From: Phycisphaerales bacterium
GTDB lineage: Bacteria; Planctomycetota; Phycisphaerae; Phycisphaerales; UBA1924
Assembly: GCA_020847175.1 (NCBI GenBank)
Contig: JADLCM010000005.1
Location: 62,001-126,000 of the forward strand
Direction of reading: 5' to 3'
DNA length: 64,000 nt
The position numbers and the translations under genes were made by a program. This document shows positions 1-64,000 of this stretch, piece by piece. The notes below the pieces were generated by a model, which saw nothing but the letters and a program-made list of their open reading frames with translations, did no database searches and was not told the DNA's origin. Each line of letters starts with the position of its first letter. The stretch's first letter is position 1.

Positions 1-1079
1 CGAGCAGCATGCACCGGGCGGGGCAGCAGGCACGGGCCGCGATGGAGAACGCCCGTCGCGATGTCGCCGCCCTCATCGGCGCGAAACCTCGCGAGATCAC
101 GTTTACCGGCTCCGGCACCGAAGCCATCGACCTCGCGATCAGGGGGCTGCTCGAAGCATCACCGAAGCGCGCCGCGAACCCGGTGATCATCACCACACCC
201 GTTGAACACTCCGCCGTGCGCGAACTCACCCGGCGCCTGGGGCGGGATGCCCGGGCGGAGGTCCGGCTTCTGCCAGTGGACCGCTTCGCGCGGGCGAGCG
301 CGGCGGCTCTCGACGCCATGCTCGATGAGCGGGTGGCCTTGGTCAGCATGCAGTGGGCGAACAACGAGAACGGGGCGATTCAGCCGGTGATGGAGGTGAG
401 CCGCGCCTGCAAGGCACGAAGCATTCCCTTCCACGTTGACGGCACCCAGTGGGTGGGCAAACTTCCATGTGATGTCTCGGGCGGCTGGTGCGATGTGCTC
501 ACGTTTTCAGCGCACAAGTTTCACGGGCCCAAGGGGGTAGGCATGGTGTGGGCGGCCCGGGGCACGGCCCTGCGCCCGACGATTCTCGGCTCGCAGGAAC
601 TGGGCCGGCGGGGCGGCACTGAGAATGTGCCCGGCATCGTGGGCGCCGGGGAGGCCGCCAAGGAAGCGCGAGCCTGGCTCGCCGACGAGAGCGCCCGGGC
701 GAAAGGGGCCGCCCTTCGAGACCTGTTTGAGTCGCTCGTCCGCGGGGTCGCCCCGGATGCGGCCTTCAACAGCCCCGAGGCAGGGCGCGTGTGGAACACG
801 ACCAACATCTCGTTTCCCGGGCTGGAATCTGAGGCGATCCTGCTCCTGCTCTCCGAGCGCGGCGTGTGCGCGAGCGCGGGCTCGGCCTGCTCGTCGGGGG
901 CGCTTGAGCCCTCGGCCGTGATCAAGGCCATGAACCTGCCTGAGGATGTGGCCCACGGGGCCGTGCGTTTCAGCCTGTGCAAGGACACCACCGAGGCCGA
1001 AGTGCGCGAGGCGGCGAAGATCTTGGGCGAAGTGCTCGCCCGCCTCAAGGCGTCGTGGAGCGCCGTGGAGCGGGGATGA
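1..1079 (+). CDS. Cysteine desulfurase (NifS/IscS class), 5'-truncated
   Basis: PLP enzyme that takes sulfur from L-cysteine as an enzyme persulfide for Fe-S cluster or thio-tRNA assembly. The open frame enters from the left edge (two Ser codons precede the first Met at 9), and the expected N-terminal tyrosine/asparagine-rich start of the family is missing, so perhaps 30-40 residues lie outside the window. Visible motifs: HRAGQQAR, GSGTEAIDLAI, the cofactor Asp/Gln region HVDGTQ, the PLP lysine in SAHKFHGPKG (Lys codon 516-518) and the catalytic cysteine in CASAGSACSSG. The long flexible Cys loop with SACSSG is typical of the IscS/NifS group rather than SufS. It ends convergently 58 bp from the next gene. 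Family call is firm; the exact role (isc, nif or tRNA thiolation) cannot be read without the upstream neighbours. Confidence 0.95.
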   Translation, partial: SSMHRAGQQARAAMENARRDVAALIGAKPREITFTGSGTEAIDLAIRGLLEASPKRAANPVIITTPVEHSAVRELTRRLGRDARAEVRLLPVDRFARASAAALDAMLDERVALVSMQWANNENGAIQPVMEVSRACKARSIPFHVDGTQWVGKLPCDVSGGWCDVLTFSAHKFHGPKGVGMVWAARGTALRPTILGSQELGRRGGTENVPGIVGAGEAAKEARAWLADESARAKGAALRDLFESLVRGVAPDAAFNSPEAGRVWNTTNISFPGLESEAILLLLSERGVCASAGSACSSGALEPSAVIKAMNLPEDVAHGAVRFSLCKDTTEAEVREAAKILGEVLARLKASWSAVERG

Positions 1080-1137
1080 TGCGACCCTGCGCGCTCGCGG
1101 GGGCGGCGACGCCCGCGCCTGCCCTCAACCATTGGAC

Positions 1138-2202
1138 TCATGGCGGCGACGCGCCCCGCCCGATTCGCTCGCACAACTCGGAGAAGGCACGGGCGCGAGA
1201 TGCCGGATCGTCGGTGTTGAATCGCCGAAGAAACCCGTGTTGCCCCATGTCACACGGCTCGTCGGCCTTGCCGTGAAGGAAGAGCAGCATCGCCGCCAGT
1301 TGGCCGGCGACGGGTCCATCGCGGTCTCGCGCGCCTCGCAGCAGCGCGTCGATAACGGGAGGAGGGTGATGACGCTCGACCAGCAGAAGCGTCTTGGTCA
1401 GACCGGAGAATATGCCAGCCTCGCCCAGCGCGGAGACGAGCACTTCCGTACGCCGCGATTCGTTGAATAGTTCTGGGGCGTGGAAGAGCAGGACAACAGC
1501 CTGCGCGGTGTTGCTTCGTGCCATCGCGCCGACCAGCGCCTCGCGCGCCCGGGGAGAATCGATCGCGGCAAGCGCCTCCACGACGCGCCAATCCGTGATT
1601 GGTGCGGCAAGGAGCATCTGTTCGAGCTGCGCCCGCTCTCTGATCGTCGCGGAACGCAGGAGCGACAGATCGAACCCGGCGCCGTCACGCCAGCGATCGA
1701 CGTTCATCGCCATGCCGGCGCGAAACCGCTCTACCAGACCAGAGGGGGAGAACGGCATGCCGACCGATGCGCTCTCGGCGTGCTCATCCGCGCGAGAGCG
1801 GCTATCTGCGGCTCGGGCTTGACTCAGGACCGAAGCGGCGTCGCGCGTGCTCTCCTCGCCCGAGCCTGCGCCCGAGCCCGCATCCGAATCGACCTCTGTC
1901 GCCGGCGCTTCAAGCACGAAGAAATGGCGCGCCGCGTCTGTAAACTCCCCGGAGCGGTCACTGGAATGACGTTCGCAAAAGTCGATTTCGCCGGTCGACC
2001 GGCGTGCGCGCGTTGTCACGCGCCGCGCCAGCCTGACACACGCACCGCACGGCGCCGCCGGAAAGCCGCGGACAATCTCCGCGATGGCATTCCCGGCGGC
2101 CAGTTCGGCCTCCACGAGACTGCGCAGCACCCTCGGAAACCGGGCGAGTTCGCGGCTGTGCTCCTCTGAAAGGGGCGTGGGGTTGATCGGAGACGAGGTC
2201 AT
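1138..2202 (-). CDS. Hypothetical protein, HEAT-like helical C-terminal half
   Basis: 354 residues, not recognised as a named family. The first 85 residues carry Cys pairs (CGAC near residue 52 and a single Cys near 77), followed by a low-complexity acidic/Ser stretch (about 100-135). The rest is regular amphipathic alpha-helix with phrases such as DWRVVEALAAIDSPRAREAL and GPVAGQLAAMLLFLHG, which look like HEAT or ARM-type repeats, suggesting a scaffold. No signal peptide or membrane helix. Its start overlaps the stop of the upstream membrane protein by 4 bp (2199-2202), so the two are very probably translated together. Function unknown. Confidence 0.75.
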   Translation of the reverse strand: MTSSPINPTPLSEEHSRELARFPRVLRSLVEAELAAGNAIAEIVRGFPAAPCGACVRLARRVTTRARRSTGEIDFCERHSSDRSGEFTDAARHFFVLEAPATEVDSDAGSGAGSGEESTRDAASVLSQARAADSRSRADEHAESASVGMPFSPSGLVERFRAGMAMNVDRWRDGAGFDLSLLRSATIRERAQLEQMLLAAPITDWRVVEALAAIDSPRAREALVGAMARSNTAQAVVLLFHAPELFNESRRTEVLVSALGEAGIFSGLTKTLLLVERHHPPPVIDALLRGARDRDGPVAGQLAAMLLFLHGKADEPCDMGQHGFLRRFNTDDPASRARAFSELCERIGRGASPP

Positions 2203-3491
2203 GGACGCTTCCCGGCGGGCGATTGCTCAAGCGCAGCGAGGGCCTCGCGCGCATCCTGCTCGATGTCTCGCATCACGGAGATTCCGGATCGCTCGGCGGC
2301 GAGATCGCGGATCTCCTGCATCGGGGGGCCAAGGTCGGCACCGATGCCCCGCGCCAGGCTCCGCCACGCATCCCGCCAGTCACGGAAGCGCGACTCGACA
2401 TCGCTCGCCGACTCGCGCAGGCAGGATTCGTCCGCGATCAGCCCGTCGGTCCGGCGGATGCCCTCTGATATCTCGCGCCCGACGGCGAGCATGGCCTCGA
2501 CGACCTCGGGTGTCGGGTGCTCCAGGTATGGCGCCGCGCGCAGTCCGTATTCCCGTTCGCGTCCCTCCGGAGCGCGAATGAGCGCGGCCAGCTCCCCCGG
2601 GCGCAAGTTGATGCACCGGATGACCGCCGATGTGCGCTCGGCGTCAGGAGATTCAAACAGGAACGGAAGCCACCGCCCCAGCGGCGCATCCGCGGTGAGT
2701 GAGCGGAACTCCGCCGCGCGAATCGCCGCCGGGTCGGACGGCGCCGGACTCGGCCTCTCCGGCTGCACCCGGTAGCGAAGCGTGAACATTGACCCGCTCG
2801 GGCACCCCGGAGCCCCGCCGTTACCCCTGCCTTCAATCCATGCGCTCCACTCGCAATCACTCGCCTTGGGCCGAGATCGCAGCGGCAAGGCGAAGCGCAC
2901 GTCGTGATCGACGTTGAAGCGGATGAAGAGCACCATCTCTGATGAACGCGTGGTCAGAGGCATGGTTGCAGGGATCACCATGCGACCATCCTCCAAGCGC
3001 GCCAGTTCCGGCCGCCATGAGCGCGTTGAGACACGGTTGCCCCCGGGCACGCAGATTGAGACTGACGCGAGACGGGCGTCGGGCATGACGCCGGCATCAC
3101 CACTCGGCCAGCGCAGCTCGATCTCAAGGTGAAGTTCCTGACCGTCCAACGTGGGGGCGATATCGGCGCCCAGGCGGCACAGCAACATGACCACCAGAGC
3201 GATCCCGAGGATGGAGCCGCTGGCGGCACCCAGAGCTTTGAGGAAACCCGGCGCTTCCCCGGCCGCGACGACCCGCGCGACGATCAGCCCCACAACCAGT
3301 CCCGCCACACCTCCCAGCAGCGCGGCGCCGACGATGGCGAACCCCGACTTTCCCTCGAAGCTCGATATGCGATTCCAACGGACGGCAAGGCCCGCGACAC
3401 AACCGCCCGCCGCCATGCCGAGCACCGCCGACACAATCGCGACGAGGATGGAGAGTGACCAACCCATGACCGGGATGAAGTATCTCCTCAA
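2199..3491 (-). CDS. Hypothetical membrane protein with large soluble C-terminal domain
   Basis: 430 residues. The N-terminal 110 residues hold three hydrophobic glycine/alanine-rich helices (about 8-38, 52-74, 88-108). A predicted extracytoplasmic beta-rich segment follows (about 110-250, LHLEIELRWPSGD onward), then a helical C-terminus (about 260-430) rich in Arg/Glu. No known domain could be named. It is the first gene of a two-gene unit (4-bp overlap with the HEAT-like gene) lying 87 bp downstream of prkA on the same strand, so PrkA, this protein and the HEAT-like protein may form one transcription unit. Whether it is a PrkA substrate or partner is only inference from position. Confidence 0.75.
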   Translation of the reverse strand: MRRYFIPVMGWSLSILVAIVSAVLGMAAGGCVAGLAVRWNRISSFEGKSGFAIVGAALLGGVAGLVVGLIVARVVAAGEAPGFLKALGAASGSILGIALVVMLLCRLGADIAPTLDGQELHLEIELRWPSGDAGVMPDARLASVSICVPGGNRVSTRSWRPELARLEDGRMVIPATMPLTTRSSEMVLFIRFNVDHDVRFALPLRSRPKASDCEWSAWIEGRGNGGAPGCPSGSMFTLRYRVQPERPSPAPSDPAAIRAAEFRSLTADAPLGRWLPFLFESPDAERTSAVIRCINLRPGELAALIRAPEGREREYGLRAAPYLEHPTPEVVEAMLAVGREISEGIRRTDGLIADESCLRESASDVESRFRDWRDAWRSLARGIGADLGPPMQEIRDLAAERSGISVMRDIEQDAREALAALEQSPAGKRP

Positions 3492-3578
3492 CGCATGCCG
3501 CGGGCCAGCGCATCGTGCCGGGGCATGCTGCGTGGACCGGGCGCAGAGGGCCGCACGGGGCGCGACCCTGCCCCGGCA

Positions 3579-5678
3579 TCACCGGTTCTTGCTGTCGCCC
3601 CGGGCGAAGATGCTGGCGACGTAGTTGAGCACATCTGTGGCGCTGGCTTCGTTGTAGCCGAACTGGCGGATGAGGCGCTGCTTCACCACGTCGATCTTCT
3701 GCTGCGTCTCGTCGTCCACGACGCTGGAGACGAGGTTCTTGAGCTTGATCGTGTCGCGGCTGTCCTCGAAGAGCTTGAGTTCCAGCGCCCGGTACAGGCG
3801 CGCATTGGTGTTGTACTCGAACTTCTTGCCGTCGAGGGCCAGGGCCCCGATGTAGTTCATGATCTCCTGGCGGAAGTCATCCTTGCGGCTGTCGGGGATG
3901 TCGATCTTCTCCTCGATCGCGCGCATCAGCCGCTCGTCGGGCTCGTCGTAGCGCCCCGTGTACTTGTTCTGCACCTTCTCGCGCTGCGTGTAGGCCCGCA
4001 CATTCTCGATGTAGTTGGTGCACAGGCGCTTGATCGCCTCCTCGTCGGCGGAGATCGCCCGCTGCACTTCGCCCTTGATGATTTCCTCGTACTCATCCTT
4101 CACCACCGAGAGCAGTTCGCGGTACCGCTTCTTGGTCTCCTCGTCGGAGATCAGCGAGTGGTGCGAGAGCCCTCCTTCCAGCTCGTTGAGCACCATGAAG
4201 GGGTTCACGCACTTCTCTTCAATCGCCTGGCGGCTCACCAGGGCGTTGCTCACCTTGTCCTGCACATAGCGCGGCGAGATGCCGTCCATGCCCTCGCGTG
4301 GCGCCTCCTCCTTCAGCTCCTTCACGCTGTCCTCTGTGAAGCCGGGGATGCTCTTGCCGTTGTAGAGCTTGAGCTTCTGAAGCAGCGCCAGTCCCGCCTT
4401 CTTGGGCTCCTCCAGGCGCGTCAGCACCGCCCACATCGCGGCAACCTCCAGCGTGTGCGGCGCGACATGAATGTTGCGGATGCGCTCCGGCCCGAAGTCC
4501 TTCTGGTAGATGCGGATCTCGTCGTCGAGGCGGATGTTGTAGGGCACGTCGATCTTGATCGTGCGGTCGCGGAAGGCCTCCATCATCTCGTTGTTCTGCA
4601 GGCGCTTGTACTCGGGCTCGTTGGTGTGCCCGATGATGACCTCGTCGATGTGCGTCTGCGCGAACTTCTTGGGCTTGATCGTGTGCTCCTGCGTGGCCCC
4701 GAGCAGGTCATACAGAAACGCCACGTCGAGCTTCAGAATCTCAATGAACTCGCAGAGCCCGCGGTTCGCGATGTTCAGCTCGCCGTCGAAGTTGAACGCC
4801 CGCGGGTCGCTGTCAGAGCCGTACTGCGCGATCTTGCGGTAGTTGATGTCGCCCGTGAGTTCGGTCGAGTCCTGGTTCTTTTCGTCCTTGGGCTGGAACG
4901 TGCCGATGCCCACGCGGTCCTTCTCGCTCAGGACCACGCGCCGAACCCGCACGTGCTCCATCACCCGCTTCCAGCCGCCTTCGTAGAACCGCATCAGGTC
5001 TTCGTAGACTTTTCGGCTGAAGGGGTCGGGCTCCCCCACCACGCGCAGTTTGCCGTGGTGGAACTCGGGCTTGTACGCCGCGTTGAGTTTCTCGAGCAGT
5101 GACTCACGCGCCGCGCGGGGCACGAGGATCAGCGGCTCTTCGTGCATCGGGCTGGGGTATTCGTGCGTCCTGGCCGCCCCGCCGCCCTCGCCCGCAGAAA
5201 CCTCGCAGCGCTCGTCAAGCAGCCACGAGAACGAGTACAGCGCGCCGCCGGGGGTGCGCGAGTAGTGCTCGAGCCCCTTCTTCAGCAGCCGGGCGATCGT
5301 GCTCTTGCTGCTGCCCACCGGACCGTGCAGGAGCAGGATGCGCCGGTCCGTGCCGTACCCCTCGGCCGCGGAGCGCAGGAACGACACGAGCTGCATGAGC
5401 GCAAAGTCAAGCCCGTAGATGCCGTCCGCGCCCTTGTCGAACGGGTCGCTGAAGAAGTGGTACCGCACGCACTCCTTCTTGAACACCCGGTACCGCTCGA
5501 ACCCGTGCGACATCACCGCGTCGTACAGGCGCTGGTACGCGTTGCGGAGCACCTGCGGCGTGCGGGCGCACAGTTCCAGGTATTCCTCGAACGACCCCGA
5601 CCAGTGCTGGTCCTGGTACTGCTGCCGATCCAGGCGCGCCTCGATGAGGTTCAGAAGATCCGCCGGGTTCACGCTCAT
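3579..5678 (-). CDS. prkA: PrkA-family serine protein kinase (AAA+ type)
   Basis: PrkA proteins join an AAA+ ATPase core to a C-terminal kinase-like domain and act in stress and sporulation-type responses. Seen here: a Walker A loop GPVGSSKST at residues 119-127, family phrases [29 protein letters not shown] just before it, and a long helical C-terminal half ending with a region ([21 protein letters not shown]) typical of PrkA. Length 699 is close to the family norm of about 640-690. A strong Shine-Dalgarno AAGGAGG sits 5 nt upstream of the chosen ATG. The usual companions YeaH/YhbH and SpoVR are absent from this window; instead two genes of unknown function follow on the same strand. Confidence 0.93.
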
Positions 5679-5683
5679 CGCCG

Positions 5684-5690
5684 CCTCCTT
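5684..5690 (-). promoter_or_regulatory. Strong ribosome binding site of prkA
   Basis: On the minus strand the sequence reads AAGGAGG, then 5 nt, then ATG (5678-5676). It fixes the prkA start and is one of the clearest Shine-Dalgarno sites in the window. Confidence 0.75.
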
Positions 5691-5868
5691 GGCGCTCTGG
5701 CCCCCGTCTCATCGACCGCGCCGGGCGAACATTCCTGACTCGCCCCCGCGCGCAACCTCTCCCTATCGGTTCGCCGGCACGGGTCAATAACGCTTTCCAC
5801 CAACTGCCGGTACGTCCGAGCCCGGGCGCCGGGTCGCGCCGCCGGGCCAAGCCGATCTACCCTCCCGC

Positions 5869-6582
5869 ATGTCCTTTGGTCTTGGCCGCGGCAGGCGGCT
5901 CGATATCGCTCCCGGCACCGTCGCCATTGATGCGACCGAACTGCCCCCCCTCCCGGACGACATCCTCAAGCACCCCCAATCAGGGTGGATCGACGTACGA
6001 GCGCTCTTCAAGAATCCCGCACAACCCTTGGAGATCGAGATCGGGTGCGGCAAGGGGGCGTTTCTTCTCCAGCAGGGCGACGATGAGCCGGGCACGAATT
6101 TTCTGGGCATCGAATGGGCCGGCGAGTTCTTCGCGTACGCCGCAGACCGTGTGCGCAGGCGCGGCCTCGACAATGTCCGCCTCCTCCACGCCGACGCAAC
6201 CGAGTTCCTGCGCTGGCGCGTGCCCGACGCCGAGGTTCGCGTCGTTCACCTCTATTTCTCCGATCCTTGGCCCAAGGCGCGGCATCACAAGAACAGGGTG
6301 GTCCAGGACCGCTTTCTCGCGGACGCATGGCGCACCCTCGAACCGGGGGGGGAACTCCGGCTGGTGACCGACCACGATGACCTTTGGGAGTGGTACGAAG
6401 GGCACCTTGCGCGCTGGTGCGCGCCCGAAGGAGTTTCCGGGCTGCGGTTTGAACGCCGCCCGTTCGCTGCGGTGTCGTCGGCGGGCGACGGTGAACTGGT
6501 CGGGTCAAACTTTGAGCGCAAGTACCGGCGTGAAGGGCGGCCCTTCCACGCGTGTGCGCTGGCGAAGCACGCGCCGGCCTGA
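5869..6582 (+). CDS. trmB: tRNA (guanine-N7)-methyltransferase
   Basis: Cytosolic enzyme that methylates N7 of G46 in the tRNA variable loop using SAM. The 237-residue protein has the class I SAM motif EIGCGKG at residues 57-63 and the family-specific block YFSDPWPKARHHKNR at 129-143, with the Asp-Pro-Trp-Pro-Lys core used in catalysis and tRNA binding. An insert of about 35 residues precedes the SAM domain. It faces away from prkA across a 190-bp gap and is followed on the same strand, 91 bp later, by the sensor kinase; there is no sign of functional linkage. Confidence 0.95.
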   Translation: MSFGLGRGRRLDIAPGTVAIDATELPPLPDDILKHPQSGWIDVRALFKNPAQPLEIEIGCGKGAFLLQQGDDEPGTNFLGIEWAGEFFAYAADRVRRRGLDNVRLLHADATEFLRWRVPDAEVRVVHLYFSDPWPKARHHKNRVVQDRFLADAWRTLEPGGELRLVTDHDDLWEWYEGHLARWCAPEGVSGLRFERRPFAAVSSAGDGELVGSNFERKYRREGRPFHACALAKHAPA

Positions 6583-6673
6583 CGTCGATGTGAGCCCGAA
6601 ATGGTGCTTTGGCCCAACGGTCGGAACGATTGAGCCGAAGAGTCGGTGATCGTCTCTCGCCCGGAGTCGCGTC

Positions 6674-8899
6674 ATGCGCTTGGGGGTCAAGACACTCTTG
6701 ATGACGGGCAGCATGGTCTCGGCCATGGTGCTGACCCTGTCGTTGGTGGCGAACATTTCCGTGAGTCGGCGGTTCCAGCAGTTGGATCGACTCCTCGGGA
6801 CGCGGGCGATCGAGCGGGGCCGGGCGGGCTTGGCCAGGGCGGTGGAAGAGTTGTCTACCGCAGCAAGCGATTGGGCGTGTTGGACCGACACCTACGAGTT
6901 TCTGCTGGATCACAACGAAGAGTACATTGCGAGCAATCTGGTGCCCACGTCGCTGGAGACAATGCACCTGCGCGGCATGGTGCTCATGAACTCCGATGGC
7001 GACGCCCTGGCCGCCCTCGGCTTCCTGCCGGCCTCGGAGAGCGCCGCCCCCTGCCCCGAAGGACTCGTTGAGTGGATCGCGTCACGTCGGGTTTGGTTGC
7101 GCCCCGAGATCGAGGGGGAATCTGGGATCATCATCCTGCCGGAGGGCCCGATGATTGTCGCGGTGCGCCCGGTGCTGACGAGCAACTGTGAGGGGCCTGC
7201 GCGGGGGTGCATCGCCTTCGCCAAGAGTTTCGACAGCCTGCTGATCGATTCGATTCGCGATTTTGTTCTTCACAGCACCGTGTTTGAGCAGGGCGCGACG
7301 ATCGGGCCGAACGGGCGCGGATCGCACGATGAGGTCAGGCCCATCGACGCGGGTACTTCGTTGTGCCGCTTTGAGGTGCCCACCATCGAAGGGAACATTG
7401 CAGGAGTCATGGAAATCCGCTTGCCCCGCGACGTGATGCGCCGGGGAAACACGGCGCTCGCCTATTTTCAGTGGGCGCTGATGGGATGCGGGACGGCCTG
7501 GGTTCTCTCGGCGTGGTGGGGACTCAGGAAACTGGTGCTTTCTCGCCTGGAACAACTGTCGCATGATGTCGATGGCGTCGCGGCCTCCCGAGACCTGTCC
7601 TCGCGAGTGAGCGTGCGCGGCACAGATGAGCTCTCGCGGGTCAGTCACGCGATCAACGATCTGCTCTTTGCACGCCAGGCCCAGGAAGACGAACTGGCGC
7701 GCCAAAACCTCGAACTCGCGGTTGCCAGCGACGCGGCCCGAGCCGCGACCCGGGCAAAGAGCGAGTTCCTGGCGAACATGTCACACGAGATCCGCACCCC
7801 GCTGAACGCGATTCTCGGATACGCCGATCTCGCCTCTGACCCCGCAGTTGATACTGCGCAGCGTTTGGACTGGATGAGCACGATCCGACGCAACGGCGAG
7901 CACCTGCTCGCCCTGGTCAATGACATTCTCGACCTCTCCAAACTCGAAGCAGGAGGTATGACCGTCGAGCAAGTACGATGCCCGGTGCTTGATCTGGTTG
8001 ACGAGGCGATCGAGTTGCTGGCGTTGCGCGCCCGCAACGCGGGCACCACGCTGGAAGCGATTCACCGCTGGCCCCTTCCGGAGGCGATTGAGAGCGATCC
8101 TCTTCGCCTCCGCCAGATTCTTGTCAATCTCCTCGGCAATGCGATCAAGTTCACCTCCAAGGGGCGCGTGTGCGTGGAGGTCGCCTTTGTCGACGGCGAA
8201 CTCCTCATCGCTGTTCGTGATACCGGTATTGGTATGAGCCGCCAACAACTTGCGAGGCTCTTCCAGACGTTTTCCCAGGTCGACACGTCCACCGCGCGAA
8301 AGTACGGCGGCACCGGGCTCGGGCTCGCCATCAGCCGCAAACTTGCACACCTGCTCGGCGGCGAAATCACGGTCGAGAGTGAGGTTGACGCGGGCTCGGT
8401 CTTCACGCTTCATATGCCGAACGCCCGCGTATGCGACCGCATGATTGGGTCGAAGGAACTCCGGCAAGGTGCGCCGCTCGTTGCAGCACCATCGCCCATC
8501 GCTGCAACGCTGGCTATGCGTATTCTCATCGCCGAAGACGGGCTCGACAATCAGCGACTCTTCTCCCACGTGCTGCGTAAGGCGGGCGCAGAGATCGTGC
8601 TGGCGGCGAACGGCCTCGAGGCAGTCGCCGCCGCGACCAGCGCTCCGGCCGATGCTCCGTTTGATCTCATTCTCATGGACATGCAGATGCCTGAACTGGA
8701 TGGAACCGGGGCAATCGAACTGCTCCGCGCAGGCGGTTATACACGACCCATTGTCGCCCTTACGGCGAACGGCAATACAGAAGAGCGCGACCGCTGCCTG
8801 GCCGCTGGATGCGACGCATTCTTCAGCAAGCCCATCGCGCCGGCAAAGCTTATCGAAGCCTGCCGGGCATGGATGCCCACTCGGGCGAACGCAGCGTAA
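6674..8899 (+). CDS. Hybrid sensor histidine kinase, CHASE4-HAMP-HisKA-HATPase-REC
   Basis: Inner-membrane two-component sensor of 741 residues. Order seen: TM1 (about 7-30), a CHASE4-type periplasmic domain (about 40-240, with [12 protein letters not shown]), TM2 (about 255-280), HAMP, a coiled coil, HisKA with phospho-accepting His371 in [10 protein letters not shown], HATPase boxes ([28 protein letters not shown]), and a C-terminal receiver starting near residue 615 with acceptor Asp669 in LMDMQMPE and the conserved Lys in FFSKPI. The kinase can therefore phosphorylate its own receiver. No separate Hpt or response regulator gene is adjacent, so the output is unknown. CHASE4 ligands are generally uncharacterised. 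It ends 11 bp from the convergent helix-hairpin-helix gene. Confidence 0.95.
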
Positions 8900-8910
8900 G
8901 ACCCCGCGTT

Positions 8911-9243
8911 CTATCGCCGGCCTTCGACATGCACCAGCGGCCTGATCTGCTCGATGAGTGCCGGGTCGAAGCCCGGCACGCGCGCGAGGTCGTCCACGCC
9001 CGAGAGCGGCGCCCGGGATCTGGCTTCCGCGATCGCGCGGGCCCGCGCGGGGCCGATACCGGGGAGAAGTTCCAACTCTGCCAGGGATGCGGCGTTGATA
9101 TCCAGCCGCGCCGCGGGCGATGGGCCGCCCCCCCGCGGCCTTGCCGCGACCCGCAATGCCAGGAGCATCGCCAGGGCGGCGAGCACGGCCACCGCCGCCC
9201 ACTTGGGCGCGCCCGATGTCCAGTCTGGCTGGCGGTTCGGCAC
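8911..9243 (-). CDS. Membrane-anchored helix-hairpin-helix protein (ComEA-like)
   Basis: 110 residues: one N-terminal transmembrane helix (about 14-34, AVAVLAALAMLLALRVAA), a short Pro/Gly linker, then tandem helix-hairpin-helix motifs (LDINAASLAELELLPGIGP and LARVPGFDPALI). This layout matches small ComEA-like DNA-binding proteins that hold incoming DNA outside the membrane during uptake. No comEC or pilus gene is nearby. Last gene of a minus-strand run behind the ACT protein (71-bp gap). DNA binding is family knowledge; a competence role is inference. Confidence 0.85.
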   Translation of the reverse strand: MPNRQPDWTSGAPKWAAVAVLAALAMLLALRVAARPRGGGPSPAARLDINAASLAELELLPGIGPARARAIAEARSRAPLSGVDDLARVPGFDPALIEQIRPLVHVEGRR

Positions 9244-9314
9244 GATAAATCGTTGGCCCTGCGCCGGAGCGGCGAGGAAAGACCATGACGACGCGACCCG
9301 GCCCCGCGGACACG

Positions 9315-9731
9315 TCAGGCGATGGCGTCGATGACGTCGCGGGCTCGGGGGATGTCGGTCACCCGCAGTACGTAGCGACCGGGCGTGCCATTGAGCCTCG
9401 GTGCGCCGTACGCGTACTGCACATTGACGCCCGAGAGCGCGAGTTTCGCGGCGACCTCGCGGATCAGGCCGGCGCGGCCTTCGACGGCAAAGACCAGAAC
9501 GGGGGTTTCCAGCACGGGCCCGGCCCCGGTCTCGACCATCCGCTCAAACACGCGCCGGAGGGAGTCTTCGGGTTCGCCCAGGACCCGGAGCAGCCCCCGC
9601 TTGTTCTGGTCAACCACCGAGACGCTGGTGATCTCGACACCCGCCGCCGCCGCCGCCTCAAGAACCCCCGCGAGTTCGCCGGGCCGGTCGGCGAGGTAGA
9701 TCGAGAACTCGGTCTGGAGGGTGGCGTTCAT
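9315..9731 (-). CDS. Small tandem ACT-domain protein
   Basis: 138 residues that fold as two ACT domains: EFSIYLADRPGELAGVLEAAA (about 8-28) begins the first, and a second starts near residue 75 (TPVLVFAVEGRAGLIREVAA). Such free-standing ACT pairs bind amino acids or other small ligands and regulate enzymes; no catalytic domain is attached. It lies 48 bp downstream of the O-antigen-ligase-like gene and 71 bp upstream of the HHH gene, all on the minus strand. Ligand unknown. Confidence 0.88.
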   Translation of the reverse strand: MNATLQTEFSIYLADRPGELAGVLEAAAAAGVEITSVSVVDQNKRGLLRVLGEPEDSLRRVFERMVETGAGPVLETPVLVFAVEGRAGLIREVAAKLALSGVNVQYAYGAPRLNGTPGRYVLRVTDIPRARDVIDAIA

Positions 9732-9779
9732 GGCACGGACCCGGCGGCCGGTTCGGGGCGCAGGGGGGGATGCTAGGCC

Positions 9780-11192
9780 TCAGCCCGGAAGGGGGCGAGG
9801 CGAACTCTGGCCCTCGGCCCGAGCGGGCCAGCCCCGCCATCGCACCGGGCGACTCGCGGGGCGGGGCGAATGACAGAGCGCCGCCAATATCCACAGGTGG
9901 ACCGCGACCCTCGACCCGGTGTGCAGGGTTTCGAACAGGCCCGCGATGAGGAGCCCGACCAGCCCCAGCCACGCGGCCCCCGCGTAACCGTCATCGCGGT
10001 CGCCCGAAGCGATTCGGGCTTTCCGGCCCGCTCGCACCGAGCATGCGACGAACCCGCCGAAGAGCACCAATCCGACTGCGCCCTGCGTCGCGGCGATGTG
10101 CACGGGAGTGCCGTGTGCGTGTGCGTGGACCACGCGGGGACTGATCGCGGGGTCGTGCGCATGGAGGTGGGCCCGGGCCCAGGGTTGATACCCGCCCGCA
10201 CCAAGACCGACGACCGGGTGGGTTCTGAGGGCGTGCCAGGCTTCCTGCCACATGACGAGCCGCGCCCCGATGTTGGTGTCCAGGTTGCCCGCCGCGGCGG
10301 TGGAGAGTTCCCGGCGCGCCTGTTCGATCCGCGTGTTCACGCGCGGCCAGAGCGCAACACCCCCGGCCGCGAATGCCGCAAGCAAGACCAACGCCGCGAC
10401 TCCGGCCCCTCGCTTCGAGGTCCGCACCGCGTTGCGTCGCCTGCGGAACCACCACACGGCCCCGATCGCGAGCACGGCGGCGCCGGCGACCCACGCCCCC
10501 CGCGTGCCGATGGCGACCAACCCGAGCAGGGTGAGCACCGTGCCCGCGAGGGGCACCTTGCCCCCGGTCGATGCCAGCGCGCCCACGTGCAGCCCCAGTG
10601 CCCCCGCGAGCGCCGTCCCCCCCGCGACCGCGCCCCAATACCCGGCGATGCGGTCATCGCCCCGCGAGAGGCCGAACACCGCCTGCACAACCTGCGCGCC
10701 CCCTGCCGCGTCAATCGCCTGGGCGACGTGCCCGAGAACGAATCCGCTGAGGTAGGCGCCGATCAGCGCGCGCCGAAAAGGGAGGAGCGGAAACAGCGCG
10801 AAGAACGCGAGTATCCAGCGCCATTGCCCGGCCTCCGTGATGAGCCCCGCGGTCCGGTCGGGGCTCCACTGGATGCTCAGGAACATCCAGAGCCCCCAGG
10901 CGAGAGCGAACAGGAACGCCGGTGCGCGGAGCAACTGGAGATACACGCCGCCGATCCAGGAGAGTCGCAGGCCGGCGAGCCCCATCGCGATGCCGGTGGA
11001 AATCTCGGCGTACGACGCGGGCATGCTGGCGCAGAAGCACATCACAAGCCCGCCCAGCAGATGAGCCTTCGCCGCCCAGCGAAGAATGAAACCGAGCGCC
11101 GGGCTCTGCCATGGCGGCAGGGCGAGGGCGTGCCGATCAAACTCCCGCTGGATATCGATGGAACGCCGAAAGCTCCATCGCCCGGTGCTCAT
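9780..11192 (-). CDS. O-antigen ligase / Wzy-type polytopic membrane protein
   Basis: 470 residues with about ten hydrophobic helices and a large polar loop near residues 295-365 containing VVGLGAGGYQPWAR and VVHAHAHGTPVHIA. That Gly-rich segment followed by a His-rich loop next to a helix is the hallmark of the Wzy_C/O-antigen ligase family, which moves lipid-linked glycans onto lipid A core, onto protein, or polymerises them. The acceptor cannot be told from sequence. First gene of the minus-strand run with the ACT and HHH genes; it faces the 581-aa coiled-coil gene across a 171-bp divergent gap. The glycosyltransferases at 48-53 kb may belong to the same pathway, but this is inference. Confidence 0.85.
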   Translation of the reverse strand: MSTGRWSFRRSIDIQREFDRHALALPPWQSPALGFILRWAAKAHLLGGLVMCFCASMPASYAEISTGIAMGLAGLRLSWIGGVYLQLLRAPAFLFALAWGLWMFLSIQWSPDRTAGLITEAGQWRWILAFFALFPLLPFRRALIGAYLSGFVLGHVAQAIDAAGGAQVVQAVFGLSRGDDRIAGYWGAVAGGTALAGALGLHVGALASTGGKVPLAGTVLTLLGLVAIGTRGAWVAGAAVLAIGAVWWFRRRRNAVRTSKRGAGVAALVLLAAFAAGGVALWPRVNTRIEQARRELSTAAAGNLDTNIGARLVMWQEAWHALRTHPVVGLGAGGYQPWARAHLHAHDPAISPRVVHAHAHGTPVHIAATQGAVGLVLFGGFVACSVRAGRKARIASGDRDDGYAGAAWLGLVGLLIAGLFETLHTGSRVAVHLWILAALCHSPRPASRPVRWRGWPARAEGQSSPRPLPG

Positions 11193-11363
11193 CGGTCGAT
11201 TGTCAGCGCCGCACGGGCGATCCGCAAGCCCGGGGACCCACTTCAGCGGCGTCCGAGGCCCCCGCCCGAGCGCAATGTCACGCGATTGAAACCGGACATT
11301 TCATGAACCAAATCGAACCGCGGGTTGTACGATTGACTGTGATGGGCTCGTGTTGAGGTTGCC

Positions 11364-13109
11364 ATGAATCATCGCCAGCGGGTTCTCAACCAGGCCTCGC
11401 GCCGGCTCCTGATCTCGGACGCGCTTCGCCGGGGCGCCTGGTGCGCTGCGGGCGCCGGGGCGGGGGTGCTCGGGCTCGTGGTCGCCGAGCGGGTGTTCGG
11501 GGCGTCTGTGCCCTGGCCTGTCCTGGCGTGGGCCGTGCCCGCCGGCGCTGTCGCGGTCGCGGCCGGTTGGACCTGGGTGGGTCGTCGCTCGCCGCGGAGC
11601 ATCGCGCTCGCGCTGGACGAAGCCGCGGAGCTTCGCGAGGCCCTGAGCACGGCGCAGGTGCTTGAAACCCAGAGCGACCCCTGGTCCAAGGCCGTGATCG
11701 AAGCCTCGGAAGAACGGGCGCGTGCCGTGGACGTGCGCCGGGCGCTGCCCATTGAAACGCCGCGGGCCTGGCCGGTGGCGGCGGGGGCGGCGCTGGCGGC
11801 GGTCATCGCGTTTCTCGCCGTGCCGGATCTCGATCTGTTCGGCAAAGCCGCGGCGCGCCAGGGCCGCGCACGAGAAGAGACTGAGCTCCGGCTGGTGCGC
11901 GAGACCCTCAAGCCCGAACAGGAAAAACTTGACGAGTTGTTGAAGCAGGCTGGGATCGCGCCGGGCGCGGCGAACGCGCTGGAGTCCCCGGAGGTCGCTG
12001 CGGCGAGGACACCTGAAGACGCCCGGCGGGCGATCGTCAAGGAACTCTCCTCGATCGCGCGGCAGGCGCAGGAGAAAGGCGCGGGCGACCAGGCCCAGCG
12101 ACAGGAGGCCCTCGCCGATGCCATGCGCGAACTGCGCAGCCCCGGCGAAGGCGAACTGGGCGAAACCGCGCGCAAGCTCGCGCGGGGAGACTTCCGCGCC
12201 GCCCACAAGGCGCTCCAGGAGATTCAGGAGAAACTCCGCTCCGGCGAACTCGGCGAAGCCGATCGCGCGAAGCTGGAGGAGCAGGCCGCGAACCTGGCGC
12301 GGCAGCTCGATGCACTCGCCCGGGAACACAAGCCCACAGGCGCCCAGGCCGCCCAGGCCCTGCAGCAGGGGGGCATGTCCGCAGAGCAAGCGCAGAAGTT
12401 GGCGCAGCAGATGCTGTCCAACCCCGCAGCGGCACAGGAGATGATGCGCCAGGCGATGCAACAGATGCAGAACCTCTCGCCCGAGCAGCGCAGGCAACTC
12501 CAGCAAATGGCCGCACGGATGCAGGCGTCGGAGCAGATGCGCGACCTCGCGCGCCAGATGCAGAAGATGGCCGAAGGGATGAAGAACAATGATCCGTCGA
12601 GCGCCGACGGCGCCGGCGATGCCCTCGGCGAACTCGCTGCGCAGCAGAGCCAAGGTGAGGCCTCTCAGGAGTCAATGGACGCGGCCATGGCGCAACTGGA
12701 AAAGATGATGGCCCAATGCAGCGGAGGCTCGCAGGGCGCCTCGGGAATGTCGCAACCGGGAAGCGCCGGCGAATGGGCCGCGGGCGATGACCAGGGATCC
12801 GGGCGCGGCTCGGGCGGACCCGGCAGTGGAAACGGCGCATCCATCGGCGACACCCCGGCCCCGACCCGCACCAAGCGCGAGATCGCCAAGAGCCAGGACA
12901 CGGGCAAGGGGCCCGTGATCGCGAGCGAAGTGAGGGAGGGTGAGAGCGACGTGGGCGAGTCCCACGCCGAGTTCGTGGAGGCTGTCGAGGCGGCCGAGGC
13001 CGCCGCGAGCGAGGCCCTGGACACGCAGCTCGTGCCGCGAAATCGACAGGAGCTTGTGAAGCGTTACTTTTCAACGATGAAGCGGCGCGCGACGCCTCGG
13101 GATGAGTAG
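11364..13109 (+). CDS. Hypothetical membrane protein with Gln/Met-rich coiled coil
   Basis: 581 residues, family not recognised with certainty; the layout (two N-terminal TM helices near 25-70, a third near 137-150, then a very long charged helical region) resembles planctomycete DUF4175-like proteins. Residues about 330-410 are strikingly rich in Gln, Met and Ala (for example MMRQAMQQMQNLSPEQRRQLQQM), and residues 440-520 are Gly/Ser-rich and probably disordered. The C-terminus ends with VKRYFSTMKRRATPRDE. The stop codon TAG at 13107-13109 directly touches the GTG/ATG start of the solute-binding gene, implying translational coupling. Function unknown. Confidence 0.8.
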   Translation: MNHRQRVLNQASRRLLISDALRRGAWCAAGAGAGVLGLVVAERVFGASVPWPVLAWAVPAGAVAVAAGWTWVGRRSPRSIALALDEAAELREALSTAQVLETQSDPWSKAVIEASEERARAVDVRRALPIETPRAWPVAAGAALAAVIAFLAVPDLDLFGKAAARQGRAREETELRLVRETLKPEQEKLDELLKQAGIAPGAANALESPEVAAARTPEDARRAIVKELSSIARQAQEKGAGDQAQRQEALADAMRELRSPGEGELGETARKLARGDFRAAHKALQEIQEKLRSGELGEADRAKLEEQAANLARQLDALAREHKPTGAQAAQALQQGGMSAEQAQKLAQQMLSNPAAAQEMMRQAMQQMQNLSPEQRRQLQQMAARMQASEQMRDLARQMQKMAEGMKNNDPSSADGAGDALGELAAQQSQGEASQESMDAAMAQLEKMMAQCSGGSQGASGMSQPGSAGEWAAGDDQGSGRGSGGPGSGNGASIGDTPAPTRTKREIAKSQDTGKGPVIASEVREGESDVGESHAEFVEAVEAAEAAASEALDTQLVPRNRQELVKRYFSTMKRRATPRDE

Positions 13110-14189
13110 GTGATGAACCCGGGGGTCACGTCGATCGCCGGCGCCGGGAGCGAAGTGCCTCGGGCGGGACGTCGCCCGCCGATCTCTCGCAGATCCGCCT
13201 CTCTGCGTATCGGCGCCGGCATCGTGGGATGTGCCTGCGCGAGCATGTCCGGCTGCGCGCGCGCCGCGGCCGCGCGGCGCGTGGTCTTGTATTCCAGCGT
13301 GGACGAGGATGTCATCCGACCGCTTCTCCCCATGCTCAGCGCGCGGGCGGGCGCGACGATCGAGCTGGTAGGCGACAGCGAGGCCACCAAGACCTTCGGG
13401 CTTGTGAAGCGACTGGAGGCCGAGGCGTCGCGCCCCCGCGCCGATGTCTGGTGGTCCAGCGAGCCATTCGGCACGCTGGACCTCGCCGCCGCGGACCTGC
13501 TCGCGCCGGCGGAGCCTCCGCCGGGTTGGCCCGAGGCGTGGCGCGACCCGCGCGGCATGTGGCACGCTTTCGCCTGCCGCTTCCGCGTCATGGCCCGGCT
13601 CGCGGCCGAGAAGGCGCCTGCGCTCACGCTCGACGACCTCACGCACGAGTCGCACCGGGGCACGGTGGGCATGGCCCGCCCGCAGTTCGGCACCACGCGC
13701 GGGCACATGGGCGCCATCCGGCACGCCTGGGGTCCGGCCCGGTTTGAGGCGTGGCTCGATGCGATGCGGGCCAACCGCCTACGGCTCTTTGACGGCAATG
13801 CCACGGTGGTGCGCGCACTTGAAGACGGGTCGATCCGCATCGGCGTAACGGACAGCGACGATGTCTACGCGGCGCAGGCGCGGGGCGTGAGGCTCGCCTT
13901 CGCCCATGTCCGGAGCGGGCTCGAAGAGATGGTGATCCCCAGCACCGCGGCGATCGTGCGGGGCGGGCCGAACCCCGCCGGCGCCCTTCGCCTGTTGCAC
14001 GCGGTGCTCGGCCCGGAGGTGGCCGCGGTGCTGGCGTCGAGCCACTCCCGCAACGCGCCGGTCGATCCGGCGCTGCGGGCACGCCTCACGCCGGAGGCCC
14101 CCGCGCCCGACGGCCCGGGCCCGCTGGCGGAGATCAGCGCTTCGATCGGTCCGGCCGTGGAGGCATGTGAGCGGATTCTCGGCGCGTGA
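13110..14189 (+). CDS. Iron-type ABC transporter substrate-binding protein (FbpA-like)
   Basis: 359 residues in the bacterial extracellular solute-binding class that includes Fe(III) binders. Seen: an N-terminal export region with Cys at about residues 37-50 (IVGCACASMSGCARAAA, compatible with a lipobox), then RRVVLYSSVDEDVIRPLLPML, matching the first strand-helix of FbpA-type proteins, WWSSEPFGT, and the hinge region GTTRGHMGAIRHAWG. Start is GTG 13110 or ATG 13113; both abut the preceding stop. No permease or ATPase gene is adjacent, so it either shares a transporter elsewhere or has another role. Substrate (iron, thiamine, phosphonate) cannot be assigned. Confidence 0.85.
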   Translation: MMNPGVTSIAGAGSEVPRAGRRPPISRRSASLRIGAGIVGCACASMSGCARAAAARRVVLYSSVDEDVIRPLLPMLSARAGATIELVGDSEATKTFGLVKRLEAEASRPRADVWWSSEPFGTLDLAAADLLAPAEPPPGWPEAWRDPRGMWHAFACRFRVMARLAAEKAPALTLDDLTHESHRGTVGMARPQFGTTRGHMGAIRHAWGPARFEAWLDAMRANRLRLFDGNATVVRALEDGSIRIGVTDSDDVYAAQARGVRLAFAHVRSGLEEMVIPSTAAIVRGGPNPAGALRLLHAVLGPEVAAVLASSHSRNAPVDPALRARLTPEAPAPDGPGPLAEISASIGPAVEACERILGA

Positions 14190-14198
14190 GGGCCCCTG

Positions 14199-15347
14199 TC
14201 ACCGGGCCTTGAGCGAGGCCAGCGCGACGACCACCAGCAGGATCGCGACGATCCAGGCGCGGGTCACGACCTGGCCCTCGGTCCAGCCGCTCAGGTGGAA
14301 GTGGTGGTGAATCGGCGCGCACTTGAAGATGCGCTTGCCTCCGGTGCGCTTGAAGTACCCGACCTGCAGCACGACCGACCCGATCTCGAGCAGGAACACG
14401 CCGCACATGAGGAGAATCACGATCTCCTGGCGGATGACGAGCGCCACGTAGCCCACGAGCGCGCCCAGGCAGAGCGAGCCGGTGTCGCCCATGAAGACCT
14501 GCGCGGGCGCGCAGTTCCACCAGAGAAAGCCCAGGCACGCGCCGGCCATTGCGCCGGCGAGCACCGCCATCTCGTCGCCGCCCGGCACGTAGGGGACCAG
14601 AAGGCCGACGGCGCTCCCCTGGTCTCCGGCGATGAGGGCGAGAGCGACGATGCCCAACGAGACGATCGCGCTCAGGCCCGCGGCCAACCCGTCCATGCCG
14701 TCGGTGATGTTCACCGCGTTGGAGACCCCGGTGACCATGAGCACGGCGATGAGCACGAAGACCGGCAAGGGCAGGTACCAGAGCCCCGGCGCCGGGCCGC
14801 CCGGCACGTACGACTTCTGGAGGGGCAGGTTGAGCACGCGGGTCATCTCGCCGGGTTGGTTGCCGAGGAACCACCCCACGAGCAGGCCGATACCGAGTTG
14901 AAAGACGAGTTTTTCCCACGCGTACAGGCCCTGCCGGCCCTTGCCGCGGCGCGCCGCGGTGAGCTTGAGCCAGTCGTCGGCCCCGCCGACGCACGCCATC
15001 CACACCAGCACGATGATCCCGAGTTTGACCGAGAACTGCTGAAGGTCGGCGAGCAGCATCACCGACCCGAGCATCGCACCCGCGATCAGGATGCCCCCCA
15101 TCGTCGGCGTGTTCGCCTTGCCCGCCGTGTGGGCCCTGAGCGCCGCGGCGTCGGAGAGGCCCGAATCGCCGATCTTGAGCCGTCGGAGAAAGGCGATCGT
15201 GCGGCGCCCCATGAGGAGCACCATGAAGAACGCAACCCCCGCCGCGGCGAGCGCCCGAAACTGCACCTGGTCGAGAATGCGGAGGTAGGGATACAGGCCC
15301 ACCCGGTCGAGCCAATCGCGCAGGCTGTCGAGCAGGAGGTAGAGCAT
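14199..15347 (-). CDS. mraY: Phospho-N-acetylmuramoyl-pentapeptide-transferase
   Basis: Integral membrane enzyme that transfers phospho-MurNAc-pentapeptide from UDP to undecaprenyl phosphate, forming lipid I. The 382-residue protein has about ten TM helices and the family motifs KANTPTMGG near residue 95, the aspartate-rich site in NAVNITDGMDGLAAGL and FMGDTGSLCLGA, and the histidine block KCAPIHHHFHLSGW near 340. It sits 182 bp downstream of murF on the same strand, completing a murE-murF-mraY order as in dcw clusters, but murD/ftsW/murG do not follow. Confidence 0.97.
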   Translation of the reverse strand: MLYLLLDSLRDWLDRVGLYPYLRILDQVQFRALAAAGVAFFMVLLMGRRTIAFLRRLKIGDSGLSDAAALRAHTAGKANTPTMGGILIAGAMLGSVMLLADLQQFSVKLGIIVLVWMACVGGADDWLKLTAARRGKGRQGLYAWEKLVFQLGIGLLVGWFLGNQPGEMTRVLNLPLQKSYVPGGPAPGLWYLPLPVFVLIAVLMVTGVSNAVNITDGMDGLAAGLSAIVSLGIVALALIAGDQGSAVGLLVPYVPGGDEMAVLAGAMAGACLGFLWWNCAPAQVFMGDTGSLCLGALVGYVALVIRQEIVILLMCGVFLLEIGSVVLQVGYFKRTGGKRIFKCAPIHHHFHLSGWTEGQVVTRAWIVAILLVVVALASLKAR

Positions 15348-15529
15348 GGGTGATTGCGAACAGGCCCTTCGCCGATGGTCGCGCGGGCTCTCACCGAGCC
15401 GCGATGGTCAGGGAGCGGTCTCCCTGCGATGTGAAGCCACGCAGCCGAGTGCCGGATCACGCCCGTGGACGGCGCGGACACACGCCAAGGTTGCCTGATG
15501 GCGACGGAATCCGGCTTCGCCGACTCGCA

Positions 15530-16954
15530 TCATGCCGCCCCTTCTCGTTCTGCGCCCGCCGCCTCGATCACACGCTCCAGGCGCATGCCCCGCGACGCCT
15601 TGACGAGCACCAGGTCTCCGGGGCGCAGGCACGCCGCGGCCCGGGGCGCATCGTCGAGGGATGGGAAAACTTCAAGGCGTGGCATGCCGACGGTGCGTCC
15701 GAGCCTGCCCGCGGCCCCGGCCATTTCCGGCCCGATGAGCACCGCGACATCAATGCCCGGCTCCGCCCCCAGCGCGCGCAGCACCTCGTCGTGCAGGCCC
15801 GGCCCGCCCGGGCCTGTTTCGAGCATGTCGCCGAGCACCGCGACGCGACGCGACGCGCCGGCGCCGAGCTCGCGGAGCGAGCGGATCGCCGCGAGCATGC
15901 TCTCCGGGTTCGCGTTGTACGCATCGTTCAGGAAGTCAATGCCCCCGGCGCGCTGGCGAGCCAGGCGCATCTCCGGCCCGCGCGCACTCAGCAGCCCCGC
16001 GCCAATCTCCTCGGTCGAGAGACCGAATCGCCGGCCCACGGCCACGGCCATCGCCGCGTTGATTGCGTTGTGCCGCCCCAGCAGGGGCACGCGGTAGGTG
16101 GTGCGATCGGCAAAGCTGAACGTCGAGCCTTCGCCGTCCGGCGAGATCGAGGCGACGCGCAGATCGGCGTCCCCGGCTTCGCCGACGCGCACCAGCCCGG
16201 GCAGACCCTTCAGATACGGCTCCAGCACCGGCGTGCCCGCGGGCGCCACCGCGAGCCCCGGCCCGCCCGCGCCCCGGACGCCCTTGAGGAGCGCGGACTT
16301 CTCTGCGGCGACACCCTCGAGCCACCCCAATCCTTCGAGGTGGGCCCGCCCGATCAGGGTGATGACCCCGGCGGTGGGTTCGAGCAGGTCGGTCAGTGCC
16401 GCGATTTCGCCCGGGCCGCTCGTGCCCACTTCGCACACCACGAACTGATCGCCCGGGCGTGCATTCAGCAGCGTCAGGGGCACGCCCAGGCTGTTGTTGA
16501 AGCTCTTTGCGCTCGCCGTGCCCCGCAGCCGGGCGCTCAGCACCGCGTGAATCAGGCGGCAGATGGTTGTCTTGCCCGCGGAGCCGGTCACCCCGATCAC
16601 CCGGGCGTGGTCCATCGACCGGCGATAGGCCCGCGCGAGCTTGGCGAGGGCCGCGCGGCAGTTCTCAACCTGGAGCACGGGCATCGCGCCCGGAGCGCCC
16701 GCGGCGGCCCCCCCGTCGTCGACGATCGCAAGCCCCGCCCCGCGCGAGGCCGCATCTCCCAGGAACTGGTGCCCGTCAACCCGCTCGCCCCGCAGAGCAA
16801 AGAACACCTGCCCGCGCTCGAGCGAGCGCGTGTCGATCGACGCCCCGAGCGCCGATTGGCCTTCGGTCAGCGGCGGGCGGACCCAGCGCGTGCCGGCCCC
16901 GAGCGCGCTGCGCAGCGAGTCCAGCCTCCAGAACGCCGCGGCCTTGCTGCTCAT
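15530..16954 (-). CDS. murF: UDP-MurNAc-tripeptide--D-Ala-D-Ala ligase
   Basis: Cytosolic Mur ligase that adds D-Ala-D-Ala to UDP-MurNAc-tripeptide at the cost of ATP. 474 residues; ATP loop VIGVTGSAGKTT near residue 115-126, central ligase motif including the NAINAAMAVAVG segment, and C-terminal ligase-domain phrase DFLNDAYNANPESMLAAI, which is typical of MurF. It overlaps murE by 4 bp (16951-16954). The murF stop is followed by a 182-bp gap before mraY in which no gene is seen. Confidence 0.96.
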   Translation of the reverse strand: MSSKAAAFWRLDSLRSALGAGTRWVRPPLTEGQSALGASIDTRSLERGQVFFALRGERVDGHQFLGDAASRGAGLAIVDDGGAAAGAPGAMPVLQVENCRAALAKLARAYRRSMDHARVIGVTGSAGKTTICRLIHAVLSARLRGTASAKSFNNSLGVPLTLLNARPGDQFVVCEVGTSGPGEIAALTDLLEPTAGVITLIGRAHLEGLGWLEGVAAEKSALLKGVRGAGGPGLAVAPAGTPVLEPYLKGLPGLVRVGEAGDADLRVASISPDGEGSTFSFADRTTYRVPLLGRHNAINAAMAVAVGRRFGLSTEEIGAGLLSARGPEMRLARQRAGGIDFLNDAYNANPESMLAAIRSLRELGAGASRRVAVLGDMLETGPGGPGLHDEVLRALGAEPGIDVAVLIGPEMAGAAGRLGRTVGMPRLEVFPSLDDAPRAAACLRPGDLVLVKASRGMRLERVIEAAGAEREGAA

Positions 16955-18453
16955 GCCCCCGCCCCCGCCGCCATGTGCCGCCGGCCCAGGGCGCGCCGGG
17001 CCTCTTCCACATCGTCGAACGGTCTCCGCACCACCCCCCCCGCTCCATCCGGCAGAATCTGCTCCCGTTCATGCCCCTTGCCCGCGATCAGCACGATGTC
17101 GGCGGGCGCGGCGCGGTCGATTGCAAGGGCGATCGCCCTGGCCCGGTCGGCCTCGATGACCCGTTGGGCTCCGCCATCCATGCCCTGAACCACCATCTCG
17201 ATGATTGAGCCGGGGTCTTCGGTGCGCGGGTTGTCGCTGGTGACGACCGCCACGTCGCTGAGTCGACTGGCGATGCGCCCCATGCGAGGGCGCTTGGTGC
17301 GGTCGCGGTCTCCGCCGCATCCGAAGACCACCCAGAGCCGCCCCGCGCCCTTGCGGGCGGCGAGTGCGACAAGCACCCGTTCCAGGGCGTCATCGGTGTG
17401 GGCGTAATCGACCAGGACCACCGGACCCGCGCCCTCATCAACCCGTTGCAGGCGCCCCGCGGGGGCCTGGAGCCGGGGCAGGGCGTGGGCAAGTTGCTCG
17501 CGCGAGAGCCCGCAGCTGAAGCACGCCGCGACGGCCTGGAGCAGGTTCATCGCGTTGTGCGCGCCGATCAGTTTCGTTCGGGCGTCGAAGGCTCCCCACG
17601 GCCCGGAGAACCGCAGGCGCGACCCGTCCCGGTCCGACCCGAGCTCTTCCACCCGGCAGGTCGCCGGCAGCCGGGCCGAACAACGGAGCACGCGGGCGCG
17701 GCACGACCGCACCATCGCTTCGCAGGCCGGGTCATCCATGTTCACGATCGCGGAGGCCGAACCGGGCAGCAACTCAAAGAGCCTCGCCTTGGCGGCGCGG
17801 TAGGCCTCCATCGTGCCGTGATAGTCCAGATGGTCGCCAGTCAGGTTCGTGAAGACCCCCGCCGCGAATCGCAGCCCGTCCGCCCGGCGCTGGTCGAGGG
17901 CGTGGCTGGAGACTTCCATCGCCGCCGCCGCGCAGCCGTGCGTTGCCATGCGGGCCAGCCAGGCGCTCAGGTCCGGCGCTCCCGGGGTGGTCATCGAGGC
18001 CGGGCGCGACTCCCGCCCGTCGAAGTTCTCGACCGTGCCCATGAGGCCGCAGGTGTGGCCCGCGGCCTCGAAGACCTGGCGGCACAGGGTTGCCACCGTG
18101 GTCTTGCCGTTGGTGCCCGTCACGCCGATCAGCCGAAGCGCGTGCGAGGGCCGCCCCGCCAAGCGTTCGGCAAGGATTGCCCCGGCGCGGGCGGCGTCGG
18201 AAACCAGCAGGCTCACCCCCCCGCGCGAGGCGACCTCGCCCGCGAGGGACGCATCCTGGGTCACCACTCCGAGCGCTCCGCGCCCCATCGCATCGGACGC
18301 GAATCGCCCGCCATCCGTCCTTGACCCCGGGCGGGCGATGAAGAGATCGCCCGGGGATGCCTGGCGGCTGTCTTCGCAGGCGCGAAGCACCTCGACGCCG
18401 GTGTCGCCGCGCACGGCCGCCTCCAATCCTTCGATCGCGTCGCGCAGCAGCAT
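16951..18453 (-). CDS. murE: UDP-MurNAc-tripeptide synthetase, meso-DAP type
   Basis: Mur ligase adding the third stem-peptide residue. ATP loop GVTGTNGKTT, and substrate motif DNPR at residues 407-410, which in this family selects meso-diaminopimelate over lysine. The frame stays open upstream to 18558, but the segment before 18453 is Arg/Pro-rich and unlike MurE; the ATG at 18453 gives MLLRDAIEGLEA and 500 residues, the family length. Overlaps murF by 4 bp. The 131-bp gap to the divergent SDR gene at 18585 should hold both promoters. Family is certain; the start is probable. Confidence 0.95.
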   Translation of the reverse strand: MLLRDAIEGLEAAVRGDTGVEVLRACEDSRQASPGDLFIARPGSRTDGGRFASDAMGRGALGVVTQDASLAGEVASRGGVSLLVSDAARAGAILAERLAGRPSHALRLIGVTGTNGKTTVATLCRQVFEAAGHTCGLMGTVENFDGRESRPASMTTPGAPDLSAWLARMATHGCAAAAMEVSSHALDQRRADGLRFAAGVFTNLTGDHLDYHGTMEAYRAAKARLFELLPGSASAIVNMDDPACEAMVRSCRARVLRCSARLPATCRVEELGSDRDGSRLRFSGPWGAFDARTKLIGAHNAMNLLQAVAACFSCGLSREQLAHALPRLQAPAGRLQRVDEGAGPVVLVDYAHTDDALERVLVALAARKGAGRLWVVFGCGGDRDRTKRPRMGRIASRLSDVAVVTSDNPRTEDPGSIIEMVVQGMDGGAQRVIEADRARAIALAIDRAAPADIVLIAGKGHEREQILPDGAGGVVRRPFDDVEEARRALGRRHMAAGAGA

Positions 18454-18584
18454 CGCTCCGGCTCCGTCCGGGTGTGGCGCAACGATATCGGTTCGAGGGC
18501 GGCCTTGCGCCCCAGAGATTCGGCGTCGCCGTCGCGGTGTCGGCACTACCATGTCCACCTTGGAGCGGCTTCGCTGGAGTAGCC

Positions 18585-19556
18585 ATGAGTCAGGTCATCG
18601 CCATCGCCGGGGCAACAGGGTTCGTGGGGCGTCACGCGGTTCGCGAGTTGTTGGGACGTGGCCTGCGGGTTCGAGCGCTGGTGCGCGACCTCTCCCGCGC
18701 GAGCGGCCTCCTGGGCACACACCAGGCCCTTTCACTGGTGGAGGGTGAGGCTGAGCGCTCCGCGGACCGCGAGTCGCTCCTCCGCGGCGCTTCGGCGTGC
18801 ATCAACGCGATCGGCATCATCCGCGAGAGCGCGAGCCAGACCTTCCGCGTCTGCCACACCGGCATCACCCGGGGCCTCGTCGAAGGCTGCGAGGCGCTCG
18901 GCGTCGGGCGATTTGTGCAGGTCTCGGCCCTGGGGGTCGGCGACGAGGGCAACTGCAGCTATCGGCAGAGCAAGTTCGAGGCCGAGATGATCGTCCGCCG
19001 GAGCGACCTGGCCTGGACAATCCTGCGCCCCGGCATGATCCTGGGTGCGGGGAGCGGCTTTCTGGAAATGGCCCGCGGCTGGGTGACCGGCAAGGCGTTT
19101 CCGCATGTCGCCCTGCCCTACTTCAAGAGGCACGTCTCCGGCCCGCCGGTGCCGGGCCTGGCGACGCTCGAAGACCCGGCGATTGCTCCCGTCTCGGTGC
19201 TGGATGTCGCCCGCGCGATCGGCGAGTGCCTGGGGCGCCCGGGCACAGAGGGCGAGGTGATCGATCTCGTGGGCCCCGAATCTACGACCATGCCGGCGAT
19301 CCTCAAGTCCGTGAAGGATTCCACGCCCCTGGCGAAGAGGTGGCTGAGGCTTGTCCCGCTGCCGCATTCCGTCGGCGTGCGACTGGCCAAACTCGCCCGC
19401 CCGCTGGGCTTTCGTCATGCCCTGCCGTTCGACGAAGGCATGGCGCGCATCGCGGGTGAAGACTCGGTGGCGCGCCGGGACAAAGCGGAGTCACTGCTGG
19501 GTTTCGAGGCGTCGCCGGTGCTCGCACACCTTCCCACGTTCATGGCGGGCCGGTAA
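18585..19556 (+). CDS. NAD(P)-binding SDR, NDUFA9 / complex I-like
   Basis: Atypical extended short-chain dehydrogenase of 323 residues with the Rossmann motif GATGFVGRH at the very N-terminus and the family stretch SKFEAEMIVRRSDLAWTILRP near 135-155. This pattern matches NDUFA9-like / NmrA-like proteins, which bind NAD(P)H and are often non-catalytic or involved in quinone or lipid metabolism. The ATG at 18585 is chosen because the Rossmann motif begins five residues later; the open frame upstream lies antisense to murE. Substrate unknown. Confidence 0.88.
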   Translation: MSQVIAIAGATGFVGRHAVRELLGRGLRVRALVRDLSRASGLLGTHQALSLVEGEAERSADRESLLRGASACINAIGIIRESASQTFRVCHTGITRGLVEGCEALGVGRFVQVSALGVGDEGNCSYRQSKFEAEMIVRRSDLAWTILRPGMILGAGSGFLEMARGWVTGKAFPHVALPYFKRHVSGPPVPGLATLEDPAIAPVSVLDVARAIGECLGRPGTEGEVIDLVGPESTTMPAILKSVKDSTPLAKRWLRLVPLPHSVGVRLAKLARPLGFRHALPFDEGMARIAGEDSVARRDKAESLLGFEASPVLAHLPTFMAGR

Positions 19557-19618
19557 GGGCGCCGGCGCGGGGCCCGCCACGCCGCATCCCGGGGTTCGAT
19601 CCGCGCCTGCACGGCGCC

Positions 19619-21103
<1,485 letters not shown>

Positions 21104-21106
21104 GCG

Positions 21107-21114
21107 TCACCTCC
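21107..21114 (-). promoter_or_regulatory. Ribosome binding site of asnS
   Basis: Minus-strand sequence GGAGGTGA, a near-perfect anti-16S match, ends 3 nt before the ATG (21103-21101). Confidence 0.6.
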
Positions 21115-21297
21115 GAAGAGGGCGATGGTAGGTTTCGCGCCCGGCGAGGATGCCTCGTGCCGACGCACCAAATGGGAACGGGCGCACGAGACCTTCTCGC
21201 ACGCCCGCTCGCGGAGCTTCTGTCTCACTGGGAATCCGACCGGGTCGGTTTCCCGCTCGTCACCCTCGCGCCGGTCCGGACCCGGCCCTCGGGCACA

Positions 21298-22446
21298 TCA
21301 CCGGTCCTCGGCGAGGCGGTCCAGCAGCTTCTCGAGCCGCTCCAGTTTCTTTTCGAGGCGGTCAAGCCGCTCGTTGAGGTCGCCCGCCGGAGCGCTGGGG
21401 GCCGTGGGCAGCCCCTGCACAAGCGGCACTTCTTCGACGCCCTGCGGGGCGACGAAGAACCGATCACCCTGCGGCGTGCGGAAGCGGTACGTGCCCGGGC
21501 CCGATGGCCCATCGTGGATGCTCTGGGCCAGCTGCTCGGCGAGCCGGCGCATGGCCTCCGAATGCTCGCGCATCTGCTCTGCATTGCCGTGCGACTCGGC
21601 CATCTGGCGCGCCATCTCCTCGAGCTGCTTGGCATACTCGCCCTGCTGGCCGAGCCGGAACTCAAACACATCCGGCGTGGTGCCGAACCCCTCAACCTCG
21701 GTCTGGCCGAGCGCCTCGGCGTCGTAGGCCTTGAGCGTCACCGAGATGTCCTTGGCCTGACCCTTGCGGATCACGGTGAACTTGACGGTGTCGCCGGCCT
21801 CGTGCGCGTTGATCACCTCGCGCAGGCCCTCGCTTCCCAGGAAGTTCTCGCCGTCCACGGCGACGATGATGTCCTTCGCCTTGATCCCGGCCTCGGCCGC
21901 GGGCAGATGGTCGTACACCCCGTCCACGCGCACGCCGGTGCCGGCCTCGAAGCCCAGGTGCTCCATGAGGTCGGCGCTGGTCTCGCTCATGTTGATGCCG
22001 ATCATCACCTTGGGCGGCTCAACGGGCACGCCTTCGACCGCCAGGCCGGGCATCACGTCGGTGAGTCCGTCAAGGCCCTCGATCGCGAACGCCCCGTTGC
22101 CGCCGTGAAAGACGTGCCCCCCGAACTCGATGGGCTTGCCCTCATCGTCGAGAAGCGTGATCCTGCCCGAGCCGTCGGTCTGGATGTGATCTTCGGGCAC
22201 CTCCTTGCCGTTCACCCTCGCGGAGACCTTGCCGTCCTTCACGACGATCTCGATCCTGGTGTCGCCATCCGTGACGGTCTGGTGCATCTCTGAGTGCGAA
22301 TCGCTGCGGGCCTCCGGGGCCGCGCGGGTGACAACCCGGGGATGGCGCAGCGGGCGATCAAAGTCACCCTGGGCCGCCGCCTGGCCGAGCGCCGAGCCCG
22401 ATGCCGCCACGAGGGCCGCGATGCCGATCAACGTTGTCCGTTTCAT
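21298..22446 (-). CDS. Secreted PDZ-domain protein with C-terminal coiled coil
   Basis: 382 residues. Signal peptide at 1-22 (MKRTTLIGIAALVAASGSALG, cleavage near AAA). Middle: PDZ domain about residues 145-235 with GVRVDGVYDHLPAAEAGIKAKDIIVAVDG, the usual ligand-groove pattern after a Gly-rich turn. C-terminus: heptad-like Leu/Glu segment LNERLDRLEKKLERLEKLL, a strong coiled coil. No protease catalytic triad is attached, so it is not a DegP-type enzyme. It lies 73 bp downstream of the anti-sigma-like gene in the same direction and could be part of that envelope-sensing unit; this link is inference. Confidence 0.87.
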   Translation of the reverse strand: MKRTTLIGIAALVAASGSALGQAAAQGDFDRPLRHPRVVTRAAPEARSDSHSEMHQTVTDGDTRIEIVVKDGKVSARVNGKEVPEDHIQTDGSGRITLLDDEGKPIEFGGHVFHGGNGAFAIEGLDGLTDVMPGLAVEGVPVEPPKVMIGINMSETSADLMEHLGFEAGTGVRVDGVYDHLPAAEAGIKAKDIIVAVDGENFLGSEGLREVINAHEAGDTVKFTVIRKGQAKDISVTLKAYDAEALGQTEVEGFGTTPDVFEFRLGQQGEYAKQLEEMARQMAESHGNAEQMREHSEAMRRLAEQLAQSIHDGPSGPGTYRFRTPQGDRFFVAPQGVEEVPLVQGLPTAPSAPAGDLNERLDRLEKKLERLEKLLDRLAEDR

Positions 22447-22518
22447 GATGCGTACTCCTTCAGTTCCGCCGAGAGTTCTGCTCCGTGCTCACCCGGATGC
22501 GCCCCGCCGCGGCCCCCG

Positions 22519-23148
22519 TCACATTCGCCTGCGCCCGGAGGGCAGGTTCTGCACCGGCACGGGCACGTACAGGCCGCGCTCGTCAAGGCTTGCCTTGTAC
22601 ATCTTGTCCACCACCATGCGCTCCACGATGCGCCGCACGTACACGATCTCCACACCCGATCCGTCGTCGAGCGGACGTGAGTCGCGGATCAGGAGGTCCG
22701 GCTCCACCCCCACCACCCGGCCATCGCGGACGCCCCGGTCGAGATACGCCTGGAGCGCATCGTCGGCGGTCGCGCCGAAGCCGGAAGGCACGAGGCCCGC
22801 CTCCTGGCCGCGCTCCGGCCCCGTTCCGGCGCTGCCGGGATGCACCCACCAGGCGAGGAGCAGCGCAGCCGCCGCCAGCCAGCCGCCCGCGGCGCCCGCC
22901 ACGCGGAGCCGGCGCCGAAGCACGAACGATGGCGCCGGATCGCGCGGCAGGTCCACCCGGTCGGCGATGCGGGTCGCTTCGGCGAGCGCGGCGGCAAGAT
23001 CGGCCTGGTCCTGCTGCGCCGCCGCAAGCTCCGACCAGATGCTCGGGTCGCGCTCGGCCAGCGTCCGGATGGTTGCCCAATCCTCCGGCGAAGCCTCGGC
23101 GTCGATGACGCGGGCGATCAGAATGTCACGGTCCATCACCGGGGTCAC
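22519..23148 (-). CDS. Probable transmembrane anti-sigma factor
   Basis: 209 residues: cytoplasmic N-terminus of about 85 residues with helical, acidic character (DRDILIARVIDAEASPEDW), one TM helix near residues 95-112 (GAAGGWLAAAALLLAWW), and an extracytoplasmic C-terminal half. No zinc HxxxCxxC motif is visible. The gene overlaps the sigma factor by 4 bp. GTG 23148 is chosen because GGAGG lies 7 nt upstream; ATG 23136 is the alternative. Assignment rests on position and topology rather than a named domain. Confidence 0.72.
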   Translation of the reverse strand: MTPVMDRDILIARVIDAEASPEDWATIRTLAERDPSIWSELAAAQQDQADLAAALAEATRIADRVDLPRDPAPSFVLRRRLRVAGAAGGWLAAAALLLAWWVHPGSAGTGPERGQEAGLVPSGFGATADDALQAYLDRGVRDGRVVGVEPDLLIRDSRPLDDGSGVEIVYVRRIVERMVVDKMYKASLDERGLYVPVPVQNLPSGRRRM

Positions 23149-23729
23149 AGTTCACCCTCCGCTGCTCCGCGCACCGGCGGGGATGCACACGCCCCCGCCG
23201 CAAGTTCACGCAGCATCCGCCTGCCCCGGGCGATGCGCGTCTCAATCGTGGTCTCGGGAAGGTCAAGCACCTGTCCGATCTCCCGGTGCGACATGCCGTG
23301 CACGCACCGGAGCAGCAGAGGTTCGCGGTAGGCGTCGGGCAGCTGCATGGCCAGGCGCAGAATCCGCGCCGCCTCGTCTCGCTCCGCGAGCGGCTCCGGC
23401 GCCGTCAGCATCTCCTCCAGCCCTTCGACCGGGCGCTCGCGCCGGCGCGAGGCCTTGCGCCCCTGCGCCCGGGCCGCGTTCACGGCGACCATGCGCAGCC
23501 AGGGCTTGAACGCCGCCGGATCACGCAACTCGCTCAGGCGGCTCACAAGGATGGTTGCAACCTCCTGCAACAGGTCCTCCAGTTCGGCCCCACGCGGCTT
23601 GTGCGCCAGAAGCACCGCCGCCACCCAGCGTCGATGCCGCTGCCACAACCCGCGCAGCGCGCCATGGTCGCCCTCCTGGGCGGCACGAACCTCGCCGATC
23701 GATCCATCGACCTGGTTCACACAGTTCAC
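23145..23729 (-). CDS. ECF-type RNA polymerase sigma factor
   Basis: Sigma-70 family, ECF group. Region 2 is visible as LEDLLQEVATILVSRLSELRDPAAFKPWLRMVAVNAA with the DLLQEV core, and region 4 as LPDAYREPLLLRCVHGMSHREIGQVLDLPETTIETRIARGRRML with its helix-turn-helix. The frame is open to ATG 23813, but GTG 23729 gives 194 residues, the usual ECF length; GTG 23720 is also possible and no strong Shine-Dalgarno decides. Overlaps the anti-sigma-like gene by 4 bp and is divergent from tatC. Expected to control envelope-related genes, perhaps including the PDZ gene behind it. Confidence 0.9.
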   Translation of the reverse strand: MNCVNQVDGSIGEVRAAQEGDHGALRGLWQRHRRWVAAVLLAHKPRGAELEDLLQEVATILVSRLSELRDPAAFKPWLRMVAVNAARAQGRKASRRRERPVEGLEEMLTAPEPLAERDEAARILRLAMQLPDAYREPLLLRCVHGMSHREIGQVLDLPETTIETRIARGRRMLRELAAGACASPPVRGAAEGEL

Positions 23730-23824
23730 TCCGCATCCCACCGGATGCGCGCCGGCCCCACGCCCGGCACCAATTTCAATGCCGGCTTCGCCCCGGCGCG
23801 CCCATACCCTCACCGGCCAAACCC

Positions 23825-24865
23825 ATGTCCGACTCCCTCGTCAAACACGTCCGATCCAAACTCGACCCGAACTCCATGACGTTCGGCGAGCACTTGGAGG
23901 ATCTCCGGCGCCGCATCAGTCTCGGACTCGCCGGCCTTGCCCCGATCTTCATCCTTTCGCTCACATTCGGGAAGCACCTGCTCGCCCTTCTCATCGCGCC
24001 CGTGCAGGCCGCGCTGCAGCGGGCCGGAATGCCCGCGCACATCATCGCCACCAACCCGGTCGAAACATTCGGCGCCTACGTGCGGGTCGCGACGATCGTC
24101 ACCCTCGTGATCGGTGCGCCCTGGGCGATTTACCAGCTCTGGCTCTTCATCGCCCCGGGTCTGTACAGGCACGAACGCCGCGTGGTTCGCGTGGTCATCC
24201 CCATGAGCGGCGTGCTCGGCGTCGTGGGCGTCACCTTCCTCTACATCGTCATCATGCCTGTCATCCTGGCCTTCTTCATTTCTTTCGGCTCCGATGTCGG
24301 CCTCCGCTCCGTTCCGACCGGGCCGGTCCCCGAGGGCGTCGCGCTCCCGCCGCCCGTCCCCGTCCTCACGCACGACCTGGAGAACCCCGCGCCGGGCCAG
24401 ATGTGGGTCAACTCCTCGCTCATGCAGCTCCGGGTCGCCGTGATCGAGCACGGGGGCAAGGTCACGGTGCGCGGCAGCGAACTCACGCTGGGCTCGGGCG
24501 TCGTGCCGCAATACCGCGTCAGCGAGTACGTGAAGATGTTCTTCGGCCTCGCCATGGCTTTCGCCGTGGGCTTCCAGACCCCCATCATCGTGCTCCTCCT
24601 CGGTTGGGGCGGCATCGTGACCCCGCAAACCCTGGGCAGGTACCGCCGGCACGCCATCCTCATCATCTGCATTGTGTGCGCGGTGCTGACCCCCCCGGAC
24701 CCCTTCTCGATGCTTCTCCTCGCCGCCCCGCTGTACATCCTCTTCGAGCTCGGCGCGGTGCTTCTGCGCATGATGCCCCTGGGCGCTTCACGCCGCGAAG
24801 CCGACGATGAGGCCGCGGACCACGACCCGGACCGCCCCGATGCCCCGCAGGACGACGCCCGATGA
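23825..24865 (+). CDS. tatC: Sec-independent protein translocase TatC
   Basis: Multispanning receptor of the twin-arginine export pathway. The conserved N-terminus MTFGEHLEDLRRR (start of mature-type TatC) is at residues 18-30, six hydrophobic segments follow, and FGAYVRVA near 76 and AMAFAVGFQTPIIVLLL near 240 match the family. A periplasmic loop of about 95 residues (about 152-245, GPVPEGVALPPPVPVLT) is longer than the E. coli loop. ATG 23825 is preferred; the open frame upstream encodes Pro/Arg-rich sequence antisense to the sigma gene. Overlaps tadA by 4 bp. tatA/B are not in the window. Confidence 0.95.
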   Translation: MSDSLVKHVRSKLDPNSMTFGEHLEDLRRRISLGLAGLAPIFILSLTFGKHLLALLIAPVQAALQRAGMPAHIIATNPVETFGAYVRVATIVTLVIGAPWAIYQLWLFIAPGLYRHERRVVRVVIPMSGVLGVVGVTFLYIVIMPVILAFFISFGSDVGLRSVPTGPVPEGVALPPPVPVLTHDLENPAPGQMWVNSSLMQLRVAVIEHGGKVTVRGSELTLGSGVVPQYRVSEYVKMFFGLAMAFAVGFQTPIIVLLLGWGGIVTPQTLGRYRRHAILIICIVCAVLTPPDPFSMLLLAAPLYILFELGAVLLRMMPLGASRREADDEAADHDPDRPDAPQDDAR

Positions 24866-25389
24866 GCCGCTGGTTCTCCTGGCTCGACGCCCACCCGCAC
24901 GCGCGCATCACCCCGCCCGAACCCTCGCCCCACGACCGCGCGGCCATGACCCGGGCCCTCGAACTCGCCCGCGCCGGCGCGGCCATCGGCGAAGTGCCCG
25001 TCGGCGCGGTCGTCTATCGCCTCTCCACCGGCGAAATCATCGCCGAGGCCCACAATCGGCGCGAGTCTGACCATGACCCCGCGGCCCACGCCGAACTTCT
25101 CGCGATCCGCCAGGGAGCCCAGCGCCTTGGAGACTGGCGCCTCGAATCGTGCGCCTTGGCCGTCACCCTCGAACCCTGCATCATGTGCGCTGGTCTCATC
25201 GTCAACGCCCGGCTCGCTCGCGTTGTCTACGGCGCCGCCGACCCCAGGGCCGGAGCCTGCCGCTCCCTCTACCACGTGCTCAGCGACCCCCGCCTCAACC
25301 ACCGGGCCGAGGTGATCGGCGGCATCGAGGCTGACGCCGCGGGACGACTCCTGCGAGATTTCTTCCGCGCCCTCCGCACCTCCCGCTGA
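24862..25389 (+). CDS. tadA: tRNA-specific adenosine deaminase
   Basis: Zinc deaminase converting A34 to inosine in tRNA-Arg(ACG). 175 residues with zinc/proton shuttle motif HAE at 76-78 and PCIMC at 105-109. An N-terminal extension of about 22 residues (SRWFSWLDAHPHARITPPEP) precedes the usual start. Overlaps tatC by 4 bp and is followed 2 bp later by mutM, so tatC-tadA-mutM reads as one operon. Confidence 0.93.
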   Translation: MSRWFSWLDAHPHARITPPEPSPHDRAAMTRALELARAGAAIGEVPVGAVVYRLSTGEIIAEAHNRRESDHDPAAHAELLAIRQGAQRLGDWRLESCALAVTLEPCIMCAGLIVNARLARVVYGAADPRAGACRSLYHVLSDPRLNHRAEVIGGIEADAAGRLLRDFFRALRTSR

Positions 25390-25391
25390 CC

Positions 25392-26312
25392 ATGCCCGAA
25401 CTCCCCGAGGTCGAAACCCTCCGGCGCACCCTCACCCCGCTTTTGGGGCTCCGCGTCACACGCGCTCACCTCCTCCGCCCCGACATCCTTCTCTCGCCCT
25501 CAACTCACACCGCCCCGACCGCCATGCTCCAGGGCGACCGGCTCACGGCCATCGATCGGCGCGGCAAGCAACTCGCGCTCATCGGCGCTTCGGGCCGCGC
25601 TCTGGTCATTCAACTCGGCATGAGCGGCCAACTGCTGTTGGGCGCCGATTCTCCACATCCTTCCCACACCCACGCCGTGTGGCACTTCGACTCGGGCGCG
25701 GCACTTCTGTTTCGAGACCCCCGGCGCTTCGGAGGCCTCACCTCCTTGCCTTCCCTCGATGCCCTCATCGCCCGCTGGCACACCCTCGGCCCGGACGGTT
25801 TGAACATCCGCACGCCGGAGCTCATCGTCCGGGCCGGCGCTTCTCGCCGGGCGGTCAAGGCTGCCCTGCTCGACCAGTCCGTTCTGGCGGGCGTGGGCAA
25901 CATCTACGCCGACGAATCGCTCTTTCTCGCCGGCGTTCACCCCGCGGCCCGGTGTGACCGGCTGAAACCCGAGGCATGGGCCCGCATCGCCGAGGCGATC
26001 CGGCTCGTGCTCGCCCGGGCCGTCGAAGCACGCGGTTCCACGCTCCGCGACTACCGCGATGCATCGGGCGCTCCCGGAGCAGCCCAGAATCTGCACCGGG
26101 TCTACGGCCGCGCCGGTCTGCCGTGCCTCACGTGCACCAGGATCATCCGGTCAATGATGCTGGCCCAGCGTACAACGTGCTTCTGCCCCCACTGTCAGCC
26201 CGTCCGTGGCAAACGATCCTTTCTTGGGGCCCCCAGTTTCGCTGCCGTGCTCCGCGTCCCTCGCGGGCACACAGACGCGGCGGGAACACCGTCAGGGCCC
26301 TTCCGCTTCTGA
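25392..26312 (+). CDS. mutM: Formamidopyrimidine-DNA glycosylase
   Basis: DNA repair enzyme (Fpg) removing 8-oxoguanine with beta/delta-lyase activity. The catalytic N-terminus MPELPEVETL carries Pro2 and Glu3; Lys59 (RRGKQL) matches the conserved lysine; the helix-two-turn-helix phrase LDQSVLAGVGNIYADESLF and a C-terminal zinc finger CLTC-x16-CPHC are intact. After the finger the protein runs on for about 37 residues (RGKRSFLGAPSF onward), longer than usual, which may be read-through into poorly conserved sequence. Third gene of the tatC-tadA-mutM unit. Confidence 0.96.
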   Translation: MPELPEVETLRRTLTPLLGLRVTRAHLLRPDILLSPSTHTAPTAMLQGDRLTAIDRRGKQLALIGASGRALVIQLGMSGQLLLGADSPHPSHTHAVWHFDSGAALLFRDPRRFGGLTSLPSLDALIARWHTLGPDGLNIRTPELIVRAGASRRAVKAALLDQSVLAGVGNIYADESLFLAGVHPAARCDRLKPEAWARIAEAIRLVLARAVEARGSTLRDYRDASGAPGAAQNLHRVYGRAGLPCLTCTRIIRSMMLAQRTTCFCPHCQPVRGKRSFLGAPSFAAVLRVPRGHTDAAGTPSGPFRF

Positions 26313-26767
26313 TGAACGATGAAATTCAATTTCTTCATCGTCTTCGTAGAAGGGCGTGTCGGATTGTGGACAATGCGGGCAGTTCGGCGCAACCCGGGGC
26401 ACGACTGCGGGTTGGGACCTCCGGCGCGGAGCGAGCGCCTGTCGCTTGGCTGTCGAGCGCGGGCGGCTCGTGTCCTGGCTCGTGCTCGCACATGAGGTTT
26501 CAGCCCGCGCTTCGCGACTGCACGGAGTCAGCCATACCACCGGGCGAGCGCTCATCCACACACAGTCCACCGCCCGGGCGACAGGCCCGGTGGTATTCAC
26601 GGCATCGTTCACTCGTGGTCAGGCATCGGATCGTCTGCCAAGTGCCGGCTCGGGTTCTCGGTGTCATGCGTGCTCGCCGCTCCGGTTTCATGCGACCTTC
26701 GGCTGGCGGGCGGTGCCTCCCTATCATCGCGCTGGTTCCGAGCGGGCGGCACGGCCCGCGCGGGCGA
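26313..26767. other. 455-bp gap without a convincing gene
   Basis: Between mutM and tRNA-Lys. Overlapping open frames on both strands have poor third-position GC compared with neighbours, so none is called. It contains two DnaA-box-like 9-mers (TTGTCCACA on the minus strand at 26365-26373, TCATCCACA at 26552-26560) and a perfect 12-bp inverted repeat (26534-26545 / 26585-26596). The stretch just after mutM (about 26310-26345) is locally AT-richer. Confidence 0.6.
26534..26596. repeat. Perfect 12-bp inverted repeat with 39-nt spacer
   Basis: ATACCACCGGGC at 26534-26545 is repeated inverted as GCCCGGTGGTAT at 26585-26596. Flanking GCC/GGC triplets allow a slightly longer imperfect stem, and the spacer contains CCACCGCCCGGGCG, which can pair with either arm. 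It could form an alternative-fold RNA or be a protein site. There is no U-tract, so a simple terminator is unlikely. Confidence 0.7.
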
Positions 26768-26840
26768 GAGGGCGTAGCTCAGTCGGTAGAGCAGCGGACT
26801 TTTAATCCGCGGGTCCGGGGTTCGAGTCCCCGCGCCCTCA
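26768..26840 (+). tRNA. tRNA-Lys (anticodon UUU)
   Basis: Cloverleaf folds fully: acceptor GAGGGCG (26768-26774) with CGCCCTC (26833-26839); D-stem GCTC/GAGC; anticodon stem GCGGA/TCCGC around loop CTTTTAA with anticodon TTT at 26801-26803; 5-nt variable loop; T-arm CGGGG-TTCGAGT-CCCCG; discriminator A at 26840. CCA is not encoded. The SNF2 gene begins 25 bp downstream, so the two are probably co-transcribed or very close. Confidence 0.97.
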
Positions 26841-26865
26841 TTGCGGGGTCTTCGGGGAGTATCGC

Positions 26866-29800
26866 ATGGAGGCGGTGGTACACGCGCAGTGGATCGACCA
26901 CGCGCTGCGCCTGTGGGCGGAGCGTATCGGCCCCGGTGCGTCTCCGGCCGAGCCCGATCTGCACCCCGGCGCGCTGGACGCATCGGCGCTTGCCTCGATG
27001 CTGGGCCTGCCCGGCGCGCGGGCGGAGCGATGCCGCGTGCTGCTCCCCAGCCGCGCCCCGGCCGAGCCCGTGCCCAGCGATCTCGCCGCCCGGCTCGGCG
27101 ACCGCCTCGCCCCGGTCCCCGATCAGCTCCGCGCGTGGGACGTGCCTTGCCTGACGATCGCCTCGCCCGAGGCACCGTGGGCGATTGATGCGATCGTCAA
27201 CGCCGCCGCCGGCGACATGACTCCCTACGTTCTTGGTCCCGGTCTCGAGTTCGCCGCGGCGGTGCTCGCCCTGGCGCGGCACCTCATCGCCCAACAGCGC
27301 GTCGTACCCATGCTTGCCCAGGAGGGCAGCGGCGAACTCAAGGCCTCCTGGCGACCCTGGCTCAGCGACGAAGCCACATCCCTTCGCGTCGAGAAGCTCG
27401 CCGCGGCGATGCCCGCCGCCTTCCGTTCGGGCGTCGATGCCTGCAAGCACCAGTCCTGGGCGATTCTCGACGACCTGCTGTGGCGCCTCTGCGACGCCCT
27501 CTGCCGCGCCGCCTTTCGCGCCGACGACCTGCACGACACGGTCCGCGACCGCGACGCCGCCGACCCCCACGTGGCCTGGATGCAGGCGCTGCTCAATGGT
27601 CACGAGAACGTCCCCGCCTCTCCTGCCTCGCGTCAGGAGATGATCCGGCGGGTGCGCCGGTGGATCGGCGGCCTGGAAGACCGCGGCGCCAGCAGCCAGT
27701 GGCGGCTCGCCCTGCGCCTGCTGGAGCCCGTCGTTGATGCCGCCGACGAACGCTTTGACCCGCGTGTCGGCACGCCGTGGACGCTTGAAGTCGCCCTGCA
27801 GGCCCACGACGACGCCGGGGTCATGATCGACGCCGCCGACATCTGGCTGCTCTCCGGAGACGCCGCGGTGATCGAAGGCCGGCGCCTGGAGCGGGCCCAG
27901 GAGCTGCTGCTCGCCGAGCTTGCCCGCGCGGCGCGAATCTACCCGCGCCTCGATGAACTGCTGCGTACCAGCGAGCCCACCCGCCTCGCCTGTTCAACCA
28001 AGCACGCGTACGAGTTCCTGCGCGATGTGCGCCCGGCGCTCATGGAGCAGGGCATCGGGGTGATCGCCCCGCTCTGGTGGGATGCCCCCACGTCGCGTCT
28101 CGGTGCGCGCCTGCGCCTCGACTCGGCCCCGCTCGCGGACCTGGCCGACGGCGCGGCGTCCACCGTCACCGGGGCGTCGCCCCAGCTCGGCCTCGCGACG
28201 CTCGTGGACTATCGGTGGGAGATTGCCGTCGGCGATACGACGCTCAGCCTTGCGGAGTTTGAACAGCTCGCGGCGGGCAAGTCACCCCTGGTCCGCGTCG
28301 CCGGGCGCTGGGTCGAGATCCGTCCCGAAGATGTGCAGAGCGCCGTCAAGTTCATGCGCGAGAACCCCGGGGGGCGGGTCTCGGTGGGCGAGGCAGTACG
28401 CATCGCTTTCACGAGTGATCCCCGCACCAGCGGGCTGCCCATCAGCGGCATCGAGGCGACGGGCTGGCTCGCCGGCCTCCTCGGTATCGACCAGAGCCGC
28501 GAGAGCCTTCCCGTCGCCGAGCCCCCCGCCGGGTTTCAGGGCACGCTCCGGCCGTACCAGATCCGCGGGATGTCATGGATGCGGTTCCTCGAACGATTCG
28601 GCCTGGGCGTCTGCCTTGCCGACGACATGGGCCTGGGCAAGACCATCCAGTTGCTCGCGCTCATGCTGGGGGAACGCGAAGAGGCTGCGCGGGCGTCGGG
28701 CGCGTCGCCGGTGCTGCCCACCCTGCTCATTGCACCCACCTCGGTGCTCGGCAACTGGATGCACGAAACGCGGCGCTTCGCCCCCGCCCTGCGCGTGATG
28801 GTGCACCACGGCGTCGAGCGGCTCCAGGATCAGCCCTTCGTGGATCGTGCCGCGGCCAGCGACCTGGTCGTCACCACCTACGCCCTCGCGAATCGCGACC
28901 GCGAACTGCTCGAACGCGTGCGCTGGGGGCGCATCGTGCTCGACGAGGCCCAGTACATCAAGAACCCCGCCGCGAAGCAGAGCCAGGCCGCCCGTTCGAT
29001 GATCGCCGAGCGCCGCGTCGCCCTCACGGGCACCCCGGTCGAGAACCGTCTCTCCGAACTCTGGTCGATCATGGAGTTTCTGAATCCGGGGTTTCTGGGT
29101 GACGCCGCGAACTTCCGCAGGCGCTTCAGCGTGCCCATCGAGCGTTACCGCGATTCATCGCGTTCGGAACAGCTCAAGGGCATGGTGCGCCCGTTCATCC
29201 TGCGCCGCCTCAAGACCGACCCCGCCGTGCTCTCCGATCTCCCCGAGAAACTCGAGTCCAAGGAGCACTGCCACCTTACCAGCGAGCAGGCCTCGCTCTA
29301 TGAAAACTGCGTCAAGCGCATGCTGGGCGAGGTGGACCGGGCCGAGGGCATCCAGAGGCGCGGCCTGGTGCTCAGCGCTCTCATCCGCCTCAAGCAGATC
29401 TGCAACCATCCCTCGCAGCTCCTCAAAGACCACGACCTCTCCGGCCCCAAGCCGCCCGACCCCAACCGCTCGGGCAAGTGCATCCGCCTGCTGGAACAGG
29501 TCGACGAGGTGCTCAGCGAGAACGAACAGGCCATCATCTTCACCCAGTTCCGCCAGATGGGGCACCTGCTCCAGCTCATGCTCAGGCACGCCTTTGACAA
29601 GGACATTCTCTTCCTGCACGGCGGCACGCCGAGCAAGCAGCGCGAAACGCTCATTCAGTCGTTCCAGAACAGGGGCGAAACACACCCCATCCTCATCCTC
29701 AGCCTCAAGGCGGGCGGCGTGGGCCTCAACCTCACCGCCGCGACGCACGTCTTTCACTTTGATCGCTGGTGGAACCCCGCGGTCGAGAACCAGGCCACCG

Positions 29801-30018
29801 ACCGCGCCTACCGCATCGGCCAGACCCGGGCGGTCGTCGTCCATAAGTACCTGGTGCGCGGCACGCTCGAAGAACGCATCGACCAGATGATCGAGCAGAA
29901 GACCGAACTCGCTGAGACCATCATCGGCGCCGGCGAACGCTGGCTCACCGAACTCTCGACGGACGATCTCCGCTCGATCCTCGCCCTGCGCGCCGACGCG
30001 ATCGGCGACGAGCCCTGA
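26866..30018 (+). CDS. SNF2-family ATPase/helicase
   Basis: 1050-residue superfamily 2 DNA translocase. N-terminal 400 residues are helical and specific to bacterial SNF2 proteins; residues about 400-545 fit the SNF2-associated region (PLVRVAGRWVEIRPEDVQSA). Motor: motif I DDMGLGKTIQ from Asp586, motif II DEAQ at 693-696, motif III ALTGTPVENR, and the C-terminal helicase lobe with KAGGVGLNLTAATHVFHFD and the SNF2 motif VI NQATDRAYRIGQ near 985-996. It lacks bromo-, SWIM or nuclease domains. Bacterial relatives (RapA/HepA-like) remodel nucleic-acid-protein complexes; the target here is unknown. Confidence 0.94.
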   Translation: MEAVVHAQWIDHALRLWAERIGPGASPAEPDLHPGALDASALASMLGLPGARAERCRVLLPSRAPAEPVPSDLAARLGDRLAPVPDQLRAWDVPCLTIASPEAPWAIDAIVNAAAGDMTPYVLGPGLEFAAAVLALARHLIAQQRVVPMLAQEGSGELKASWRPWLSDEATSLRVEKLAAAMPAAFRSGVDACKHQSWAILDDLLWRLCDALCRAAFRADDLHDTVRDRDAADPHVAWMQALLNGHENVPASPASRQEMIRRVRRWIGGLEDRGASSQWRLALRLLEPVVDAADERFDPRVGTPWTLEVALQAHDDAGVMIDAADIWLLSGDAAVIEGRRLERAQELLLAELARAARIYPRLDELLRTSEPTRLACSTKHAYEFLRDVRPALMEQGIGVIAPLWWDAPTSRLGARLRLDSAPLADLADGAASTVTGASPQLGLATLVDYRWEIAVGDTTLSLAEFEQLAAGKSPLVRVAGRWVEIRPEDVQSAVKFMRENPGGRVSVGEAVRIAFTSDPRTSGLPISGIEATGWLAGLLGIDQSRESLPVAEPPAGFQGTLRPYQIRGMSWMRFLERFGLGVCLADDMGLGKTIQLLALMLGEREEAARASGASPVLPTLLIAPTSVLGNWMHETRRFAPALRVMVHHGVERLQDQPFVDRAAASDLVVTTYALANRDRELLERVRWGRIVLDEAQYIKNPAAKQSQAARSMIAERRVALTGTPVENRLSELWSIMEFLNPGFLGDAANFRRRFSVPIERYRDSSRSEQLKGMVRPFILRRLKTDPAVLSDLPEKLESKEHCHLTSEQASLYENCVKRMLGEVDRAEGIQRRGLVLSALIRLKQICNHPSQLLKDHDLSGPKPPDPNRSGKCIRLLEQVDEVLSENEQAIIFTQFRQMGHLLQLMLRHAFDKDILFLHGGTPSKQRETLIQSFQNRGETHPILILSLKAGGVGLNLTAATHVFHFDRWWNPAVENQATDRAYRIGQTRAVVVHKYLVRGTLEERIDQMIEQKTELAETIIGAGERWLTELSTDDLRSILALRADAIGDEP

Positions 30019-30171
30019 CGCGCGTCCGAGAATGCCGCAAGGGAAAACTTGTGATATCAGGAAAACCCGCAGACGGCGGCAACCTCGCCGGACCGAGGAC
30101 GAAAGCTCTTCGGCAACCCGCCGCGAACGGCGGACCTCAACCCGCCGAAAGGCGCCCCTCCGGAGAGTGTG
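30019..30171 (+). promoter_or_regulatory. Putative structured 5' leader of the PEP-CTERM gene
   Basis: 153 nt between the SNF2 stop and the ATG at 30172 contain successive potential hairpins: CAAG/CTTG (30038-30051), CCTCG/CGAGG near 30093-30108, CCGCCG-cgaa-CGGCGG (30118-30133) and CGCC-gaaa-GGCG (30143-30154), the last two closed by GNRA-type or near-GNRA loops just before the start codon. The segment GAAAAC recurs at 30043-30048 and 30061-30066. This could be a riboswitch-like or attenuator leader, or partly the SNF2 terminator region. No known riboswitch class could be matched. Confidence 0.4.
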
Positions 30172-30657
30172 ATGAAACTTCCCCTTGTTCTGGCCCTGCT
30201 CGCCGCCCCCGCGCTGGGCGACTTCGCCGGCCAACCGATCCTGGGTCCGCTCACCAACGGCAGCGTGGTGAATGGAGACACGACCGGCGCGAGCGACGAC
30301 AACGACGGATTCACCAGCGGCATGCACATCTTCAACCTCTGGGAAGGGGGCGACGACGTGTGGCGCCTTGACTGGCTGGGCGGCGGCATGACCGTTGAAC
30401 TCTTCTACGACACCACCTTTTCCGATCTCGAGCTCTTCGTCTACCGTCCCTCCAACCTCGACGACTCCGGCGATTACTCGATCGTGAACAGCGGCTACGA
30501 AGTCGTGCACATTCCGAGCGCGCCCGCCGGCTCGTACTACATCAACATCGACAGCCCCGCCTTCATGGAGGGCGCGTATCGCCTCGCGGTGACGCCCGCC
30601 CCCTCGACGCTCGCGTTGCTCGGCCTTGCAAGTCTTGCGTCGCGTCGCCGGCGCTAG
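30172..30657 (+). CDS. Small secreted protein with PEP-CTERM-like sorting tail
   Basis: About 161 residues. Signal peptide MKLPLVLALLAAPALG at the start. The middle (FNLWEGGDDVWRLDWLGGG, VELFYDTTFSDLELFVYRP) is a beta-rich pre-peptidase-like module. The C-terminal tail PAPSTLALLGLASLASRRRR has the tripartite PEP-CTERM layout (Pro-rich box, hydrophobic helix, Arg4), with PAPST instead of PEPxS, as seen in many planctomycete members that are handled by an exosortase-like system. Start: ATG 30172; GTG 30169 is immediately upstream. An 11-bp hairpin follows the stop. Confidence 0.85.
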   Translation: MKLPLVLALLAAPALGDFAGQPILGPLTNGSVVNGDTTGASDDNDGFTSGMHIFNLWEGGDDVWRLDWLGGGMTVELFYDTTFSDLELFVYRPSNLDDSGDYSIVNSGYEVVHIPSAPAGSYYINIDSPAFMEGAYRLAVTPAPSTLALLGLASLASRRRR

Positions 30658-30693
30658 ACTCCGGCCGCGCTCAAGGCGTGATTTCGGCATCCC

Positions 30694-30720
30694 AAGCGGC
30701 GTGGCACCCCCACGCCGCTT
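30694..30720 (+). terminator. Terminator-like hairpin after the PEP-CTERM gene
   Basis: Perfect 11-bp arms AAGCGGCGTGG (30694-30704) and CCACGCCGCTT (30710-30720) around a 5-nt loop, 37 bp after the stop codon at 30657. The A-start and T-end suit a bidirectional intrinsic terminator, but no long U-run follows. Confidence 0.6.
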
Positions 30721-31008
30721 CCGCGCGCCCAATCCCCACCAACCAAACAAACAACAAACAAATGTCCTCCGTTTTCCACATAATCCCCACCGTTGCCACA
30801 ACTCGAACCGAACCGGCAAGATGGGTAAGATCCCGACGCGAACAAGTTTGGTCCAGCCGGGGTTATTCACAGAACCGAGGTCACGAGTCGCCGCGTAAAG
30901 ATTCGTGTAATTGTGTAGGGGTGGTGCTGGACTTTCCGAACTGACAGGAGTCTCAGGACCTCGGCGCCGATAAGACGTTCAACCCATCGATCTCTCTCTC
31001 CTCCAGCG

Positions 31009-31045
31009 GGGCGCTGTCTAGCGATAGCGCCCTGCTTGCTTTTTG
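31009..31045 (+). terminator. Intrinsic terminator with no gene directly upstream
   Basis: GGGCGCT (31009-31015) pairs with AGCGCCC (31026-31032) around a 10-nt loop and is followed by TGCTTGCTTTTTG. The nearest plus-strand gene ends 350 bp upstream and already has its own hairpin, so this terminator may serve an unannotated transcript from the gap. Confidence 0.55.
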
Positions 31046-31127
31046 CGCCCCGGCCGCTGGCGGTCATCCCGCGGGTTCTCGGGTGGGCCGGATTCCTACG
31101 CTGCCCGGTCTCTGTCGAGGGGCAGGC

Positions 31128-32102
31128 ATGGCGTATGACGTGCTCATCACCGGGGCGGCGGGGTTTATCGGGTCGCACGTCGCGGACGCCTGCCGCGCCC
31201 GAGGCGAGCGGGTGCTCGGCCTCGACAACTTCGACCCGTTCTACGGCGAAGCGTGGAAGCGCCGGAACCTGGCCGAAGTCAGCGCGCCCGGGCCGGGGAC
31301 CTTTGACTTTGAGCATCTCGACCTGACCGACCGTGGCGCGCTCAGCGAGCTCGTCGGGCGTGCCCGCCCCAGGGTGGTGATTCACCTTGCGGCCAAGGCC
31401 GGCGTGCGCCCGAGCATCGACGACCCGGTGGGGTACGCCCACGCCAACGTCACGGGCACGGCGTGCGTGCTTGATGCCTGCCGCACGTCGGGCGTTGAAC
31501 GCGTCGTTGTCGCGTCCTCCAGTTCGGTCTACGGCAACAACCCCAAGGTGCCCTTCAGCGAAGACGACCGGGTGGATCGGCCGATCAGCCCCTATGCCGC
31601 GACCAAACTGGCGACCGAAGCCTTGTGCGCAGCGCACCACCATCTCACCGGGATGCCGACCGCCTGTCTGCGGTTCTTCACGGTGTTCGGGGCGCGTCAA
31701 CGGCCGGACCTCGCGATCCGCAAGTTCATGCGCCTGATCGCCGCGGGGCGGGAGATTCCGTACTTCGGCGACGGGTCTGCCTCGCGCGATTTCACCTACG
31801 TGAGCGACGTGGTGGGCGGCGTGCTCGGCGCGGCGGAGCGCATCGGTGCGCACGGCTATCGCGTGGGGAATCTCGGCAGCGACCGCCCGACCCGTCTTGA
31901 TGAGCTCGTGCGCGCGATCGGCCGGGTGCTCGGGCGCGAGCCGCGCCTGGATCGCCGCCCGGCGCAGCCCGGCGATGTCGAACGCACCTGGGCAAACCTC
32001 AATCGAAGCCGCGCCGAGCTCGACTACCGGGTGTCCACGTCGCTCGAAGCGGGGCTGGAGCACCAATGGGCGTGGATGCGCGACGCGGGCGACGCGGGCT
32101 GA
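31128..32102 (+). CDS. NAD-dependent sugar-nucleotide epimerase (UDP-glucuronate 4-epimerase-like)
   Basis: Extended SDR of 324 residues. Rossmann motif GAAGFIGSH near residue 9, substrate-side phrase LDNFDPFYGEAWKRRNL typical of UDP-glucuronate epimerases, catalytic Ser-Tyr-Lys set in ASSSSVYG and PYAATK, and the RFFTVFGARQRPDLAI segment. Expected to invert C4 of a UDP-sugar acid for surface glycan synthesis. ATG 31128 is chosen because the Rossmann motif starts there and GAGGGG lies 6 nt upstream; the frame is open to 31083. Exact substrate not provable from sequence. Confidence 0.9.
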   Translation: MAYDVLITGAAGFIGSHVADACRARGERVLGLDNFDPFYGEAWKRRNLAEVSAPGPGTFDFEHLDLTDRGALSELVGRARPRVVIHLAAKAGVRPSIDDPVGYAHANVTGTACVLDACRTSGVERVVVASSSSVYGNNPKVPFSEDDRVDRPISPYAATKLATEALCAAHHHLTGMPTACLRFFTVFGARQRPDLAIRKFMRLIAAGREIPYFGDGSASRDFTYVSDVVGGVLGAAERIGAHGYRVGNLGSDRPTRLDELVRAIGRVLGREPRLDRRPAQPGDVERTWANLNRSRAELDYRVSTSLEAGLEHQWAWMRDAGDAG

Positions 32103-32196
32103 GGGCGTGCCCGCGAAGAATCCGTGCTTGAGCCGCGCATGAAAGTTGATACGTTGGAGATCACCTCGCAACGAGGGATGACGAGAGGGGTACGTC

Positions 32197-33636
32197 ATGT
32201 CCCGTGAAACCCTGTGTGCGGTTGCGCTGCTCGCGGTCCCTGTCGTGGCCCAGCCCTGCGAACCCCATTGGCTCAACTCGCTTGGTACACCGGGCCTCGG
32301 TGATGGGTACGCCGGGCCCACGTTCATCTGGGATGACGGCGCAGGAGAAGACCTTTACGTGGGCGGGTCGTTTTCCTCCATCGCGTCGCGGCCCTGGCGT
32401 CTCCTGGCTCGCTACGAGGCTTCGACCAACACCTTCGCCCGCCTTGGAGGCGGGCTCGGCACGGGGTCTACCAACGGTTTTATTGCCTCGTTCGCGGCCT
32501 TCGATCCGGGGGGAGGCGAAGAGCTCATCGTCGGCGGGTTCTTCAACGACGCCGCCGGCGTGCCAAACTCTTCGAGCCTCGCTCGCTGGAACGGCGTGCG
32601 ATGGGCAACTCTGGATGCCGGCTGGAACAGCACCAATCGGGGCAGCGTCTGGGCCCTGGCGGTGTGGCAGAATGGTCTGTACGTCGGGGGCGGGTACACC
32701 GCGATCGGGCCCCTCACCAACGCCAACGGCATTGCGCGCTGGGACGGCGAGGCCTGGCAGACCCTCGGCTCGGGTGTCTCGGGCGGGTTCAGCCCCAACG
32801 TTTTCACCCTGCGTGTCTTTGACGACGGCTCGGGCGAGAAGCTTTACGCCGGGGGCAGGTTTGCTTCGCTCGGCGGCGTGCCGGGGCTCATCGCCCGCTG
32901 GAACGGCAGCACCTGGGAAGAGGTCGGAAGCGGCATCTTCGGCGGAATCTTCGCGGACGTGGAATGCTCCGCGGCGTTCGACGACGGCACCGGCGAAGCG
33001 CTCTATGTGGGGGGCAGCGACCTGTCCATTCCCGGCTTTCCGCTCTGCTCCGTCGCCCGGTGGGACGGCATCGCCTGGACCCCAGTGGGGCAATACCTCG
33101 GGGGGAGGACCACGGCGCTCCTGGTCTGGAACGACGGCTCCGGCCCGGCGCTGTACACATCCGGCACGGCGCAGCCGGGCATCAACTATCTCGCCCGGCT
33201 CGAAGGACGCACGTGGGTTCCGTACGATGGCGGCGTGGGGGGCGCGTCGCTGCCGCCTGGGAGTTTTCCATCGGTCTTCGGCCTTGGGACGTACCGGGGC
33301 AACCTCGTGGTCGCGGGCAGTTTCACCCGCGTGGGCGACGGGGCGAGCGTGGGCGCGGCGGGCCTGGCGGAGCACACGGCGTGCCTGCCCGACCCGTGCC
33401 CGGCGGACCTGACCGGCAGCAGCGACCCGAACGACCCGGCCTACGGCGTCCCCGACGGCGCCGCGGACATCAGCGATTTCTTTTATTACCTCGATCAGTT
33501 CGTCGCGGGCAACCTCGCGGTCGCCGACCTCTCAGGGTCGAGCGACCCCAATGACCCGGGCTACGGCATTCCGGACGGCACGCTCGACATCGGCGACTTC
33601 GTCTACTACCTCGATCTCTTCGTGCAGGGGTGCTGA
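32197..33636 (+). CDS. Secreted beta-propeller-like protein with GC-type dockerin repeats
   Basis: 479 residues. Signal peptide to about residue 18 (VALLAVPVVAQP). Body: about seven repeats of a pattern like ARWNGSTWEEVGSGI with ELYVGG-type strands (LYVGGSF, LIVGGFF, LYVGGGY, LYAGGRF, LYVGGSD), suggesting a beta-propeller. C-terminus: two 40-residue dockerin-like repeats, each with SSDPNDP and a DFFYYLDQF-type helix, ending in FVQGC. The terminal Gly-Cys is the feature that gives GC-type dockerin proteins their name in planctomycetes. It converges with the PQQ-like dockerin gene across 193 bp. Confidence 0.88.
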   Translation: MSRETLCAVALLAVPVVAQPCEPHWLNSLGTPGLGDGYAGPTFIWDDGAGEDLYVGGSFSSIASRPWRLLARYEASTNTFARLGGGLGTGSTNGFIASFAAFDPGGGEELIVGGFFNDAAGVPNSSSLARWNGVRWATLDAGWNSTNRGSVWALAVWQNGLYVGGGYTAIGPLTNANGIARWDGEAWQTLGSGVSGGFSPNVFTLRVFDDGSGEKLYAGGRFASLGGVPGLIARWNGSTWEEVGSGIFGGIFADVECSAAFDDGTGEALYVGGSDLSIPGFPLCSVARWDGIAWTPVGQYLGGRTTALLVWNDGSGPALYTSGTAQPGINYLARLEGRTWVPYDGGVGGASLPPGSFPSVFGLGTYRGNLVVAGSFTRVGDGASVGAAGLAEHTACLPDPCPADLTGSSDPNDPAYGVPDGAADISDFFYYLDQFVAGNLAVADLSGSSDPNDPGYGIPDGTLDIGDFVYYLDLFVQGC

Positions 33637-33829
33637 GCGCGCGGGAAGCGGTTGGGTTGCCCGACATCGTGATTCCGGGAGTCTTGAGGAATCTTCGATG
33701 GTTCAGCGCGACTCGCGCCGCAGATGGCGGAGCCGCGGCGTCAGAGTCGGGAGGAATCATCTCCCCCGTCGCTTCTCGTGTGTGCGGCGCGAGTCTCTTG
33801 TCAACGCTTCTGAGCAGACGCGAGCGGCG

Positions 33830-35293
33830 TCAGCACCCCAGCACGAACACGTCAAGGTAGAAGAAGAAATCGGCGGCGTCGAGTGACCCGTCGGGCGTGC
33901 CGTATGCCGGATCATTCGGATCACTGGACCCTGAGAGGTCGGCGACCGCGAGGTTGCCCGCGACGAACTGATCGAGATAGTAGAAAAAGTCGGCGGCGTC
34001 CGCGGCGCCATCGGGGACGCCGTAGGTCGGGTCATTGGGGTCGCTCGAGCCGCTGAGGTCTGCCGCGCACGAACGCTCGGTGCGGTACGCCCGCACGTTG
34101 GCGCCGACGCCGGCGACGATGAGCGTGCCGTCGACACCCATCGCGGGTGCGCCGATGTTGACGTTGCCGATCGGCACGCTCCATCGTTCGGTGAGGTCTG
34201 CATTGAAGGAGAAGACGCGCCCGTTGCTGAACGCGCCATTGGAGAGGAAGACACGCCCGTCGCGGTCTGTGGCGATGCGGATGGTCGCGAAGTCCGCGCT
34301 GATGGTCGGGCTGGTGTTGAGCACCATCCCGGTGTCCGGGTCGAGGCGCACCACGACGTTGCCCGGGGCCCAGGTGTAGACGCTGCCGTCCGGGCCGACG
34401 GCGAGTTCGCAGCCCGTGGTGTACCCGGCGGGGACGTTCCACTTGGCGGTGAGTGCCGCGCCGGTGTCATGCCAGGCATAGAAGAAATCGACCAGGGCAT
34501 TGTTCTGCACACGTTGGAAGTACACGGTGCCGTCGGGCCCGACCATGGGAGAGTTCTGCACCAGGAAGCCGCTCATCACCGGCGATCGGTAGAGCTCCGC
34601 CCCGGTGTCGAGGTCGAGTTTGCGCACGGTCTGCCCGCCGGCAACGGTGTCGGCGATGAAAATGCCCGAGGCGTTGGCGGCGGCGCCGCAGTTGCCGCTC
34701 ACCGAGCAGGTGCGGGGCACGCGCCACAGCAGGGCCCCGGTGAGCGAGTCGAAGCGCCACACAAAGCGAAAACTGCCGACGATCGGGTCGCCGTCGGGTG
34801 CAAAGGTCATGCCGTCGTACGAACCGGCGTCGATTTCCTCGGTGCTGCGCCACAACTGGGCGCCGGAGGCGGCATCGAAGCAGTAGAGGGTGGCAGCGGA
34901 GGTGGCGCCGTTTCCCCCCCGGCTGGCGTACACCCGCCCGTTCTTGACGCCGCCCACCCAGGTGGTCCAGTCGCCCGGCTCGAAGGGGATGTTGCGCGTC
35001 CAGAGTTCGGCCCCGGTGTCGAGGTCCTGGCACACGATGGTTGAGCCTGTGCCCGGCGCCGGCTCGGGCGGAAAGCCCGTCTGGCGCACCATGAACACCC
35101 GGCGTCCCTCGATGACGGGGGCCCAGGCGATGATGGAACTGCGCCCGGAGGTCCAGAGCAGGTCGGGGGCATCGGGCCCGAGCTCCATGCTGCGCCCATT
35201 GCGGCCCGGTGTGCCGCCCGGGTTGTTCCAGTCGTCAGCGCCGGCCCCGAGGGTTCCGGCGACGATAGCGAGCGCGGACACCGTGGCGCGCAT
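33830..35293 (-). CDS. Secreted PQQ-like propeller protein with GC-type dockerin repeats
   Basis: 487 residues from ATG 35293, which starts a clear signal peptide (MRATVSALAIVAGTLGAGA); the frame is open to 35359 but that part lacks signal-peptide character. Body: repeated blocks resembling PQQ/quinoprotein-type blades (VCQDLDTGAELWTRNIP, YCFDAASGAQLWRSTEE, RFDSLTGALLWRVPRT, KLDLDTGAELYRSPV). C-terminus: two dockerin-like repeats ending FVLGC. It lies 57 bp behind the third dockerin gene on the same strand and converges with the plus-strand one. Redox activity is not implied, since catalytic residues were not recognised. Confidence 0.88.
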   Translation of the reverse strand: MRATVSALAIVAGTLGAGADDWNNPGGTPGRNGRSMELGPDAPDLLWTSGRSSIIAWAPVIEGRRVFMVRQTGFPPEPAPGTGSTIVCQDLDTGAELWTRNIPFEPGDWTTWVGGVKNGRVYASRGGNGATSAATLYCFDAASGAQLWRSTEEIDAGSYDGMTFAPDGDPIVGSFRFVWRFDSLTGALLWRVPRTCSVSGNCGAAANASGIFIADTVAGGQTVRKLDLDTGAELYRSPVMSGFLVQNSPMVGPDGTVYFQRVQNNALVDFFYAWHDTGAALTAKWNVPAGYTTGCELAVGPDGSVYTWAPGNVVVRLDPDTGMVLNTSPTISADFATIRIATDRDGRVFLSNGAFSNGRVFSFNADLTERWSVPIGNVNIGAPAMGVDGTLIVAGVGANVRAYRTERSCAADLSGSSDPNDPTYGVPDGAADAADFFYYLDQFVAGNLAVADLSGSSDPNDPAYGTPDGSLDAADFFFYLDVFVLGC

Positions 35294-35349
35294 CGATGCC
35301 TCCTTCGGGCGAGCGCCGCGTGAGCGGGGCGTCGGATGATGGAGATCGA

Positions 35350-36618
35350 TCAGGGGCAACCCTCAACGAACAGGTCGAGGTAGAAGAAGAAGTCCGCGGC
35401 GTCGAGAACACCGTCAGGCACCCCGTAACTGGGGTCGTTGGGGTCGCTGCTGCCGGTCAGGTCGGCGACAAAGGCATTCTGGGCGACGAACTGGTCGAGG
35501 TAGTAGAAGAAATCCGCGGCGTCGAGAACGCCGTCGGGCACCCCGTAGCTGGGGTCATTGGGATCGCTGCCGCCGGTCAGATCGGCGGGGCAGGGCGGGG
35601 GCGGCTCGAAAATGACGCACAGGTCGTCGAGGGCTGCGAAGGCGCCGGCGCCTTGAGCGGAAACCCGGAGGGTGACGATCTCGGTATTGCCGAGGTGGCT
35701 CATCGGCACGTTCTGCCCGGTGAAGGAGGCGATGGTGCCGCCTCCGGAGTCGAAGAGCGCGAGGCGATCATCGCCGTCGGCCGCGCCCTGGCCGAAGACG
35801 CACTCGATGCCGTACACCGGGCGGTTGAAGCGCACCTCGATGATCTGTGGGCCCTCGGAGGCAAGCACGTTGGGCGAGGAGCCCGCGTTGCCGCCGAGGA
35901 GCGCATCACTGAGCACTTCGTTGCGGTTGTCGGCGTTGCCCAGGAACTCGATGTCGTGGAAGGCGAACTCGCCGGTCAGTTGACTGTTCTGCTGGCCGAA
36001 CGTCGGGGGCGCGGCATTGAGCACATCGTCCAGCGTGCCGTGCATTCCGTCCGGGCCCGGGAGCGTGGTGAAGTTGATGCACATCCGCTGCAGCACGCCG
36101 TCGATGCGATACTTGTTGAAGAAGGAACTCGGGTTGTCGTTAAAGACGTACCCGGCGTTCATGAGTTCGCCGGAGGGCGCCGTGGCCGTGGTGATCCAGC
36201 GGAAGGCGCCGGTGTTTCCGGATGCGGCCTCGACCCGGAGCCAATAGGTCTCGCCGGGGTCCAGTTGCACCGCCATCGGCGAGACGAACGTGAAACTGCC
36301 GACGCCCACCTCCGGCCCACCGAAGAGTTCGACGATCTCGACCTGCGGGGTGCCTGTGCCGCGCCACAGGCTCACACGGGCGTCGCCCGGCGTCGGTTCG
36401 TCGAAGTCCATCTTGAGCGTGGCGGCGTCAAAGATGTACGTGGAATAGAACGGGATGCGGAAGCCCGCCGCCTTGTAGACGGTGGACGAGCCCGTTCCGA
36501 ACAGCGTGCTGCTGGAATCCGGGGCGAGCAGATTGCTGATGATGTTGTCAGCCCGGACGACACCACCCGCACACGCCACCAACGCGCCGGCCATCGCCGC
36601 GCGGCAGGAAATCTTCAT
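35350..36618 (-). CDS. Secreted protein with beta-sandwich body and GC-type dockerin repeats
   Basis: 422 residues. Signal peptide to about residue 24 (AMAGALVACAGGVVRA). The body carries a jelly-roll-like domain with ETYWLRVEAASGNTGAFRW, as in planctomycete choice-of-anchor proteins, and then a second sandwich region (IIEVRFNRPVYGIECVFG). The last 80 residues are two nearly identical 40-residue dockerin-like repeats ending FVEGCP. Upstream gap (36619-36797) separates it from the nucleotidyltransferase on the same strand. Function unknown; expected outside the cell. Confidence 0.87.
   Translation of the reverse strand: MKISCRAAMAGALVACAGGVVRADNIISNLLAPDSSSTLFGTGSSTVYKAAGFRIPFYSTYIFDAATLKMDFDEPTPGDARVSLWRGTGTPQVEIVELFGGPEVGVGSFTFVSPMAVQLDPGETYWLRVEAASGNTGAFRWITTATAPSGELMNAGYVFNDNPSSFFNKYRIDGVLQRMCINFTTLPGPDGMHGTLDDVLNAAPPTFGQQNSQLTGEFAFHDIEFLGNADNRNEVLSDALLGGNAGSSPNVLASEGPQIIEVRFNRPVYGIECVFGQGAADGDDRLALFDSGGGTIASFTGQNVPMSHLGNTEIVTLRVSAQGAGAFAALDDLCVIFEPPPPCPADLTGGSDPNDPSYGVPDGVLDAADFFYYLDQFVAQNAFVADLTGSSDPNDPSYGVPDGVLDAADFFFYLDLFVEGCP
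35368..35588 (-). repeat. Tandem 120-bp dockerin-coding repeat
   Basis: Within the dockerin gene ending at 35350, the unit starting at GAACAGGTCGAGG (35368) recurs at GAACTGGTCGAGG (35488), a period of exactly 120 bp (40 codons) with few differences. The same pair structure recurs in the two other dockerin genes nearby (33400-33636 and 33830-34070), so recombination between them is possible. Confidence 0.8.
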
Positions 36619-36797
36619 GAGTATCTCTCCTCAATGCCTGGAGCCCGCCTCATCCTACCACCCGACCTGCCTCGACAGAAGGGTGTTTTGACCAACTTCG
36701 CGCGCCGGTGGTCCCCCCAGACCCCAAACAGGCTTGTGTATGCGAGCGGATTCTCGGACGAGTCGCGGCGTTCATCTCCGCGGCGGCCGGCGGCGAT

Positions 36798-37631
36798 TCA
36801 GTCCTCACCGGGCCGGAGCACGGCCGCGCCGGATTCCCACCTCGCCCACGCTTCGTCGAAGAGGGCAGAGGCGCGCTGAACGAACTCGGGGATCTGGGCG
36901 TGAGAGGCGGGGTAACTGAGTTCAACCAGCGCATCGTACAGGTCGCGCGGCAGGTCTTCGTCGAGGTATCGCATGCCGAAGTCGTGCCGAAGGGGCGCGT
37001 GGACGATGCGAAGCATGTCCACGAGGAGGCGAATGACCATGCTGTGATAGAAGTGGACCGCGTCGAGAGGCAGGCCCGACAGGCCGCGCTTGTGACGCAC
37101 CGCGAGCTTGGCGGGAAGGTGACGGAAGATCAGGAACCTGCGCCGGAGGTCCGGCGCCTTGGCGGCGAGGGTGCGGGCGAGGGCCTCGCGGTCGACGCGC
37201 GCGGGCCGGATGAGGCCGGCCTTGTCGAAGAGCACGCGCGGCGTGCCGTGACGCTCAATCTCAAACCACGGGTGCGGTTGGGAGCGCTCAAGGATGACCC
37301 AGTCGATCATCAGGTGCTCAGGCGCCCGCGACAACTGGTAGAACGCCTGGTGGAAACCGTGCCATGTGGGCCAGGGCATTCGGAACCGGACCCGCAGCCC
37401 CAGGTTTTCGGCGGCGCGATCGAACGAGGCCGCGGCGTGCTCCAGGGCGCCGTCTTCAACGACCAGACACACATCCACGTCGGAGAGTTCATCCGCGCGC
37501 CCGGTCGCGTCAGATCCACCGAGCCACGCCGCCAGGATGCGCGGGTCTGGTTCGAAGTGCGCCGCGAGGTGCGCGATGACATCGCTCCGGGTGAGCGGCT
37601 CACCCGGTTCCGTGCCGGTGCTCGTGTGCAT
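36798..37631 (-). CDS. Nucleotidyltransferase-fold protein
   Basis: 277 residues. Family mark: GGSDATGRADELSDVDVCLVVEDG near residues 38-61, containing GS and DxD of the Pol-beta-like nucleotidyltransferase superfamily (aminoglycoside- or minimal-NTase type). The rest is helical with no second named domain. No antitoxin-like partner is adjacent, so a MNT/HEPN pair is not supported. Start ATG 37631. Transfer substrate unknown; could be an antibiotic-modifying or a toxin-neutralising type enzyme, but neither is shown. Confidence 0.8.
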   Translation of the reverse strand: MHTSTGTEPGEPLTRSDVIAHLAAHFEPDPRILAAWLGGSDATGRADELSDVDVCLVVEDGALEHAAASFDRAAENLGLRVRFRMPWPTWHGFHQAFYQLSRAPEHLMIDWVILERSQPHPWFEIERHGTPRVLFDKAGLIRPARVDREALARTLAAKAPDLRRRFLIFRHLPAKLAVRHKRGLSGLPLDAVHFYHSMVIRLLVDMLRIVHAPLRHDFGMRYLDEDLPRDLYDALVELSYPASHAQIPEFVQRASALFDEAWARWESGAAVLRPGED

Positions 37632-37812
37632 GTGCGGTGATACCGACCGGCCTTGTGCGAGTTGCCGCTGAGTGCGCCTCGCGCATCACACTGCCCAGAT
37701 TGAGTCGCCATCGCCGGATCCGCATCGGGCGGCGGGGCGACGGCTTGTGACGCAACGGTGACGGTCGGCGGGGCAACAATGCCTGCATCGGGCGGGTTCG
37801 GAAGGTGGACGC

Positions 37813-37818
37813 AGGAGG
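37813..37818 (+). promoter_or_regulatory. Ribosome binding site deciding the start at 37826
   Basis: AGGAGG lies 7 nt before ATG 37826; the in-frame GTG at 37805 lies upstream of this site, so the ATG is favoured. Confidence 0.6.
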
Positions 37819-37825
37819 CATCGCG

Positions 37826-38848
37826 ATGGGCTCTCTCATGGCGGCGTTCTGGGCCGCGTTTCGACTCGTGCTGACCCCATCGGGTGATCGCCCCGCGCCG
37901 CCGGCCGGCCCAGCACCCGCGGAAACGACGGGGGAGGCCGGACCAGCCGCGGTTGAGTCGGCAGGCACTTCGGGCCAGCCGGGCGAAGTGCCGGGTGAGC
38001 CACCCGGGGGCACGGTGCCGCCTGCGGGACCGAATGTCGCGCCCGAGACCCCGCCCGCGCCGCCGGCGGGGGACGATGCGACGCCCCAAGGCGCGCCGGC
38101 GCCGTCGCCCGTGGACACGTTGCTGACGGCGCTGGAGACGGCCGGCAGGGACCTGCGCACGCTGACCGCTGATGTGCGTTACACCAAGAGTTTCGCGCTG
38201 GAGGGTGATGAGCAGACGCGCCTCGGTGTGCTGACGTACATCGACGAGGGCGGCGACCCGCCCCGGCGCAAGTTCGGCGTGCGCTGGACCGAACTGCGTG
38301 TGGATGACCGGCGCGACACGGACTACCGGCACGCGTACATCTTCGACGGCGAATGGCTCGTGGAGCGACTGGAGCGCGAAGGACAGAAGCAGTTCATCAA
38401 GCGTCAGGTGGTGAAACCCGGCACCTCGTTTGACCCGCTGCGCCTTGGCGAAGGCCCGTTTCCCGTGCCGATCGGCCAATCGCGTGAGGACATTCTCGCG
38501 CGGTTCGAGGCCTGGGCCCCGGCGGTCGAGGAAGGGTTGACGGATGAAACGCTGCTGCAGGTGGTGCGGTCCAAGCCGACGCGCCAACTGCACCTCAAGC
38601 CGTTGGCGAGCTTCGAGGCGGAGATGAACCTGGCGGAGATCCGCATCTGGTATCGTGACGACACCATGCTGCCCGTGCTGGCCTGGACAAGGACGAGCGA
38701 GGGCAACGAGTCGACGGTGCTGCTCATGCGGGTGAAGACAAACGTCACATTGCCCGGCGATGTGCTCGACACCACGACGCCCGCGCCCGGCACGGGCTGG
38801 GATGTCGAAGTGTCGGAGTACCGGGGTGAGGCAGGGGGGATGCCGTGA
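37826..38848 (+). CDS. Exported LolA-like lipoprotein-carrier-fold protein
   Basis: 340 residues. N-terminal hydrophobic helix (MAAFWAAFRLVLT) followed by a Pro/Ala/Gly-rich linker to about residue 98, then a LolA/DUF-like beta-domain: TLTADVRYTKSFALEGDEQTRLGVL and IWYRDDTMLPVLAWTRTSEGNE resemble the half-barrel of LolA-type proteins. Its last four bases overlap the start of the TPR-peptidase gene (GTG 38845, stop TGA 38846-38848), so the two products are made together. A lipid or lipoprotein carrier role is family-based inference; no LolB or LolCDE is present. Confidence 0.7.
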   Translation: MGSLMAAFWAAFRLVLTPSGDRPAPPAGPAPAETTGEAGPAAVESAGTSGQPGEVPGEPPGGTVPPAGPNVAPETPPAPPAGDDATPQGAPAPSPVDTLLTALETAGRDLRTLTADVRYTKSFALEGDEQTRLGVLTYIDEGGDPPRRKFGVRWTELRVDDRRDTDYRHAYIFDGEWLVERLEREGQKQFIKRQVVKPGTSFDPLRLGEGPFPVPIGQSREDILARFEAWAPAVEEGLTDETLLQVVRSKPTRQLHLKPLASFEAEMNLAEIRIWYRDDTMLPVLAWTRTSEGNESTVLLMRVKTNVTLPGDVLDTTTPAPGTGWDVEVSEYRGEAGGMP

Positions 38849-41445
38849 GGCGTCTGCGCGCCCTCGTGACGGGGGTCGGTCTGGCGTGGGCAGGGCACGC
38901 GGCCGGACGCAATGCCGAGCCGCCCGCCGTTGAACTGGCCGAGAGCGTGACGCGTCGCCTTGAGTCGTCGTTTCTGACGCCGGAAGAAGCGTCGGCCCTG
39001 CGGCTCTTTCACGGGGTGTGGCGGGAGAGCGACATCGCGAGCCCGAGAGCGCGGGCGCAGGCGGCGCTGCAGCGCGGGGCCATCACGGACGCATCGCTGT
39101 CGAGCGCCGAAGCCCTGCCGACGGACCGGGCCGCGGGCGCGCTCGCGCGGGGTGAAACAGCGCGCGTGCTCGAGATTCTTGACGGTGATGAATCGATCCC
39201 CGCGCTGCGGCTGCGGGCCGAGGCCCTCGCGGCTGCGGGACGCCCCGAGGAGGCGCGCCGGGTGCTCGACCGCGTGGCGGCGCAGTTGGCGCGCACGCGC
39301 ATCGACGATGCCGAGACGCTCGTTGCCGGGGCGCGGGCCCTGGTTCTGCGTTCGCGGCTGGTGGGGCCTGAATCAGACGCATCGTCGGAGTATCGCGCCA
39401 TCGCGGCGCTGTTGGCGCGGGCGCGCGATGAGCTTGATCGGATGTCGTGGCCCGCTCACATCGCCGAGGCCGAGCTGCTGCTTGACAAGGACAACCCGGC
39501 GGAAGCGCAGCAGGCGGCACTTGATGCACTGCGGCTGAACCCGAACGCGGCGGATGCCTGGCTGCTGCTGGGACGGATGGCAGTCAGCGCCTTCGACTTT
39601 GATTCAGCCTCCGACATCGCCGACCGCCTCGAACAACTCTCCGCGTCGATGGGTGAAGATGTGGGGGCGGGGGCGACGGTCATCCGGGCGAGAGCGCGCC
39701 TGCGCCAGGGCGATGCGGACGGTGCGGCGGAGATGCTGGATGCAGCGCTGGAGGCGCTTCCGGCGCACCGGGAACTGCTGGCCCTGCGTGCGGCGGCGGC
39801 CGCCGCCCGGCACGATGAGGGCGACCTGGCGGGGGCGCTCGCGCGCCTGGAGTCCGTGTCGCCGGGGGGTGCTGAAGGTGAACTGCTCGTGGGCCAGACG
39901 TTGAGCGAAATGCGCCAGTACGACCGCGCCGCATCGCATCTGCGACGCGCCCACGAGCGGGCGCCGAAATGGGCGGCGCCACTGGTCGAACTGGGGCTTC
40001 TCGAAGTGCAGGCGGGGCGCGACGACGAGGCACGCGAGGCGCTGCAAGCCGCCGCCTCGCTCGACCCGTTCAATGTGCGGGCGGGCAACAGCCTGACGCT
40101 TCTCGCGGACCTCGCGACGTATGCGACGATCGAAGGCGAGCACTTCATCATCCGCTACAAGCCCGGGATCGACGAGGTGCTGGCGCGCGAGATGATGCCG
40201 GTGCTGGACGCGGTGCACGCGCGGGTGTGCGGCGGGGGCGCGGGGGGCATCGCCTTTTCGCCCCCGGGCAAGACGCGGATCGAGCTCATGCCCGATCACG
40301 CGTCCTTCAGCGTGCGCATCAGCGGCATGCCTCGCATCCACACGATGGCCGCGAGCACCGGGCCGGTGATCGCGATGGAGTCGCCGCGCGAGGGGCCGGG
40401 GCACCCGATCGGGCTGTATGACTGGCCCCGCGTGATCCAGCACGAATACACGCACACGGTGACGCTCGCTCGAACGAACAACCGCATTCCGCACTGGTTC
40501 ACCGAGGCGGCGGCGGTGTACCTGGAGGACGCGCCGCGTCCGAGCGCGTGGATCGGTCTGCTGGCGGAGACCCTGCGTCACGATGCGCTGTTTGACCTGT
40601 CGCGGATCAACATCGCCTTCGTGCGCCCCAAGGGCCCCAATGACCGCACCCTGGCGTATGCGCAGGGACACTGGATGTACTCGTTCATGGTGGAGCGGTT
40701 CGGCGCGGATGCGCCGCTGCGGCTGATGGACGAGTATGCCGGGGGGCGTACGCAGGCGGCGGCGTTTGCGGATGTGCTCGGGATGAGCGAGGCGTCGTTC
40801 CTGGAATCGTTCAAGCGCTGGGCGCGCGCGCAGGTGATCGCGTGGGGGCTGTTGCTCCCGGAGGGCGTGCCGACGCTGCGCGACCTGCGCCGGGCGCTGG
40901 ACGCGACCCCCGGGGCGCCCGCGGCGCCGACGCTCGCGCACGTGGATGCCTGGCTGCGGGAGTACCCGGGACACCCGGAGGTGACGGCGCTCGGGGCCGA
41001 ACTCGCCCGGCGCGATGCGCGGGGCGAGGTGACGGAGACGGTCGCCTCCAGGCTGGAGGCGATGGTGATGGTGCGCCCGGAAGACCCGGCGCCGCGCCGA
41101 GACCTGGTCAAGTTCTATCTCTCGTCGGAGTCGCCGACCCGCGCGATTCCGCACCTGCAATGGCTCGATGCGAGGGAGCAGAACTCACCCGCGTACGCCG
41201 CGGAACTGGCGCGGCAGGCCGCGATGGTTGAGGACTGGGCCCTCGCCCATGACAAGGCCGAGCGAGCGACGCGGATTGCACCCTTTGACGCCGAGATGCG
41301 CGAACTGGCGGCGGCGATGGCGATCAAGGCGGGGCGACCGGGCGATGCGCGCCGGCACATCCTGGCGCTCATCACGCTTGAGCCGGACCGCGAGATTCAT
41401 GCGCGGCGGCTCAAGGCGCTCGAGGCGCTTGAAGGGGGCGGGTGA
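38845..41445 (+). CDS. Exported TPR protein with gluzincin-like HEYTH peptidase domain
   Basis: 866 residues starting at GTG. Signal-like N-terminus (LRALVTGVGLAWAGHAAG). Residues about 60-430 are helix pairs of the TPR type (AEAQQAALDALRLNPNAADAW, ASHLRRAHERAPKWAAPLVE). Then a peptidase MA-like domain with zinc motif HEYTH at residues 533-537 and a downstream glutamate in WFTEAAAVYLED (Glu554), the gluzincin arrangement. A second TPR block fills the C-terminus (about 700-866). Overlaps the LolA-like gene by 4 bp. Likely periplasmic or cell-surface; substrate unknown. Confidence 0.88.
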   Translation: MRRLRALVTGVGLAWAGHAAGRNAEPPAVELAESVTRRLESSFLTPEEASALRLFHGVWRESDIASPRARAQAALQRGAITDASLSSAEALPTDRAAGALARGETARVLEILDGDESIPALRLRAEALAAAGRPEEARRVLDRVAAQLARTRIDDAETLVAGARALVLRSRLVGPESDASSEYRAIAALLARARDELDRMSWPAHIAEAELLLDKDNPAEAQQAALDALRLNPNAADAWLLLGRMAVSAFDFDSASDIADRLEQLSASMGEDVGAGATVIRARARLRQGDADGAAEMLDAALEALPAHRELLALRAAAAAARHDEGDLAGALARLESVSPGGAEGELLVGQTLSEMRQYDRAASHLRRAHERAPKWAAPLVELGLLEVQAGRDDEAREALQAAASLDPFNVRAGNSLTLLADLATYATIEGEHFIIRYKPGIDEVLAREMMPVLDAVHARVCGGGAGGIAFSPPGKTRIELMPDHASFSVRISGMPRIHTMAASTGPVIAMESPREGPGHPIGLYDWPRVIQHEYTHTVTLARTNNRIPHWFTEAAAVYLEDAPRPSAWIGLLAETLRHDALFDLSRINIAFVRPKGPNDRTLAYAQGHWMYSFMVERFGADAPLRLMDEYAGGRTQAAAFADVLGMSEASFLESFKRWARAQVIAWGLLLPEGVPTLRDLRRALDATPGAPAAPTLAHVDAWLREYPGHPEVTALGAELARRDARGEVTETVASRLEAMVMVRPEDPAPRRDLVKFYLSSESPTRAIPHLQWLDAREQNSPAYAAELARQAAMVEDWALAHDKAERATRIAPFDAEMRELAAAMAIKAGRPGDARRHILALITLEPDREIHARRLKALEALEGGG

Positions 41446-41464
41446 CCCGCCGCGCGGCGCATCG

Positions 41465-42679
41465 TCAGGCCGCGAATCGCGCCACCGCCGCGCAGAACTC
41501 ATCGACGGGATCTCCCGGCGCAGGCTCTACGCCCAGAAGTGAAAGCGCCTCGCGGGGTGTGCAGGCGTCGATGCGCTGCACAGCGAGAGGCTCGCCGGCG
41601 CTGTCGAGCAACACCGCAGCCGCGAAGCCTTCGGAGGTTCGGCGGAGGGTGATGTAGGCACCATCCCCGAAGGTCCAGAGCACGGGGGCGTCGGCCGACG
41701 CGTGCTGCTTCATGCATTCCTCGAGTCCGTCAGTCAGGCTGCAATGTGCCAGGGCGGCGAGTGCGTCGAGGTCGGTCAGGGCTGTGGCGACGTCGTTGAA
41801 AGTGCCGATCACTGCCCGATACTCGCCGCACGCACGGGTGATGGACGAGGCGAGTTCCTCCGAGTCGATCCCGAGCGTCGTGCCGGCCGTCGATGAGGCA
41901 GGTGACGACTGCGTGGGCAAGTTGGTCGCTGCGTCGAGTACGACGATGCCCGCGTAGTACGCGACACGGTGCAGGCGCTGCACATCGTCTGCGCCGGCGC
42001 CTTCGCCGGGCTTGGTGTGGTGACGCTCGACCGGGCGCGTGATGAGCTCGGGAAGCCGCCACCGTCGGCCGAGGGCCCATGCGATATCGACGTGCGTGAA
42101 CTCAAGCTGTTGTGATTCGTTGAGAAAGAGCCTGTGCGGCGAGGTGCTCTGTCGCACGAGGTCGGCGTATTTCGGTCCGAGCAGCTTGCCCATGAGGGGC
42201 ACACCCATGTCAAGCATGAGCCCGATGATGAAGGCTTCGCCGACGCGTGCCAGGCCCGTTCGGGTCGCCAGCTCTGCCGCCAGGCAGGCCCGAAACACGC
42301 TCTGGCCCCAGATGCGCTTGGAGAGGTCGTCGCTGGGGTCTCCGGCGGCGCGGCTGATGTAGAAGCTCATCGCGAGAGATCGGAGGCGTTCCAGGCCGAG
42401 CAGCACACACGCCCGGTCCACCGTGGTGACGGGGCTGCGCTGCGCGAAGAACGCGGAGTTTGCGAGCTTGAGGAGCCGCCCGGAGAGCACCGCGTCGTTG
42501 CGCACCACCTTCGCGAAGTCCGCGACGGCGGCATTGCGGTCGTTGACGAGGGCGACAACCTTCGCGGCGATCTCGGGTTGCGTCTGGACGGCGACGGTCG
42601 CCAGGCGCTCCTCCAGATGCGTGATGAGGGCGTGAACCTCCCCGGCGGTGAGTTGTGCACGCGCCTTGTGGCCCATCAT
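41465..42679 (-). CDS. HDOD-domain protein
   Basis: 404 residues with an HDOD domain over about 28-235: PEIAAKVVALVNDRNAAVADFAKVVRNDAVLSGRLLKLANSAFF is the characteristic opening, and VDRACVLLGLERLRSLAMSF continues it. HDOD lacks the intact catalytic HD pair in many members and serves as a signalling output or scaffold. The C-terminal 150 residues are unassigned. No GGDEF, EAL or receiver domain is fused. It ends 19 bp from the convergent TPR-peptidase gene. Confidence 0.88.
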   Translation of the reverse strand: MMGHKARAQLTAGEVHALITHLEERLATVAVQTQPEIAAKVVALVNDRNAAVADFAKVVRNDAVLSGRLLKLANSAFFAQRSPVTTVDRACVLLGLERLRSLAMSFYISRAAGDPSDDLSKRIWGQSVFRACLAAELATRTGLARVGEAFIIGLMLDMGVPLMGKLLGPKYADLVRQSTSPHRLFLNESQQLEFTHVDIAWALGRRWRLPELITRPVERHHTKPGEGAGADDVQRLHRVAYYAGIVVLDAATNLPTQSSPASSTAGTTLGIDSEELASSITRACGEYRAVIGTFNDVATALTDLDALAALAHCSLTDGLEECMKQHASADAPVLWTFGDGAYITLRRTSEGFAAAVLLDSAGEPLAVQRIDACTPREALSLLGVEPAPGDPVDEFCAAVARFAA

Positions 42680-42780
42680 CGTCCCCAGGGTGACCCTTGG
42701 CAGTGACCATCGACCCGACCGCGTGCGCCATTGAGCATTCCAGGGAAATCCGGGCGCGAGTTCAGTCCGAAAACCTCGGC

Positions 42781-43185
42781 TCAGACTCCGGCCTTGGCGC
42801 GCCGGCAGGCATCGAGGAACTCAACGCCGCGGCGCAGGTGAGGGATCACGATGGAGCCGCCGACGATGAGCGCGATGTCGAAGGTCTCCCAGAGTTCCTC
42901 GTCGGCGACCCCCGCTTCGACGCACTGGTTGATGTGGTAGGCGATGCAGTCGTCGCAGCGGAGGACCAGGGAGGCGGCGAGTCCGAGCAGTTCCTTGGTC
43001 CTGGCATCGAGTGCGCCGGGCTCATATGCCTTGGCGTCGAGGTTGAAGAATCGCTTGGTGATGAGAGTGCCCCCGGCCCGCACAGAGCCATCGGGATGGG
43101 TGCCCCTCGCGCTCTCGTCGCCCAGAATCCGCCCGTTGAGGCGCGAGCGGAACTCTTGGAACTGGGTGTAACGGTCGGTGGTCAT
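42781..43185 (-). CDS. Carboxymuconolactone decarboxylase / AhpD-like protein
   Basis: 134 residues of the CMD/AhpD fold. The redox-type CxxC is seen in LRCDDCIAYH near residues 76-85, embedded in the usual helix LLGLAASLVLRCDDCIAYHI. Probable thiol-disulfide or peroxidase-helper role rather than decarboxylation. Shares a strand with the HDOD gene, 101 bp upstream of it. A second AhpD-like gene lies at 53219. Confidence 0.85.
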   Translation of the reverse strand: MTTDRYTQFQEFRSRLNGRILGDESARGTHPDGSVRAGGTLITKRFFNLDAKAYEPGALDARTKELLGLAASLVLRCDDCIAYHINQCVEAGVADEELWETFDIALIVGGSIVIPHLRRGVEFLDACRRAKAGV

Positions 43186-43289
43186 GGGGGCATCGTACGA
43201 AGGGCGAGCCCGGGGCCCCGGGGGGGTGGAACGGGAGAAGTGCGCGGACTTGTGGTGAGGACGACGGGCTTCGGGCCGATACTCCGGTC

Positions 43290-46061
43290 ATGTTCCGGCA
43301 CTCCCGGCCGTGGTCGCGCGCCCTCACCCCGCTCGCGTGGTGTGCGTGCGCGGCAGGGATGTCGGCCGTGGCAGGGGCGGCGCCCCCGACGGGCCCGCGC
43401 GAGCGGGCGCCGGCCGCGCTGGTGCAGGCGGCGCCGCCGGTGCATCGCCCGCGGGCATCGGGGCGGCTGGTGCGGGCCTTTGACTTTGAGGAGCAGCGGA
43501 TCAACGACACGCCCGTGCCGCTCCACTGGCACGTGGCGTTGCATGATCCGCCCCGGTATGAGCGTCCCGGGTTTCCGATCTGGAATCTGCCTCGCCTGGA
43601 CTACACGGTCGCTCATGGCGGCCAGGGGTCGGTGCGGCTGCCGGTGCAGGGCGGATCTTCCGCACTGGGGCTCGATCCGGGAGTAGTCCCGGTCTTTGCA
43701 GGGGCGGACTACCGCGTGAGCGCCAGGGTGCGCACGGAAGGTTTGGAGCACGCGCGGGCGGGCCTGGTGGTGCGGTTTCTTGATGAAGAACTGCGCCCCC
43801 TTGAGGGCTCCACGCGGCGCAGCTCGCTGGTGACCTCCGAGAGCGGGTGGACGACGATTGAGGCGCGGGCCCCGGGGGCGTTTGAGCACGCGGCGTACCT
43901 GCAGATCGAACTGCAGGTGCTGCAGGCGCGCGAGTTTGCCCCCGTGGTGCTGGGCGCGCACGAGGTGCGGCCCGAAGACCTCGCCGGGGCGGCGTGGTTT
44001 GATGACGTCGAAGTGGTCCAGGCGGCCCGGGTCGAAGCCCACCCGGCGGCGCCTTCCGGCGTGTTTGCAGGTGATGCGCCGCCCGCCATCTCCATCTTTG
44101 TCAAGGACCTGACCGGCGAACCGATGACCGCGACCCTGCGTGCCTTCGATTCTTCGGGCGCTGAGGTGCTTCGGCACACGATCGAGATTGAACCCGGAGG
44201 GGTGCGCACGACATGGTCGCCGCCCCTGCCGGCCTTCGGGTGGTACCGGCTGCTGCTTGAGGTTGATGCGGCGGGGGTTCATGTGGGTTCGAGCCAGTGC
44301 GACCTGGCATGGCTCAGCCGACCGGACCAGTTGCGCCCGGGTTCAGAGTCTGACGCCGCGATCGGCGTGATGCTTGATGTGCCGTCACCCGAGGCTGACG
44401 GGGTGATTCCGGGGCTGCTTCGCGCGCTGCGCCTGCGCCGGGCGACGCTGCCGATCGCGCTGGAGGCCGAGGCGGGAGCGAGCGTGGCCCGTCTCTCCCC
44501 GCTTGTCTCGGCGCTGCTCGGCCAGTGGTGCGATCTCACCCTGGCGCTGCCGCCGGAGTGTGCGGCGGACGTGCCGGAGGCGGCCGAGTGGTGGGCGACG
44601 TTCGGGCGACCCGTTGTCGAGCGGTTCTCGCAGCGCGTGACGCGGTGGGCGATCGGCGAAGCCTCGGTGGAAGACGCGGTGTGGCTCTCGATGGGCCGCG
44701 GGCTGGCGGCCGGCGAGGCCAGGGTGCGTGCGTCGGCTCCGTCGCCGTCGATTGTGATCCCGTGGGACGCATGGACGGCGCCGACCCCGTCGCTGGGCCA
44801 GGGGCACGTGCTGTCGATTGCGCTCCCCGCCGCGCTCTCGCCCGAGCACCTTGCGGAGGTGGTGAAGGCGTGGATGGGGGCCGGCGGGCCCGGCGCGACT
44901 TTCGTGCTGCACGCGATTGACCCGGCGCTGTACGGCGCGCGCGAGTCGGCGGCGGATCTTGCGAAGCGCGCGGTGCTCGCGTGGAGCGCCATCGACGCGG
45001 AATCGGGCGCGCGGGGGATGACCCTGGCCTTCGCGCAGCCCTGGCGTGAGACCGCGCCGGGAGTGCTCGAACCGGGCAGCGAACTGCCGGTGGTCCGCAC
45101 CCTCAGCGAGCAGTTGGAAGGGCGCCGGGTCGTCGCCTGGATGACGATGTATCCCGGGGTGCGCTGCGCGGTGCTCGGGCCCGCGCGAGAGAACCCATCG
45201 CGACGCGGCCCGGCGCTGGTCGTATGGAACGAGCGATCGACGCGGGGCGCAATCGACCTCGCGCTGGCCCGATCCGAGGTGCGCCTGACGGACATCCGCG
45301 GCAACGTGAGCACGCTCTCACCGGAGGCGGAGCCCGGCTCGCGCGTGCTCAACTACCGCCTGCCCATCTCCGATGAGCCGGTGTTCGTGGAGGATGTGGA
45401 CCTCGAACTGCTCCTGCTTCAGGCGTCGTTCCGGTTCGACCCTCCGACGCTGCCCTCGATGAACCGGCCCGTGGATCGGCGCATCGGGTTCGACAACCCG
45501 TGGGGGTCGGCGATCACGGGGCGCTTCTTCATCATCAGCCCCGGCACTCGGGGGGGCGAGATCGACCCGACATGGGACATCGCTCCGCGCTCCGGGTACT
45601 TCACCGTGCCGGCCCACGGAACTCTGGACGCGCCGCTTGCGCTCGCCTTCAGCCCGCTCGAATCCGCGGGCACGCGTGAAGTCGTGGTGGATGTCGAGCT
45701 CTCGGCGGAAGAGGAGTACGGCGTGGTGCGCCTGCGGGCCGCAGCGGAGCTGGGAGTTGAAGATTTCACGGTTGACCTTGCCCTCAAGCGATCGCCGACA
45801 GCCTCCGGCCCCGACGCGACGTTTGAGGTCACGGTGACCAATCTTGCCGCGGAGCCGCTGGACCTCCAGGTGATCGTGTTCGCGGGTGACGAGGTGGGGC
45901 GGCGCACGAGTTCGATTTCGAGCCTTGATCCCGGGCGCGACGCGATGCGGCGGTTCCCCTTCCCCGGGGCCGCGGAGGCGCTGCGCGGCCAGACGATGTA
46001 CGTCTCGGTGCTCGACCGGGCCAGCGGCGCGCGCCTCAACACGTCGCTCACGATCGAGTGA
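43290..46061 (+). CDS. Large secreted protein of unknown function
   Basis: 923 residues. Signal peptide near residues 12-30 (PLAWCACAAGMSAVAGAA). Residues 55-260 look like a carbohydrate-binding-type beta-sandwich (YRVSARVRTEGLEHARAGLVVRF, followed by a Trp-Phe-Asp-Asp phrase WFDDVEVVQ common in such modules). A central region (about 270-700) is mixed alpha/beta, and the C-terminus is beta-rich (TFEVTVTNLAAEPLDLQVIV). No catalytic motif was recognised. It sits 48 bp before the fused sheath-like gene in the same direction, so co-transcription is likely. Confidence 0.82.
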   Translation: MFRHSRPWSRALTPLAWCACAAGMSAVAGAAPPTGPRERAPAALVQAAPPVHRPRASGRLVRAFDFEEQRINDTPVPLHWHVALHDPPRYERPGFPIWNLPRLDYTVAHGGQGSVRLPVQGGSSALGLDPGVVPVFAGADYRVSARVRTEGLEHARAGLVVRFLDEELRPLEGSTRRSSLVTSESGWTTIEARAPGAFEHAAYLQIELQVLQAREFAPVVLGAHEVRPEDLAGAAWFDDVEVVQAARVEAHPAAPSGVFAGDAPPAISIFVKDLTGEPMTATLRAFDSSGAEVLRHTIEIEPGGVRTTWSPPLPAFGWYRLLLEVDAAGVHVGSSQCDLAWLSRPDQLRPGSESDAAIGVMLDVPSPEADGVIPGLLRALRLRRATLPIALEAEAGASVARLSPLVSALLGQWCDLTLALPPECAADVPEAAEWWATFGRPVVERFSQRVTRWAIGEASVEDAVWLSMGRGLAAGEARVRASAPSPSIVIPWDAWTAPTPSLGQGHVLSIALPAALSPEHLAEVVKAWMGAGGPGATFVLHAIDPALYGARESAADLAKRAVLAWSAIDAESGARGMTLAFAQPWRETAPGVLEPGSELPVVRTLSEQLEGRRVVAWMTMYPGVRCAVLGPARENPSRRGPALVVWNERSTRGAIDLALARSEVRLTDIRGNVSTLSPEAEPGSRVLNYRLPISDEPVFVEDVDLELLLLQASFRFDPPTLPSMNRPVDRRIGFDNPWGSAITGRFFIISPGTRGGEIDPTWDIAPRSGYFTVPAHGTLDAPLALAFSPLESAGTREVVVDVELSAEEEYGVVRLRAAAELGVEDFTVDLALKRSPTASGPDATFEVTVTNLAAEPLDLQVIVFAGDEVGRRTSSISSLDPGRDAMRRFPFPGAAEALRGQTMYVSVLDRASGARLNTSLTIE

Positions 46062-46109
46062 ACGCTGAACCCTGGCGGTACACTGTGGTTCACCGCCGCG
46101 GAGAATCAC

Positions 46110-47585
46110 ATGTCGCGCCCCCACTGCTCGCCCCTCGAGTTCGGCATGACGTTCGGCAAGGGGCGGGGCGACGCGCGCGACACGCCCCCGTTCCGCATCC
46201 TGGTGCTGGGCGACTTCGCGGGTTCGGCGCGCGAGCCCCTGGCGAAACGAACGCCGAAGAGCGCGGACATCGACACGCTCGATGACGTGATCCGCGCTGT
46301 GGGGCCGCGGGCGGCGTGCACGATCGCAGGGGTGTCGGCCTCGGTGCCTTTTGCTTCGCTCGATGACTTTCATCCCGATGCGCTCTTCCGGCGCCTGGGG
46401 GCGTTCGCATCGTGGCGTGAGCTCCGGGCCCGGCTGGCGAACCCCGCGACCGCAGCAGGGGCCGAGGGCGAGGCGCGGGCGCTCCTGGGCATGCCCGCCG
46501 CGGCGGCCCCCGGCGCGTCGGACGTACGCCCCGATGCGGGGAGCGATGTCATGGCGCAACTGCTCGCGGGCAGCGCCAAGCCCAAGAGCCAGGGGTTCGA
46601 TGCCGACGCGTTCATCCGCTCGGTGGTCGGGGGTGGGGCGGGCGCGCCGGCCGCAGCGCCCGGCGTGCTCGCGGAGCTTGACGGGCGCCTGAGCGCCCTG
46701 ATGCGCCAGGTGCTGCACGCGCCGGCGTTTCAGCGGGCCGAGGCGGGGGCGCGCGCACTGCACACGCTCATCACGGGTCTGAGCCTCGATGAAACCCTGA
46801 CCCTGAGCGTCCTCGACGTGTCGCGCGAGGAGTTGATCGCCGATGCGCTTTCCGCCGCGGACCCGCGCGGCACGGCGCTGGGCAGACTCATCGCGGGCGA
46901 GGCTCGGCTCGGCGATGCATCGCAGCGCTGGGCGCTTATCGTGTGCCTGGAATCTTTCGGGCCGAGTGATGCGGGCCTGCTGGCGCGCCTGGCCCAGGCG
47001 GCCCAGGCGGCGGATGCGCCCCTCGTCGCCGGCGGGCAGCCCGCCCTGGTGCGTGCGCCGTCGCTGCGCGGGCGGGTCGATGTTGACGCGTGGACGCTGA
47101 AGGCCGAGCCGGGGCACGTCGAAGCGTGGAACGCATTGCGTGCCGCCCCCGAAGCGGGTTCGGTGGGGCTGGCGCTGCCGCGCGTGCTGCTGCGCCAGCC
47201 TTACGGCGCATCCTCGGACCCGATCGAGTCGTTTGCCTTCACGGAGATCGTTGATCTGGGCGCGCCCGGGGCGGACGACCACCTGGTGTGGGGCTGCGGC
47301 GCGATTGCGCCGGCGCTCGTGCTCGGGAGCGCGTTCAGCGACGCGGAGTGGGAGCTGGACATCAGACTCGGCGGGGAGGTTTCGGGGTTGCCGGTGGTGA
47401 GCTACCAGGTGTCGGGCAAGCCCGAGGCCAAGCCCTGCGCGGAGGCGTGGCTGGCGGACCGGGCGATCGAGCGCATCACGGGCGAGGGGTTGATCGCAGT
47501 CGCCTCGGTGCGCGGGCGCGATGCCGCCCGCGTGTCGCCGCTCCAGAGTCTGGGGGGCGGGCGGCTTCGCGCGTGGTGGGCATGA
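46110..47585 (+). CDS. Single-chain TssB-TssC-like contractile sheath protein, C-terminally short
   Basis: 491 residues. Residues about 24-125 match type VI sheath small subunit TssB: FRILVLGDFAGSA, DIDTLDDVIRAVGPR, FASLDDFHPDALFRRLGAF and LRELRARLAN-type phrases (here WRELRARLANP). After an Ala/Gly/Pro linker, residues about 195-491 match the large subunit TssC: RLSALMRQVLHAPAFQRAEAGARALHTLI, DETLTLSVLDVSREELIADAL, GLALPRVLLRQPYG, SDPIESFAFTE and VSPLQSL. Family TssC normally continues about 130 residues past that SLQ-type motif; here the frame stops 11 residues later. Not accompanied by ClpV, Hcp, VgrG, TssE or baseplate genes. Probable sheath-derived protein; assembly as a functional sheath is unproven. 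Confidence 0.8.
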   Translation: MSRPHCSPLEFGMTFGKGRGDARDTPPFRILVLGDFAGSAREPLAKRTPKSADIDTLDDVIRAVGPRAACTIAGVSASVPFASLDDFHPDALFRRLGAFASWRELRARLANPATAAGAEGEARALLGMPAAAAPGASDVRPDAGSDVMAQLLAGSAKPKSQGFDADAFIRSVVGGGAGAPAAAPGVLAELDGRLSALMRQVLHAPAFQRAEAGARALHTLITGLSLDETLTLSVLDVSREELIADALSAADPRGTALGRLIAGEARLGDASQRWALIVCLESFGPSDAGLLARLAQAAQAADAPLVAGGQPALVRAPSLRGRVDVDAWTLKAEPGHVEAWNALRAAPEAGSVGLALPRVLLRQPYGASSDPIESFAFTEIVDLGAPGADDHLVWGCGAIAPALVLGSAFSDAEWELDIRLGGEVSGLPVVSYQVSGKPEAKPCAEAWLADRAIERITGEGLIAVASVRGRDAARVSPLQSLGGGRLRAWWA

Positions 47586-47644
47586 GCCGCGGCCCGATCG
47601 GGTGCGCCCGGCGTCTCGGGGCGGCAGCGCGGGGCCTCGCAGGT

Positions 47645-48535
47645 TCAGCCCCGGGGGCGCACGGCGAGGACGGAAGAACGGGTCTTCTTGAGCAGGCGTT
47701 CGGCGGTGGAGCCGAGGAGCACATCGCGGAGGTTGGTCCTGCCGCGCGTGCCGAGGACGAGGAGGTCCGCGCCGACGTCGCGTCCGTATTCGGCGAGCGT
47801 GTCTCGGTGGCCGGGGGCGTCGAGGAGCACGAACCGTGACTTTGCCGGGTCCAGGTTGAGGCCCGCGCCAAGGCTTTCCAGCCGGGAGGTCAGGCCGTCG
47901 CGGTACTGGCGCTGGGCCTCGGGCTGGGCGAGCACGGTGGGGCCGTACATGGCGATCTCGTGCCAGGGGGCCTCGAAGGCATGGACGACGTGAAGTTCGG
48001 CGTGCTCCTGGCCGGCAACCAGCGCCGCCTGTTCGAGGGCCGCCTGCGACGTGGGAGAGAAATCGACGGCGCAGACGACCTTTCGGAACGGGCCGCGCTG
48101 CGTGTCGCGCACCACGAGCACGTCGCAGGGTGCGTGACGCACACACGCCGTGGCGACGCTGCCCATGCCCACATCGGCGGGGCGGCTGCCGAAGGCGCCG
48201 ATGACCAGCAGGTCGGCGTTGGCGCGCCGGGCGGCGTTCACGAGGCCGCGCGAGCGGTTGTCGATGATGACCTCGCAGGCGCGCCCATCAACACCCTCCA
48301 ACCCCTTGGAGAACGTGTGCCAGTGCTGCTGGGCGTCTTTCACGAGCGAGTCGCGCAGACCCTTCTGAAAGGTGCTGAGCGCGCCCTCGAGCTCGACGAC
48401 CACGATGGTGTCCAGCACATGGACAATGTGGAGGCTGCCCCCGGCCCACCCCGCGATTCGCGCCGCCTGACCGAGGGACGCCCTGGACGAAGGGGAGAAA
48501 TCGGTGCCTGCGACAACGGTCTGGTACCCGGGCAT
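47645..48535 (-). CDS. Tandem universal stress protein (UspA family)
   Basis: 296 residues made of two Usp domains. The first starts YQTVVAGTDFSPSSRASL and holds a degenerate nucleotide loop GAFGSRPADVGMGSVA; the second starts FRKVVCAVDFSPTSQAAL and holds a canonical ATP-binding loop GTRGRTNLRDVLLGSTAE. One functional ATP site per chain is therefore likely. Cytosolic stress or signalling role; no clear link to neighbours. It converges with the sheath gene across 59 bp. Confidence 0.93.
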   Translation of the reverse strand: MPGYQTVVAGTDFSPSSRASLGQAARIAGWAGGSLHIVHVLDTIVVVELEGALSTFQKGLRDSLVKDAQQHWHTFSKGLEGVDGRACEVIIDNRSRGLVNAARRANADLLVIGAFGSRPADVGMGSVATACVRHAPCDVLVVRDTQRGPFRKVVCAVDFSPTSQAALEQAALVAGQEHAELHVVHAFEAPWHEIAMYGPTVLAQPEAQRQYRDGLTSRLESLGAGLNLDPAKSRFVLLDAPGHRDTLAEYGRDVGADLLVLGTRGRTNLRDVLLGSTAERLLKKTRSSVLAVRPRG

Positions 48536-48617
48536 TGATGATCCTCGCGGCGGCGCCGGCCGACTGGGACAGGGGGGTGGCGACCATCACGTGTGCGCCT
48601 GCGGACCCCGGAGAACT

Positions 48618-50690
48618 CTAGGGTTCGTGAAGGCGCTGCGCGGCATCCCGGGCCGCGAGCCACGCGCCGAGGGCTCGGGCCCTCGGGGTGGCCAGGTCGC
48701 TGTGCCTGCGTCGCAGCCATGCAACGAGTTCGGCGTGCATGGTCTCGTCGCGCTGCTGGCGCGAGCCGGGGCGCAAGCGGTGTTCAAGCAGAAACTCGGG
48801 GATGACCTCGCCCAGGCCGGCGCGGGAGGCAATGGTGCAGAACATGTCCCAGTCCTCGTAGCCGGGGGCGTTCGGATCGAGCGCATCGAGAGCGATGACC
48901 CGGGCGCGGTCGAAGAGGGTGCCCGAGGCGGCGCCCCCGACATTCAGCGCCCACATGAAGTCGCGATCGGGGCCGAGAGGAACCCAGCCCCGGGGGCGGG
49001 GGCCGGAGGCATCGAACGTGCGGACGAGGGGAGAGACATACGTGAGCGCAGGGTTGCGGCGCATGGCCTCCAGGCACTTCTCGATGGTCTCCGGGTGCAG
49101 GCGTTCGTCGGCGTCGACAAACATGACGTAGCGGGCGCGGGCGGCGTGCAGGCCCGCCCGGCGCGCAGCGCCCGGGCCGCGGTTGGGTCCGCGCAGGACG
49201 CGAACCTCGGCGGCTTCGAGGCGGGCAAGGGCGATGGGCGTCTGCGCATCCCGAGAGCCGTCATCCACCACGAAGATGCGCGCGGGCGGGCGCGTCTGGG
49301 CGCGGATGCCGGCGCAGGTTTCTTCGAGGAGGTCGGCCATTTCGAAATGCGGCACGACCACCTCGACCGACTCGTCGTCGGTGAATGCCAATCGAGCGCC
49401 CCCGGCGGGGCTGTGGGGTGAGCGTGGACCCGTCCCGCTCGGCACGAGCGCGGCGCGGATCGCGCGCGTCCATGCTTCGGCGACCGCCGCGGGGTTGCAG
49501 AGTATCGTGACGCGTTCGCGGGCGTTCGCACTGAATGTGCGGCGCAGGTCATGGTCGTCGAGCACAGAAGTGATGGCGCTTCGCCACGCGGCTGGGTCTT
49601 CGGCGCGCACGACGAGGCCGTCCATTCCGTCGCGAACGAGTTCGGGCATGCCGCCCGCGCTGCTGACGATCACCGGCGTGCCGCGGGCCATTGCTTCCAT
49701 GACGGCGTAGGGCATGTTGTCCCAGCGTGAGGGGGCGATGAGTGCCGACGCACGACTGACCATCGCCCGCACGTCGGACCTGGGAAGCGGGCCGAGGAAG
49801 TCGGCCTCGCGGGCGCCCGCGTCGCGGAGCAGGGCCCGCATGGGGAGGCCCGAAGGGTTCAGACGGGTCTCGCGCCCGATGAACGCGGCGCGGAGATCTC
49901 GCCCGGCGGCGCGGCAGGAGGCCAGCGCCCGGGCGAGTATGTCCTGGCCCTTCTGGTGCTCGAGCCGCCCGACGCACACGATCGCCGGATCGACGGGCGA
50001 AAGAACCGGCTCCGGCGTGCCCGGGCCGGGCGGGGCACAGGCCGCTTCGAGCACGCGCTCGGCCTCGGTGCTCCAGGGGTTGGTCACGACAGCGGCCAAG
50101 GAGGCGCGAGGTGCGAGACCGGCGAGGACGCGACCGAGCGCGGCCTGCGAAGGCGAGGTGATGACCTCGGCGCGCTGGAGCGCATCGCGCTCCATGTGTT
50201 CGATGGTCGCGCGGGCGCGGCTGACTTCGCGCGTGCCGTTGACCTCGTGGGAGACAAACGCGGGCGTGTGGATGCGGACGGCGAGCACTGCGCCGGGATA
50301 CGCCCCGAGCGTGTCGCGGGCCCGCAGGGCAAAGTACCCCTGGCCGCCGAAATCTGGAAACTCGATGGCGTCAAACGGGGCGCGGATGTGAAGATCCGAG
50401 GCCGCGAGATGGAGCGCCATCGCCTCGCGCATGGGGCGGCAGGGGTAGGCGCGGAGCCCGGCCACGCCCTCGCGCGGGCCCGCCCAGATGATGGGCACCG
50501 GGCCGAGGAGGTCGGGTCGAGCCGGGGCGGCGTTCCCTGGTGAGTCCGATTGCTCGGTGTCCGGCGCGAGGGTGAGCAGGGTGACTTCGTGCCCGGCGCC
50601 GTGCAGCGCGAAGGCCAGGTGGGCCGCGGCAACCCCGGCGCCGCCGCCGCTCCACGGCGCGAGTTCAGAGGTGGCGAGGAGGATGCGCAC
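48618..50690 (-). CDS. Glycosyltransferase GT4-GT2 fusion
   Basis: 690 residues with two transferase modules. Residues about 1-420: GT4 type, opening MRILLATSELAPWSGGGAGVAAAHLAFAL and with the donor-site region VMEAMARGTPVIVSSAGGMPELV (its EX7E-type motif). Residues about 440-640: GT2 type, opening VEVVVPHFEMADLLEET with DDGSRD and the metal site FVDADERL. Both catalytic cores look intact, so one chain may add two successive sugars. Located between a Usp gene and a divergent GT2 gene. Donors and acceptor unknown. Confidence 0.88.
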   Translation of the reverse strand: MRILLATSELAPWSGGGAGVAAAHLAFALHGAGHEVTLLTLAPDTEQSDSPGNAAPARPDLLGPVPIIWAGPREGVAGLRAYPCRPMREAMALHLAASDLHIRAPFDAIEFPDFGGQGYFALRARDTLGAYPGAVLAVRIHTPAFVSHEVNGTREVSRARATIEHMERDALQRAEVITSPSQAALGRVLAGLAPRASLAAVVTNPWSTEAERVLEAACAPPGPGTPEPVLSPVDPAIVCVGRLEHQKGQDILARALASCRAAGRDLRAAFIGRETRLNPSGLPMRALLRDAGAREADFLGPLPRSDVRAMVSRASALIAPSRWDNMPYAVMEAMARGTPVIVSSAGGMPELVRDGMDGLVVRAEDPAAWRSAITSVLDDHDLRRTFSANARERVTILCNPAAVAEAWTRAIRAALVPSGTGPRSPHSPAGGARLAFTDDESVEVVVPHFEMADLLEETCAGIRAQTRPPARIFVVDDGSRDAQTPIALARLEAAEVRVLRGPNRGPGAARRAGLHAARARYVMFVDADERLHPETIEKCLEAMRRNPALTYVSPLVRTFDASGPRPRGWVPLGPDRDFMWALNVGGAASGTLFDRARVIALDALDPNAPGYEDWDMFCTIASRAGLGEVIPEFLLEHRLRPGSRQQRDETMHAELVAWLRRRHSDLATPRARALGAWLAARDAAQRLHEP

Positions 50691-50780
50691 GGCGGATTGT
50701 TGGGTTCTCGGGCGTTGGGGGCGACGGAGGCGCCGGGGCGCGGCGCGAGGTCCGCTAGGATACGAGGGGCGGTTGGCGAG

Positions 50781-51791
50781 GTGCGTGTGAGTCTGTGCGT
50801 CGTAGTGCCGGCGTTCAACGAAGAAGCGAGCATCGAGCCGCTCGCGCGCCGGCTTTCGGTCGCGCTCGACGGCACGGGCGAGCCCTGGCGCGTCATCGTC
50901 GTGGATGACGGATCACGGGACGGCACGCTCGCGTGCGTGCACCGGCTTTCGGCGCGCGACCCGCGCTTCGGGTTCGTGTCGCTGAGCCGGAACTTCGGGC
51001 ACGAGGCCGCGACCACCGCCGGGCTGGACAAGGCCGACGCGGACGCCGTAGTGATCATGGACGCGGACCTGCAGGACCAGCCGGAACTGATCCCGCGGAT
51101 GGTCGAGCGCTGGAGAGCCGGGGCGAAGGTGGTGTTGGCGCGCCGCAGGCGAAGGCGGGGCGAGCCGCGCTGGCGCCGGGCCACGGCGTCGATCTTCTAC
51201 CGCGTGCTCAACGGGCTCAGCGAGTGGCCCATCCCGCCCGATGTCGGCGACTTCCGGCTGATGGATCGGCGGGTGGTGGATGCGCTGCGCCGCTGCCGCG
51301 AAGAGCCCCGGTACATGCGGGGGTTGTTTGCGTGGGCCGGGTTTCAGACGGAAACCATCGAGTTTGACCGGGACGAACGCGCCGCGGGCACGGGGCACTA
51401 CCGGCTCGGCTCGCTGGTGCGTCTGGCCCTGGATGCGCTCACGGGGTTCTCGGCCAGGCCGCTGCGGCTGGTGTTGTGGGTCGGCCTGACGCTGCTCGCC
51501 GCGGGGGTGGTGTGGCTCGGTGCGCTGGGCGTGCCGGCGCTGGCGGGGCGGACGCCCGACCTCGCGTCGCTCCTCATCGCCTGCGGGCTCGCGCTCACGG
51601 GGGTGCAGGTCGCCGCGACCGGAATCGTCGCGGTCTATCTCGCGCCGGTGGTGCGGGGCACTCGGAACCGGCCCGTGTATGTCGTGGCCGAGGAACAGCC
51701 CCCGCGCGCGGTGGTCGCCGGGTCGGGGGCGGCGCAGGGTGTGATCGCCGAGCCGAAGCCGGCGCAGGCCGCGACGAGCGAAGCACGCTGA
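50781..51791 (+). CDS. Membrane GT2 glycosyltransferase (DPM1/ArnC-like)
   Basis: 336 residues from GTG 50781; the frame is open upstream to 50550 but that part is antisense to the GT4-GT2 gene, and the GT2 core starts right here with VSLCVVVPAFNEEASI. Catalytic marks: DDGSRDGT, MDADLQDQPELIPRM, and a Q/RxxRW-like C-terminal part. Two TM helices follow (about 218-245 and 255-285), as in polyprenyl-phosphate sugar transferases. Expected to move a sugar from a nucleotide to undecaprenyl or dolichol-type phosphate. Tail after residue 300 is low-complexity. Confidence 0.88.
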   Translation: MRVSLCVVVPAFNEEASIEPLARRLSVALDGTGEPWRVIVVDDGSRDGTLACVHRLSARDPRFGFVSLSRNFGHEAATTAGLDKADADAVVIMDADLQDQPELIPRMVERWRAGAKVVLARRRRRRGEPRWRRATASIFYRVLNGLSEWPIPPDVGDFRLMDRRVVDALRRCREEPRYMRGLFAWAGFQTETIEFDRDERAAGTGHYRLGSLVRLALDALTGFSARPLRLVLWVGLTLLAAGVVWLGALGVPALAGRTPDLASLLIACGLALTGVQVAATGIVAVYLAPVVRGTRNRPVYVVAEEQPPRAVVAGSGAAQGVIAEPKPAQAATSEAR

Positions 51792-51820
51792 GCCGGGGCA
51801 TCCTCCGGGCGGCGAGCGCG

Positions 51821-53068
51821 TCACGCCGGGATATCGTGGGGAGACGCGGCGCCCCTAGGGGCCGGCGCGGCCCGGCGGACCTGTTCGTGGATGCGCCAGA
51901 AGTGCCGGAATGAATGCTCGAAGTCGGTGCCGCGCGAGCGGAGGTAGGCGGCGTCACGCATGGCGGCCCGGCGCGGGGCATCGGTCGCGAGGCTGACGAT
52001 GGCCTGGGCCCAGCGACCCGGGGCCGACCCCGGAACGACGAGGCCCGAACGATCCGGGACGATGATCTCCTTGGGCCCGCCCACGTCGCTCACGATCGCG
52101 GGAAGGGCCGAGCACTGCGCCTCAAGCACGACCTGCCCGAGCGTGTCGGTGAGGCTGGGGAAGACCAGGAGATCGGCGGAGGCGTACAGGGCGGCGAGTT
52201 CGCGCCCGAAGCGGTAGCCGAGGAACGTGGTGCGCGTGCCGTCGAGTTCGCGGCGCATGTCGGTGAGGTACGGCCCGTCGCCGACGACGATGAGGCGCGC
52301 GGGCGTACCGCGCGCGCGGAGGGTGCGGTCCGCGTCGTGCCAGGCGCGGGCGAGCATGGGCAGGTTCTTCTCCACGCTCACGCGCCCGCACGAGATGATC
52401 TTGATCTCATCCGGGCCGATGCCGTGGGCCGCCCAGACCGAGGCGTCGGCGAAGCGACGGTCGAACGAGGCGTGGTCGCAGCCGGGGGTCAGGGCCTCGA
52501 TGCGCGAGGGCCCGATGCCGAGCGCTTCGACGCGAGGCATGTACGAGGCGCTGCGCGTGAGCACCCGCGCGAAGGGGGCATAGAAGCGGCGCATGGTCTC
52601 GCGGCAGACCCGGGTCAGCACGTGGTCGGTGAGCAGGTCATCGACGAAGGCGGGAAAATCGGTGTGATACGTGCCCACGAGCGGGATGCGCATCCGGCGA
52701 GCGAGGCGCGCCCCGCACACGCCGACGGGCCCGGGCGTCGAGACATGAACGACGTGGGGCGAGAGTTCGCGCAGCGCGCGTCGAAAGAGCGCCCTGGGGG
52801 GCAGTGCGACTTCGAGATGGTTGTACCCCGGCATCGTGGACGCGAAGCGCACGGGGAAGTTGTGGAGGTTGGGCTCACTCGGGCAGGGGATGTTCGTGCT
52901 GGTCAACACCTGGAGGCACGCGCCCCGGCGGTGCGCGTACGAGGCCATGGTGCGAATGAACCGCGAGACTCCGTTGACATCGCCCAGCGTGTCGGTGAAG
53001 AGGGCCACGCGCAGCGGCTCATCTGCGGTGCACGCGGCGCAAGAATGTGGACCCGGCGCATCGCTCAT
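51821..53068 (-). CDS. GT4 glycosyltransferase
   Basis: 415 residues with N-terminal acceptor domain (VALFTDTLGDVNGVSRFIRTMA) and C-terminal donor domain (IISCGRVSVEKNLPMLARAW, LLVFPSLTDTLGQVVLEAQCS containing the EX7E-like site). The opening FTDTLGDVNGVSRF is shared with mannosyl- and related glycosyltransferases acting on lipid acceptors (MgtA/PimB-like). The first 16 residues (Cys/Asp-rich) may be dispensable, but ATG 53068 is the only clear start. It converges with the membrane GT2 gene, 29 bp apart. Confidence 0.9.
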   Translation of the reverse strand: MSDAPGPHSCAACTADEPLRVALFTDTLGDVNGVSRFIRTMASYAHRRGACLQVLTSTNIPCPSEPNLHNFPVRFASTMPGYNHLEVALPPRALFRRALRELSPHVVHVSTPGPVGVCGARLARRMRIPLVGTYHTDFPAFVDDLLTDHVLTRVCRETMRRFYAPFARVLTRSASYMPRVEALGIGPSRIEALTPGCDHASFDRRFADASVWAAHGIGPDEIKIISCGRVSVEKNLPMLARAWHDADRTLRARGTPARLIVVGDGPYLTDMRRELDGTRTTFLGYRFGRELAALYASADLLVFPSLTDTLGQVVLEAQCSALPAIVSDVGGPKEIIVPDRSGLVVPGSAPGRWAQAIVSLATDAPRRAAMRDAAYLRSRGTDFEHSFRHFWRIHEQVRRAAPAPRGAASPHDIPA

Positions 53069-53218
53069 GCAGCGCAGAGCGTATCACAGCGCTGCGCGCG
53101 GACGGGAACAAACCGGCGCGTCGCGTGGTTTGTCACGGACGCCGGACATTGCGGAGTTTGCCCTTCAGGCGGCGCGTGCTCTCCGGCGTGTGCGCGCGGG
53201 TCTGAGAAAGGAACCATC

Positions 53219-53749
53219 ATGCCGAGGCTTCACGTTGTTGATCCGGCGCAGGCCACGGGCCGCGCCAAAGAAATCTTCACCGGTCCCCTCAAGGGGAAGG
53301 AACTCAACATCTTCAAGGGGATGGCGAACTCGGGGGCGGCCCTGGATGCCTACGTGGCCCTCAGCGGCGCGCTGGCCAAGGGGGGCCTCTCGAAGGCCGA
53401 GCAGGAGGTGATTCAGCTCGCCGTGAGCGAGGCGAACCAGTGCGGCTACTGCGTCGCCGCGCACACGGTGATCGGCAAGGGCGCCGGGCTGAGCGATGCG
53501 GAAGCGCTGGCGTCGCGCCGGGGCACGCCCGAGAGCCCGCGCCACGCCGCCCTGGCCACCTTCGCACGCGCCTTGCACGAGAAGCGCGGCAACGTCGCGG
53601 ACGCGGACCTCAGCGCCTTCCGCAAGGCGGGCTTCAACGACGGGCATATCGCCGAGGCGGTGGGCGTCTACGCGCTGGCGACCTACACCAACTACTTCAA
53701 CCACGTCAACAACACCGTGCTGGACTTCCCGGCGCCTCCCAAGGCGTGA
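53219..53749 (+). CDS. AhpD/carboxymuconolactone decarboxylase family protein
   Basis: 176 residues. Redox site CGYCVAAH at about residues 76-83 within VSEANQCGYCVAAHTVIGK, the classic AhpD-like motif with Cys, Cys and His. Helical throughout; the C-terminal phrase GFNDGHIAEAVGVYALATYTNYFNHVNNT is typical of this subfamily. ATG 53219 is chosen because GAAAGGA lies about 8 nt upstream and the family homology starts there, although the frame is open far upstream. Followed by an 11-bp terminator hairpin about 100 bp on. Confidence 0.9.
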   Translation: MPRLHVVDPAQATGRAKEIFTGPLKGKELNIFKGMANSGAALDAYVALSGALAKGGLSKAEQEVIQLAVSEANQCGYCVAAHTVIGKGAGLSDAEALASRRGTPESPRHAALATFARALHEKRGNVADADLSAFRKAGFNDGHIAEAVGVYALATYTNYFNHVNNTVLDFPAPPKA

Positions 53750-53848
53750 CGCACCCCGCCCCGCGGCCGGTTCGTGAGGGCGCGTGACTCACAGCCCGCG
53801 CAATGCCGGGCCCGCAGCCGGACAGGTCGTCGGCCCCTGCACAGCTTG

Positions 53849-53888
53849 CAGGTGCGCCCTCGTGCGCGGGGGCGCACCTGTTTGTGTG
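53849..53888 (+). terminator. Intrinsic terminator
   Basis: Perfect 11-bp arms CAGGTGCGCCC (53849-53859) and GGGCGCACCTG (53870-53880) with a 10-nt loop, followed by TTTGTGTG. It lies between the AhpD-like gene and the convergent CPBP gene and may serve both. Confidence 0.75.
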
Positions 53889-53934
53889 CATTGCACGCCG
53901 TGGTGATGCGCAGGGCAATCTCCGGGGCGGCGAC

Positions 53935-55068
53935 TCACGCCGGCTCCGAGGCCCCCCACATCGCGAGCGCCACGGTCATCGCGTTGAAGCAGACGTGCAT
54001 GACGATGGGCACGCCCAGCTTGCGGGTCCGTTCGTATGCGATGCCCATGGACAGGCTGAGCACGAAGATCTGCGCAAGGGCGAACCGGCCTTCAGGCGGC
54101 ACCACGCCCCAGTGAATGAGCGTAAAGAGCAGGCTCGCACCCAGCACCGCGCCCCAGGGCGAGCCCGTGACCTTGAGGATGGCCGACTGCACTCCCACGC
54201 GGAAGACAAGCTCCTCGACGATCGGAGCGCCGATCACCACCGCGGCGACCAGCAGCCAGACCGTGCGATCGTCGCGATGGGCGACGATCTGGGCGAGGGT
54301 GTCGTGCGCGATGCGAGGCGGGCTGGCGCTGTAGATCTCCTGGTAGAGCCACTCCGCGCCCATCGAGGCCACCTGCACCAGCGGCAGGGCAAGAATGAAG
54401 CAGCCGAGGCCCACCAGCGGGTCAAGCCCGCCGATGCGGAGGCCCGCGTCCGGCGCGCTCTTACGCATGAGCACCAGCATCCCGAGCCCGACTCCGCCCG
54501 CCGCCACGGCGGAGAGCGCCAGGCGCACGGCGTTGTAGCGGAGCGAGCCGACCTCGTCGCCCACGAGGGACGGAATCTTGGCGATGGACTCGGCTGCCAA
54601 AGCCTGCGCGAGAAACACGACCACCCCGACGAAGAGCCACATCGGACTGGGGAATGGCTTGACGTCGCGCGCGGCAGCCTTGGAGAGCCCGCCGCGACGC
54701 AGAACGCCCGCGAGCGCCAGAAAGACCACCACCCCGATCGCAAGGAGGACCACGACCTGCGGCCAGACGGCTCCGATCTGGGCGAGGGCGTCGCGCAGGG
54801 GCATCTCCTTCAGGCGTTCCACGCGCTCGGAGAACGAGCCGCCGACCTCGGTCGCGGGGGCCCGGAGGGCAACCTTGGACGGGCTCAGGGGCACCCCCAT
54901 CGTGCCTTGGGCGCCAGCCCGGGACGCCAGGAGCATAGTGAGCGCGCAGGCCAGCCGGGGCCATCTCGCACATGGGGCGCGGATGCCCCCCCGAGGCGCG
55001 GCGGACGCCCGGCATCGGGCCGCGTGGCGCGGGCCTGGGAGCACGGGTTGGCGGGTCGATTGTGACAT
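53935..55068 (-). CDS. CPBP-family intramembrane metalloprotease
   Basis: 377 residues. About eight hydrophobic helices, and in the C-terminal third the CPBP/Abi motifs: EELVFR in PIVEELVFRVG (motif 1), FTLIHWG (motif 2, His) and MHVCFNA (motif 3, His/Asn). These form the putative zinc site of CAAX-processing-like proteases. The first 55 residues are Arg/Ala-rich with a signal-like stretch (LACALTMLLASRAGA), longer than usual. The family can process prenylated or toxin-related peptides; the target here is unknown. Confidence 0.88.
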   Translation of the reverse strand: MSQSTRQPVLPGPRHAARCRASAAPRGGIRAPCARWPRLACALTMLLASRAGAQGTMGVPLSPSKVALRAPATEVGGSFSERVERLKEMPLRDALAQIGAVWPQVVVLLAIGVVVFLALAGVLRRGGLSKAAARDVKPFPSPMWLFVGVVVFLAQALAAESIAKIPSLVGDEVGSLRYNAVRLALSAVAAGGVGLGMLVLMRKSAPDAGLRIGGLDPLVGLGCFILALPLVQVASMGAEWLYQEIYSASPPRIAHDTLAQIVAHRDDRTVWLLVAAVVIGAPIVEELVFRVGVQSAILKVTGSPWGAVLGASLLFTLIHWGVVPPEGRFALAQIFVLSLSMGIAYERTRKLGVPIVMHVCFNAMTVALAMWGASEPA

Positions 55069-55363
55069 GGAGATCAGTTATCAGACCTGCGACGCGCGAA
55101 GCGGGGTGCCGCTCCCTTCGGTGTTATTTCGGCGGGCTCGTGTCCCATATTCAGCCAAACCTCAAGGGCGGCATAGGCCGCAGAGCAGGCGTCGTCTCGC
55201 AGCGAGCACGAGTGCGGGCGCGGATCGTCGTGCGGTGGAGCGAAGGCGCGAGGCGGCGCGGGCGGCGTCAGGGAAAGTTCCGACGGAAATCACCCGTCTG
55301 TCACATCACTGGAATTGGCGCAAGGGTCAGAAATCCCGCCGACCCAGCGGAGTTCTATAGTTG

Positions 55364-55379
55364 CGACCCAAGTGGGTCG
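55364..55379. promoter_or_regulatory. Perfect palindrome CGACCCAAGTGGGTCG
   Basis: Two 7-bp arms (CGACCCA/TGGGTCG) around a 2-bp centre, 2 bp after TATAGT and 65 bp before the start at 55444. The position would suit a repressor operator or a stem-loop at the 5' end of the transcript. Confidence 0.45.
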
Positions 55380-55431
55380 ATGGCTTGGCCTCTGCGCGTC
55401 AGCGCCCAAGGCATCCCCCAGAACCGGGGAC

Positions 55432-55437
55432 AAGGAG
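55432..55437 (+). promoter_or_regulatory. Ribosome binding site for the gene at 55444
   Basis: AAGGAG, 6 nt before ATG 55444, favours this start over the long upstream open frame. Confidence 0.6.
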
Positions 55438-55443
55438 AAAGGC

Positions 55444-56730
55444 ATGATCAACACCATTCGGATGGGTGCTGTCGCGTTGGCCTGCGTGTGCGGGTTGGCG
55501 GTCGCGACGCCGGAGGAGGCGAAGGCTCGTCTTGAGGCGACGGTGAAGGCGATGCACGAAGTGAGCAACATCTCGGCGGACATCACCCACGCCGCCCAAG
55601 GCCAGTTCGCGGACATGATGACCTCGGGCACGGCCAAGCTTTTTGCGGCCCGGGCGGACCGGCCCGAGGGTGAGGAGCCCGCCCCGCTCGAAGTTCGGAT
55701 CACCGGCTCGGGGCGCCTGGCATCCAGCAAGCCCGAAATGGTCTTTGACGTGGTGCGGCGCAACGGGCGGTATGAGTGGCTGGCTCACGATCAGAAGGTC
55801 CTGCGCAAGCGGATGGAGCGCCAGGCCCGCGATGAGCAGGTGCGCCTGGCGAAGGAGTTTGCGCCCACCGAGGTGTGGACCTCGGACCCATTCGAGCGGG
55901 CGATCGCGGACACGCGTATCTCGCTGGAGGCCCCGCAGGATGTCGAGGGTGTGCCGTGCGAGGTGGTGAAAGTGCCGCAGGGCGCCACCTCGCGGTATGT
56001 GCTCTATTACCTGGCCAAGGAGGACCACCTGCCGCGCCGGGTCGAGAGCGTGTTCTCGGCGGGCGGGATGAACGGCTCGATCATCACCACGTACAGCAAC
56101 ATCACGACCAACGACGGCACGAAGAGCGTGAAGGATGTGGCGATCGTGATGCCGGAGGGCTACACGGAGGAGCCGGAGCCGGGCACGGTGAGCCCGGGCC
56201 TCGGCGTCGAAGAAATCAAGCAGGCACCGTCGGTTGAGGCGCTGCCCGAGCCCGGCGTCTCCAAGCCCGTGCTTCAGAACGCGACGGACTGGGAGCTCAA
56301 GGACGCCGCCGGAAACACCGTGAAGCTCAGCGACCTCCGCGGGCACGTGGTCGTGCTGGACTTCTGGGGCACGTGGTGCGCTCCCTGCCTCAAGGCGGCT
56401 CCGGAACTTCAGAAACTCCACGAGGACTACGCGGAGCGCGGCGTGAAGGTGCTGGGCCTGAACTTCCGCGAAAAGGACCCGCAGAAGGCGATCGACCTCG
56501 CCAAGAGCGAAGGCTGGACGTACGACATCCTGCTCGGGGCCGACCAGGTGGTGCGAGACTATCGCGTGCGCATCTTCCCGACGTACTGGGTCATCGGGTT
56601 CGAGGGCGAGGTCGTGCACGTGGAGGATGGTCACAAGGCGGGCACGACCTTCGACACGCTCCGGCGCGTGATCGACGCCTACCTCGAAGACCACAAGGGC
56701 GGCGGAGAGGCCCAGTCAGCCGAGCAGTAA
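55444..56730 (+). CDS. Exported LolA-like domain fused to TlpA-type thioredoxin
   Basis: 428 residues. Signal-like N-terminus (IRMGAVALACVCGLAVA). Residues about 30-230: LolA-like carrier fold (RLEATVKAMHEVSNISADIT, YVLYYLAKEDHLPRRVESVFS). Residues about 285-420: thioredoxin/TlpA with HVVVLDFWGTWCAPC, Cys312 and Cys315, and the cis-Pro region RIFPTYWVIG. A membrane-exported reductase coupled to a lipid-carrier fold is unusual. Followed by a terminator-like hairpin (56763) and then pheT. Confidence 0.85.
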   Translation: MINTIRMGAVALACVCGLAVATPEEAKARLEATVKAMHEVSNISADITHAAQGQFADMMTSGTAKLFAARADRPEGEEPAPLEVRITGSGRLASSKPEMVFDVVRRNGRYEWLAHDQKVLRKRMERQARDEQVRLAKEFAPTEVWTSDPFERAIADTRISLEAPQDVEGVPCEVVKVPQGATSRYVLYYLAKEDHLPRRVESVFSAGGMNGSIITTYSNITTNDGTKSVKDVAIVMPEGYTEEPEPGTVSPGLGVEEIKQAPSVEALPEPGVSKPVLQNATDWELKDAAGNTVKLSDLRGHVVVLDFWGTWCAPCLKAAPELQKLHEDYAERGVKVLGLNFREKDPQKAIDLAKSEGWTYDILLGADQVVRDYRVRIFPTYWVIGFEGEVVHVEDGHKAGTTFDTLRRVIDAYLEDHKGGGEAQSAEQ

Positions 56731-56762
56731 GACCCCGGCGCCGACAATCCAGGACTCTCTCG

Positions 56763-56784
56763 GGGCGGGCGTTCGGGCCCGCCC
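56763..56784 (+). terminator. GC-rich terminator-like hairpin
   Basis: GGGCGGGC (56763-56770) pairs with GCCCGCCC (56777-56784) around a 6-nt loop, followed by TGTTCGTT. The U-run is weak, so termination efficiency is uncertain. Lies in the 118-bp gap before pheT. Confidence 0.5.
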
Positions 56785-56848
56785 TGTTCGTTGGTGCGGG
56801 GCGCGCCCGACCCACCCCGGGCGCCCGGGGTTCATACCCTCAGCGGCC

Positions 56849-58948
56849 ATGAACATCAGCCTGCGTTGGCTCAACCAGTATCTCCAGCCGCACGTCTCTG
56901 CCGCGGAGGCCGAAGCCTTTCTGACCGAGATGGGCTTTCCGCTGGAGTCTGTGACGCCCTGCGCGGGGGGCGATGCACTGCTCGATGTCGAGGTGACATC
57001 GAACCGGGGCGACTGCCTGAGCCATGTCGGCCTGGCGCGCGAGATCGGGGCCTGCCCCCGGGCGAGGCGCCGCTTCATCGGGCCTGCGATCAGCGACCCG
57101 CACCACGGGACGCAGGGCGACCCCGCCCGGCACTTCTTCCGCCTTGAGAACCGGGCGCCCGAGGTCTGTCCGCGCTTCACGGCACAGGTGGTGCGCGGGG
57201 TGAAGGTCGGCCCCAGCCCGACATGGCTCGCGCAGGCGCTCGAGGCCGTGGGTCAGCGGTCCATCAACAACATCGTGGATGTGACCAACTGGCTCGCCTT
57301 CGAGCTCGGCAACCCCGCGCACGTCTTCGACCTGCGCACCCTCGCGGGTTCGGCCCTCGTGGTCCGCTACGCCCAGGACGGAGAATGCCTCAAGACCCTG
57401 GACGGCAAGGAACGCACCCTCAAGGCCGATGAACTCGTCGTCGCCGATGCGGAGCGTGCCCAGAGCCTTGCGGGCGTCATCGGCGGGTTTGATTCGCAGG
57501 TCACGGGCACGACCGGCGATGTCGTGCTCGAAGTCGCGTGCTGGGATCCGGTCACGGTCCGGCGCGCGGCGCGCCGGCATCGAATCCGCACCGACGCCAG
57601 CCACCGGTTTGAGCGCTACGTCGATGCTCGGACGCTCCGCGATGCGGCGCTGCGGGGCGTGAACCTGCTGCTCGAAGTCGCCGGCGGGTCGCTCGCGCCG
57701 GGCCTGCTGCACGAGGGCGGGGCCCTGCCCACCCAGGCCGAGATCACGCTCCGGCCCTCGCGCGTGAAGGTGATGCTCGGCGCCGAGGTGAGCGTCGCGG
57801 CCATGATCGCGATGCTCCGGTCCCTCGGGATCGACGTGGCCCAGCGCGATGAAGACGCTCTCGTCTGCGCGCCCCCGCCCTGGCGCGCAAGCGACCTCAC
57901 CCGCGAGGTGGACCTGATCGAAGAGATCGCCCGCCTGCGCGGGCTGGACGCGGTGGAGGCGCAGGATCGCGTCGTGGTTTCACCCCGCGCCGCGCCTCGC
58001 CAGGAGCGCGTGAAACGCGAGATGCGGCGCGTGCTCGCGGGTCTCGGGTTCTACGAGGCTGTCACGTTCAGTTTCGCCTCGCGTGAGGGCGCAGCCCCGT
58101 TCGTCGAGCACGGGCTGCGCACGCTCGCGGTCGATGACGCCCGGCGCGCCCATGAACCCGTGCTCCGGCCCAGCGCCCTCGCCGGGCTGCTGGCCTGCCG
58201 GCGCGCCAATCAGGATGGCCAGGTCGCCCAGCCGGGGGGCGTGCGGCTCTTCGAGCGCGCGGCGGCCTTCGCCGAGACCGAGGCCGGCGCCTCGCGCGAA
58301 CGCGTCACACTTGCCCTGCTCGCCGACGTGCCCGGCGAAGGACGCAGGCGAGGCCACGACGACCTGCAGCGCGCCGTGCGCCTCGTGCGCGGCGCCGTCG
58401 AAGCGCTCGTCAACGCGGCTCTGGGGCCGGGGGCCTCGGTGCGGTGCCTGCCCGGCGAAGTCCCGTGCGCCGCATGGAACCCCGACGCGTTCGCGTGGGT
58501 CGAAGCGATGCCCGCGGGGGTTCGCATCGGGCGGCTGGGCCTGATCGCCCGGTCACTCCAGGATCAGCACGGGCTGGAGGTGCCCCTCGTCGGCGCCGAG
58601 ATCGACGAGGCGGCCCTGCTCAACCTGCCCGACGTGCGCGGGAGCATCCGCCCCGTGCCGGCCTTCCCCTCGATCGAGCGCGACCTCTCCCCCATCGTGC
58701 TCGAAGAGACGCGGTGGGAGGCCATCGCGGCGCTCGTCGATCGCACGGGGCTGGAGCACTTCGAGGCGCTCGCGTTCGTGGGGTGCTACCGGGGCGAGCA
58801 GGCGGGCGCCGGGCGCAAGAGCCTCACGCTGCGGGCCCGGTTCCGCGCCCCCGACCGCACCCTGCGCCACGAGGACGTGGACCCGCAGATGAACGCGCTG
58901 ATGGAAGCACTGGCGAAGGAACTGGGGGCGACGTTCCGCCTCGCGTGA
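56849..58948 (+). CDS. pheT: Phenylalanyl-tRNA synthetase beta subunit, short form
   Basis: Structural and editing subunit of the class II PheRS. 699 residues with N-terminal MNISLRWLNQYLQP, the B3/B4 editing phrase RRAARRHRIRTDASHRFER, the B5 region and the C-terminal anticodon-binding fold with SIERDLSPIVLEE. The EMAP-II-like tRNA-binding (B2) domain found near residue 40-150 of long-form PheT is missing: the sequence passes directly from FPLESVTPC to DVEVTSNRGDCLSHVGLAREI. This short form is known from several bacterial groups. pheS is not adjacent. Confidence 0.94.
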   Translation: MNISLRWLNQYLQPHVSAAEAEAFLTEMGFPLESVTPCAGGDALLDVEVTSNRGDCLSHVGLAREIGACPRARRRFIGPAISDPHHGTQGDPARHFFRLENRAPEVCPRFTAQVVRGVKVGPSPTWLAQALEAVGQRSINNIVDVTNWLAFELGNPAHVFDLRTLAGSALVVRYAQDGECLKTLDGKERTLKADELVVADAERAQSLAGVIGGFDSQVTGTTGDVVLEVACWDPVTVRRAARRHRIRTDASHRFERYVDARTLRDAALRGVNLLLEVAGGSLAPGLLHEGGALPTQAEITLRPSRVKVMLGAEVSVAAMIAMLRSLGIDVAQRDEDALVCAPPPWRASDLTREVDLIEEIARLRGLDAVEAQDRVVVSPRAAPRQERVKREMRRVLAGLGFYEAVTFSFASREGAAPFVEHGLRTLAVDDARRAHEPVLRPSALAGLLACRRANQDGQVAQPGGVRLFERAAAFAETEAGASRERVTLALLADVPGEGRRRGHDDLQRAVRLVRGAVEALVNAALGPGASVRCLPGEVPCAAWNPDAFAWVEAMPAGVRIGRLGLIARSLQDQHGLEVPLVGAEIDEAALLNLPDVRGSIRPVPAFPSIERDLSPIVLEETRWEAIAALVDRTGLEHFEALAFVGCYRGEQAGAGRKSLTLRARFRAPDRTLRHEDVDPQMNALMEALAKELGATFRLA

Positions 58949-59025
58949 TGCGCCGGCGCACGCGGGTCGATCGTGGCGCGATGGCGGTTTCGGAATGCGC
59001 GCCCGCGCCCCGCAGAGGGTACAAG

Positions 59026-60366
59026 TCAGCCGCGCCGCCCCTGCACCTTGGTCTCGAGCGATTGCAGAACGAGGTCAAACTCGGAGCTCTCCTGGCGCTT
59101 TTCGCCCACGGTGCGCACCGCGTGCATCACCGTGGTGTGATCGCGCCCGCCGAAGTATCCGCCGATCTCCTCGAGCGAATGGCGCGTGTGCTGACGGGCG
59201 AGGTACATGCAGACCTGGCGCGGCAGGGCGATGGAGCGCTGGCGGCGCTTCGACTGGAGATCGGTCAGCCGCACCGAGTAGAAATCGGTGACGGCCTCGA
59301 TGATCATCTGGATCGTGGGCCCGCCCGAGACCGCCGCGACGGGTTCGCCGAGAGCGGCCCGGGCCACCGAAAGATCGATCGGGCGCCCTTCGACGGCGGA
59401 GTGGAGCTGGAGCTTGGTGATCGCGCCCTCGAGCTCGCGGATGTTGTTCTCAACCCGCGCCGCGATGTGGTTCGCGACATCGTCGGGCATGTCCAGCCCG
59501 CGCTGGCTTGCCTTGGACTTGAGAATCGCGACCCGGGTCTCATAGTCGGGGGGCTCGATCTGCGTCACCACGCCCCACTGAAACCGGCTGACGAGCCGTT
59601 CTTCAAGGTCGGGGATGTCCTGCGGCTTCGCGTCAGACGACAGGACGATCTGCTTGTGCGCCTGGTAGAGCGTGTTGAAGGTATGGAAGAACTCCTCCTG
59701 CGAGCGCTCGCGGGCCGCGAGAAAGTGAATGTCGTCGATCACCAGCACATCGACATCGCGGAACATGTGCCGGAACTCGGACATCTGGCCCGTGCGGATC
59801 GCCTCGGTGTAGTGGGCCACGAACGCCTCGCAGGCGAGATACTGGATCACGGCGCCGGGGTTCTGCTCCTTCACGCGCAGGCAGATGGCCTGGAGCAGGT
59901 GGGTCTTGCCGAGCCCCACCCGGCCGTGAATGAAGAGCGGGTTGTACGAGGTGCCCGGGCTGTTGGCGACGGCCACCGCCGCGGCATGGGTGTAGCGGTT
60001 GCCCGGCCCGACCACGAAGGACGAAAAGTCGTAATCCGGGTTGATGACGAGCGAGTCGGGCAGGAGGGGCGCGGTGGTGCCGGGGCGCGAGAGCTGGCTG
60101 CCCGTCACGATCATCTCGTCGTCGGGCCCGAGAAACCGGACCGAGAGCAGCGCCCCCGACACGGTCTGGAGGGCCTCGGTGAAGGGTTCGGCCCCCTGGC
60201 GGCGCAGGTAGTCGCGGTGCACGTTGGAGTGCACCCGGAGAAAGAGCGTGCCGCTCTCGATGCCCAGCGGCTCGATCTCCTCGAACCACTGGCGGCACAG
60301 GCTCGGATGCTGGGCGCGCAGGTGGCGCAGCATTCCATCCCAGATGGCCCGATCAGGGTCGGACAT
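59026..60366 (-). CDS. dnaA: Chromosomal replication initiator protein
   Basis: AAA+ initiator that binds DnaA boxes and melts the origin. 446 residues from ATG 60366 (MSDPDRAIWDGML); ATG 60414 upstream would add 16 Pro/Ser-rich residues. Domain I at the N-terminus, domain III with Walker A GRVGLGKTH and Walker B VLVIDDIHFL, and domain IV with the DNA-binding signature GGRDHTTVMHAVRTV. Unusually for bacteria, dnaN, recF or rpmH do not flank it: pheT and an MBL hydrolase do, and no cluster of DnaA boxes is seen in the 148-bp gap upstream. Confidence 0.97.
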   Translation of the reverse strand: MSDPDRAIWDGMLRHLRAQHPSLCRQWFEEIEPLGIESGTLFLRVHSNVHRDYLRRQGAEPFTEALQTVSGALLSVRFLGPDDEMIVTGSQLSRPGTTAPLLPDSLVINPDYDFSSFVVGPGNRYTHAAAVAVANSPGTSYNPLFIHGRVGLGKTHLLQAICLRVKEQNPGAVIQYLACEAFVAHYTEAIRTGQMSEFRHMFRDVDVLVIDDIHFLAARERSQEEFFHTFNTLYQAHKQIVLSSDAKPQDIPDLEERLVSRFQWGVVTQIEPPDYETRVAILKSKASQRGLDMPDDVANHIAARVENNIRELEGAITKLQLHSAVEGRPIDLSVARAALGEPVAAVSGGPTIQMIIEAVTDFYSVRLTDLQSKRRQRSIALPRQVCMYLARQHTRHSLEEIGGYFGGRDHTTVMHAVRTVGEKRQESSEFDLVLQSLETKVQGRRG

Positions 60367-60514
60367 TGGCGCACCTGCCCCACTCTGCCCGGGCGAGAGA
60401 AATCGCCCGTCCACCGTTGCGTGTCGCGGCTCACGCGGGCCACCACGCCCGCTCCGCCAAGGGAGAATGAATCAGCGCGACAGGCGTCAAACGTAACCGT
60501 GCCGGGGGGGCGTG

Positions 60515-61465
60515 TCAACCGTGATTCGGCGCTCCGCCGCGCACGCCAGGACGCCGGGCCTGGCGTTCGGCCTCGTCGAGCTGCCTTTCGTACCGTTCCT
60601 TGTTGAACTTGTGGTCCATGAGGAACAGCACCTGCTGGGCCTTGGCGGGGGGCACCAGTTCCAGCAGGCGCTTGCGCGCGAACTGAAGGTTCGTGCGCCG
60701 CGAGACATGGTGCAGGACCATCCACTGGCACTGGGCGAACTTCAGCCACTCGACGATGTCCTCGAGGTGCATGTGCATGCCCTGGCGGGCCCGTTCGCGG
60801 TGCTCGGGTTCGACAAAGGTGCATTCAGAGATGATGATCTGGGCGTTGCGCACATCCTCACGCAGCAGGGCGGCCCCGGGGGCGGTGTCGCCCAGGTACG
60901 CGACCAGCGGGATGTAGAGCGTGCGGGTGATCTCGACGCCCCGGTCCTTGAGCTCCTTCAGTTTCTCCTGGGGCAGCCCCGCGAACTCCTCGCGCAGCTT
61001 GGTGCGGCGCTCGATGATGCTGTACCCCATGGACGGGGCCGCGTGCTCCGTCAGAAAGCCCTTGAGCAGGATGTTGTTCTTGATCTCGAAACTCTGCTCG
61101 GGTTCCAGGGCGATCAGCTCATACGGGGTCTTCTGGCGCTCCAGGTCCTGGAACCCCGCGAGCATCGTGTGAATGTCCGCCTGGATACGGGCATCGCAGA
61201 CGATCGTCGCGTCGCCCATGCCCTGGAATCGCCGCTGCGAGCAGAAATAGGCGAGCGCTCCGATGTGGTCCATGTGCCCGTGACTGATCGCGGCAAACTT
61301 GCTCGACAGCACCGCCCGGGGGCATGTGCCCATGTCAAAGCACACGTCCAACTCGGGAATCTGCACCGTCACCGCTTCGCCCGCGACGCTGATGCCCTGC
61401 ACCCGGTAGGGCGGCAGGTAGAGAAACCCGAGCGAGCCCTCGCGGGGGGGCGGTTTGGGAAGCAT
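60515..61465 (-). CDS. MBL-fold hydrolase, RNase Z-like
   Basis: 316 residues of the metallo-beta-lactamase superfamily. Zinc motif HGHMDH in FAAISHGHMDHIGAL near residue 62-67, a second metal region ECTFVEPEHRERAR, and MVLHHVSRR near 245 providing a C-terminal His. The pattern is closest to RNase Z / phosphodiesterase-type members that cleave tRNA 3' trailers or cyclic nucleotides. It lacks the long exosite arm typical of RNase Z, so the substrate stays open. 103 bp separate it from coaD upstream. Confidence 0.86.
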   Translation of the reverse strand: MLPKPPPREGSLGFLYLPPYRVQGISVAGEAVTVQIPELDVCFDMGTCPRAVLSSKFAAISHGHMDHIGALAYFCSQRRFQGMGDATIVCDARIQADIHTMLAGFQDLERQKTPYELIALEPEQSFEIKNNILLKGFLTEHAAPSMGYSIIERRTKLREEFAGLPQEKLKELKDRGVEITRTLYIPLVAYLGDTAPGAALLREDVRNAQIIISECTFVEPEHRERARQGMHMHLEDIVEWLKFAQCQWMVLHHVSRRTNLQFARKRLLELVPPAKAQQVLFLMDHKFNKERYERQLDEAERQARRPGVRGGAPNHG

Positions 61466-61568
61466 CGTCGAACCTCCGAGGAGCCGCTTTCACGCCTCCC
61501 GAAATCGCTTGTCCGCTCCGAGTGTACCGCCCCCGCCCCCCCGGGGCTTCACACCCCGATTCATCGCC

Positions 61569-62129
61569 CTATTCCTCGCCCATCGAGCCGCGGGCCCGCA
61601 ACTGCGTGAACATCGGGTGCCCCTCCTCGCGCTTGCGCCGGAGGGCCTCGACCACCCGGGGCGGCACCATCGAGTTGAGGGCGTCCAGCGATTGTCCGAG
61701 GGCCGCGATCTGGCGGATCAGGCTTGAACTCGTGTACGCAAAACTCTGGCCCGCGACCACAAAGGCCGTCTCCATCCCGGCAACCTCGCGGTTGGTCAGC
61801 GCCTGCTGCACTTCGTATTGAAGGTCGGAGAGATTGCGCACCCCGCGCAGCAGCGCCGTCGCCCCGATGGACCGGGCGAAATCCACCGTCAGCCCCGAGT
61901 ACGACATCACCCGCACCGGCGCGCCCTCCGGCTCGCGGGCGACGAGCTCTTCGGTGAGCACCCGGGCGAGTTCGGTCCGTTCTTCGAGGCTGAAGAGGGC
62001 GAGCTTGCCCGGGTTGTGCCCCACCGCGACAACCAGTTCATCAAACAGGCGCCGCCCGCGCGCGATGACGTCAAGGTGCCCAAACGTGATCGGATCGAAC
62101 GACCCGGGAAAGACGGCGAGATGCGCCAT
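61569..62129 (-). CDS. coaD: Phosphopantetheine adenylyltransferase
   Basis: Fourth step of coenzyme A synthesis. 186 residues with nucleotide motif PGSFDPITFGHLDVI near 8-22 and the C-terminal ISSSLIRQ-type signature SSSLIRQIAALG. ATG 62129 begins MAHLAVFPGSF; the open frame further upstream is Pro/Arg-rich and not CoaD-like. It is divergent from the phage portal gene across 215 bp that holds a run of eight T (62204-62211). Confidence 0.95.
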   Translation of the reverse strand: MAHLAVFPGSFDPITFGHLDVIARGRRLFDELVVAVGHNPGKLALFSLEERTELARVLTEELVAREPEGAPVRVMSYSGLTVDFARSIGATALLRGVRNLSDLQYEVQQALTNREVAGMETAFVVAGQSFAYTSSSLIRQIAALGQSLDALNSMVPPRVVEALRRKREEGHPMFTQLRARGSMGEE

Positions 62130-62330
62130 GGGCGGATTGTAACGCCCGCCGGCGCGCGCGCGCCGCGGCGCCGAGACCGGCCCGGGCCCGCAACCGCCCC
62201 CGATTTTTTTTGCGTCCGTTCGCTGTGGGCGTTCCGCCGCGCCGTGCCCGTGCCGGGGCCTTGGGCGCGCGCGCGCAGCGGAGCGCCCGCCCCGGGGTGT
62301 CGGGTGTGCGGCGGACTGATCCGCCCCCCC

Positions 62331-62337
62331 GGGAGGA
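62331..62337 (+). promoter_or_regulatory. Ribosome binding site of the portal gene
   Basis: GGGAGGA lies 7 nt before ATG 62345 and decides this start against the long upstream open frame. Confidence 0.65.
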
Positions 62338-62344
62338 CCCCGCG

Positions 62345-63787
62345 ATGCGCCACCGGCTCGACACGTCAGCAAGCGGACCCGCACGCACGTACAGGCGGCT
62401 CATTGATGAGCATGAGCGGCACACCACGCCGCGCCTTGAACGGCTGTGGGCCTACTACCGCAACGCGCTCGAGCCGGTGGCGCAGGCGGGGGGCACGGGG
62501 CGTTGGTACTACCTGGCCCAGGAGAGCGCCCTGCCGTCGCGCTTCGGGGCTCGGCGTGACCCCTCGCGCGATGATCGCGCCGCATCCCGACGCGAGATCG
62601 TGGTGGAGAACGACATCGCCTGGCGCGTCCATGCCATGGTGGATTTCATGGTGTCGCGCTCCGTCCGCTTCGTGAGCCGCGCCAGAGACCCCGGGCTGCG
62701 CACGCGCATCGAACGCGTGCTCGACGCGGCGTGGGAAGGCTCCGGCGGCTCCGGCCTGCTGCACGACATGGCCCTCCTGGGGCACGTCTACGGGCACGTC
62801 GATCTGCTGCTGCGCCTCGATGAGCCGGTGCTGCTGCTTGCCTCGGGCGAACAGAGCGACGAGAGCCTGTCGCGCCTCGCCGAGGCGCTCCGCGTCGAGG
62901 TCATCGAGCCCACGCGGGGCGTGCCCTTCCTCGACGCCCGGGACTACCGGACCATGCGGGGCTACGTGATCGGCGCGCGAATCGCCGGGGACGAGCCCAG
63001 AGGATGGGAAAACCGCACCGATCGGCGCGCGATGGAGATCTTCGAGCCCGGGCGCTGGCGCCTCATCGAGGATGACCGCCTCGTCGATGAGGCGGAGAGC
63101 CGCCTTCTCCCCGGCGCGATCCCCGTCGCGCACATCCAGAACGTGGCCCAGCCCTTCCGCTACGAGGGCCTGGGCGAGGTCGAGCCGCTGATCCCGATGC
63201 AGGACGAACTCAACACGCGCCTCTCCGACCGGGCCAACCGGGTGACGATGCAGAGTTTCAAGATGTACCTCGTGCGCGGCATGGACGGCTTCGAGCAGGT
63301 TCCCGTCGGGCCCGGGCAGATATGGATGACCGACAACCCGGAGGCCAGCGTCGAGGCTTTCGGAGGCGACGCCAGCAGCCCCAGCGAAGACGCCCACATC
63401 CTCGACGTCCGCGAGGCGATGGACAAGGTCTCGGGCGTGCCCCCGCTCGCGGCGGGGGTGGTCCGGGCCAAGCTCGGCAATCTCTCCAGCGCCAACGCGC
63501 TGCGCGTCACGCTGATGGGCCTCATCACCCGCACCGAGCGCAAGCGGCGCACCTACGGGCGGGGCCTCGAGCACATCTGCACCCTCATGCTCGAAGCCCT
63601 GGACCGCGCCGGCCTGCTCCGCACCGACCCGCTCGATCGCGCCGTGCGCGTCGAATGGCCCGACCCCCTCGCCGTTGATCCGCGCGAGCAGGTGGACGCG
63701 GCGCGCTCCAAGGCCAACCTCGGCGTGCCGCACGAGACGGTCATGCGCGAGCTCGGGTACGGACCCGAGGAATCACAGATCGACTGA
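62345..63787 (+). CDS. Phage portal protein (SPP1 Gp6-like)
   Basis: 480 residues. Portal rings form the DNA channel at a phage head vertex. Marks: VVENDIAWRVHAMVDFMVS near the N-terminus, the core phrase LNTRLSDRANRVTMQSFKMYLV (middle), and GVPPLAAGVVRAKLGNLSSANALRVTLMGLI toward the C-terminus, all matching Gp6-type portals. ATG 62345 has a good Shine-Dalgarno. The terminase, protease and capsid genes expected beside a portal are not upstream (coaD is, on the other strand), and the sequence ends soon after. Could start a prophage, a GTA-like cluster, or be a remnant. Confidence 0.88.
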   Translation: MRHRLDTSASGPARTYRRLIDEHERHTTPRLERLWAYYRNALEPVAQAGGTGRWYYLAQESALPSRFGARRDPSRDDRAASRREIVVENDIAWRVHAMVDFMVSRSVRFVSRARDPGLRTRIERVLDAAWEGSGGSGLLHDMALLGHVYGHVDLLLRLDEPVLLLASGEQSDESLSRLAEALRVEVIEPTRGVPFLDARDYRTMRGYVIGARIAGDEPRGWENRTDRRAMEIFEPGRWRLIEDDRLVDEAESRLLPGAIPVAHIQNVAQPFRYEGLGEVEPLIPMQDELNTRLSDRANRVTMQSFKMYLVRGMDGFEQVPVGPGQIWMTDNPEASVEAFGGDASSPSEDAHILDVREAMDKVSGVPPLAAGVVRAKLGNLSSANALRVTLMGLITRTERKRRTYGRGLEHICTLMLEALDRAGLLRTDPLDRAVRVEWPDPLAVDPREQVDAARSKANLGVPHETVMRELGYGPEESQID

Positions 63788-63846
63788 ACCCGCCGCGCGG
63801 CGGGCGACCCGGGCACACACGCCGCACACCGCGGCAGGGAGGCGAC

Positions 63847-64000
63847 ATGGCCGAAATCGAGATCGGCGAAGGCGGATCGGGCGAAGGCGCCCCCGACGGG
63901 GCGGGCCCCGCGCCGGACCCGAAGATCAACGAACTGACCACCTGGCGCAAACGGGCCCTTGACGCGGAAGCCAAGGCCCGGGCGTCTGAAGAAGAGAGCG
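63847..64000 (+). CDS. Probable phage head-associated protein, 3'-truncated
   Basis: Frame opens at ATG 63847 (MAEIEIGEGGSG) with GGGAGG 5 nt upstream and remains open at the window edge. The 51 visible residues are Glu/Gly/Ala-rich and become helical (INELTTWRKRALDAEAKARA), similar in style to scaffold-type proteins that follow portal genes. No domain can be named. It lies 59 bp behind the portal gene. Confidence 0.55.
   Translation, partial: MAEIEIGEGGSGEGAPDGAGPAPDPKINELTTWRKRALDAEAKARASEEES

Follow-up and report, generated by a model that had tools for sequence, protein, structure and literature searches.

The locus raises the question of what role a type VI secretion system (T6SS) sheath protein can have when it carries both sheath halves on one chain, ends early and lies apart from other T6SS genes. 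The window, the whole 64,000-nucleotide stretch of DNA that was analysed, corresponds to C5:62001-126000 in the genome of a Phycisphaerales bacterium (3.18 Mb in 70 contigs). At 46110..47585 (+) of the window, the ORF list and Pfam place a TssB-TssC-like short fusion gene that begins with ATG and encodes 491 aa. The gene stands alone, between a 923-aa gene upstream and a convergent universal stress protein (USP) gene on the other side. The upstream gene (43290-46061, +) has no Pfam match and apparently bears no relation to T6SS. None of the window neighbours (the USP, a glycosyltransferase and the protein that Pfam does not match) is T6SS-related, and tblastn with 11 T6SS core and spike proteins matches only the fusion gene in the window, as an earlier note made from the sequence alone had stated.

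The two halves on one chain, also described in that note, are borne out by Pfam matches to VipA and to the N-terminal domain of VipB. The TssB/VipA-like half spans residues 27-124 (46188..46481, +; PF05591, E 1.9e-9, above the cut-off), and the TssC/VipB-like half spans residues 187-480 (46668..47549, +; PF05943, E 2.7e-39) and corresponds by structural match to sheath domain 2. The closest solved structures by sequence are TssC chains (phmmer). The limits first drawn for the halves are slightly off, as phmmer matches the fusion to Myxococcus TssC from residue 138 onwards, indicating that the TssC part includes a segment equivalent to the TssC N-terminus; this match takes in a short linker motif that resembles the helix read by ClpV. 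The fusion misses the equivalog thresholds of both NCBIfam models, scoring 123.7 against a cut-off of 271.5 bits for TIGR03355 and 32.7 against 97.25 bits for TIGR03358.

The TssC half is indeed shortened. The chain ends 10 residues after the VSPLQSL segment, at the point where PF18945, the gpW/gp25-like handshake domain at the VipB C-terminus, begins in TssC, and Pfam finds no PF18945 in the 491-aa fusion. The TssC of the same genome (496 aa) is ∼31% identical to the fusion over residues 145-475 and has PF18945 at 381-491, ∼110 residues more. The family-typical C-terminus, residues 472-491 (AARVSPLQSLGGGRLRAWWA; 47523..47582, +), is defined by conserved residues and structural alignment; in an alignment of 67 family sequences W490 is nearly invariant, and S480 and L486 are conserved.

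Structure prediction agrees with this architecture. The AlphaFold model of the window protein, built with 67 family sequences, reaches a pLDDT of 88.7 and a pTM of 0.85, and that of a Desulfobacterales member 83.3 and 0.82; in both, the TssB half is folded, the linker is uncertain and the TssC half is folded. In the window protein, the TssB half contains strands at 28-34, 67-72 and 75-80 together with helices (pLDDT 80-98), and the low-confidence linker that joins the halves covers residues 126-182 (46485..46655, +; pLDDT about 47-75 in blocks 131-180). In VIA comparisons the best matches of the model are T6SS sheaths, TssC1 (5n8n) with a Z of 31.5 and VipB (3j9g) with a Z of 29.4, and its residue 491 aligns to residue 398 of about 490 in VipB. 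Single-chain phage and eCIS sheaths match the model over residues 25-491 with Z of about 14-16, which shows the TssB half lying against the TssC half in the manner of one-chain sheaths. The sheath fold that the earlier note had put forward for checking is thus predicted for the full chain, and in the model sheath domain 2 is intact while the handshake domain is lacking. In the Pseudomonas aeruginosa sheath, strands of the TssB N-terminus and of the TssC end form the handshake (PMC5807055). The component missing from the fusion is the TssC part, and many relatives retain an alternating hydrophobic N-terminal strand that resembles the TssB arm.

The fusion had been called an orphan, a description that does not hold for the genome. 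Separate tssB and tssC genes, together with the other core T6SS genes sought, are present elsewhere, the finding that the earlier note had named as the one to refute its reading: tssA, tssB, tssC and hcp lie in a row on contig C25; tagJ, tssE, tssF and tssG on C39; clpV, vgrG and PAAR on C19; and tssK with a tssM-type protein, whose tssM match falls below the cut-off of its model, on C3. The C25 TssC combines PF05943 with PF18945 and is the sole PF18945 match in the genome. Essentially the whole T6SS seems to be present, though scattered, with TssJ and TssL outside the gene set sought. Its genes are split over at least four loci, unlike those of relatives such as genomes G384 and G368, which have compact clusters.

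A GTDB genome scan yielded 127 relatives; the 80 retained come from Pseudomonadota, Acidobacteriota, Desulfobacterota, Verrucomicrobiota, Gemmatimonadota, Nitrospirota, Rokubacteria and Planctomycetota, although a few labels of metagenome-assembled genomes may err. The relatives are mostly 450-530 aa long with a common end point, and PF18945 is found in none of the family members scanned with Pfam. The window protein is almost certainly a member of an old fusion family in at least eight phyla. In a core tree, the fusions form one side of a branch that separates them from TssC and a second TssC paralogue with an SH-aLRT of 99, rising to 100 when two roseobacter fusions are added, in quick trees of the shared core that were built without bootstrap and do not include the published 1,684-aa TssCL itself. 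The roseobacter fusions group with sequences from Planctomycetota and Eleftheria in a clade of seven rows (support 98-99). One gene, in genome G124, had its start trimmed for alignment; its extended 952-aa reading holds no additional Pfam domain. Throughout this widespread family the shortened fusion is the usual form, and the truncation is ancestral and not a product of decay because the shortened form makes up one clade across phyla. The presence of the same architecture in 70-odd independent genomes rules out a recent local fusion or an assembly artefact. A phage origin was also rejected, as a phage collection gave only two weak TssC-type matches.

The family keeps company with T6SS. Full-length fusions occur in 17 of 392 Planctomycetota genomes; all 17 have TssK, compared with 81 of 392 overall (hypergeometric 5e-13, ignoring kinship), and all 17 have PF18945/canonical TssC. 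None of the 392 genomes carries a fusion without TssK. In the 50 genomes reached through other loci, canonical TssC is present in 47, so that it accompanies the fusion in 64 of the 67 genomes tested; the three genomes without it hold 2.3, 2.8 and 3.5 Mb of sequence. Conversely, 64 of the 81 Planctomycetota genomes with TssK have no recognisable fusion (families f16, f25 and f29), so the fusion is an optional component that goes with certain T6SS lineages.

Linkage to T6SS genes repeats in many lineages. In Desulfobacterota the fusion gene lies between clpV, which precedes it, and vgrG, which follows it. In Oxalobacteraceae a DUF4280-vgrG-FHA-tssK run is transcribed divergently from the fusion gene, which has clpV, tssG and tssF on its other side. 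In Leisingera and Qingshengfaniella it lies between tssH/clpV and vgrG inside a T6SS cluster annotated as complete. There it goes under the name ‘contractile sheath large subunit’, which is what RefSeq calls the plasmid-borne relatives examined. Such linkage, which the earlier note had proposed to look for, is absent from the window genome, other Planctomycetota and Acidobacteria, where the fusion lies apart from T6SS; in Acidobacteria, its neighbours are housekeeping genes.

The linker of the fusion is variable across the family, with a consensus of LLDxxL or xFxxLLGG exemplified by GSLLDQII and DFASLLGG. The part of TssC that ClpV recognises is an N-terminal helix, namely LLDEIM in VipB, LLDEII-type in H2 and H3, and EFASLL in H1 (PMC4239648); in Escherichia coli TssC1 the helix is DSVYASLFEKINL (PMC5048182). 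Binding of E. coli TssC1 to ClpV1 has been measured by microscale thermophoresis, and TssC peptides have KD values of 26-39 uM. In the window protein, the motif is VMAQLLAG (46548..46571, +), placed by the family alignment, a short predicted helix at 147-152 and the class concordance with TssC. It is in place before the VipB domain but weaker than the motifs of most relatives, and as a short linker motif it should be read with the caveat that LxxLL-type helices are common. The motif class is the same as that of the cognate TssC in 57 of 60 fusion-TssC pairs (Fisher 2.7e-15), with class rules written post hoc and TssC taken from the same genome, in cis where there were several. Two of the other three pairs have no clear motif, and in the third (L113) the fusion motif is GLLDAIL, which is class I, so that this mismatch is an artefact of the pattern matching. 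One relative, in genome G291, has no clear linker motif. As the fusion tree requires only about two changes of motif class, the concordance mainly reflects co-inheritance with the T6SS subtype and not sixty independent events. In P. aeruginosa, the EFASLL-type H1 helix is dispensable for ClpV1 binding (PMC4239648), and class-II motifs, including that of the window protein, may therefore have another partner.

Similar helices also occur outside the linker. Planctomycetota relatives have ELAALL-type tails, and two roseobacter fusions (L219:12459-15647 and L220:12033-15764) have N-terminal extensions of 500-665 aa with 17-33 acidic DDLDALLGGLD-type repeats, the likeness of which to the ClpV helix was judged by eye, and a conserved C-terminus, MDAxLxALLxDL. 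Strict repeat matches in the two N-terminal extensions number 14-32 compared with 2-7 expected in shuffles.

The best explanation, tentative and held at somewhat less than even confidence, is that the fusion is a T6SS accessory protein, a non-polymerising sheath mimic that docks on ClpV or the sheath and controls recycling. Because the handshake would be impossible without its domain, the fusion would not build sheath. As a soluble mimic, it would instead dock on ClpV, and perhaps also on sheath domain 2/3, and the docking would set the timing or speed with which the contracted sheath is recognised and disassembled. Two modes can be envisaged, in which the mimic would either recruit ClpV as an adaptor or hold it back as a competitor, and relatives with up to about 30 similar short helices may have higher avidity for the same partner. 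A sheath decoy, one of the roles suggested from the sequence, survives as a version of this sheath mimic, though not as the decoy of a lost system. A bolder form, in which handshake-less sheath mimics act as a dedicated hub that binds ClpV through one to about thirty TssC-like helices and gates sheath recycling, is rather doubtful; if true, it would add a control layer to T6SS that has not been described before.

The main rival, an unlikely one on present evidence, is a specialised protomer that would sit at the sheath end, either the start at the baseplate or a distal cap, by way of domain 2/3 contacts and, for want of the handshake domain, would stop or start polymerisation. The predicted single-chain domain 2 is intact with TssB strands packed as in the sheath, many relatives keep the TssB-arm-like N-terminal strand, eCIS, which are among the structural matches, use several sheath paralogues, and some of these T6SSs have a second full TssC paralogue. 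However, the missing domain is the one that makes the tube and handshake contacts, and neither a ClpV-type motif nor long repeat arrays would be expected in a cap. An improbable alternative is that the fusion is a substrate or scaffold for modification of T6SS proteins. S-adenosylmethionine (SAM) methyltransferases of three families (PKMT-type, TPR-methyltransferase and MTS/DUF7782) are encoded no more than 4 kb away from the fusion at 28 of 93 loci (L043:3874-5655, L072:12088-13458, L100:8199-9875 and 25 further loci), and a GNAT gene directly adjoins it in four loci of Desulfobacterota type; such enzymes would act on the fusion or be recruited by it, but their genes are absent at two thirds of the loci, the window included. 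Slightly less probable again is a minor subunit of the ordinary sheath with no regulatory role, a possibility raised for TssCL of roseobacters (PMC9515649) and compatible with the sheath fold. Against it, PF18945 is absent from the window protein and from every Pfam-scanned member, which would leave no handshake acceptor or donor strand. Very improbable are the readings along the lines of the earlier note, in which the fusion would be left over from a lost contractile system, as a degenerate relic or a decoy, or would serve an injection or scaffold system independent of T6SS. The locus is isolated here, and the search of the window gave no gene for a tube, baseplate or spike, but the genome has its own T6SS, the family forms a single clade in many phyla, with uniform length and invariant residues, and TssK-free occurrences are lacking among the 392 Planctomycetota genomes. 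A relic or orphan contractile injection system was rejected on the T6SS and the family conservation together.

Several known systems come close to the window protein. This kind of TssB-TssC fusion is already on record for roseobacters as TssCL, a 1,684-aa protein with two VipA domains that is encoded within the T6SS1 cluster and was reported in 2022 as restricted to Alphaproteobacteria (PMC9515649). Like the window protein, TssCL combines VipA with the VipB N-terminal domain on one chain beside separate tssB and tssC, and the two roseobacter fusion cores nest in the clade of the window protein. The window form differs in its length of 491 aa, its single VipA domain, the lack of arrays, the location away from T6SS and the cross-phylum group to which it belongs; by the sequences collected here, the fusion family is wider than the Alphaproteobacteria-only report. 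A search of the literature, mostly non-subscription journals, gave no account of the compact form, the cross-phylum clade, the defined truncation or the pattern of motifs. Canonical TssB/TssC (VipA/VipB) share the domain 2 fold with the fusion, in which a segment resembling their ClpV-type motif is also in place; the fusion differs in its joined halves, absence of PF18945 and separate clade. The sheaths of pyocin R2, PVC and AFP resemble it in that one chain spans the domain 2 fold (fusion residues 25-491), but they keep the C-terminal polymerisation domain and are 8-15% identical to the fusion. TagJ/HsiE1 has a comparable accessory role proposed between ClpV and the sheath (PMC4239648), yet is a TPR/ImpE protein with an unrelated fold, one of which is present in the window genome.

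The clade suggests that many T6SSs have an accessory part that has been missed, and raises the idea that a sheath look-alike may tune the recycling of the sheath by ClpV. In annotation, counting VipB matches as sheath genes leads to miscounted T6SS loci.

Two further sheath variants emerged from the comparison. In genome G221, a full-length TssB-TssC fusion of 649 aa (L056:2834-4780, +) with PF05591, PF05943 and PF18945 lies near tssF; it shares with the window protein the presence of both halves on one chain, but keeps PF18945 and groups with TssC on the tree, which makes it an independent fusion event in which the handshake domain was kept. The second TssC paralogue, ∼540 aa long and with PF18945, directly follows tssC in several Planctomycetota T6SS clusters (L042:5403-7019, L064:9209-10819 and L065:9137-10462) and forms its own clade.
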